Positions 1 to 30,867 of a DNA stretch of 30,867 nt are shown here, piece after piece. The stretch is taken from IMG/VR virus record IMGVR_UViG_3300042555_000197, positions 1-30,867 of that record. One strand, 5' to 3'. The DNA comes from a virus. The notes beneath the pieces were generated by a model. It ran no database searches. It was not told the DNA's origin and worked only from the letters and a program-made list of their open reading frames with translations. The position numbers were made by a program, and so were the translations under genes. How positions within the stretch are numbered: position 1 is the first letter of the stretch; every line of letters starts with the position of its first letter.

Positions 1-349
1 CAGCGCAACGCTGCTTGTGCAGCCGGCTCGGCGGGGTAGGGTTGAATGCGGGTCAATCCGCTCGCTGAACCCCTGTTGAAGAGGCTCACCGAGCGGACGG
101 CTGTTGCAGCCGCCCACTGCTTGATGGTGATGCTTTGTTTCCTAGGGGTCTGTCGTCTGACCGCACGCTCGATCCTGTCGAGTTGCTGAGGTTCTTGGCT
201 CAGCGCCGTTCCCGTTCTTTGGTGCCGGGTAGTAACCGGGTCGTTTGCTGCGACCGTGAACGAATTCTGAGCCTACCCAAAGGTAATGTCAAGCGGTAAT
301 CAAAAGAATCTTTCAATCCCTTCAAAAACAATACGTTACGGTGACCTCG
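1..349. other. Structured non-coding region upstream of the packaging genes
   Basis: No convincing gene lies here: all three + frames are broken by stops within the first ~80 bases, and the minus-strand ORF reaching in from 562 is a shadow. The stretch is dense in inverted repeats: CAGCG/CGCTG (1-5/9-13); CAGCCG/CGGCTG (20-25/98-103) continuing as CTCGG/CCGAG (27-31/89-93); GGGTT/AACCC (39-43/68-72) enclosing GCGG/CCGC (48-51/58-61); GGTC/GACC (147-150/159-162); CTCGA/TCGAG (168-172/178-182); GCTGAG/CTCAGC (185-190/199-204); GGTCG/CGACC (239-243/251-255). Bases 256-349 are less structured and I see no clear sigma-70 promoter. It could be a non-coding RNA, a structured leader, or a packaging (pac/cos) site just upstream of the small terminase. 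The left edge is truncated. Confidence 0.5.
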
Positions 350-520
350 ATGAAGAAAAAGCCCCCCGTCGAATCGAAAAAAATGGCGGCCGATGAGATG
401 AAGTACCTGCGCAAGGGCGGTGCCCCGAAGAAGGTGATGGATCACGAGAAGGCTGAGCACAAGGCGATGGGCTACAGCAAGGGCGGCAAGGTCGGATCGA
501 TGAGCAAGAAGGGCTGCTGA
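350..520 (+). CDS. Small basic phage protein with GGKV tail motif
   Basis: A 56-residue Lys/Met-rich protein beginning MKKKPPVESKK and ending YSKGGKVGSMSKKGC. Its central part (DEMKYLRKGGAPKKVMDHE) resembles small proteins I recognise next to terminase genes of many uncultured phages; the function is unknown. It is soluble, strongly basic and has no membrane segment. An in-frame GTG at 341 is an alternative start; neither start has a clear Shine-Dalgarno. The stop lies one base before the terminase small subunit start, so the two are probably translationally coupled. The C-terminal 'aromatic/Ala-x-GG-x-V' motif recurs in other proteins of this window. A DNA- or capsid-associated role is possible but is inference. 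Confidence 0.7.
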   Translation: MKKKPPVESKKMAADEMKYLRKGGAPKKVMDHEKAEHKAMGYSKGGKVGSMSKKGC

Positions 521-521
521 C

Positions 522-1211
522 ATGCCGAAGGTCGACGGCCAGCAAACGAAGGGGGAGATCAAGTCGGAGGAGCTTCAAGCTCTGAAGAAGGAGCTTTCCC
601 GTCAGGCCTTTGATCTGGAACACGAGCGGGACAGGCTCACAGAAAAATTGGCGGCCGACAGTCTGGCGGAGCAGCTAAAGGCTCTCAGACAAGAGAGAGC
701 AGAAGAGCAGGTGAGAGAGCTACAGGAGAGGGGAGAGAAGCTCCCAGCCCACCGGCCTGCCAGCTATACGACAGAGGAGGGCGATGCTCTCTGTGAGTGG
801 ATCACCAACGGTCACAGCCTCAGCAGCTGGTGCAGGCAGACAGGTCGATCGGCATTCGTTGTCTACGGTTGGATGCGAACTCAGCCCGACTTCGCGAGAA
901 GGTACGCGCAAGCGCATGAAGACCGCACCGACACGATGGCCGACGACATCATCGAGATCGCCGACCAGACCGAGGGCACCGACTCGATCGCCGCCGTGCA
1001 GGCAGCGAAGCTGCGCATCGAGACCCGGAAATGGATCGCTTCTAAGCTGAAACCCCAGAAGTACGGGGAGAAACAGCTAGTCGAAACCAGCGGGCAAGTG
1101 ACGTTTCAGCTGGGTGTTCCCAACAGAACGATCGACATCACCCCGGAGACCCGCTCCATTGCTGGACCATCATCCGACTCACAATCGGATCGTCGCCAGA
1201 AGGCCGGCTGA
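522..1211 (+). CDS. terS: Terminase small subunit
   Basis: A 229-residue protein that should recognise the packaging site and recruit the large terminase to viral DNA. Residues ~10-75 are highly charged (E/K/R/Q) and probably coiled coil. Residues ~83-190 look like the Sf6/HTH-type small terminase family: an E-x-x-x-x-C-x-W-I-x-x-G-x-S helix pair, then a W-hinged recognition helix (VVYGWMRTQPDFARRYAQA), then DDIIEIAD and AKLRIETRKWIASKLKPQKYGEK, which is the usual end of the conserved core. The C-terminal ~45 residues are low complexity. The long N-terminal coiled coil is unusual for the family and may assist ring assembly. Family is confident; subfamily less so. It follows the 56-residue gene by one base. 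Confidence 0.88.
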   Translation: MPKVDGQQTKGEIKSEELQALKKELSRQAFDLEHERDRLTEKLAADSLAEQLKALRQERAEEQVRELQERGEKLPAHRPASYTTEEGDALCEWITNGHSLSSWCRQTGRSAFVVYGWMRTQPDFARRYAQAHEDRTDTMADDIIEIADQTEGTDSIAAVQAAKLRIETRKWIASKLKPQKYGEKQLVETSGQVTFQLGVPNRTIDITPETRSIAGPSSDSQSDRRQKAG

Positions 1212-1307
1212 TTGTGGGCTACGCGTGCAGCCCAGTACTAGGTGGCTCGGTGACTGTGGGCTACGCGCGCGGCCTTAGTGTGCCGCTGACTGTGGGCTGC
1301 GGGACCA
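1210..1307 (+). repeat. Three imperfect direct repeats with interleaved hairpins
   Basis: The 13-base core TGAYTGTGGGCTR occurs three times, at 1210, 1252 and 1288 (spacings 42 and 36), the first two continuing as CGCG. The first copy lies in a perfect 6-bp hairpin (TGGGCT 1216-1221 / AGCCCA 1230-1235), and the second is followed by a 5-bp hairpin (GCGGC 1270-1274 / GCCGC 1283-1287). The array follows the small terminase stop directly. It could be a terminase or regulator binding array, a structured RNA spacer, or simply the coding repeat of the doubtful ORF 1214-1444. Confidence 0.6.
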
Positions 1308-1444
1308 AATGGGCTAGGCGCGCGGGCATTGGTTCCATACCACTCTCCACCGCTCTCGCACCAGACCACCCCCCCATCGGACCCATTGCGAACTCGCTCT
1401 GCAAAAGTCCGGCTCTGTCTAAAAATTTCAGCCCCCCGCTATGA
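1214..1444 (+). CDS. Doubtful 76-residue ORF over the repeat-bearing spacer
   Basis: Reading from GTG 1214 gives a 76-residue protein whose first third is the translation of the three DNA repeats (GYACSP, VGYARG, VGCGTK) and whose remainder is Pro/Ser-rich. I recognise no family. In its favour, it starts three bases after the small terminase stop and its TGA overlaps the next gene's ATG as ATGA, the layout used throughout this genome. Against it, there is no Shine-Dalgarno, the composition is odd and C-rich, and hairpins lie in the region. Equally likely to be non-coding. If so, 1212-1440 is the longest spacer to the right of position 350. Confidence 0.3.
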   Translation: MGYACSPVLGGSVTVGYARGLSVPLTVGCGTKWARRAGIGSIPLSTALAPDHPPIGPIANSLCKSPALSKNFSPPL

Positions 1445-1677
1445 GCTACCTGTTCAACGTGGCTCTGGCTATTGATCAATTGCTCAATGCGATGCTGGGC
1501 GGGTATGCGGATGAGTCTTTATCCGCAAGGGCCTACAGGAGGCGCTCAGAGCCTCTGTGGGGGCTTCTGGTGAGGTTGTTGGACTGGATGTTCTTCTGGC
1601 ATGCGACGCACTGCGAGAGCGCGTATTGGGCCGAAAAGTTAGGCAGGCATCTGCCACCGGAGTACAGAGATGGCTAG
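1441..1677 (+). CDS. Conserved small phage protein (DQLLNAxLGG type)
   Basis: A 78-residue protein with the pattern DQLLNAMLGGYADESLSARAYR, split around W40 and followed by LLDWMFFWHATHC, then AYWAEKLGRHLPPEYR. I recognise this as a widespread small phage family, usually found near terminase or lysis genes. Some members carry misleading 'helicase' labels; I see no helicase motif. The LLVRLLDWMFFW stretch is hydrophobic and could be a short amphipathic or membrane-contacting helix. The stop overlaps the next start by eight bases. Function unknown. Confidence 0.72.
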   Translation: MSYLFNVALAIDQLLNAMLGGYADESLSARAYRRRSEPLWGLLVRLLDWMFFWHATHCESAYWAEKLGRHLPPEYRDG

Positions 1678-2023
1678 ACCGAAGAAGATGAACTCGGGCG
1701 GATTTGTAGGCAAGAAAGCCCCCGATGATGATCGCCCCATCAACCAACGTCTTGCTGAGCGAGACAACGTCGGTTCCTATCAGGATGACTCCGACGGCCC
1801 CCCATCGAGGCTGATAGCTGTTGGTGGTAAGGGCGGGCCTGCTGGAGTTACTGGGTTCGCAAAGGCATCGACTTCGGTTCGTGTGGGCGATGGAGTCAGC
1901 GTCGAGCCGTGGGTCTCTGTTGAGGGCTCCAGCAGGTTCAAGAATTCAAAGGGCGCTGGTGTGTCGGTACGCAAAGAGTTCGCCCGAGGCGGCCTGATTG
2001 ACCCGTGGAACTACAAGAAATGA
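1670..2023 (+). CDS. Hypothetical Gly/Ser-rich phage protein with ARGG motif
   Basis: A 117-residue soluble protein, starting MARPKKMNSGGF and ending EFARGGLIDPWNYKK. The middle alternates Gly, Ser and Val (VGGKGGPAGVTGFAKAS, then VRVGDGVSVEPWVSVEGS), suggesting short beta strands. I do not recognise a named family. The C-terminal F-A-R-G-G-L-I motif resembles those in the proteins at 350-520, 6144-6539 and 26063-27106. The gene overlaps its upstream neighbour by eight bases and its stop overlaps the following ATG (ATGA at 2020-2023), so it belongs to the coupled chain between the terminase genes. Being tucked in this chain argues that it is expressed late with the packaging genes. Confidence 0.65.
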   Translation: MARPKKMNSGGFVGKKAPDDDRPINQRLAERDNVGSYQDDSDGPPSRLIAVGGKGGPAGVTGFAKASTSVRVGDGVSVEPWVSVEGSSRFKNSKGAGVSVRKEFARGGLIDPWNYKK

Positions 2024-2268
2024 GCAAGACACCAGCGTGGACACGCAAAGAGGGCAAAGACCCCGATGGCGGGCTGAATGCCAAAGGGCGCTCCTCTTAC
2101 AACAAATCAACCGGCGGCAATCTGAAGCCACCACAGCCCGAAGGTGGCCCGCGTAAGGACTCGTTCTGTGCGCGGATGGAAGGCATGAAGAAAAAGTTAA
2201 CGAGCGAAAAGACCGCCAAAGACCCGAACAGCCGGATCAATAAATCCCTCAGGGCGTGGAAGTGCTGA
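2020..2268 (+). CDS. Small conserved phage protein, DUF6321-like
   Basis: An 82-residue basic protein starting MSKTPAWTRKEGKDP. ATG 2020 is preferred over ATG 2005 because it makes the standard ATGA overlap and matches the usual N-terminus of the family. The conserved core GGLNAKGRSSYNKSTGGNLK, then KPPQPEGGPRKDSFCARM and a C-terminal TAKDPNSRINKSLRAWKC, is the hallmark of small phage proteins that I believe are catalogued as DUF6321 (label from memory). Lys/Arg content suggests nucleic-acid or capsid contact, but no function is established to my knowledge. The stop overlaps the next start as TGATG. Confidence 0.82.
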   Translation: MSKTPAWTRKEGKDPDGGLNAKGRSSYNKSTGGNLKPPQPEGGPRKDSFCARMEGMKKKLTSEKTAKDPNSRINKSLRAWKC

Positions 2269-2408
2269 TGAAGAAAATCTGGGACACCCCAAACCCGAAG
2301 AAGAAGTCCGAGCCATTGACGCCGAAACAGAAAGCGTCAGCAAAGAGATCGGCAAAGGCTGCTGGACGCCCCTACCCAAACCTCATTGACAACATGAAGG
2401 CGAAGTAA
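2268..2408 (+). CDS. 46-residue basic phage protein (AAGRPYPNLIDNMKAK)
   Basis: A very small protein, MKKIWDTPNPKKKSEP at the start and RPYPNLIDNMKAK at the end, with a lysine-rich middle. The W-D-T-P-x-P-K start and the A-A-G-R-P-Y-P-N-L-x-D-N-M end are conserved in tiny genes I recall beside the DUF6321-like gene in other phages. It is linked by TGATG upstream and TAATG downstream, so coupled translation is likely. No domain of known function. The positive charge would suit DNA or RNA binding, but this is inference. Confidence 0.72.
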   Translation: MKKIWDTPNPKKKSEPLTPKQKASAKRSAKAAGRPYPNLIDNMKAK

Positions 2409-2626
2409 TGGGTAGGGATTACAAACGCGCCTATCAGCTTCAGAAGGCCTCTGGTGAGACCGATGATCAGCTGGAACGTCAAAGGGCCCGTCGGATGTAT
2501 GACCGGAAGGGCATTGACCGAGACGGCATGCACATCGACCACAAAACACCGATTCGTAAGGGCGGGAAGTCCACCACTGGAAACTTACGTCTGCGTTCTC
2601 CTCGCAAGAACATGAGCGACAAGTGA
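2408..2626 (+). CDS. HNH-type endonuclease, small phage form
   Basis: A 72-residue protein whose second half, MHIDHKTPIRKGGKSTTGN followed by LRLRSPRKNMSDK, fits a compact phage HNH motif: D-H (residues ~46-47), then GG, an N-L pair and a final N (the metal- and DNA-binding beta-beta-alpha fold). The N-terminal half is a charged helix (LERQRARRMYDRKG). In several phages, for example HK97 gp74, an HNH protein beside the terminase is needed for DNA maturation, so a packaging role is plausible; a homing or stand-alone nuclease is the alternative. At 72 residues it is near the minimum for the fold. Overlaps: TAATG upstream, TGATG downstream. Confidence 0.82.
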   Translation: MGRDYKRAYQLQKASGETDDQLERQRARRMYDRKGIDRDGMHIDHKTPIRKGGKSTTGNLRLRSPRKNMSDK

Positions 2627-2784
2627 TGCGCAGAGACGAAAGGGTTGTCAAAAAGACGCCTGCCGCGACCCCCCGAAAGCAGGAGCTTGAGGATGTGCTT
2701 GAGGCAGACCGACTGAGACTGGAGCGAACCGAAAAGCTCAAGAGGTTTGCTGGGGGCGACCGCCCTTACGGGAAGAAACAGTGA
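2626..2784 (+). CDS. 52-residue charged helical protein before the large terminase
   Basis: The predicted protein is almost entirely charged, with a helix-forming middle (QELEDVLEADRLRLERTEKL) and a short tail FAGGDRPYGKKQ. The heptad-like spacing of leucines suggests a short coiled coil. I do not recognise a family. Start and stop are fixed by overlaps: TGATG with the HNH gene and GTGA with the large terminase. It might help the terminase subunits assemble, but only position supports this. Confidence 0.62.
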   Translation: MRRDERVVKKTPAATPRKQELEDVLEADRLRLERTEKLKRFAGGDRPYGKKQ

Positions 2785-4223
2785 GTCTCGTTGCTTATCA
2801 GCCGCCGGGGCCCGTAGCGGCAGACTTCCACGCTGACAGCAGCTTTGTCAGGGGACTGATGGGGCCCGTAGGTTCAGGCAAAAGCTCGTCCTGTTGCGTC
2901 GAGATCCTGACACGCGCCCTCGAACAAAAGCCCGGCCCTGATGGTCGCAGAAGCTCTCGTTGGGCGATCCTGAGGTCCACATATCCAGAACTGAAAAGCA
3001 CAACGATCAAGACTTGGACCGACTGGTTCGGACCCATTTGCACGATGAAGTGGGACAGCCCGATAACTTCGACGATATCAATCGGTGATATCGGAGACGG
3101 TACTGGTCTGGACATCGAGGTCTTGTTCTTAGCAATGGACCGCCCAGACGACGCCGGAAAGATGCGCTCTCTGGAGTTGACGGGTGCGTGGATGAATGAG
3201 GCGGGGCTGATGGAAAAGGCAGTCCTCGATATGCTGACCCAACGGGTCGGCCGATACCCTGCATTGAGAAATGGCGGACCGACGTGGACCGGCGTCATTC
3301 TGGATACCAACCCACCTGATGACGACAGCTGGTGGTACAAAATCTTTGAAGAAGACAAGCCCAAAGGCTACAAGCTCTTCAAGCAACCCGGCGGCCTGTA
3401 CTTCGATGCCGACGATGAGAGCCCGACCTTCGGGGAATACCTGCCCAACTCCGCAGCCGAGAACGCGCACAACCTGCCGGCCGGGTACGAGTACTACCTA
3501 AGACAAGTCGCAGGAAAGACCGAGGACTGGATTCGAGTCTTCCTTTGCGGGACGTATGGGACAACGATGGACGGCAAGCCCGTCTATCCAGAATGGAAGG
3601 AGGACTTCCACTTCTCTAAGGCTCCTTTGGAGCCCATCAGAGGCCTGCCAATCGTCCTGTCGTTCGACTTTGGTCTTACCCCCGCTTGCACGTTCTTGCA
3701 GATGTCTCCGAGAGGACAGCTGTTGGTTCTGAATGAGCTTGTCTCCGAGGATATGGGTATCCGCCAGTTCTACTCGGAAGTTGTGGTCCCAGAGATTCAG
3801 GCCAATTACTCCGGCTTCCGTATCGAGGCGTGTGGCGACCCAGCTGGAACGATCCGCTCCCAGACCAATGAGAAGACCTGCATGCAGGAGTTGTTGGAGA
3901 TGGGGATGCTTTGCGAGCCCGCCGTCACGAATGAGTTCGTTGCCAGACGGGAGTCTGTTGCGTTCTTTCTCCAAAGAGCAACAAGTGGCGAGCCGGGATT
4001 CTTGCTTGATGAGAAGTGTCGAATGCTCCGTAAGGGATTCAACGGCGGCTACCGATACGAGCGAATCCGCGCGTCTGGCGCAACGAAGTTCAAAGACCGA
4101 CCTGTTAAAGACAAGTTCAGTCACGTTCACGACGCCCTCCAGTACGGCTGTTTGCAGATGCGAGCAGAGATGAACCCCGTCCGGGCCCAGCCAATCCAAA
4201 AACGACGCGCCGCGTGGGCGTAA
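2781..4223 (+). CDS. terL: Terminase large subunit
   Basis: A 480-residue packaging motor that pumps DNA into the procapsid with ATP and cuts the concatemer. The N-terminal ATPase has Walker A GPVGSGKS at residues 28-35 and a Walker-B-like segment ending WMNEA (E140 as probable catalytic glutamate). The C-terminal RNase-H-like nuclease has the three expected acidic positions: D296 in VLSFDFG, D353 in EACGDPAG and D451 in HVHDALQYG. Length is normal for the compact podovirus type. The GTG start at 2781 overlaps the previous stop (GTGA); no better ATG exists upstream. The portal gene follows after 16 bases. Confidence 0.93.
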   Translation: MSLVAYQPPGPVAADFHADSSFVRGLMGPVGSGKSSSCCVEILTRALEQKPGPDGRRSSRWAILRSTYPELKSTTIKTWTDWFGPICTMKWDSPITSTISIGDIGDGTGLDIEVLFLAMDRPDDAGKMRSLELTGAWMNEAGLMEKAVLDMLTQRVGRYPALRNGGPTWTGVILDTNPPDDDSWWYKIFEEDKPKGYKLFKQPGGLYFDADDESPTFGEYLPNSAAENAHNLPAGYEYYLRQVAGKTEDWIRVFLCGTYGTTMDGKPVYPEWKEDFHFSKAPLEPIRGLPIVLSFDFGLTPACTFLQMSPRGQLLVLNELVSEDMGIRQFYSEVVVPEIQANYSGFRIEACGDPAGTIRSQTNEKTCMQELLEMGMLCEPAVTNEFVARRESVAFFLQRATSGEPGFLLDEKCRMLRKGFNGGYRYERIRASGATKFKDRPVKDKFSHVHDALQYGCLQMRAEMNPVRAQPIQKRRAAWA

Positions 4224-4239
4224 ATATTAGGAACAGCAA

Positions 4240-6147
4240 ATGTTGCAGACCAGTTTGGGCCGCCCCCCGCAGGCGATGGACATCCCTGCCGAGATCATTG
4301 GGTCTTTATCAGCCTATATCGATAAGTGCTGGGATGAGGCTAAGACCGCAAAGCAGGTTTTAACTGAGCGGCTACTTCGTTGTGAGCGTCAGCGTCGGGG
4401 TGAATACGACCCAGACAAGCGGATGGAAATCTCCGAGCAGGGCGGAACAGACATCTTCATGATGCTGACCGATGTTAAGTGCCGAGCAGCTGAAAGCTGG
4501 ATCAAAGACGTGATGTTGTCGTCTGACCGGACGTGGTCGCTGACCCCAACTACAGAGCCATCCGTTCCTCCTGAGTTTCGAGAAGGGATCATCGCGACCG
4601 TTGTGCGCGAGGCGATGGAGGTCCAGTCGCAGGGGATGACGATCAGCCCCGATGTGATCGAACTGCGGATGGATGAAATCTATTCCGAGGTCACCAAAAA
4701 AGTTGGCGAGCAAACGCGCGAAGCGACCGGAAGAATGATCGGCCGGATGGACGACATCCTAGAAGAGTCGGGTTGGGCCAAAGTCATATCCGAACTGATA
4801 TACGACTTCACTACCTTCCCGTTCTCGATCCTGAAGGGTCCGATCGTTCGTCGCCGCCGGCAGCTGAAGTGGTCGAAGAATTTCAAGCCCGTCGTCGATG
4901 AAGTGGTGGCTTTGGACTTCGAGCGCATCAATCCTTACGACGCCTTCTGGAGTCCAAACGCTACGAACCCTCAAGAGGGGTACTTCATCGAGCGGATCAA
5001 GATGACCCGCGCTGCTCTGGCGGCAATGATCGACATGCCGGGCGTGAACAACAGCGAAGTCGAGGCAGCAATCGATGCATATGGTCGCGGCGGACTACGC
5101 GAGTACCTGTTTAGCGATGTTGAACAGACGATGCTCAAGGGGCGCTCTTCGTATGCCAATTCATCCAACGACCTCATTGAGGGAATTAACTTCTGGGGAT
5201 CTGTTTCTGGCTCAATGCTCCGCGAATGGGGCATGAAGGACGTAGAGCCTTACAGGGAGTACGAGGTCAACGCGTGGATGTTTGGATCTCACGTCATCCT
5301 TTGCAGGCTCAATCAAGATCCTCTTGGACGCCGACCGTACTCAAAAGAGTGCTGGGAGACGATTCCCGGCGCGTTCGCTGGTAAAGCCCTGCCTGAACTG
5401 ATGCGCGACATCCAGTCGATGTGCAATGCAGCTGCACGCGCTCTTGCAAACAACATGAGTCTCGCATCCGGTCCTCAGGCGGAGATCAGCGTGGACAGGT
5501 TAGCAAAGGGACAGCAGATCACCGAGATGGTGCCGTGGCAAATATGGCAGACCACCGCTGACCGTAGCGGCTCCGGCCAGCCGGCTGTTCGTTTCTGGCA
5601 GCCGAATATGAATGCCGAGCCTCTGCTGAACGTCTACACGTACTTTCAAAAGGTGGCAGACGAGGTCACTGGCGTGCCGAACTACGTCTACGGCTCTTCT
5701 GCGGTCTCTGGCGCGGGCCGAACTGCCTCTGGACTAAGTATGTTGATGGAGAACGCAGCTAAGGGAATCAAGTCGGCGATTCTTGCTCTTGATGGCGGGA
5801 TCACCGAAACGCTTACCCGTCTGTACAACCACCTGATGATTTACGACAAAGACCCGTCCATCAAGGCGGATGCGCAGATCGTCGCAACGGGCGTGGTAGC
5901 CACCTTAATGAAGGATCAAATTCACGCTAGGCGTACTGAATTCCTCGCCTCTGTGCTGAACCCCGTCGATACCCAGATTGTCACGCCCGAGCGCAGGGCT
6001 TACTTGCTGAGAGAGCAGGCTAAGACACTGAACATTGATGTCGACAAAGTGGTTCCCGCCCCCGAGGAAATTAAACGCCTGATGCAAGAGCAGGCCGCTG
6101 CCCAGCAGATGGCTCAGATGCCGCAACAAGAAGGGGCTCCAGAGTGA
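4240..6147 (+). CDS. Portal protein
   Basis: A 635-residue protein expected to form the dodecameric ring at the capsid vertex through which DNA enters and leaves, and on which the tail docks. The N-terminal part is helical and charged. The region from about residue 478 (PNYVYGSSAVSGAGRTASGL, then SMLMENAAKGIKSAI) is a signature I recognise in podovirus portals, near the wing/stem. The C-terminus is Gln/Met-rich (QEQAAAQQMAQMPQQ), as in portals with a helical barrel-like end. A good Shine-Dalgarno (AGGAA) precedes the ATG. The order terminase-portal-scaffold-capsid agrees. Length suits the 600-700-residue podovirus portals better than the HK97 type. Confidence 0.9.
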   Translation: MLQTSLGRPPQAMDIPAEIIGSLSAYIDKCWDEAKTAKQVLTERLLRCERQRRGEYDPDKRMEISEQGGTDIFMMLTDVKCRAAESWIKDVMLSSDRTWSLTPTTEPSVPPEFREGIIATVVREAMEVQSQGMTISPDVIELRMDEIYSEVTKKVGEQTREATGRMIGRMDDILEESGWAKVISELIYDFTTFPFSILKGPIVRRRRQLKWSKNFKPVVDEVVALDFERINPYDAFWSPNATNPQEGYFIERIKMTRAALAAMIDMPGVNNSEVEAAIDAYGRGGLREYLFSDVEQTMLKGRSSYANSSNDLIEGINFWGSVSGSMLREWGMKDVEPYREYEVNAWMFGSHVILCRLNQDPLGRRPYSKECWETIPGAFAGKALPELMRDIQSMCNAAARALANNMSLASGPQAEISVDRLAKGQQITEMVPWQIWQTTADRSGSGQPAVRFWQPNMNAEPLLNVYTYFQKVADEVTGVPNYVYGSSAVSGAGRTASGLSMLMENAAKGIKSAILALDGGITETLTRLYNHLMIYDKDPSIKADAQIVATGVVATLMKDQIHARRTEFLASVLNPVDTQIVTPERRAYLLREQAKTLNIDVDKVVPAPEEIKRLMQEQAAAQQMAQMPQQEGAPE

Positions 6148-6539
6148 GTGCAATCGGAATTCTGGGTGGGTTGGCCGCAGCCGGCGCTGCCTACAAAGAG
6201 GGCAAGCGCAACAAAGAGCGCGAAGCGCGTCTTGAGAAGTACGACGCCGCTCTGGCTGACCTTCGTTCCGCGCAGGCAGACAATCTCCGTTCAAGAAAAT
6301 CCCCTAAGCCAGACATCGTAGTCGTAAAGGACGGGGTTGCTGACATGAGTACGCTCGGAATGCCGGGCAGCTACCGGCAGCCAGACGACGGCCCCGAGCC
6401 TCTTAACTCCGTTCCAGAGGTGGAGCGGGGAGATGAATTGGCTCGCGGCGGCGTTGTTGGCTATGCCAATGGCGGATACGTCGGGAACGTGATGGATTGC
6501 TCTGACAGCAGCTGGCAGAGGCAGTCATTCAAGAAGTGA
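6144..6539 (+). CDS. Small phage protein with YANGGYVG motif
   Basis: A 131-residue protein with a GTG start coupled to the portal stop (GTGA). The first 17 residues (SAIGILGGLAAAGAAYK) are hydrophobic and Gly/Ala-rich and could insert into a membrane or be an N-terminal helix. A charged stretch (EGKRNKEREARLEKYD) follows. The C-terminal half carries LARGGVVGYANGGYVGNV, two copies of the 'A-x-GG-x-V' motif seen elsewhere in this window. Position between portal and scaffold suggests a virion or assembly role. No known enzyme motif. Confidence 0.65.
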   Translation: MSAIGILGGLAAAGAAYKEGKRNKEREARLEKYDAALADLRSAQADNLRSRKSPKPDIVVVKDGVADMSTLGMPGSYRQPDDGPEPLNSVPEVERGDELARGGVVGYANGGYVGNVMDCSDSSWQRQSFKK

Positions 6540-6724
6540 GATTTGAAGAAGCTGTTCGCAGGCTTCGTGGGAACAGCGACTACGAAGAAGTTTTGAAGGG
6601 GCTGCGTGAGTTGTTGCAGTCTCGAACAGAGGAATTGGTCTACAGGCAGGACACCGTAGGGACGCACCGATTGCAAGGGTGCGTTGCCACGCTGACTGAA
6701 ATCCTGAAAGACCTCGCTCCGTAA
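6536..6724 (+). CDS. Conserved 62-residue phage protein
   Basis: A small, mostly helical protein. The pattern LRELLQSRTEELVYRQDTVG, then HRLQGCVATLTEILKDL, is one I recognise in small genes between portal and scaffold in related phages. The GTG start at 6536 overlaps the upstream stop (GTGA). It is mixed-charge, not membrane-bound, and of unknown function. This is the last gene of the packaging/portal run before a 132-base spacer that carries two hairpins. Confidence 0.68.
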   Translation: MRFEEAVRRLRGNSDYEEVLKGLRELLQSRTEELVYRQDTVGTHRLQGCVATLTEILKDLAP

Positions 6725-6732
6725 CGGAGCAA

Positions 6733-6764
6733 CCGAGAAAACACGAGGGCGCTCGCTTTTTCGG
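6733..6764 (+). terminator. Possible hairpin terminator after the portal run
   Basis: CCGAGAAA (6733-6740) pairs with TTTTTCGG (6757-6764) with one G-T wobble, enclosing a second stem CGAG/CTCG (6744-6747/6752-6755) around a GGCG loop. A T-run lies in the 3' arm, as in bidirectional or weak intrinsic terminators. It could instead be an mRNA-processing or stability structure. Confidence 0.35.
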
Positions 6765-6801
6765 TGACTTTACGCACCCACAGTGAATACCAGTAGGAAA
6801 C

Positions 6802-6828
6802 GATCAAATACCCAAAATGGGCTTGATC
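6802..6828. promoter_or_regulatory. Inverted repeat upstream of the scaffold gene
   Basis: GATCAA (6802-6807), bulge ATA, CCC, loop AAAAT, GGG, C, TTGATC (6823-6828) form an interrupted inverted repeat; TTGATCAA at 6823-6830 is also a perfect palindrome. It ends about 28 bases before the scaffold ATG in the largest spacer of the head module, so it could be an operator, part of a promoter region, or a 5' mRNA hairpin. A ribosome binding site GGAG lies just before the ATG. Confidence 0.3.
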
Positions 6829-6856
6829 AAACCCAAACGGCTCACCGGAGAAATAA

Positions 6857-7708
6857 ATGCTGCCAAGAGCAGTTGAAGAACAAGCACGACGTGCGGAAGA
6901 CCTGCACCGCCAGCATTACGGGAATACCGATGAACCGGCTCCCGAAGTAGAAGCAAAGGCTCCCGAGCCCGTTGAGGCACCTAAGGAACAGGCAGCGCCT
7001 GAACCTGATGACGCTTCGTTCAAACGAAAGTGGGAAGTCTTGTCAGGGAAGTACTCAGCTGAAGTCCCGCGACTGGCAGCCGAGATACGTGAACTGAAGG
7101 AAAAGCTTGCCGAGTCACAAGCGAGCGCCCCGCCTCCTAAGCCCTCGAAGCTCAAGCCAGAGGAGATTACGGAATACGGCGAGGAGTTCACTGACTTCGT
7201 AAAGCGGGCCGCCGCCGAAGTTGTCCCCGACGACGTTGGGAACATCAGGGCGCAAGTCGACCAGCTGCGCGAAGAGACGGCGCGTATCAAGCGAGACCGC
7301 TTCTACAACGAACTGGCAGCGAAGGCTCCTCACTGGGAGCGTACTAACGAGGACAAAGAGTTCCTTACGTGGCTCTCCGGCATTGACCCGTTCAGCGGGC
7401 GAGTGCGGCAGGAGGTCTTCGATGAGGCAGTCAACTCAAACGACTCGTGGCGCGTGGCGAATTTCTTCAATGCGTTTGGTGGCGAAACCAGAACCGATTC
7501 TGTAGACGCTAACCCGTTGGAGCTTCAAGTGGAACCGCAGACAACTCGTGTCAGCGCACCACCGCCGGGGAAAAAGATTTGGACGACCGAAGAGATCAGC
7601 CGATTTTTTGCTGATCGACGACGCGGCGCCTATTCAGTAGCGGAAGCGGATCGGATTGACCAAGAAATCTTCGCCGCAGGACGCGAGGGTCGCATCCGAC
7701 AACGGTAG
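6857..7708 (+). CDS. Head scaffolding protein
   Basis: A 283-residue protein expected to guide coat assembly and then leave or be degraded. It sits immediately before the major capsid gene, the usual scaffold position. The N-terminal ~50 residues are acidic and Pro/Glu-rich (disordered). Residues ~54-95 (SFKRKWEVLSGKYSAEVPRL then AAEIRELKEKLAES) match the conserved start of podovirus scaffolds and form a coiled coil. The C-terminal end is basic (FFADRRRGAYSVAEADRIDQ, then GREGRIRQR), as expected for the coat-binding tail. A GGAG ribosome site precedes the ATG. No protease motif is visible, so scaffold removal must rely on exit or another factor. Confidence 0.83.
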   Translation: MLPRAVEEQARRAEDLHRQHYGNTDEPAPEVEAKAPEPVEAPKEQAAPEPDDASFKRKWEVLSGKYSAEVPRLAAEIRELKEKLAESQASAPPPKPSKLKPEEITEYGEEFTDFVKRAAAEVVPDDVGNIRAQVDQLREETARIKRDRFYNELAAKAPHWERTNEDKEFLTWLSGIDPFSGRVRQEVFDEAVNSNDSWRVANFFNAFGGETRTDSVDANPLELQVEPQTTRVSAPPPGKKIWTTEEISRFFADRRRGAYSVAEADRIDQEIFAAGREGRIRQR

Positions 7709-7737
7709 CCCCGCCAGTGCGGCATGAAAGGTAAATC

Positions 7738-8772
7738 ATGTCGATTCCAGTTTCAAGTAACTACTACGGTTCCGGTCAAGGAACCACCGACGGCTACGCT
7801 GCTAAGTTCATCCCCGAAATTTGGTCGGGCAAGCTTCAGCAGAAGTTTTACGACAGCACCGTTCTGTCTGCGATCGCCAATACCGACTGGGAAGGCGAGA
7901 TCAAAGATCAGGGCGACAAAGTCAAGATCCGTACCGTCCCGACGATCACGATCAACGACTACACCAAAGGTCTGACGCTGACGAGCGAAGTTCCTGCAAC
8001 TTCGGTTGTGGAACTGAACATCGATAAGGGCCACTACTTCTCGGTGGTTGCTGACGACATCGACAAGACCCAAGCAGACCTTCGTCTGATGGACATCTTC
8101 TCGAACGATGCTGCCCAGCAGATGAAGATCAAGATCGACACCAACGTGCTGGCCGGTATTGTGGGCGGCGCTGAGGCATCGACCAACCGTGGCGTCTCTA
8201 AGGCGTCCCCGCTGGGTGGTCGTATCGATCAGAACATCCCTCTTGGCTTCTACAACGCCACTGGCGCATCGGCAATCGCCGTTGCAATCGACCCGACCTC
8301 TTCGGCTGGTGCCGGCGCAACTTCGACCAAGCGCACCCCGCTCGATCACCTGCTGGACCTCGGTCAGGCGATGGACGAGCAGAACCTGCCCGAGTCTGGC
8401 CGCTTCGTTGTAGTCCCCGCGTGGTTCGCCGCGATGCTGAAGAAGGGCGATCTGAAGAACGTGTACGTGTCCGGCGATGCAACTTCGATTGCTCGCAATG
8501 GTCAGGTTGGCACCATCGACCGATTCACCGTTTACGTGTCGAACCTGCTGCCGAAAGTGACTGGCACCACCGACACCAACGGCGGAACCAGCAAGACCGG
8601 CTACAGCGTTTTCGCTGGCGTTAAAGAGGGTCTGACCTTCGCCTCGCAAGTCACCAAAGTCGAGACTCTTCGTTCGACTGCGACGTTCGGCGACATCATG
8701 CGCGGCCTGAACGTGTACGGCTACAAAGTCGTTACGCCTAAGGCACTCGTTGAGTCTCTGGTCTCGAAGTGA
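7738..8772 (+). CDS. Major capsid protein
   Basis: A 344-residue coat protein, probably of HK97 fold, forming the icosahedral shell. Evidence: position right after the scaffold, size, and segments I recognise in podovirus coat proteins: FIPEIWSGKLQQKFYDSTVL (residues ~24-43), then GDKVKIRTVPTITINDYTKG, HYFSVVADDIDKTQAD and a C-terminal VYGYKVVTPKALV. Codon use is strongly biased to C/G-ending codons, as in highly expressed genes. The ATG is preceded by AAAGG. A strong hairpin follows eight bases after the stop. The 29-base gap to the scaffold implies cotranscription. Confidence 0.9.
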   Translation: MSIPVSSNYYGSGQGTTDGYAAKFIPEIWSGKLQQKFYDSTVLSAIANTDWEGEIKDQGDKVKIRTVPTITINDYTKGLTLTSEVPATSVVELNIDKGHYFSVVADDIDKTQADLRLMDIFSNDAAQQMKIKIDTNVLAGIVGGAEASTNRGVSKASPLGGRIDQNIPLGFYNATGASAIAVAIDPTSSAGAGATSTKRTPLDHLLDLGQAMDEQNLPESGRFVVVPAWFAAMLKKGDLKNVYVSGDATSIARNGQVGTIDRFTVYVSNLLPKVTGTTDTNGGTSKTGYSVFAGVKEGLTFASQVTKVETLRSTATFGDIMRGLNVYGYKVVTPKALVESLVSK

Positions 8773-8780
8773 TGAGTTAA

Positions 8781-8804
8781 CGGAGGGGGCTTCGGCCCTC
8801 TCCG
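8781..8804 (+). terminator. C(UUCG)G hairpin after the major capsid gene
   Basis: CGGAGGGGGC (8781-8790) pairs with GCCCTCTCCG (8795-8804) over ten pairs including one G-T wobble, closed by a TTCG tetraloop with C/G closing pair. The downstream bases (GCTATTAGTG) lack a clear U-run, so it is either a partial terminator that reduces read-through after the capsid gene or a 3' mRNA stabiliser. Confidence 0.6.
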
Positions 8805-8823
8805 GCTATTAGTGAGGTAACGA

Positions 8824-9504
8824 ATGCCACTTTCAGCATCCGATGTTCTGACCCGAGCGGCAGACATCATTCAAGATCAAACGAATGTTCGGTGGCCGCA
8901 AGATGAACTACTGCGCTACCTGAACGATGCGCGTCGAGAGATCGCAATCGCTCGCCCCGATCTGTACGCAACTACTTCTACGGTCACGCTGACTTCTGGC
9001 GGCACCCGCTACTCACTGCCGGCTGACGGTGTTCGTCTTATCGACGTTACTCGGAACATGCCGTCTGGTGTGGCAGGCAAAGCGATTCGGATTGTCGAGC
9101 GCGAAATTCTCGACGCACAAAAGCCCGACTGGCACACCGAGACGGCTTCAGCAATCGTTAAGCATTTCATGTACGACGAACGCAACCCTCGTCAGTACTA
9201 CGTGTATCCGCCGGCCACTGCGGGCCACCAGATTGAGATTGTCTACGGCCAAACTCCGACGGATATCTCTGTCCTGTCCACCTCTCTCTCTCAAGAGGAC
9301 ATCTACACCGGAGCGATTGTTGACTACGTTTGCTATCGGGCGTTCTCAAAAGACAGTGAGTACGCTGGAAACTCGGCACGCGCACAAGCTCATTACCAGC
9401 AGTTCATGAACGCGCTGGGTCTGGGCAACAAAGTTAACCAGATCACGAGCCCGAACACCGCGAATGTTGGCGGCCGTCCGCCTCGTGCTGCGGCTGCTGC
9501 CTGA
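8824..9504 (+). CDS. Head-tail adaptor protein (DUF6682-like)
   Basis: A 226-residue protein. Its N-terminus (LTRAADIIQDQTNVRWPQDE, then LLRYLNDARREIAIARPDLY) is typical of the phage adaptor family that I believe is listed as DUF6682, related in position and size to the T7 gp11-type adaptor that docks on the portal. A beta-rich middle carries a TRYSLPADGVRLIDVTRNM segment, and the C-terminal helix (AIVDYVCYRAFSKDSEYAGN) matches the adaptor alpha-helical bundle. The tail is Ala/Pro-rich. Ribosome site GAGG is at 8813-8816. The stop overlaps the next start (TGATG). The role is inferred from family and order. Confidence 0.75.
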   Translation: MPLSASDVLTRAADIIQDQTNVRWPQDELLRYLNDARREIAIARPDLYATTSTVTLTSGGTRYSLPADGVRLIDVTRNMPSGVAGKAIRIVEREILDAQKPDWHTETASAIVKHFMYDERNPRQYYVYPPATAGHQIEIVYGQTPTDISVLSTSLSQEDIYTGAIVDYVCYRAFSKDSEYAGNSARAQAHYQQFMNALGLGNKVNQITSPNTANVGGRPPRAAAAA

Positions 9505-10136
9505 TGCTGTATTCGACGTTAGTCCCTGAGATCCTTCCTGAGGTACTCGGTTGCCCCGATGCGACCATCGAGAGGGCTGTCAGGGACGCTTCGATTGAGC
9601 TTTGCGAGAACGCGCTCATCTACACGGTTGACCAAGATCCCGTAAGCATCACTAAGGGGCTCACTGAGGTCGATCTGGACATTCCTACAGGCACCCGACT
9701 TGTACAAGTCCTGCGGGCGATGTTGGGGCAAAACCAGCTGAGCCGAATGTCTCGCGAAGACTTGTTCGCAAGTGGGCGTGCGTGGCAGACAGATACCGGC
9801 CGCCCATTGGTGATCACGTACTCATCGGAAACAGCTGTTCGTCTCGTTCCCATTGCAGACCAGTCGCTGACCGAAAAGCTGTACTTGCGCTTTGCCGTAA
9901 CTCCGCTTCGAGCGTCTACGTCTATACCCGATGAGATTGCAGAGCGGTACTACAAAGAAATCTCGTACGGCGCTAAAGCAAATCTTTTGATGATCCCCGC
10001 CCAAACGTGGAGCAATCCCCAGCTGGCGATGGCTCACCGCAGTGCATTTGAGCGCGGCATGCGCGAGGCGCGTCTGACCAATTCCCAAGACAGCGTGGCA
10101 AGCATGCGCAGATTCAGAATTCCGAGGGCGGTCTGA
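9504..10136 (+). CDS. Second head-tail connector or tail completion protein
   Basis: A 210-residue protein starting LYSTLVPEILPEVLGCPDAT. The plan is similar to the previous gene: an N-terminal helical part that lists inputs 'AVRDASIELCENALIYT', a central beta-rich part (VDLDIPTGTRLVQVLRAM), and a C-terminal helix (AERYYKEISYGAKANLLMIP). This fits a second ring or completion protein between portal/adaptor and tail. I cannot assign a named family with certainty. TGATG overlaps on both sides couple it to its neighbours. A gatekeeper-type function is the main alternative. Confidence 0.65.
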   Translation: MLYSTLVPEILPEVLGCPDATIERAVRDASIELCENALIYTVDQDPVSITKGLTEVDLDIPTGTRLVQVLRAMLGQNQLSRMSREDLFASGRAWQTDTGRPLVITYSSETAVRLVPIADQSLTEKLYLRFAVTPLRASTSIPDEIAERYYKEISYGAKANLLMIPAQTWSNPQLAMAHRSAFERGMREARLTNSQDSVASMRRFRIPRAV

Positions 10137-10513
10137 TGGCTGAGCGAATCAAGTTAGTTCAGGGCGACACCCGGCCCCAGATCGTCATCAGCCTCAAGAC
10201 ATCTGCCGGCACTGCGATTGACTGCACGGGGGCAACCCCGCGCATGTACTTCCGCGCAGAAGGCTCAACGACTCTGCTGCAAACAATCGTCGGGACTTTG
10301 CTGCCCGGCTTCGTGAATGACGACGGGACGATTAACACCTCTGCTCCCTACAACGTAGCGGGCGCTGGTGGGCGCGCTTCGTTTTCTTGGCCTTCTGGCG
10401 CACTCAATGTCGATGCCGGGAACTACGAAGGTGAGATCGAAATCACGTACTCGGATCAATCCATTCAGACGGTCTACGACCTCATCAAATTCAAAGTCCG
10501 GGCGGACTTTTAG
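10136..10513 (+). CDS. BppU-like Ig-fold tail protein
   Basis: A 125-residue protein resembling the N-terminal domain of baseplate upper proteins (BppU, DUF2479-like). It begins IKLVQGDTRPQIVISLK, followed by TAIDCTGATPRMYFRAEG, then a beta-strand-rich remainder ending in GNYEGEIEITYSDQSIQTVY. In other phages this domain anchors fibre or baseplate components. Here it stands alone as a short gene, so it may be a small connector or decoration of the tail. Start at TGATG overlap. It has no membrane segment. Confidence 0.72.
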   Translation: MAERIKLVQGDTRPQIVISLKTSAGTAIDCTGATPRMYFRAEGSTTLLQTIVGTLLPGFVNDDGTINTSAPYNVAGAGGRASFSWPSGALNVDAGNYEGEIEITYSDQSIQTVYDLIKFKVRADF

Positions 10514-10522
10514 GAGTAAGAA

Positions 10523-11062
10523 ATGAAAGAAGCATCCTCTTCTACCGACACCGCTGTCACAAGCTTCGTCGGCAACAACGCGATTGTTGATTCAATCGAA
10601 GCTCCGTACTTCACTTACGACATTCAGTGCGTTGGCGAAGACGGCCAAGAAAAGTGGCGAGAGAACTTTCGCAACCTCGTGACTAATGTCGGCAGGACGT
10701 TTCTCCTGAATGTCGTCTTTGGCTCGACCGCAAAGCCCGCCGGCGGCTGGTTCTTGGGAATGATCAGCACCCTCGGCGCAAACCCAAATGCGACCGACAC
10801 GCTTGCGTCTAAGGGGTGGACTGAGTCAACCGCCTACACCGGCAATCGAAAAGCAATCACGTTCGGCACCGCATCTGCCGGATCGATTACGCACACCGCA
10901 GTTTCGTTCGGCATCACGGCTACGGACACCATCAACGGGTGCTTTGTGTGTGACGCTGCCTCTGGCACTTCGGGCACGTTGTATTCGGCTGGGACTTTTA
11001 CTGCCCGCGCAGTGGGAAACAACGACACGCTGAACATCACCGTCACGTTGACGATCTCCTAA
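10523..11062 (+). CDS. Phage structural protein, 'NLVTNVG' family
   Basis: A 179-residue protein whose N-terminal third contains YDIQCVGEDGQEKWRENFRN followed by LVTNVGRTFLLNVVF, a pattern common in phage tail-region proteins of unknown function. The rest is Thr/Ala/Gly-rich with alternating beta strands (KAITFGTASAGSITHTAVSF). Likely a virion decoration or tail protein from its place among structural genes. A clear GGAG ribosome site is at 10513-10516. No catalytic motif is visible. Confidence 0.68.
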   Translation: MKEASSSTDTAVTSFVGNNAIVDSIEAPYFTYDIQCVGEDGQEKWRENFRNLVTNVGRTFLLNVVFGSTAKPAGGWFLGMISTLGANPNATDTLASKGWTESTAYTGNRKAITFGTASAGSITHTAVSFGITATDTINGCFVCDAASGTSGTLYSAGTFTARAVGNNDTLNITVTLTIS

Positions 11063-11072
11063 GGAGTAACAG

Positions 11073-11504
11073 ATGAGCCTTCGTACTGAACTCCTCGACG
11101 ATCCCCTGAATCGCGGCTACGCGGCATTCATTGCCGACTCGCCCGGCGTTCTCGCGGACATGATGAACGACCGCATTTACTCGATGGTCAAAGAGAAGTT
11201 TGTCAACGCACGCGGTGTGCTGGCTGCTCACGGGTCTGCTGGCGGTGACATCATCGAGGCGCTCAACAACGCCTCTGGATCGAACGTCACGATCAAGTGG
11301 GCGATGAAGTTCGTCTCGCAAGACAGCGGTATCGATGTCGGACATCCGAATACGCAAGCTCTGTTAGACGCCGTTGTGCCTGCTGTGCTGACTCAAGCTC
11401 AAGCCGACCTCATCAAAGGTATGGCGCTTCAACCCGCCAGTCGCGCTGAAGTCCTCGGTCTGGGCTACGTTTTTGCACACGACGTTCAGGCTGCTCTTGC
11501 CTGA
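11073..11504 (+). CDS. Conserved phage protein, structural module
   Basis: A 143-residue protein starting SLRTELLDDPLNRGYAAF, a start I recognise from small proteins in phage tail modules. The remainder is helical (DMMNDRIYSMVKEKFVNARG, then LLDAVVPAVLTQAQADLIKG) and ends in SRAEVLGLGYVFAHDVQAAL. Function is not established; structural or tail-assembly role inferred from neighbours. Ribosome site AAGGAG precedes the ATG. Its stop overlaps the lipoprotein start at 11504 (TGATG), so the two are probably translated together. Confidence 0.68.
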   Translation: MSLRTELLDDPLNRGYAAFIADSPGVLADMMNDRIYSMVKEKFVNARGVLAAHGSAGGDIIEALNNASGSNVTIKWAMKFVSQDSGIDVGHPNTQALLDAVVPAVLTQAQADLIKGMALQPASRAEVLGLGYVFAHDVQAALA

Positions 11505-11656
11505 TGAACCCGTGGGTTGCTCTTTGGATTCTGGCGATGTGGCTGATGCTGTTCGGTTGCAGTGATCCAGAACAGCCGCTCCAGATCGAAGAGAAGCCCG
11601 TCAAAGTCACTGAGAAACCGGCGCTGATCAAGCGGGCCGATCTCCCTAGCAATTGA
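11504..11656 (+). CDS. Small lipoprotein within the tail module
   Basis: A 50-residue protein. Residues 1-18 form a hydrophobic Trp/Leu/Met-rich signal peptide, and L16-F17-G18-C19 fits a signal peptidase II lipobox, giving a mature lipoprotein of about 32 residues. The mature part is Pro/Glu/Lys-rich (SDPEQPLQIEEKPVKV), much like short outer-membrane spanins (Rz1 type). It is translationally coupled (TGATG) to the gene before it. Candidate roles are o-spanin, or a superinfection-blocking lipoprotein (T5 Llp-like); the distance from the lysis cassette makes the second worth considering. Phe at -2 is less usual in a lipobox. Confidence 0.72.
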   Translation: MNPWVALWILAMWLMLFGCSDPEQPLQIEEKPVKVTEKPALIKRADLPSN

Positions 11657-11665
11657 GAGAACCAA

Positions 11666-12118
11666 ATGGCAGACATTAAGTCTCATGTACAAACAGCAGC
11701 GGCGCTTACCGTAACAGGTCTCGCGACATTGACTAACGGGTCGTATGTCACCTCTGCCGAGATCAATCACGCAACAAACGACCCGCTTGATGTGCTGATT
11801 GACGTTGCGATTACTGGTGGTGTGACGACAGGAAATCAGCAGTGTGTGGTCTTTGCTGTTGGCTCGATTGACGGGACCAATTTTGGCAAGACCGTCAGTG
11901 ACTCTGGACTGACCTCCGCTGACGAAGCCGAGATGCATTTTGTCGGCACCCTTCCGATGGTTGCTGACAGTGCCGCGCACCGTAAGATTTTCTCGCTGGC
12001 TGCGGCTTACGGTGGAATTCTGCCCGTTAAGAGCAAGCTGGTATTTAGGAACGACAGCGGCGCGACATTCACTGCTGGTGCCGTTCAGATTGCAGAGGTC
12101 TGGGGCGTGGCGATCTGA
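11666..12118 (+). CDS. Small beta-rich structural protein
   Basis: A 150-residue protein, Thr/Ala/Gly-rich, beginning ADIKSHVQTAAALTVTGLAT and ending FTAGAVQIAEVWGVAI. The alternating beta pattern, including LDVLIDVAITGGVTTGNQQC and SKLVFRNDSGATFTAGAV, suggests a jelly-roll or Ig-like domain. I recognise the type from phage structural modules but no named family. It lies directly before the LamG fibre genes (stop three bases from the next start), so a tail or fibre anchor role is plausible. A weak GAGAG ribosome site precedes the ATG. Confidence 0.6.
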   Translation: MADIKSHVQTAAALTVTGLATLTNGSYVTSAEINHATNDPLDVLIDVAITGGVTTGNQQCVVFAVGSIDGTNFGKTVSDSGLTSADEAEMHFVGTLPMVADSAAHRKIFSLAAAYGGILPVKSKLVFRNDSGATFTAGAVQIAEVWGVAI

Positions 12119-12121
12119 GCA

Positions 12122-12922
12122 ATGGCTCAGTTTTTATCCCGTCGCTGGAGGCGTCAGCCTCAAGGCGTGGTTTTAGTTGACTGGAGCAATCCGCTTGCTC
12201 GCGGTCTAGACCACGTCATTCTGATCAACAACGCTGGCGCTCAGAATCCGGCAAAACCGAGATTTCGGCCAGTTCGAAGTTCTACCTTCACTTTGGGCGG
12301 CGGTTCTGAGGGGTTTGGTGCCGCATGTAACGGAACCGCTGGAGATATATCTCTTGTCAACACCGGGGGCGCTGGCTACGCGCATTTTAGTTTTGCGGCG
12401 GCTGGCTTCAATCATGTTGGCACGGCATTTACATACCCTGCTGGCACGACAGTATTTGCTTGCGGGAGCCATCGCGTCTTTAAGCCAGATTACAACAACT
12501 GGAACGTACTTTCGTACACAGCAACCTCTTCAAATTTTGAGTATCCCGGCGACCAGCGCCCCGCAGTAGACATTTCAGGCTTGCTTCAAAAACGCATCAC
12601 GATGGGGGTTACGTTCGGACCAACTGGCAATAATAAATTTTATGTCAACGGATCCTTAAAAGACTCCGACCCGAGAGCGGTAACCGCTGGATTAAGGAAT
12701 GTTGGACTCCATTTGTCAATTACGTCTAGAACGGGACTCACGCTTCCACTAGCAGCAGCTTGGGCAAGGCCGCTATCTGACTCCGAGTTTCTTGCATTTC
12801 ACGAGAACCCGTGGCAACTCTTTGCCCCACAAAAGTCGATGACGGTCTTCCTGTCGAACACATTCTCGTATTCTCGCCCGATTGCTGACCTGAGCAATTC
12901 CGGCTGGGTGAGGGTGCCGTGA
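12122..12922 (+). CDS. LamG/ConA-like lectin module protein, probable fibre part
   Basis: A 266-residue protein consisting of one LamG/concanavalin-like beta-sandwich module. It starts with RRWRRQPQG (residues 7-15), then LVDWSNPLARGLDHVILIN, a Gly/Phe-rich sandwich, VGVTF-type strands around KFYVNGSLKDSD, and a C-terminal signature AAWARPLSDSEFLAFHENPW ending in QLFAPQ. The 'W-x-R-x-L-S-D-x-E ... NPWQ-[IL]-F' ending is typical of phage LamG modules. Such domains bind glycans, so a receptor-binding or virion-decoration role is likely. The next gene carries three more copies of this module. Stop overlaps the next GTG start. Confidence 0.78.
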   Translation: MAQFLSRRWRRQPQGVVLVDWSNPLARGLDHVILINNAGAQNPAKPRFRPVRSSTFTLGGGSEGFGAACNGTAGDISLVNTGGAGYAHFSFAAAGFNHVGTAFTYPAGTTVFACGSHRVFKPDYNNWNVLSYTATSSNFEYPGDQRPAVDISGLLQKRITMGVTFGPTGNNKFYVNGSLKDSDPRAVTAGLRNVGLHLSITSRTGLTLPLAAAWARPLSDSEFLAFHENPWQLFAPQKSMTVFLSNTFSYSRPIADLSNSGWVRVP

Positions 12923-15525
12923 GCGTATTTCTTCGTCAGCGTTGGAGGCAGCAACCGCAAGGTGCCGTGTCTTTTGACACAAGCAGCGCACTTGCACAAG
13001 CCATTGGCCTTGACACTGCGTGGAGCGGCACAAACCCAAGAATGCGGTTTAGCGTTCGCGGCGGACTTCAACAAAATACCATCAATAATTTCGATGGACT
13101 GTCCGTTAGGTCTGGTCGGTATGCCCCAAATTCGTCTACTGGGGCAGTGTTAACGGCAGCGAATAATCCTGACATTGATCTTGGCGCGATGCCAAGCATG
13201 ACCGAGCTTACTTATATCGCCGTTCTTTCTCAAGGCGCGACGGTAAATTCGTTTCCGTTTAGCTCTCGCGTAGGTACTGGGTTTGAGCTTTTGACTGGTA
13301 ATACGAGTGGCGTAGGTAACGCATTTATACGGATAACAACTACCACTGTTCAATCAGAAGCAGGTCTTGGTGGCCTAAACGATAATTTTACGCATACATA
13401 TTTCGGAACGTGGAAAACAGGATTCGGCACGCGCATTTATGTTGATAGGCCTACTAACTCGGGCACTGGTGCGGCGGCTGGCGGCACATTAACTAGCGGG
13501 CAAAACTTAAAAATAGGGACTCGCTCTACAACTAGGTGGACTGGTTTCATTAGCCTCCTTCTTGTTGGTACCAAGCAAAACATTGACGCAGGCCTTGCGC
13601 TCCTAGAAAACCCGTGGCAAATCTTTAAGCCCCAGCAGGCTGTCTTTTATTCGCTGCCCGGCGGAAACCTATTCTCCGCGCTCGACGAAACCGTCAGCGA
13701 CCGCAACGACTACATCCTTTCGTCAACTGCTGGTCAGGTTTACCAGACGACCCTGTCTCCTGTCGCACAACCCGGCGCGGGCACGAATATCGATTTCAAC
13801 TTCGATGCTGAATCACCAGAAGATTCTGGGTCGATAAAGTTTGATCTGCTGAGTGGGCCGACGACAGTTAAATCGCAAACTGTGCCGCTCGCAAGAAATT
13901 GGGCCGGCAGGATTCGCTCGCCTCAGTTGCGTAAGCAGCCGCAGGGGAATGCACAAATCGACCCTAGAGTTGATCTTGTGTGGACTCCGTCGCAGTCATT
14001 AGGGTGGACTCGTGGGGCAAACGGCGCTATTAAATATGGGAGAAATGGCGCAGCGTGGAACGTAGCAGCATCATCAAGCGCATTTTTATCTACGGCTAAT
14101 ACCGCAAAATCGGCAGCGATAACACTTATCGCGGTCGTAAAGTTTAATTCGCTTACCGCAACAACCTTCAGTGGCTCCTCGACTGATAATGGCGCTGTAA
14201 TTTACTCACAGCGTACTCTTGATGTTGACAATAGCCCAACTCTTTGCGTAAGCGGCAGCTTTACGGGCGGCCCAATGCGCGTCTGGTTTGGCAGAGATAC
14301 ATCCGGAGTGGCATTTGGTAAAGCAAACACACTTGTAACAATTCAAACTGGAGTCTGGTATTCAATCGCAGTTAGTTGTGATGTTAATGGTGTTACTGGA
14401 ATTGTTGTGAATGGGTTGTCCAACGCAACTCAAGTTTCAGTTGCGGGATCTTGGTCAGCAGGATGGAGCGGCGCAACCGCTTATGTCGGTACACAGCGGC
14501 TGTGGCCTGCTGCCGCAAACGACGACGCGAACATAGAAGTATCGCTGTTTGCGAGAATCCCGCAAAACATACGCGAGAGCGAGCTAGTCTCGCTGTCTAA
14601 CAACCCGTGGCAAATCTTCCGACCACCATCACGCGCAGTCTGTTTCCCGAGTCCTGCTCAGACCAGTTTCCCGATCACGCCATCCGATTATTCGGTAATC
14701 GATACACCGAGATACGGGCGGTTCCTGCCGAAGCGTTGGCGTCAACAGCCGCAGGGCGCTGCACAGGTTAATTGGAGCAATCAGCTAACTCGCGGCCTGC
14801 GCGTAGCCCTGCATCCAATCGGCTCTCGGTTTTACGATGTAACAAATTACAAAGCAGCCGCTCACTATCTAAACACTTCAATAGTTGCATCACCAAGCGG
14901 GGTGGGATTAAACGGCATTGGAGTAACTGCTGACGGCGGCGTGGCGTCTCAGTTCTATACTTTCTTTCCTGCTTCCGCATCCTATGTTGTATGCGGGTTC
15001 TCTGTGGACCCGTATTGGCACGGCATCAGTTACGTCAGTCATTCTTTAGGCGGTTTTGCGACTGGGCCAAATAGCTCACAATTCGGCGTAGCAACAGATG
15101 CTTATTCGACGGGCCGGACAGTATCGTTCCGACTCATGACTCAGAACTCTGATGGTGGCGGGTCAATAAGCTTTACAAACCTTCTGGAGCGAGGAAAGCC
15201 TTTTGTTTACGGAGCCACTCGTGTAACAGGGGCTAATGGGCACCGAGTGTTTTCTGCGGGTCGTTTATTGGGGTCAGCAGACGGCGGAACGGGTGGAATT
15301 GGACCATACGGTGGGACGGTAGACGCAGGGAACGCAGCCTATTACGGGTCAGGTAACACCATCCTAATGGTGGCCTATTGGGAGCGTGCACTTTCCGATG
15401 CGGAGATGGTGTCGGTTACGTCGGAACCGTGGCAGATATTCAGACCTAACCCCGGCAGGATTTATGGACTGCCCGCCGCTGGCGGCTGGCCGTGGACTCC
15501 GACGCTGCGAGTTACTTCGCTTTGA
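12919..15525 (+). CDS. Triple LamG-module fibre protein
   Basis: An 868-residue protein made of three tandem copies of the module seen in the gene before it. Copy 1 spans residues ~6-245 (QRWRQQPQG start, ENPWQIFKP end at ~230). Copy 2 spans ~331-577 (LRKQPQG start, NNPWQIFRP at ~560). Copy 3 spans ~604-850 (KRWRQQPQG start, EPWQIFRP at ~835). Residues ~250-330 are a distinct linker with an acidic beta-like stretch (NIDFNFDAESPEDSGSIKF). GTG start overlaps the upstream stop. The base composition is more AT-rich than the capsid region. Glycan recognition is inferred from the fold; trimerisation or chaperone signals are not visible. Confidence 0.78.
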   Translation: MSVFLRQRWRQQPQGAVSFDTSSALAQAIGLDTAWSGTNPRMRFSVRGGLQQNTINNFDGLSVRSGRYAPNSSTGAVLTAANNPDIDLGAMPSMTELTYIAVLSQGATVNSFPFSSRVGTGFELLTGNTSGVGNAFIRITTTTVQSEAGLGGLNDNFTHTYFGTWKTGFGTRIYVDRPTNSGTGAAAGGTLTSGQNLKIGTRSTTRWTGFISLLLVGTKQNIDAGLALLENPWQIFKPQQAVFYSLPGGNLFSALDETVSDRNDYILSSTAGQVYQTTLSPVAQPGAGTNIDFNFDAESPEDSGSIKFDLLSGPTTVKSQTVPLARNWAGRIRSPQLRKQPQGNAQIDPRVDLVWTPSQSLGWTRGANGAIKYGRNGAAWNVAASSSAFLSTANTAKSAAITLIAVVKFNSLTATTFSGSSTDNGAVIYSQRTLDVDNSPTLCVSGSFTGGPMRVWFGRDTSGVAFGKANTLVTIQTGVWYSIAVSCDVNGVTGIVVNGLSNATQVSVAGSWSAGWSGATAYVGTQRLWPAAANDDANIEVSLFARIPQNIRESELVSLSNNPWQIFRPPSRAVCFPSPAQTSFPITPSDYSVIDTPRYGRFLPKRWRQQPQGAAQVNWSNQLTRGLRVALHPIGSRFYDVTNYKAAAHYLNTSIVASPSGVGLNGIGVTADGGVASQFYTFFPASASYVVCGFSVDPYWHGISYVSHSLGGFATGPNSSQFGVATDAYSTGRTVSFRLMTQNSDGGGSISFTNLLERGKPFVYGATRVTGANGHRVFSAGRLLGSADGGTGGIGPYGGTVDAGNAAYYGSGNTILMVAYWERALSDAEMVSVTSEPWQIFRPNPGRIYGLPAAGGWPWTPTLRVTSL

Positions 15526-15526
15526 A

Positions 15527-15676
15527 ATGCCGCCAAAATGGGAAACCGTATTCGTCACATTATTCAGCGGCGCTGGTGTGCTGGCCCGATGGGATGGCGA
15601 GCAATGGTGGATGGCCGAGCGGCCAGATATTCCCATTGCGAATCAGCACGTGATTAACTGGCGAACGGTCAACTAA
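15527..15676 (+). CDS. 49-residue Trp-rich small protein
   Basis: A short ORF starting at ATG 15527, right after the fibre stop, and ending at the ATG of the repeat protein. It contains VLARWDGEQWWMAERPDIP and ends HVINWRTVN. The 'W-D-G-x-x-W-W ... W' pattern is faintly like DUF551-type small phage proteins, but this is not secure. It could be a fibre-associated small protein. An upstream in-frame ATG at 15386 lies inside the fibre gene and is unlikely to be used. Its placement exactly between two genes, with no spare bases, argues that it is real. Confidence 0.6.
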   Translation: MPPKWETVFVTLFSGAGVLARWDGEQWWMAERPDIPIANQHVINWRTVN

Positions 15677-16993
15677 ATGGCAATCAGGCTTTATTGGGTT
15701 GAGCTAAAGTCCTCTTCGACGGTATCGTCGGGGGCGACCTATACTGCTTCGCTTACTGAAAGCGCGACCAGTGGGGACAGTCGTGCCAGCGTACTGACCG
15801 CAGCACTAAGTGCAACCGAGTCTGCAACCTCTGGCGACTCTTCGGCCGCGTCAAGGACGTTTGCATCCTCCGCAACCGAGTCGGCAACTGCTGGTGATTC
15901 TTCGTCAGGCAGTCCGGCGTATTCAGCGACTGCCACCGAGTCCTCAACGTCGGCAGATTCCGCATCGACTCAGATCACTGCAAGCCGTTCTGCAACCGAG
16001 CCTGCGACATCTGGAGATTCGCTTAGCGCAGCGGGTACATTCGCCTCTTCTGCAACCGAATCGGCTACGTCTGGCGACTCCAACTCGCCCGCTGCAAGCT
16101 ATCCACGCACGATCACTGAGAGCGCGACATCCGGTGATTTTTCGGCGATTACTGGGACATTCTCCGCAAGCGTAACTGAGCCTGCTTCTGCTGCCGAGTC
16201 TGTTGCCGTTACACAGTTTTCGGATACAGCCAAATTTGTTCAGGAGTCCGCCAGCGCAGCGGATTCGGTCTCGACCCAGATTAACGCCAGCAGTAGTCGA
16301 ACCGAACCGGCTACTGCAACAGACAGCGCGGCTACTGCGCTAAGTAGAGCAGTCAGTCTCACCGACAACGCAACATCGTCTGACTCCAGTGCGGCCAACG
16401 CCACGTTTGCGCGGTCGCTTACTGAGTCTGGTACTGCGACCGACTCCACTGCCAACAGCGGGACATTTAGTGCAAGCCTCAGTGAGGCAGCGACTGCAAC
16501 AGAAGAGCAAGTCGGTACTAAGGGCGAGGCACTTACTGAGTCTTCCTCTGCCGGAGATTCAGCGTCCGTAACGGCCATCTACGCTCGTTCGCTAACTGAC
16601 TCGGCAACGTCGGCTGACACCAGACAAACGACTGCCGTATTCGTATCCGCTGCTCAGGAGTCTGCGGCGTCTGCTAGTACTGAATCTTCAAGAGCGATCT
16701 TTGTTGGCACTCGCATCGAGACCGCAACCGCATCCGATTCCCCTTTGGGGCTGCGTCTTATTGCACTGTCGACCATTGAGTCCACAACCGCTGCAAGCTT
16801 TGAAGCGGCAAACGCACTACGACAAGCGGAGTTCATCGAGGACGTAGTGCTTAGGACTACGGTCCAGCAAGCAATCCTCACTGCTTACTTTACGGAACCT
16901 GTTCTTACGGCGTCTGCATCTCAAATCGTTATGACTGTCTCGGTCAACGATGCGGAAGCGGATTTAACAACCATTGCGATTGCGGTCGGATGA
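15677..16993 (+). CDS. Ser/Thr/Ala-rich 20-residue-repeat fibre protein
   Basis: A 438-residue protein. After a 22-residue lead (MAIRLYWVELKSSS...) it consists of eighteen tandem units of about 20 residues with the consensus 'T-E-S-A-T-S-x-D-S-x-x-x-x-x-T-F/A-x-S-x', of which a good example is ALSATESATSGDSSAASRTF. The last ~57 residues (from LRQAEFIEDVV) are not repetitive and are beta-rich. Regular acidic E and D positions about seven residues apart suggest a fibrous beta structure or a calcium-binding rod. It is placed after the LamG fibres, so a long tail-fibre or appendage shaft is likely. No catalytic motif. The stop is one base before the next gene. Confidence 0.75.
   Translation: MAIRLYWVELKSSSTVSSGATYTASLTESATSGDSRASVLTAALSATESATSGDSSAASRTFASSATESATAGDSSSGSPAYSATATESSTSADSASTQITASRSATEPATSGDSLSAAGTFASSATESATSGDSNSPAASYPRTITESATSGDFSAITGTFSASVTEPASAAESVAVTQFSDTAKFVQESASAADSVSTQINASSSRTEPATATDSAATALSRAVSLTDNATSSDSSAANATFARSLTESGTATDSTANSGTFSASLSEAATATEEQVGTKGEALTESSSAGDSASVTAIYARSLTDSATSADTRQTTAVFVSAAQESAASASTESSRAIFVGTRIETATASDSPLGLRLIALSTIESTTAASFEAANALRQAEFIEDVVLRTTVQQAILTAYFTEPVLTASASQIVMTVSVNDAEADLTTIAIAVG
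15743..16819 (+). repeat. Tandem ~60-bp coding repeats (18 units)
   Basis: DNA basis of the 20-residue repeats in the gene above: units of 60 bp, with some 57- or 69-bp variants at units 8, 9, 13, 14 and 17. Conserved cores read like GCAACCGAGTCGGCAAC followed by GGNGAYTC. The units have diverged in codon use, so the array is old rather than freshly duplicated. It is coding, not CRISPR. Confidence 0.85.
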
Positions 16994-16994
16994 T

Positions 16995-17264
16995 ATGGAA
17001 TTTGGGATTGAAGACTTTCGCAGGCTCGAAAGCAAAGTAGACAAGCTGGCCGACGCGGTTCAACGACTCGTGCTGATTGAAGAGCGCCAGTCAACGATGG
17101 GCGAGCGCATCGTCATTGTCGAAGAGCGCGTTCGTAGCAATGAAGACGCGATCCAAAAGGTCTCCGTGAAGTTGGAGAAGTGGATTAATCGGTGGATCGG
17201 TGTGTGCGGCGTGATCGCAATCCTGTACTCAGTCTTTGAGGTCATTCTGAAGGTACTCAAATGA
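16995..17264 (+). CDS. Coiled-coil protein with C-terminal membrane anchor (XhlA-like)
   Basis: An 89-residue protein starting MEFGIEDFRRLESKVDKL. Residues ~8-65 form a charged coiled coil (LADAVQRLVLIEERQSTMGE, then ERVRSNEDAIQKVSVKLEKW). Residues ~67-88 (RWIGVCGVIAILYSVFEVI) form a single transmembrane helix. This layout is like XhlA-type proteins, which often sit beside endolysin and holin genes and assist lysis. ATG 16995 is preferred over an in-frame ATG at 16974, which lies inside the upstream gene. The ATGA overlap with the endolysin gene places it in the lysis cassette. An i-spanin normally has the anchor at the N-terminus, so it does not fit simply. Confidence 0.72.
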   Translation: MEFGIEDFRRLESKVDKLADAVQRLVLIEERQSTMGERIVIVEERVRSNEDAIQKVSVKLEKWINRWIGVCGVIAILYSVFEVILKVLK

Positions 17265-17731
17265 ATTATGACCGCGCGTTTGAAATCATCATCGGCGAGG
17301 AAGGTGGCTACGTTGATGACCCTCGAGATCCGGGTGGCCGCACTAAGTATGGGATTTCACAGCGGGCTTACCCCAATGAAGATATCAAAGCGATGACGCT
17401 GGACCGCGCTCGCTTCCTCTACAAGCGGGATTATTGGGACGTTATGAAGGGCGACCAGCTGCCGTGGGCTTGGGCGATTGCGACGTTCGACTGCGCAGTC
17501 AATCAAGGCGTCTCTGTATCTACAAAGTTCCTTCAGGACGCGCTGGGTGTGATGGTCGATGGCGTTATCGGGCCGCGCACGATCAAAGCCGCTCAAACAG
17601 CGGATGACAGAAAGCTCGCACGATTTTTTGCTTTGAGGGCGATCCGCTACTCAAACTTGTCTACCTACAATACGTTTGGGTATGGGTGGATGACCAGACT
17701 GTTCGTGGTCTCAATCAATTCACAGGAGTGA
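17261..17731 (+). CDS. Endolysin, GH108-type N-acetylmuramidase
   Basis: A 156-residue cell-wall hydrolase expected to cut the glycan backbone of peptidoglycan at lysis. The N-terminal motif EEGGYVDDPRDPGGRTKYGI, followed by SQRAY, is the GH108 signature; E14 is the likely catalytic glutamate. The centre (PWAWAIATFDCAVNQGVSVS, then KFLQDALGVMVDGVIGPRTI) matches the end of the catalytic core plus a short PG-binding-like part. There is no signal peptide, so it needs the holin for release. ATGA overlap upstream; the holin follows five bases after the stop. Length is typical for single-domain GH108 enzymes (150-180). Confidence 0.9.
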   Translation: MNYDRAFEIIIGEEGGYVDDPRDPGGRTKYGISQRAYPNEDIKAMTLDRARFLYKRDYWDVMKGDQLPWAWAIATFDCAVNQGVSVSTKFLQDALGVMVDGVIGPRTIKAAQTADDRKLARFFALRAIRYSNLSTYNTFGYGWMTRLFVVSINSQE

Positions 17732-17735
17732 AGAA

Positions 17736-17993
17736 ATGCTTACTGACTTTTTCAATGCGTTCCGCAAGGGACAAGAGCTTGCAAACACCGAGACGTGGAA
17801 GAACGGAACCATTCTGCTCAACGCGCTGGTGGCATTCATCGCCGCACTGGGCGCAATCGCCAAAGGGTTTGGTTATGACGTTCCAGTGGACTCGCAAGCT
17901 ATTGGCGGCGGCATTGTTGGCATCGTTGCTCTTGTCAACGGCGTCATGCAGATCGTTACCTCAAAACGAGTGGGTCTGCCGACCAAAGTTTGA
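17736..17993 (+). CDS. Holin
   Basis: An 85-residue membrane protein with two predicted transmembrane helices, about residues 25-43 (ILLNALVAFIAALGAIAKG) and 55-75 (AIGGGIVGIVALVNGVMQI). The N-terminal FRKGQELANTETWKNG and the short basic C-terminus (TSKRVGLPTKV) match a small phage holin group that I recognise. It would open the inner membrane at a set time and release the endolysin. Ribosome site AGGAG is at 17723-17727. The last 119 bases also encode the start of a lipoprotein in another frame. Confidence 0.83.
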   Translation: MLTDFFNAFRKGQELANTETWKNGTILLNALVAFIAALGAIAKGFGYDVPVDSQAIGGGIVGIVALVNGVMQIVTSKRVGLPTKV

Positions 17994-18069
17994 CCTGTTG
18001 TTTGTGCCTGATCGCCGTCTGGATGTGGACGGCGCTGAGATTGAGTTTTCCTGCACGCCACCGTATTGA
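17875..18069 (+). CDS. Overlapping lipoprotein, candidate outer-membrane spanin
   Basis: A 64-residue protein read from ATG 17875, in a different frame from the holin, with its first 119 bases inside the holin gene. MTFQWTRK is a basic N-region, LLAAALLASLLLSTAS is hydrophobic, and C25 follows T22-A23-S24 at a lipobox-like site. The mature part (RSLPQNEWVCRPKFDLLF... ending CTPPY) has two more cysteines, C36 and C60, which could form disulfides. A Shine-Dalgarno AAAGGG (17862-17867) lies seven bases before the ATG. Rz/Rz1 genes are known for such nested layouts, so this is a strong o-spanin candidate. No partner i-spanin with an N-terminal anchor is visible. Confidence 0.75.
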   Translation: MTFQWTRKLLAAALLASLLLSTASCRSLPQNEWVCRPKFDLLFVPDRRLDVDGAEIEFSCTPPY

Positions 18070-18081
18070 CCGGAGCAAGTT

Positions 18082-18333
18082 ATGAGAATGGTTATGGTTA
18101 CTTGGCACGACGCCACGATGGAGGGCGGGTGGAGCGACAGAGAGATTGCCGAACAGATCGGCGGGGCGACGGTGTACACATTGGGCTTCTTCGTCGCCGA
18201 GAACGCGGACTGGGTAAAGCTCGCCCAAACGGCAAGCACCAATCAACTCGGGAACCTGACTGAGATTCCGAAGGCGTGGATCAAAGAAACTCACGAAATA
18301 GGCGAGATCGATGAGTGCGCCGAGATGCAGTGA
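18082..18333 (+). CDS. Small conserved phage protein
   Basis: An 83-residue soluble protein: VTWHDATMEGGWSDREIAEQ at the start, VYTLGFFVAENADWVKLAQT in the middle and LTEIPKAWIKETHEIGE near the end. This 'TW-D ... GW ... LGF-V-E ... IPK-x-I' pattern recurs in small phage proteins, and I know of no fixed function. A good GGAG ribosome site precedes ATG 18082. It overlaps the next gene by 23 bases. It follows the lysis cassette but has no signal peptide or membrane segment, so it is probably not a lysis protein. Confidence 0.7.
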   Translation: MRMVMVTWHDATMEGGWSDREIAEQIGGATVYTLGFFVAENADWVKLAQTASTNQLGNLTEIPKAWIKETHEIGEIDECAEMQ

Positions 18334-19264
18334 TCTGGAGTTTGTCCGGTTATGGAAGCTTTGCAAGACTGTCTCGGAGATGGCGATCTTGCTGCGGACG
18401 AACACGCGCAACATCTACATGCGCCGAGCAACCCTCCTGAAAAAGGGAATGTCGCTTCCAGATCGAGAGATGCTGGTGACGATCAAGCCGGGAAGGATGC
18501 GTCTTGATCTGAACGTGGACGACGGCGTCATTGTTATTGGGTCCGACGCCCATTACTGGCCGAACGAAATCACAACCGCCCATCGCGGGTTCGTTCACAT
18601 CATCAAAGAGCTAAAGCCGTGGGCGGTGATTCTGAATGGAGACATTCTGGACGCTGCTACGGCATCGCGCCACGACCGTATCGGCTGGGAGAAGCGCCCG
18701 TCGATGAAGGAGGAGCTTGAGGCCGTTCAGGATCGATGTGAGGAGATCGAGAAGGCGGCCGGTGGCGCAAAGCTGCTACGAACCCACGGCAACCACGACC
18801 TCAGATTTGACAGCAAGCTCGCTGCCACATCTCCTGAATTTGAGGGCGTCGAGGGTTTCTCTCTTGACCAACAACTGCCCCGGTGGATCTCGGCTTGGTC
18901 GATCTTTGTCAACAACCACACGATCATTACTCACCGCCTGAAGAACGGTATTCACGCAACTTGGACTGCTACCTCTGATGCGCAAATAAACACCGTTTGC
19001 GGCCATCTACATTCCCTAAGGGTAACTCCTCGCACGACACTCTCCCCATTGAATGGCGGCCATATATACGGCGTTGATACGGGGACTCTTGCTGACGTGT
19101 TCGGGCCGCAGTTCAACTATATGGCCGAAGGCCCCCGCAACTGGCGATCTGGCTTTGCAGTCCTGACCTTCAAAGGTGGTGTGCTGATGCCCCCCGAGAT
19201 CGCAATGGTCGTCGAAGAGGGTTCTCTGTTCTTTCGGGGCCAAACTATCGAGCTTGATCAATGA
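18311..19264 (+). CDS. Metallophosphoesterase (calcineurin-like)
   Basis: A 317-residue enzyme of the calcineurin-like phosphoesterase superfamily. The metal ligands can be seen in order: D79 and H81 in IGSDAHYW, D111 in ILNGDILD, the GNHD block at 160-163, H208 in IITHRL, and GHLH at 231-234. These should bind two metal ions and cleave phosphomono- or diesters. Substrate is unknown: nucleic acid ends or nucleotides are possible. The first ~65 residues precede the catalytic core and look like a helix-turn-helix (FVRLWKLCKTVSEMAILLRT, then NTRNIYMRRATLL), an unusual addition. It lies between the lysis cassette and the tail hub gene (ATGA overlap). Confidence 0.88.
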   Translation: MSAPRCSDLEFVRLWKLCKTVSEMAILLRTNTRNIYMRRATLLKKGMSLPDREMLVTIKPGRMRLDLNVDDGVIVIGSDAHYWPNEITTAHRGFVHIIKELKPWAVILNGDILDAATASRHDRIGWEKRPSMKEELEAVQDRCEEIEKAAGGAKLLRTHGNHDLRFDSKLAATSPEFEGVEGFSLDQQLPRWISAWSIFVNNHTIITHRLKNGIHATWTATSDAQINTVCGHLHSLRVTPRTTLSPLNGGHIYGVDTGTLADVFGPQFNYMAEGPRNWRSGFAVLTFKGGVLMPPEIAMVVEEGSLFFRGQTIELDQ

Positions 19265-20928
19265 CGGCAATCGCTATCAAGTCCTTTGACGGCATGTATC
19301 CGGTTATGAACAGCCGGCTGCTGAAAGACAACGCCGCTCAGACGTCGACGAATACCAAGATCACTGGCGGCTCTCTGAAGCCGTTCAAAGCTTCGACAAC
19401 GATCGTAGCAAAGCGGTCTGCTGGCAATCCCGTCTCGATCTATCGATTCGGGCAGGGCGAGACGGTTGAAACCCAGTACTGGCTTGAGTTCACCTCAGAT
19501 GCAGACGTTGTTCGCGGACCTGTTGCGGGCGACATTTACGAGAGGACGTACTACACCGTCAACGGGCAAGAGCCGAGGATGACCACCTCGACTTTAGTGC
19601 CCGGCGCTGGGACGTATCCGAACGGCTACTACCGGCTCGGGGTTGAGCCTCCCGCCACGAGTGCCACTGTAGCTGCAACTGGGTCGGGTACAGACACCGT
19701 CGCCGAGCAGAGGTACTACACCTACACGTTCGTCACTCCGCTCGGCGAGGAAGGCCCGCCGGCTACCGTCTCCAGCGTCTCAGTTCTTACTGGGCAGTCT
19801 GTTGCGATCTCTGGCATGTCAACGGCCCCTGTAAAGTCCAACCGTACGGTTGACCGCAAGCGGATCTACAGGACGGTCAGCGGAACCAACGCAACTGACT
19901 TCCAGTTCGTCGCGGAAATCGCGGCTGCAACGACTTCGTTTACGGACAACAAGACATCGGGCCAGCTGGGCGAGATCATTCCGAGTGACGGGTGGTATCC
20001 GCCTCGCAATGCAACGGATAACGAGCCCGGCACGAACGGTCCGTCTCCGTACACGATGTACGGCCTGACGCTGATGGCGAACGGAATTATGGCCGGTTAT
20101 GCGGGGAACATAATTTGTTTCTCAGAGCCGTACATGCCTCATGCGTGGAAGCGCGAGAACGAGTTGGTATCCGACTACCAGATCGTCGCGACAAAGGCTT
20201 TTGGTCAGTCTTTGGCGGTTCTGACGGCTGCATACCCGTACCTGATTCAGGGTGCCGACCCGTCATCGATGTCGATGACCCGCCTCGATGAGCTACATGC
20301 CTGCGTCTCGAAGCGCTCCGCAGTGACGATGAACAACGGGGTGGTCTACGCCAGCCCCGATGGACTCGCTCAGATCAGCGGTGGCGGTGTACAGCTGTTG
20401 ACTAAGGGGCTGTTCACGAAAGAAGAGTGGCAGGCCTACAAGCCCTCTTCGATCCACGCTTACCAATACGACGGTCGGTACTTTGCCTTCTATAACACCG
20501 GCACAGTGACCGGATGTCTGGTCTTCAGCTTCAACGGGCAAGAGCCGGCTCTGGTGACGTTGAATCTGACTGCGACGGCCGGATACCTCGAGCCGTTGAC
20601 GGACTCTCTGTATCTGCTCGTTGGCAGCAATATCGTGAAGTTCGATACAGGGTCAGCATTGACCTACACGTGGAAGAGCAAGCGGTTCACTTTGCCAAAG
20701 CCAGAGACGTTTGGTGTCGGACAGATCGTTGCGAAGTCTTACCCAGTAAGTCTGACGTTCTCCACGTACGACACCGACACCACGTACACGCTGTCTGTGA
20801 CTTCAGCCAATTCGTTCAGGCTGCCTTCGGGGAAGAAGTACAACTCAGTTGAGATACAAGTGTCTGGGACAGCAGAGGTCGAGCAGATCCTGCTGACAGG
20901 CTCGATGGATGAGATGAAACAGCTGTGA
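19261..20928 (+). CDS. Tail nozzle or hub protein
   Basis: A 555-residue beta-rich protein. The N-terminus (FDGMYPVMNSRLLKDNAAQT, then TNTKITGGSLKPFKA) matches the start of large podovirus tail proteins that form the nozzle/hub below the adaptor, similar in role to T7 gp12 or P22 gp10. Later parts include an Ig/FN3-like region (YYTYTFVTPLGEEGPPATVS), several repeated propeller-like strands, and MTRLDELHACVSKRSAVTMN. The last third has repeated 'L-x-G-x-x-x-x-Y-x-W' type strands (FDTGSALTYTWKSKRFTL). ATGA overlaps the phosphoesterase gene; GTGA overlaps the next. Family and role are inferred from length, order and pattern. Confidence 0.72.
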   Translation: MTAIAIKSFDGMYPVMNSRLLKDNAAQTSTNTKITGGSLKPFKASTTIVAKRSAGNPVSIYRFGQGETVETQYWLEFTSDADVVRGPVAGDIYERTYYTVNGQEPRMTTSTLVPGAGTYPNGYYRLGVEPPATSATVAATGSGTDTVAEQRYYTYTFVTPLGEEGPPATVSSVSVLTGQSVAISGMSTAPVKSNRTVDRKRIYRTVSGTNATDFQFVAEIAAATTSFTDNKTSGQLGEIIPSDGWYPPRNATDNEPGTNGPSPYTMYGLTLMANGIMAGYAGNIICFSEPYMPHAWKRENELVSDYQIVATKAFGQSLAVLTAAYPYLIQGADPSSMSMTRLDELHACVSKRSAVTMNNGVVYASPDGLAQISGGGVQLLTKGLFTKEEWQAYKPSSIHAYQYDGRYFAFYNTGTVTGCLVFSFNGQEPALVTLNLTATAGYLEPLTDSLYLLVGSNIVKFDTGSALTYTWKSKRFTLPKPETFGVGQIVAKSYPVSLTFSTYDTDTTYTLSVTSANSFRLPSGKKYNSVEIQVSGTAEVEQILLTGSMDEMKQL

Positions 20929-23900
20929 GTACACCCAACATCAACAGCCCCGAGACGAAAGTCCCGTCTCTGCCGACTCCTCAGTCGCCTGAAAAGCTGA
21001 TGGCGGCTCTCAAGGAACTCATTGAGGTCAGAGAGGGGATTCGAGGCAACGAGCTTGATGCCAACGTCACGTGGCGTGAGTTGGTCAACTCCGGCATTGC
21101 GAACATCACATACAACGGTCAGTCGTCTTCTGGTTCGGGGGGGCTGCCGTTTGGTCCCAGCGCAAATGCCGATGAAGAAAACCTGACGCCGCCACCGCAG
21201 CCGCAGAACCTTCAGGCCACCGCTGCGGTACAGAACATCATCCTATCGTGGAATGATCCTAACAGCCCTCTCGTTGCTGTTTCTGAGGTGTGGAGATCAT
21301 CGACGAACGTAGCGCCGGGCTTCTCCGGATCAACAGCTGTTTTGGTTGGCACTACTGAGGCATTTCTTTATGCCGACAATGTTGGCCCCGGCAGTGGGGT
21401 GCGGTACTACTGGGTTCGATTCAGGAGTAAGTGGGATGTCGCTGGCCCATATAGCAGCGGGGCGAACGCTCAGACTCAGGCGTCTGTCGAGTATCTGCTT
21501 CAGACCCTGACTGGGCAGATCACTGAGTCGCAGCTGTACTCGACTCTCGGCTCACGCATCAACCTGATCGATGCTCCGAGTTCTGTTGCTGGGTCTGTCG
21601 CCTCAAAGGTTTTGGATCTCCAGAACCAGATCAACGATATCTCGAACATTCCTGCGTACAGCGCATCCGTAACTTATGAGCTTGACCAACAGGTCACCTA
21701 CAACGGATCGCTGTATAGAGCTAAAGGGACGACGACAGGAAATCTGCCCACCAATACCACCTACTGGACGCTGATCGGGAATTACACGTCGCTCGGTGCT
21801 GCTGTAGCGGATCACACTACACAGATCGGCAACCTTACGACTGGTCTTGCCACTGAGGTTACCGATCGAACGACTCTGGCTACGCAACTCAGGGGCGGAT
21901 ACACAGGAACGGACCTTAGCCAGCTGACGACGGGCCTGCTTTACTCAGAGCGTCAGGCGCGCTCGACAGGCGATGCGGCATCCGCTACTCGGTTGGATGT
22001 TCTTGAGTCTTCAGTCAATAACGGGACGACTGGACTTTCGGCGACCAGAGCCCTGCTGATTAACGAGTACGCGACCAATGCGAACCTGACCTCAGCGACA
22101 GGGTCTTTGCAAACAACCCTGACCGCCTCTTATCAGGCGGCTGACAATGCGGTCCTGAGCAATGCGCAGAACTACGTCAGCAGCTACGCATACGCCAAAG
22201 CTTCGACCTATACGCAGTCTGAAGCTAATACGGCGATATCCAATCAAATCTCGACCGTCTCTGCTCGCCTCAACTCTGGCGGCGACATCTCAACGGCCAT
22301 TAACAACGTCTCGAACACCGCTTCAGCAAAGAGCGCGAACTTTGTGCAGGGGACTGCCCCGACAGCGACTAAGACAGACGACCTGTGGATCGATACTGCT
22401 AACGGCAACATCCTGAAACGGTGGAACGGCAATGCGTGGGTCGCCGCTGACGATACGAGGATCGGCGCGACAGCAACTAGCGTTCAGACGCTTCAATCTT
22501 CTGTCGATGCAACAACCTCGTACCGGATCGACGCTAGAGGGTACTCGGCACCACAAACAACTGCTGGCGTTTACAACGCTGCGGGCACTCGACTCTATAC
22601 GCCAGTAACGGGGTGGGCTGTTCTGGTTCTGAATCGAACAACGGCGGCCGTCGTCTCGCATAACACTTACAACACGTACTCAAGCTCGGCCAACGCTACT
22701 GCGATGGCCACTGCCCTCGATGCGCTCGGCACAGATCGCGTGGTGGTCTGCTATACCTACGATGAACCAAGAACAAACGTCTTCAACAACTCGACACTGA
22801 TCACTGCTCTTGAGCGATGCGGCGCTACTTCTGCGGCGATTGCCAACATTAAGCATCGCGGGGCATACATTTTGGCTGGCATCCCCGGCCGTGGCGCTGG
22901 CACTGGATACGAGAAGTACGCGGGGGCTTTCTCCAGCGACCCGGCTGCGTTTGTCACGTACACGCTCCAGCTTGTCAAAGGCGAACCAGTAGGGCTGGGT
23001 ACTACGGGGACGGTTGCTCTTGAGATCAGGGCCGATACTCAAGCGAGTTCGATCACGGGCCTTCAGGGCCAATACACCGTCAAGATCGATACTGCCGGAC
23101 ACGTATCTGGCTTTGGTCTGGCATCCACTCTCAACGGTGCCACGCCGACAAGCGCGTTCGGTGTCCGAGCCAACCAATTCTTTCTGGCACCGCCTTCCGT
23201 ATCTCAAACCACAGCGCCGACGACGAACCTGTACAAAGGATATGTCTGGGTCGACACAAGCTCGACGCCGGTCACTAAGTACTGGGATGGGTCCGCGTGG
23301 ACGACCGTTCCTACGGCGCTTCCGTTTGTTGTTCAGACGACCCCGACCACAATCAACGGAGTGTCAGTCCCGGCTGGTGTCTATATGGACACCGCCTACA
23401 TCAAGAACGGAACAATCTCGACTGCGCAGATCGGTAACGCTGCAATCGACTCGGCGAAGATTGCTGACCTCGCTGTGGTTGAGGCAAAGATCGGCGCATT
23501 GGCTGTCACCAACGCAAAGATCGGCGGGTTCATACAGTCTGACAACTACTCTGCCGGTGTCTCTGGCTGGAAGATTGCAAAGGACGGTGGCGCTGAGTTC
23601 GGGTTCGCAAACATTCGAGGAACTCTGGCCGCAAGCCAGATCGTTGCCGGCTCAATTACGGCTGACAAGATCGACACCAAAGGCCTGTCGATCAAAGACA
23701 CGGCCGGCAATACGATCCTTTCCGCCGGAACGTCACTCGCGAATAGCACGCTGAACCTACCCGCCACAATCGGCGGCAACATCCCGGCTGGATGGCTTAA
23801 CTCTAACGTCTCGCTCTCGACGCTGGGGTACACGGGCGCAACCAACGCCACGCGCAACGCTGTGAGCTATGGGGCGACGACTCCGTCCTCGCCTGTTGCG

Positions 23901-25028
23901 GGCGATATCTGGATCAGGACCGATCTCAACCCAGTGAAGGTCGGGGTGTACAACGGCTCCGCGTGGGTGGATGCCGGCAACGTAACGACGAACACGAGCC
24001 AGCTAACTGACGGTGCGAATCTAGGTCAGACCGCTGCGTGGGGAAGCGTTAGTAGTAGGCCCGCGAATCTCTCTGGTCTGGCCGGCACCGAGAACATTCA
24101 GAACTCTCAGATCATTATCTCTGGCGGTCAGATTCAGGGGATCGGCACTGGGAACAACACCGCCGTTGCGAATTCCTCGATAGCCATATCTGGGACGAAC
24201 GGGACGATCACGATGACTGGCGGGCCGACTGGCTCGGTGACCGGCGTAATCATGCCGGGCTACCAGATAACTGCGGCTAATGTTGGAACCTATCTCGCGT
24301 CTGCTGCGATTGGCGAGGCGTACATAGGCAACCTGAGTGCGGGCAAGATCACCACGGGCACGCTCGACGCAGCACGTATTGCCTCAGGTTCTATCGATGC
24401 CTCAAAGATTGACTCGCGTGGGCTGTCGATTAAAGACGCAAGCGGCAATGTGATTCTTGCCGCTGGCACCGCGCTGAACTGGTCGAACGTGACCGGACAG
24501 CCATCCGGTATTTACAACTCAAACATTACCCTGAGCGAGTCGTCTGGAAACGTCTCGTTAAATAACGCTGGCGGCGGATCGTTCGTTGCTGTCACGACAA
24601 ACAACAAGATCACATCCAGCAACATCTCGACGTATATATCTAACCTTGCAGTAAACACGCTTCAGATTGCTGGCAGGGCAGTAACAATCCCCGTTGGCAA
24701 TCAGGGCAACACGGATTTATATGTCACGGTCGAAAATGCAGAGGCATACCAACCGATTATTATAACTGCTTCATTTTCCTCTGTTGCCGCAACCTCTCAG
24801 ACCGTTACAGGATATATTTATGTCGGGAGTACGGCTGTTGTTGGGCACAACAGCACTGGGTTCCCGTACGGCAATGATGGGAATGGCGGGCCGGCTGGCT
24901 TTTATTGCAATGGGATCTCGGTAAGTTATATCCATACGCCGTCTTCTAGCGGCAACATAACCTTTAGTGCGAGGCACACTGCTGGAGCGGTCCCCGCGAC
25001 AATCTTTGCAATACAGGGCAAAAGATGA
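20925..25028 (+). CDS. Tail-tip/fibre protein (host specificity) with FN3 and ILEI-like domains
   Basis: A 1367-residue protein. Order: an FN3-like domain at residues ~89-184 (PQNLQATAAVQNIILSWNDP); a carbohydrate-binding-like stretch ~245-290 (YSASVTYELDQQVTYNGSLY, with YW later); helical coiled-coil-like repeats; an ILEI/FAM3-like domain ~533-688 (GWAVLVLNRTTAAVVSHNTY, VVVCYTYDEPRTN, CGATSAAI, HRGAYILAGIPGRG); and a C-terminal part with two GLSIKD blocks (~920 and ~1166) as in phage tail-tip J-type proteins (DUF1983-like). Three 'W-[IV]-[DR]-T ... NGSAW' motifs occur (~488, ~775, ~996). The domains imply adsorption and receptor recognition. GTG start is set by the GTGA overlap. The last ~150 residues are encoded in AT-richer DNA. 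Confidence 0.8.
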   Translation: MSTPNINSPETKVPSLPTPQSPEKLMAALKELIEVREGIRGNELDANVTWRELVNSGIANITYNGQSSSGSGGLPFGPSANADEENLTPPPQPQNLQATAAVQNIILSWNDPNSPLVAVSEVWRSSTNVAPGFSGSTAVLVGTTEAFLYADNVGPGSGVRYYWVRFRSKWDVAGPYSSGANAQTQASVEYLLQTLTGQITESQLYSTLGSRINLIDAPSSVAGSVASKVLDLQNQINDISNIPAYSASVTYELDQQVTYNGSLYRAKGTTTGNLPTNTTYWTLIGNYTSLGAAVADHTTQIGNLTTGLATEVTDRTTLATQLRGGYTGTDLSQLTTGLLYSERQARSTGDAASATRLDVLESSVNNGTTGLSATRALLINEYATNANLTSATGSLQTTLTASYQAADNAVLSNAQNYVSSYAYAKASTYTQSEANTAISNQISTVSARLNSGGDISTAINNVSNTASAKSANFVQGTAPTATKTDDLWIDTANGNILKRWNGNAWVAADDTRIGATATSVQTLQSSVDATTSYRIDARGYSAPQTTAGVYNAAGTRLYTPVTGWAVLVLNRTTAAVVSHNTYNTYSSSANATAMATALDALGTDRVVVCYTYDEPRTNVFNNSTLITALERCGATSAAIANIKHRGAYILAGIPGRGAGTGYEKYAGAFSSDPAAFVTYTLQLVKGEPVGLGTTGTVALEIRADTQASSITGLQGQYTVKIDTAGHVSGFGLASTLNGATPTSAFGVRANQFFLAPPSVSQTTAPTTNLYKGYVWVDTSSTPVTKYWDGSAWTTVPTALPFVVQTTPTTINGVSVPAGVYMDTAYIKNGTISTAQIGNAAIDSAKIADLAVVEAKIGALAVTNAKIGGFIQSDNYSAGVSGWKIAKDGGAEFGFANIRGTLAASQIVAGSITADKIDTKGLSIKDTAGNTILSAGTSLANSTLNLPATIGGNIPAGWLNSNVSLSTLGYTGATNATRNAVSYGATTPSSPVAGDIWIRTDLNPVKVGVYNGSAWVDAGNVTTNTSQLTDGANLGQTAAWGSVSSRPANLSGLAGTENIQNSQIIISGGQIQGIGTGNNTAVANSSIAISGTNGTITMTGGPTGSVTGVIMPGYQITAANVGTYLASAAIGEAYIGNLSAGKITTGTLDAARIASGSIDASKIDSRGLSIKDASGNVILAAGTALNWSNVTGQPSGIYNSNITLSESSGNVSLNNAGGGSFVAVTTNNKITSSNISTYISNLAVNTLQIAGRAVTIPVGNQGNTDLYVTVENAEAYQPIIITASFSSVAATSQTVTGYIYVGSTAVVGHNSTGFPYGNDGNGGPAGFYCNGISVSYIHTPSSSGNITFSARHTAGAVPATIFAIQGKR

Positions 25029-25639
25029 AGCGCTATGTAATCTATAACATAGACGACAGGATTATCACTAATAAAGTCAGTGGTCCCTACTCTTCTTCTG
25101 AAAATGTATACCACGACCCAGAAAAGCAAGCAATTTTAGAGGTGGCAGACGAGGTCACATTCAGTCAAGTAAAGGTTTTTGCCGGAAGAGTAGTGAATGA
25201 CCAGATTTTAGGCATCCCCGAGAGGCCGGGGCTATCTTACGTTTGGGATACCGCGAATGGAGTCTGGGAAGATACAACGCCCACTCCTAAGCTAAAAGCA
25301 ATAAAGCTTTCTGAAATTAATGCCGAGCGAGAGCGCCGGAACCTGTCGCCAATTAGCTATCAGAACGTGCTTTTTGACGCAGACGCCGAGGCACAGCGCA
25401 ACGTCTCCGCGTGGATGACAAATATCGCCGCTGGTCAAAATCCGCCTGCCGGCTTTGTTTGGAGGGGGTATGACAATGTTGATCACCCTGCTGACGCCGC
25501 CTTTATTGTCGCGCTGGGTAATGCGATCACATTGCGTGGCACTTACCTGTATCAGCGCTCGTGGATCAAAAAAGCAGAGGTCGATGCACTGACTACTGCG
25601 GCCGAAGTTAAGGCTTATGACGTTACGGCGGGCTGGTAA
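25025..25639 (+). CDS. Fibre-associated protein with DUF4376-like C-terminus
   Basis: A 204-residue protein. The N-terminal ~85 residues (KRYVIYNIDDRIITNKVSGP) are beta-rich and probably a fibre or virion anchor. Residues ~90-200 fit DUF4376-like tail proteins: KLKAIKLSEINAERERRNLS, then YQNVLFDADAEAQRN, GFVWRGYDNVDHPADAAFIV, then ALGNAITLRGTYLYQRSW and a C-terminal KAYDVTAGW. DUF4376 proteins accompany tail fibres, some as assembly chaperones. The first half is AT-richer than neighbouring genes, like the end of the fibre upstream, and could be a swapped unit. ATGA overlap upstream; TAATG at the next gene. Confidence 0.75.
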   Translation: MKRYVIYNIDDRIITNKVSGPYSSSENVYHDPEKQAILEVADEVTFSQVKVFAGRVVNDQILGIPERPGLSYVWDTANGVWEDTTPTPKLKAIKLSEINAERERRNLSPISYQNVLFDADAEAQRNVSAWMTNIAAGQNPPAGFVWRGYDNVDHPADAAFIVALGNAITLRGTYLYQRSWIKKAEVDALTTAAEVKAYDVTAGW

Positions 25640-26076
25640 TGCTTGAGGTCGTCGCCCTCACCGAAGAGAACATGCCACAGCTGTGGGCCTATGTGCGCTC
25701 ACAGCTGTTGAGAGTCGAGGGCAGAAACGGCTGCGCAACGCTCCCCGAAGAGGCGTTCTTCAGCTGGAAGTCTGGCATCTCGATGATCTACGTCCTGATG
25801 TGGGGCCGGAAGTTGGCTGGGGTGGTTGTCTTCCAGAACACAAAGACCGACGACAAGAAAAACGAGTTGTGGATATGGGCGATGTCCTTCGATGGAGTCG
25901 CCGGCAAAGAACAGCTGTTGGAGGTCAACGAGTGGCTGAAGTTCTCCGCTAGGGCCGTAGGGGCCTCTTCTGTTGGCATGAAGTCATCCCGAAAGGGATG
26001 GCAACGCTTCTTGAAAGAATACGGCTGGGAGCCGGCACTGATCGAATACAAGTTAGAGGTGAATGATGGGCAGTAA
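25639..26076 (+). CDS. GNAT-like protein (internal virion protein candidate)
   Basis: A 145-residue protein of acyl-CoA N-acyltransferase-like (GNAT) plan: helical start (LTEENMPQLWAYVRSQLLRV), strands around ISMIYVLMWGRKLAGVVVFQ, the strand ELWIWAMSF, then the helix GKEQLLEVNEWLKFSARAVG and the C-terminal strand RFLKEYGWEPALIEYKLEV. The canonical acetyl-CoA loop (Q/R-x-x-G-x-G/A) is not clear, so the enzyme may be inactive. T7-like phages carry a similar protein (gp13, internal virion protein A) just before their ejection proteins, which fits the two following genes. It overlaps the next start by 14 bases. Confidence 0.62.
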   Translation: MLEVVALTEENMPQLWAYVRSQLLRVEGRNGCATLPEEAFFSWKSGISMIYVLMWGRKLAGVVVFQNTKTDDKKNELWIWAMSFDGVAGKEQLLEVNEWLKFSARAVGASSVGMKSSRKGWQRFLKEYGWEPALIEYKLEVNDGQ

Positions 26077-27106
26077 ATCAAAAGCGCCGGACTACAGTCC
26101 CTTTCTAGAGTCAACCAAAGAACTGGGCCAACAGTATCTTGGGTTCGCTCAAGAACAGTTCCGAACTGCCAATGAGCGCTATGCGGCGCTACAGCCGTAT
26201 CAGCAGCGGCTGATGGACAACCAGTCCGCGTTGATGGCGGGCCAGCTGGACGCTCAGCGGCTGGCAATGGATCAGGCCCAAGACAGCTACGACTACAACA
26301 AAGGCACCTTTAGGCCGCTCGAAGCAAAACTAATCGAGCAGGCCACCGCGTGGAACACCGACGCGGAACGCGAGAGGATGGCCTCTCAGGCCGGCGCGAA
26401 TGTACAACAAGCGCTGGACAACCAGCGCGGTCAGTCAATGCGAGCGCTGGAGAGAATGGGTGTGAATCCAAACTCTGGCCGTATGGCGCAGCTGCTGTCT
26501 GGGACGGGTCTACAGGGCGCTGCAATGCAAGCCCAAGCGCAGAACACCGCGACGATGCAAGCCAGAGATCAGGGCTTCCAGAGACTGGCTGGCGTGGCGG
26601 GGATGGGTCGCGGGTTGTCCGCCGCATCGATTGCTGCAATCAACGCCGGCTCTGGTGCCGCGCAAGCTGGCTCTGGCGCTGCCTCTGTTGGCGGTAGCTC
26701 GATGGGCTCGGCAGATCGTGTGGGGCAGATGTACACACAAAACGGACTTGCTGGCTTGGGCGGATACGGTGGCTCGATCACCTCTGGTGCCAACATCACG
26801 AATATGGGCTTCCAAAACAGTTTGGCGGCCAACCAAGCCAACAACGCTTTGTTGTCTGGTGTCGGCGGTGCTGTTGGTAGCTTCCTTATGGCCGACGGCG
26901 GCGTAGTTCGCGGGCCCGGCACCGGAACATCTGACAGCGTACCCGCAGTCAATCAGGACGACGGATCTCCAATCCGACTGTCTAACGGAGAGTACGTGCT
27001 GCCGGCCGCAACGGTCCGCAAGATTGGCATCAGCAAGCTCGACAAGATCGTCGAGAAGACTAACGGCAAGCCGCCTGTTCATCGGCGCAAAGCTCTGGAG
27101 GCCTGA
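26063..27106 (+). CDS. Internal virion/ejection protein candidate
   Basis: A 347-residue protein. Residues ~10-185 are helical, Gln/Ala/Met-rich (LGQQYLGFAQEQFRTANERY, then QQRLMDNQSALMAGQLDAQR), like ejection proteins that form the trans-envelope channel. The centre is Gly/Ala/Ser-rich with two hydrophobic stretches (LSAASIAAINAGSGAAQAGS; LLSGVGGAVGSFLMADG). A conserved block GGVVRGPGTGTSDSVPA, then LSNGEYVLPAATVRKIG, occurs near the C-terminus; I recognise this from phage tail or internal proteins. Two adjacent ATGs (26063, 26066) are possible starts, with GAGG just upstream. Role inferred from composition and position. Confidence 0.7.
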   Translation: MMGSKSKAPDYSPFLESTKELGQQYLGFAQEQFRTANERYAALQPYQQRLMDNQSALMAGQLDAQRLAMDQAQDSYDYNKGTFRPLEAKLIEQATAWNTDAERERMASQAGANVQQALDNQRGQSMRALERMGVNPNSGRMAQLLSGTGLQGAAMQAQAQNTATMQARDQGFQRLAGVAGMGRGLSAASIAAINAGSGAAQAGSGAASVGGSSMGSADRVGQMYTQNGLAGLGGYGGSITSGANITNMGFQNSLAANQANNALLSGVGGAVGSFLMADGGVVRGPGTGTSDSVPAVNQDDGSPIRLSNGEYVLPAATVRKIGISKLDKIVEKTNGKPPVHRRKALEA

Positions 27107-27107
27107 G

Positions 27108-28436
27108 ATGGCTGAGAACTTCTTTACGGGCCTGACTGGGGCCATCCAACAAAAAGCTAAGCAGCGCAACAACGACGACTACATCGAGTTGATGCGGCAA
27201 AAGCAGCTGCAAAGCGAAATGTCTGGGGCGCTTGCTGACAAGCGTGCGGCTGCCGCAGACCTGCGCGCAGACGAAGATATGGTCATGAAGCGCGAAGCTG
27301 CCATCCGCACGCAAAAAGACTTCGACTTCAGGATGTCTGAGTCTGAGCGTAAACGCGCCGAAGAGGACTCGTTTAGGCAGGGGTCAGCGGCAATCTTTAA
27401 GCGCCACTTTGATCCTTCCCCAGAGCGAGACGCGGCCGGTCTAGAGATCAAAGACGAAGCCGGCAATGTTCGTATGAAGACGCCGAGCCCAACCGACCCG
27501 ATCGTTCTCAGCAACTACCTGAGCGAATTCACAGGGCATCTTGCGAAGAGCGGGAAGATGGACCCGGGCACGCTGAAGCAGCTGACGGACATGCGAACCA
27601 CGATGGAGAAGGATGGGACTGCTAAGGCGCTTCAGCAGTGGATGGCGGGAGATGTCGGTCCCGCTAATGCTCTGGCCGAAAGGTTCGGATATGAACCTAA
27701 GTCGATGAGGATGGTGGTCGAGCAAGACCCAAACACAAAGCTGTACACGCCTTACTTATACGCAACATCAAAGGAAGGTAAGCAAGTCAAGCAGGAGCTT
27801 GCAACCTTCCAGATGGCTATGGGCCTTCCTGTAACCGACCCGTCTGCCGGCAGGAACGAGCGGGAAATAGCGGGCGCACGAATGAAAGCTGATGCCCTCA
27901 GGGCGCAGGCTGCCGTAGATTCAGCAAATAGGCCCAGAGGCGGCGGTGGTGGTGGCGGCGATGACGGAGGCCCTGAGACCGGCGGCCTTTCCTTAAAGGC
28001 GTTCAACAAAGAAGCCAGCATTTTTAACGACAACATCAATCAGGCTCAGCCGCGATACAGCTTTGCTGTTGGGCAGGTTCTGGGCCCGGATATGAAGGGC
28101 GAAAAGGTCGATGAGTTCCAGAAGGAGAAGCTTCGCGACTTTGGGATGCGCGCCCTCCGGTCTGGGGCGGCGACCAACGCTACAGATGCGCAAGCAATCG
28201 CGCTCAAGACGTTCGCCGCATACGAGGCTGATGCGCTGAAGAACATCAGATTCACTCAGGATGCTCAGACAAAGAATTGGCGCGTCTCCTACGACGCCAA
28301 AGACAAAACAGTCCCATACAACAGCAATTTGGTCCCCGAAGCTCAAAGGATCGCCGGACGTAACGCCGCAGTTGAGGTTCGTCTTAAAGAGGCTCTCGAC
28401 AGAGAGCGTGCGCGCACAACTGCAATCAAAAAATAA
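27108..28436 (+). CDS. Second internal virion/ejection protein candidate
   Basis: A 442-residue, strongly helical charged protein starting AENFFTGLTGAIQQKAKQRN. ATG 27108 has a good GGAGG site (27097-27101) and follows the previous stop by one base; the longer in-frame start at 27024 would lie deep in the upstream gene. The N-terminal ~120 residues are coiled coil (MRQKQLQSEMSGALADKRAA; MKREAAIRTQKDFDFRMSES). A poly-Gly/Asp linker (RGGGGGGGDDGGPETGG, residue ~279) separates it from a C-terminal helical domain (AFNKEASIFNDNINQAQPRY). No enzymatic motif. Likely ejected with DNA, like T7 gp15/gp16-type proteins; no direct homology claimed. Confidence 0.68.
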   Translation: MAENFFTGLTGAIQQKAKQRNNDDYIELMRQKQLQSEMSGALADKRAAAADLRADEDMVMKREAAIRTQKDFDFRMSESERKRAEEDSFRQGSAAIFKRHFDPSPERDAAGLEIKDEAGNVRMKTPSPTDPIVLSNYLSEFTGHLAKSGKMDPGTLKQLTDMRTTMEKDGTAKALQQWMAGDVGPANALAERFGYEPKSMRMVVEQDPNTKLYTPYLYATSKEGKQVKQELATFQMAMGLPVTDPSAGRNEREIAGARMKADALRAQAAVDSANRPRGGGGGGGDDGGPETGGLSLKAFNKEASIFNDNINQAQPRYSFAVGQVLGPDMKGEKVDEFQKEKLRDFGMRALRSGAATNATDAQAIALKTFAAYEADALKNIRFTQDAQTKNWRVSYDAKDKTVPYNSNLVPEAQRIAGRNAAVEVRLKEALDRERARTTAIKK

Positions 28437-28447
28437 CTGAGGGAAGT

Positions 28448-30867
28448 ATGGGATACGATCCAATTCTCGACGGCGCTCCTGACCTTCAAGAAAGACGCTC
28501 TTCAGCGATACGCGGCACTGAGCGCAGAAGGGCTCGCGCCGAGAGTTATGACCCCATATTGGACTTTAGGCCATCGGGGCCAGACCCGATAGAAACATCT
28601 GCTGCTGTAGCTCGCTCCCCAGAGCCTCGTGAAGTTCAACCCTCAATGCCTGCCGGCTCGTGGGCGGCCGCGAGAGGGCTGTCTAGGCCAGAGCCAGACC
28701 CGACGCCTCGAATTTCTTTGCGCGGCAGCGTTCTCGACAACATGCCGAATCCGGCGCGACCGCGTGCCATTGAGGATGTCGGTGCCCCGCTGAGCGTTGA
28801 GGGGCAAAGGCAGGTTCAAGAAGCCTATAACAGCGCGTCTCCGGCGAAACGCGCAGCGATGTCTGCCAGAACGGACTTTGTTGGCGGGGCATCTAGAGCG
28901 TTAGATCGACGCTATGAAGATGCGAACCCAACTGCCCTTCGCGCACTTAGCGGGAGAAAAGAAGACGTTATTGCAAGCCGGATCGAGCAGGGCGAATTGC
29001 CATCTGTTGCCGAAAGCTCCTATGCGTATGGCTATGGAAAGGACAGAGAGGTAGGTAGCGCCGAGCAGACTGGCTTTGACTTTGAACGAGCGCAGTTCTT
29101 CCGAGACAATCCAAACATTGCCAGCGCATCGCGTATCGCAACCGGCATTGAAGACGCGTACGGAAGCGCTTTGGATGGATTTGGTCTTGCCGTCAAAGAT
29201 GCGCTGGGGCTCGACACTTCTGTAGACAGGGACCGCCTCTTCAAAGAGAAGACGCGAGACATGCAGAACTCTGCCGAGGTCGGTCAGGCCGTCGGCGCTA
29301 GAAGGAACTTCGAGGGTGCAGTCACGTCAATTGCGACCCAACTCCCGTGGATGGCGGCCGGCGTTGCGACTGGTACAGGAACGGTCCCGCTTGCGGCGAT
29401 GATTGCTCAGTCGTGGGGCGAGAGCTACAAAGACGGGTTTCAGGCAGGCCTGTCTCCGGGAGAGAACGCGACGAGGGCCTCGCTCTTTGCTGCATTTGAG
29501 GGGCTCGGTGAGGGCGTTGGTCTAGGCAAGCTCTTCAAGACTTTCAATAGGTCGTTGGCAGACGTCCCGACAAACCAGCTTACCGACGCAATGGCAATTT
29601 ATGTTGCCAAACAAGTCCCCGGCGAGGTGGCGACAACTACGGGTCAGTTCATCACTGACAAGCTGCCGGGGCTCGGTCTGAATCAGGATGCGACCCTCAA
29701 AGACTATCTGAATCAGGTCGGCGATACGATCTTGACCTCGGTCATACAGGGCGGCTTGATGTATGGCGGAGCTAAGGGTCTGGGTAAGGTCAGGGACCGG
29801 CTTGAGACAGACAATGGCCTCGTATCTCGCGCTATTCAGGGCGGAGTTGATTCAAGTGAATTCGACAGGCGAGCAATCGACGCAGCCGCGATCGATTCGA
29901 TGCGAACTGTCGACCCTCGGTACATCGATCCGTCTCAAACAACCCTCCCCAGAACCCCGGAAATTACCCAGCGGGGAACGACGGCAGCGGCACCTCAGGC
30001 CGAAGTTTTGCCTGCAAACAATACCTCCGAGGATGTAAATAATTCCTCACAGACTTCTACCCCGGTCAGCGAGCAACAGAGCTTTAATGACTCGCTTGAG
30101 CGTGATCTGCAAGCCGTCTCTTCTGTTGATGAAGACGGACAGAAGGTTCAGGACACAGCCGAGTCGACCGCACCTCCAGCGCAAGAAGCAGGCGATTCGA
30201 TTGCGCCTCCAGTACAGGCTGAGAATCAAGAAGGGACGGCACCGCCTGTTGCAGCAACAGATGCGCCCGCAGAGGACTGGACGCCGACAATTGATCTCCC
30301 GGGCCCGGGCTCGTACAGCGGGATCAGAACGCAGCCCGTATCGACTCAACGAAAGTACGTCGAGGAGAACGTCGCTCCTGTTTTGGCCGAAAACTTCGGC
30401 ATCGAGAACGTCTCTCTTGCCACTCCAGAGGCGATCGGAGAAGAGAGGTTTGATGCCCTCAAGAGGCTCTCTCTCGCATACAAAAAGCTGTACGACATCG
30501 ACGTTGTTCTGGTCGACCCCGCTGAATCGACACGGCTCGATGGCAACGGGAAGCCGATCGTTGCTCCTCACGGCTATTACGCAGGGGATGGCAAGACGCT
30601 TGTCCTGAATGCGAGGTCGTCTGAACTGACTGAGGCGCTGACCCACGAGGCGGTACACGCCTTCGAACAAAACAACCCGGACCTGTTTGCCCCGCTGTAT
30701 CAAGCGTCCGCCAGTCTTGTTCAGCCGGTAGCGCTGAAGGCGATGCTGGACACATACGGCCTGCTTCAGAAGGACGGCGCAGCTACGCAACTCGGGCAGG
30801 TTGTGGACGCTCTCGTTGCCAATCCTGCCGATCAAGCTGCTCGCCAACAGCTGGCGACGATTCTGTC
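28448..30867 (+). CDS. Large polyvalent-type protein with HEAVH zinc-peptidase motif (partial)
   Basis: An open frame from ATG 28448 to the window edge with no stop: 806 full codons and more beyond. A ribosome site GAGGGAA sits just upstream. Residues 1-~230 are Pro/Arg-rich and disordered, with helical charged patches. Residues ~290-450 include Ala/Gly-rich hydrophobic stretches (WMAAGVATGTGTVPLAAMIA) and SVIQGGLMYGGAKGLG, probably membrane-active. A Pro/Gln/Thr-rich linker covers ~490-610. Then a folded domain has LTHEAVHAFEQNNPDLF: H733-E-A-V-H737 is an HEXXH zinc-binding motif preceded by GDGKTLVLNARSSELTEAL. This matches 'large polyvalent proteins' of phages, which are packed in the capsid and injected. 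The third zinc ligand is not identified. Confidence 0.78.
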   Translation, partial: MGYDPILDGAPDLQERRSSAIRGTERRRARAESYDPILDFRPSGPDPIETSAAVARSPEPREVQPSMPAGSWAAARGLSRPEPDPTPRISLRGSVLDNMPNPARPRAIEDVGAPLSVEGQRQVQEAYNSASPAKRAAMSARTDFVGGASRALDRRYEDANPTALRALSGRKEDVIASRIEQGELPSVAESSYAYGYGKDREVGSAEQTGFDFERAQFFRDNPNIASASRIATGIEDAYGSALDGFGLAVKDALGLDTSVDRDRLFKEKTRDMQNSAEVGQAVGARRNFEGAVTSIATQLPWMAAGVATGTGTVPLAAMIAQSWGESYKDGFQAGLSPGENATRASLFAAFEGLGEGVGLGKLFKTFNRSLADVPTNQLTDAMAIYVAKQVPGEVATTTGQFITDKLPGLGLNQDATLKDYLNQVGDTILTSVIQGGLMYGGAKGLGKVRDRLETDNGLVSRAIQGGVDSSEFDRRAIDAAAIDSMRTVDPRYIDPSQTTLPRTPEITQRGTTAAAPQAEVLPANNTSEDVNNSSQTSTPVSEQQSFNDSLERDLQAVSSVDEDGQKVQDTAESTAPPAQEAGDSIAPPVQAENQEGTAPPVAATDAPAEDWTPTIDLPGPGSYSGIRTQPVSTQRKYVEENVAPVLAENFGIENVSLATPEAIGEERFDALKRLSLAYKKLYDIDVVLVDPAESTRLDGNGKPIVAPHGYYAGDGKTLVLNARSSELTEALTHEAVHAFEQNNPDLFAPLYQASASLVQPVALKAMLDTYGLLQKDGAATQLGQVVDALVANPADQAARQQLATIL

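Follow-up and report, generated by a model that had tools for sequence, protein, structure and literature searches.

Four LamG-like modules in a phage gene array and their apparent exchange between phages at conserved joints

Two overlapping genes of a viral DNA stretch (IMG/VR record IMGVR_UViG_3300042555_000197, positions 1 to 30,867, referred to here as the window) encode four copies of one type of module, and the question is how such an array came about and what it may do. An earlier note, made from the letters alone, had placed one module by itself (M1) in gene 1 and three fused modules (M2, M3 and M4) in gene 2. This arrangement is borne out, as both reading frames are present: gene 1 is open throughout and encodes 266 aa from an ATG, and gene 2 encodes 868 aa from a GTG start that overlaps the gene 1 stop. 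The features of the region are given in Table 1. Neither protein was recognised in full-library scans of Pfam and PHROGs, promoter and terminator scans were at chance level, and Tandem Repeats Finder returned no row within 11000–17300. The window also contains a separate tail-fibre gene of 1367 aa (20925–25028), and its phage looks short-tailed as judged from the portal and connector families on an incomplete contig. The 438-aa protein next to the LamG genes has its N-terminus, RLYWxELKSS, in common with a 493-aa repeat gene of two other contigs (L003 and L011).

Table 1. Features of the LamG region in the window
Feature	Position	Strand	Remark
g143	11073..11504	+	conserved cassette partner gene 1, 143 aa, without known family
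small ORF, about 50 aa, lipobox-like LFGC	11504..11656	+	115-bp exact block with L003 (11496-11610)
g150	11666..12118	+	conserved partner gene 2, 150 aa, without known family, immediately precedes the LamG genes
gene 1: single LamG module M1 and C-terminal tail	12122..12922	+	
gene 2: M2 - linker - M3 - M4 - C-terminal tail	12919..15525	+	
module M2	12919..13626	+	
linker domain between M2 and M3, about 90 residues, conserved exchange joint	13627..13899	+	
module M3	13900..14649	+	mostly within the 945-bp exact DNA block
M3/M4 seam, FxITPSxYSxI	14650..14718	+	
module M4	14719..15471	+	module used for the structure model
gene 2 C-terminal tail GWPWTPTLRVTSL	15472..15525	+	resembles the L012 tail
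438-aa Ser/Thr/Ala-rich protein, degenerate 20-aa repeats	15677..16993	+	adjoins the LamG genes

Each module is about 240 residues long, with a QPQG element at its N-terminal end (residue 12 of gene 1; residues 12, 340 and 610 of gene 2) and a PWQ[IL]F element at its C-terminal end (residue 230 of gene 1; residues 232, 563 and 837 of gene 2). The longer signature first proposed, RWRxQPQG to NPWQ[IL]F, fits six of the eight ends and is slightly too strict, for M3 opens with RSPQLRKQPQG and M4 closes with SEPWQIF. The interiors had been described as much diverged and are so: full-length identity is 22–26% in five of the six pairs. Pairwise E values, against a five-sequence set, range from 1e-4 to 1e-15 in five of the six; M1 and M3 align in pieces only, the best of 40 aa at 6.6e-4. 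The modules are related, as the earlier note had proposed, and a profile built from all four matches single or paired modules in many other phages. The linker domain between M2 and M3 was absent from the earlier note.

The iterated profile gathered 111 unique modules across 74 loci. The Pfam profile PF13385 (Laminin_G_3) was matched by 45 of the 101 aligned family modules (best E 9.7e-19), M4 of the window being without a match, and a targeted search gave a sub-threshold Laminin_G_3 match for M3 (E 6.1e-5, 17.6 bits, cut-off 27.6). Among the window modules a usable structure model was obtained for M4 only. AlphaFold2, with a 101-row alignment, predicted for it a jelly-roll (pLDDT 74, pTM 0.77) with the two sheets of the Laminin_G_3 / concanavalin A-like lectin-glucanase fold; a model of M1 from a 15-row alignment was poor (pLDDT 44.7) and was discarded in favour of the M4 model. 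Foldseek found 334 PDB matches of the M4 model at E 0.001 or better (best 1.6e-7), including sialidase lectin domains and a cyanopodophage tailspike, and its matches in BFVD were phage proteins annotated as concanavalin-like or LamG-like. In structure comparison 763 of 999 chains reached Z 8 or more (best Z 18.2). The highest-ranking fold matches are binding domains of clostridial neurotoxins and sialidases of trypanosomes, which was read as a shared jelly-roll fold only. The module profile itself matched 35 concanavalin-like PDB sequences at E 0.01 or better, the best being an S-layer protein (5e-10), with arabinanase, sialidase and pentraxin domains also found. The predicted LamG/concanavalin-like jelly-roll of M4 and these profile matches support the name LamG-like. 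LamG folds bind many kinds of ligand, and a common fold does not establish function.

All records compared are metagenome contigs, several of them from neighbouring accession series. L002 (99.9% DNA identity) and L027 (100%) come from the same phage as the window, L010 and L012 have flanking genes as in the window, most at 80–98% aa identity, and L006 is a more distant relative whose major head protein is 53% identical. Another phage type, HK97-type and long-tailed, is represented by L003, L004, L009 and L011; its gene set, which was assembled piecewise from L004, L003 and L011, comprises TerL, portal, protease and major head protein together with head-tail adaptor (Ad1), head closure (Hc1) and neck genes. 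No tblastn match at E 1e-4 was found between the head and tail genes of the window and this type. In INPHARED phages tblastn found no match to M1, gene 2, the L075 module, g143 or g150, while an endolysin control matched 766 records. Scans of bacterial genomes with the 555-aa virion protein of the window and with gene 2 found no relative in either case, and therefore no host is named.

Comparison with L003, of the HK97 type, revealed a mosaic. DNA identity is 72% in g143, 98% in the small ORF, 68% in g150, 100% in M1, 97% at the 5′ end of M2, 53% in the middle of M2, 98% in the linker and 100% in M3. There are exact blocks of 815 bp (12098–12912) and 945 bp (13684–14628), the latter also common to L009. 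Synonymous divergence (dS) is 0 in both M1 (225 codons) and M3 (227 codons) and 0.06 in the linker, with 0.67 in M2, 1.3 in g143 and 1.9 in g150. The M1 body is DNA-identical in L003 and L004 and 97% identical in L006, and a 1018-bp exact block shared with L004 spans M1 and the start of M2. The M3 body of L004 is unrelated to that of the window (33% aa), after which the end is similar again. M2 has 73% aa identity to L003/L004, and the linker 90–91% to L004/L006/L011 and 64–66% to L010/L012. L011 carries different bodies at all three positions, with joints at 80–90% DNA identity. In L006, M2 is different, and dS is 0.04 in M1, 0.76 in the linker, 1.47 in g150 and 2.33 in M2. From this pattern across L003, L004, L011 and L006 we therefore conclude that bodies are replaced while joints persist. 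The BLASTN alignment ends also fall mostly (37 of 39) outside the module bodies (69% of the array length); this count is weak alone, because conserved joints beside fast-evolving bodies would yield the same ends, and the argument therefore rests on the pattern of synonymous divergence. For L003, L004 and L011 the region is similar to that of the window and the rest of the genomes is not. On the strength of these comparisons, module DNA appears to be traded between phages with different head genes.

The earlier note had explained the array by duplication followed by diversification. In-place tandem duplication of one module with rapid divergence would agree with the homology and the 22–26% identity of most pairs in the array, and with tandem arrays that reach five modules. 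It is not supported by the position of the nearest relatives: no two window modules are close to each other, and each is nearer to a module of another phage than to its neighbours in the array (for M4, the last module of L010, at 73% aa). In the module trees window M1 has no row of its own, being identical to L003 M1. With 20 rows, genome labels required 16 changes where shuffling gave 14.6 on average, and 199 of 200 shuffles were as low; modules of the same genome therefore do not cluster. With bodies only (18 rows, seams removed) the labels required 12 changes against 13.2 (45 of 200), and across seven further multi-module loci, modules of one locus were at most 34% identical to each other. 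We regard rapid in-place duplication as improbable, and an ancient duplication behind the roughly 25% identity of the modules as possible. An assembly artefact, in which the assembler switched genomes at conserved seams, would be of concern where all records are metagenome contigs, several from nearby accession series, with seams alike in DNA. However, identical joins recur in separate assemblies. The window arrangement is found in its two sister contigs L002 and L027, one with 12 substitutions in 11,580 bp; L003, L004 and L007 have one join in common although the M3 bodies of L003 and L004 differ; the M3-to-tail join of L003 turns up again in L009, a contig with a different dataset number; and the mosaic of L006 carries an independently mutated M1. 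Such an artefact is very improbable. Targeted mutagenesis by a diversity-generating retroelement, suggested by the presence of variable binding-type modules on a phage, is harder still to credit: no reverse transcriptase occurs in the nine records searched, which may be fragments, and the variation consists of whole-body replacement with length change and not of point changes at fixed sites.

Import at the joints also bears on the number of modules. The earlier note had spoken of ongoing expansion and fusion, of which the variable copy number stands and copying in place seems to give way to import at seams. Copy number is not fixed among relatives, L003, L004, L010, L011 and L012 having 1+2 modules against 1+3 here. 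Across 99 distinct cassettes, for which at least 4 kb downstream was required and a single base difference near the anchor sufficed for a separate count, 76 have one module, six have two, seven have three, three have four, three have five and four have none. Expansion looks like the import of ready-made modules at seams. Gene 2 of L003, L004 and L011 ends after M3 with ...ITPSDYSVI-SSWPWTPTLKVTSL; in L012 the linker is followed by ...ITPSEYSAI-DTPRVGRFLPQRWRKQPQG, one module and then PNPGRLYGLAPAGGWPWSPTLRVTSL; and the window reads ...ITPSDYSVI-DTPRYGRFLPKRWRQQPQG, M4 and then PNPGRIYGLPAAGGWPWTPTLRVTSL. The ITPSxYSxI seam thus lies after M3 in the L003-type allele and before the last module in L012, and the M3/M4 seam of the window is L003-like up to SDYSVI and L012-like from DTPR on. 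Read from these letters, the three-module gene is best taken as a two-module allele joined out of register to the last module of another gene; most simply, an L003-type and an L010/L012-type allele would have crossed over at the ITPSxYSxI seam. No case is made for slot-specific bodies: whole modules group by slot (4 changes, shuffled 11.7, 0 of 200), but the grouping was lost without seams and near-copies (11 rows; 6 changes versus 6.3, as low in 115 of 200). Body trees trimmed in this way have no resolution, and bodies may shift between slots over long time scales.

The two genes upstream accompany the module in many phages. An ORF resembling g143, g150 or both occurs no more than 4 kb from the LamG gene in 67 of the 86 loci that have modules (52 with g143, 48 with g150, 33 with both). 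In the reverse test, starting from g143/g150 alignments, a LamG ORF was found downstream in 67 of 70 distinct loci, 66 of them within 100 bp, and both g143 and g150 in 47 of the 70; the loci counted extend 2 kb or more downstream, some of the contigs had already been fetched before, and the profiles were seeded from LamG-adjacent genes, which biases co-occurrence upward. Among the three loci without such an ORF, a LamG module appears in L265 at E 9e-17 once filters are off, L204 is similar by eye and L205 is without explanation. Among 37 distant loci (L038–L074) fetched by the 555-aa virion protein of the window there was one weak module match and no g143 or g150; the cassette is therefore not a fixed part of that lineage. 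Among its neighbours are HK97-type head genes in L004 and L097, terminase, portal and head genes of podovirus-like type in L024, and a tail sheath gene after the LamG gene in L104. For g143 and g150 no usable family was found in PHROGs, Pfam, PDB or INPHARED; in the PHROG and PDB searches one g150 member of 11 matched a 'tail protein' at E 0.005. We put forward tentatively, as a conjecture with the odds somewhat against it, that g143-g150-LamG is a widespread display platform, in which g143 and g150 would be a universal adaptor for podo-, sipho- and myovirus-type phages and standard joints (the QPQG start, the PWQ[IL]F end, the linker and the ITPSxYSxI seam) would let unrelated phages trade and stack lectins. 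If g143/g150 were such a shared adaptor, many uncultured phages would gain an annotated adhesin system, and the traded lectin pool would show which phages share hosts or habitats.

The likely role of the region is that of a virion adhesin with exchangeable lectin modules, because of the fold, the place of the LamG genes among virion structural genes, the exchange between phages and the presence of a LamG protein, gp28, in the virion of Stenotrophomonas phage DLP3. As to the whole, we lean modestly towards a virion adhesin cassette whose bodies are swapped by recombination at conserved joints and whose module number is changed by out-of-register joins. The LamG-fold modules would form a surface-exposed binding protein, with g143 and g150 probably as dedicated assembly or anchor partners at the head or neck. 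Homologous recombination between co-infecting phages would replace module bodies, with joints where g150 ends and M1 starts, where M1 ends and M2 starts, in the linker domain, and at the ITPSxYSxI seam with the C-terminal tail; out-of-register recombination there would add or remove modules. By such a step an HK97-type two-module allele, joined at the seam to an L010/L012-type last module and tail, would give the three modules of the window. What we infer from the whole is that the modules are displayed on the virion, are anchored by g143/g150 and bind host or environmental glycans, and that the recombination takes place in co-infection; the position in the virion is deduced from gene order and from gp28, a distant LamG protein. 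Gene order favours the head or neck, and a tail position is possible. A tail- or baseplate-borne receptor-binding protein, whose swapping would alter host range directly, is a less probable reading, in favour of which four points can be named: DLP3 gp28 is annotated as a tail protein and present in the virion (PMC7326821), the fold matches include a cyanopodophage tailspike (9vyh_p, E 1.9e-6), the tail sheath gene of L104 follows the LamG gene, and cross-morphotype sharing is known for tail-fibre modules (PMC10579305). However, in the L003/L004/L011 type the cassette has the major head protein on one side and the head-tail adaptor on the other, and the window carries its own tail-fibre gene.

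No title listed by a literature search, mainly outside subscription journals, describes a LamG-g143-g150 cassette, and the module family with fixed joints, the g143-g150 partnership and the out-of-register gain of a module seem to be undescribed. Here module trade between phages with unrelated head genes would be caught at zero synonymous divergence, with joints readable base by base and a simple route to the gain of a module. Searched as a single sequence, DLP3 gp28 is matched by the module profile at E 4e-10; it was found in the virion by mass spectrometry and, of the virion proteins, differs most between DLP3 and DLP5 (43.8%) (PMC7326821). Its one LamG domain lacks the QPQG and PWQ[IL]F ends, and its annotated neighbours are tail genes. 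The tailspike of cyanopodophage Pan3 (PDB 9vyh), matched by M4 in Foldseek at E 1.9e-6 and TM 0.55, is 11% identical to it. The Ig-like surface adhesins of gut phages are also modular, and sequence variation alters their binding; they differ in having an Ig-like fold and in that epithelium binding has been shown, the LamG cassette being known from sequence (PMC13370021). Alteromonas phages A5, V22 and P24 have a host-recognition module across podo-, myo- and siphoviral morphology, and the LamG cassette, as a putative recognition gene set, would be like it in spanning morphotypes. The Alteromonas module consists of tail fibres with chaperones, 45–96% similar over ten syntenic genes of A5 and V22, whereas in the LamG cassette whole modules are DNA-identical and the cassette adjoins head genes in several phages (PMC10579305).

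The shuffling of phage adhesin domains is itself a known kind of variation, known for BACON domains, whose repeats occur in crAss-like and related gut phages and in which separate domains move horizontally in two lineages (PMC6949934). BACON arrays resemble the LamG array in being tandem domains of carbohydrate-binding type and in that the region is similar where the genomes otherwise are not. They differ in belonging to another domain family, and the arrays of the crAssphage lineage grew by duplication and keep a stable order, whereas in the LamG cassette neighbouring bodies are unrelated, the joints are conserved, and g143/g150 accompany the module (PMC6949934).

The low-complexity repeat protein beside the LamG genes has a 20-aa period in the window, and its counterpart in L003, a phage contig with an HK97-type head, carries a different repeat. 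Since a comparable repeat tail is fused directly onto the LamG protein in contigs L204 and L265, these data suggest that the repeat may form a stalk. Phage_Tail_Tip and ILEI matches and a weak CBM_5_12 match were found in a separate tail-fibre-like protein of 1367 aa, which is therefore likely to be a second binding protein of this phage.

Location of features near or related to the LamG genes
Feature	Location	Strand
Small ORF (about 50 aa) between g143 and g150	window 11504-11656	+
Low-complexity repeat protein adjoining LamG genes	window 15677-16993	+
Same	L003:5630-7108	
LamG protein with fused repeat tail	L204:2096-3868	
Same	L265:1245-2672	
Two-domain protein in place of gene 1	L010:6763-7992	
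Same	L012:4426-5637	
Tail-fibre-like protein	window 20925-25028	+

In L010 and L012, which share the window's flanking genes, a different two-domain protein of 404-410 aa substitutes for the single-module LamG gene (gene 1) from the start codon onward; its last residues, SNSGWVRVP, are the same. The small ORF begins with a hydrophobic N-terminus, contains a lipobox-like motif, LFGC, and has 98% DNA identity with L003, versus about 70% for each of the flanking cassette genes, g143 and g150. Two contigs, L246 and L183, have names (2623620410 and 2921275117) unlike the metagenome-series style and, by numbering habit, may be isolate-genome contigs; if so, a host for the g143/g150 phages would follow.
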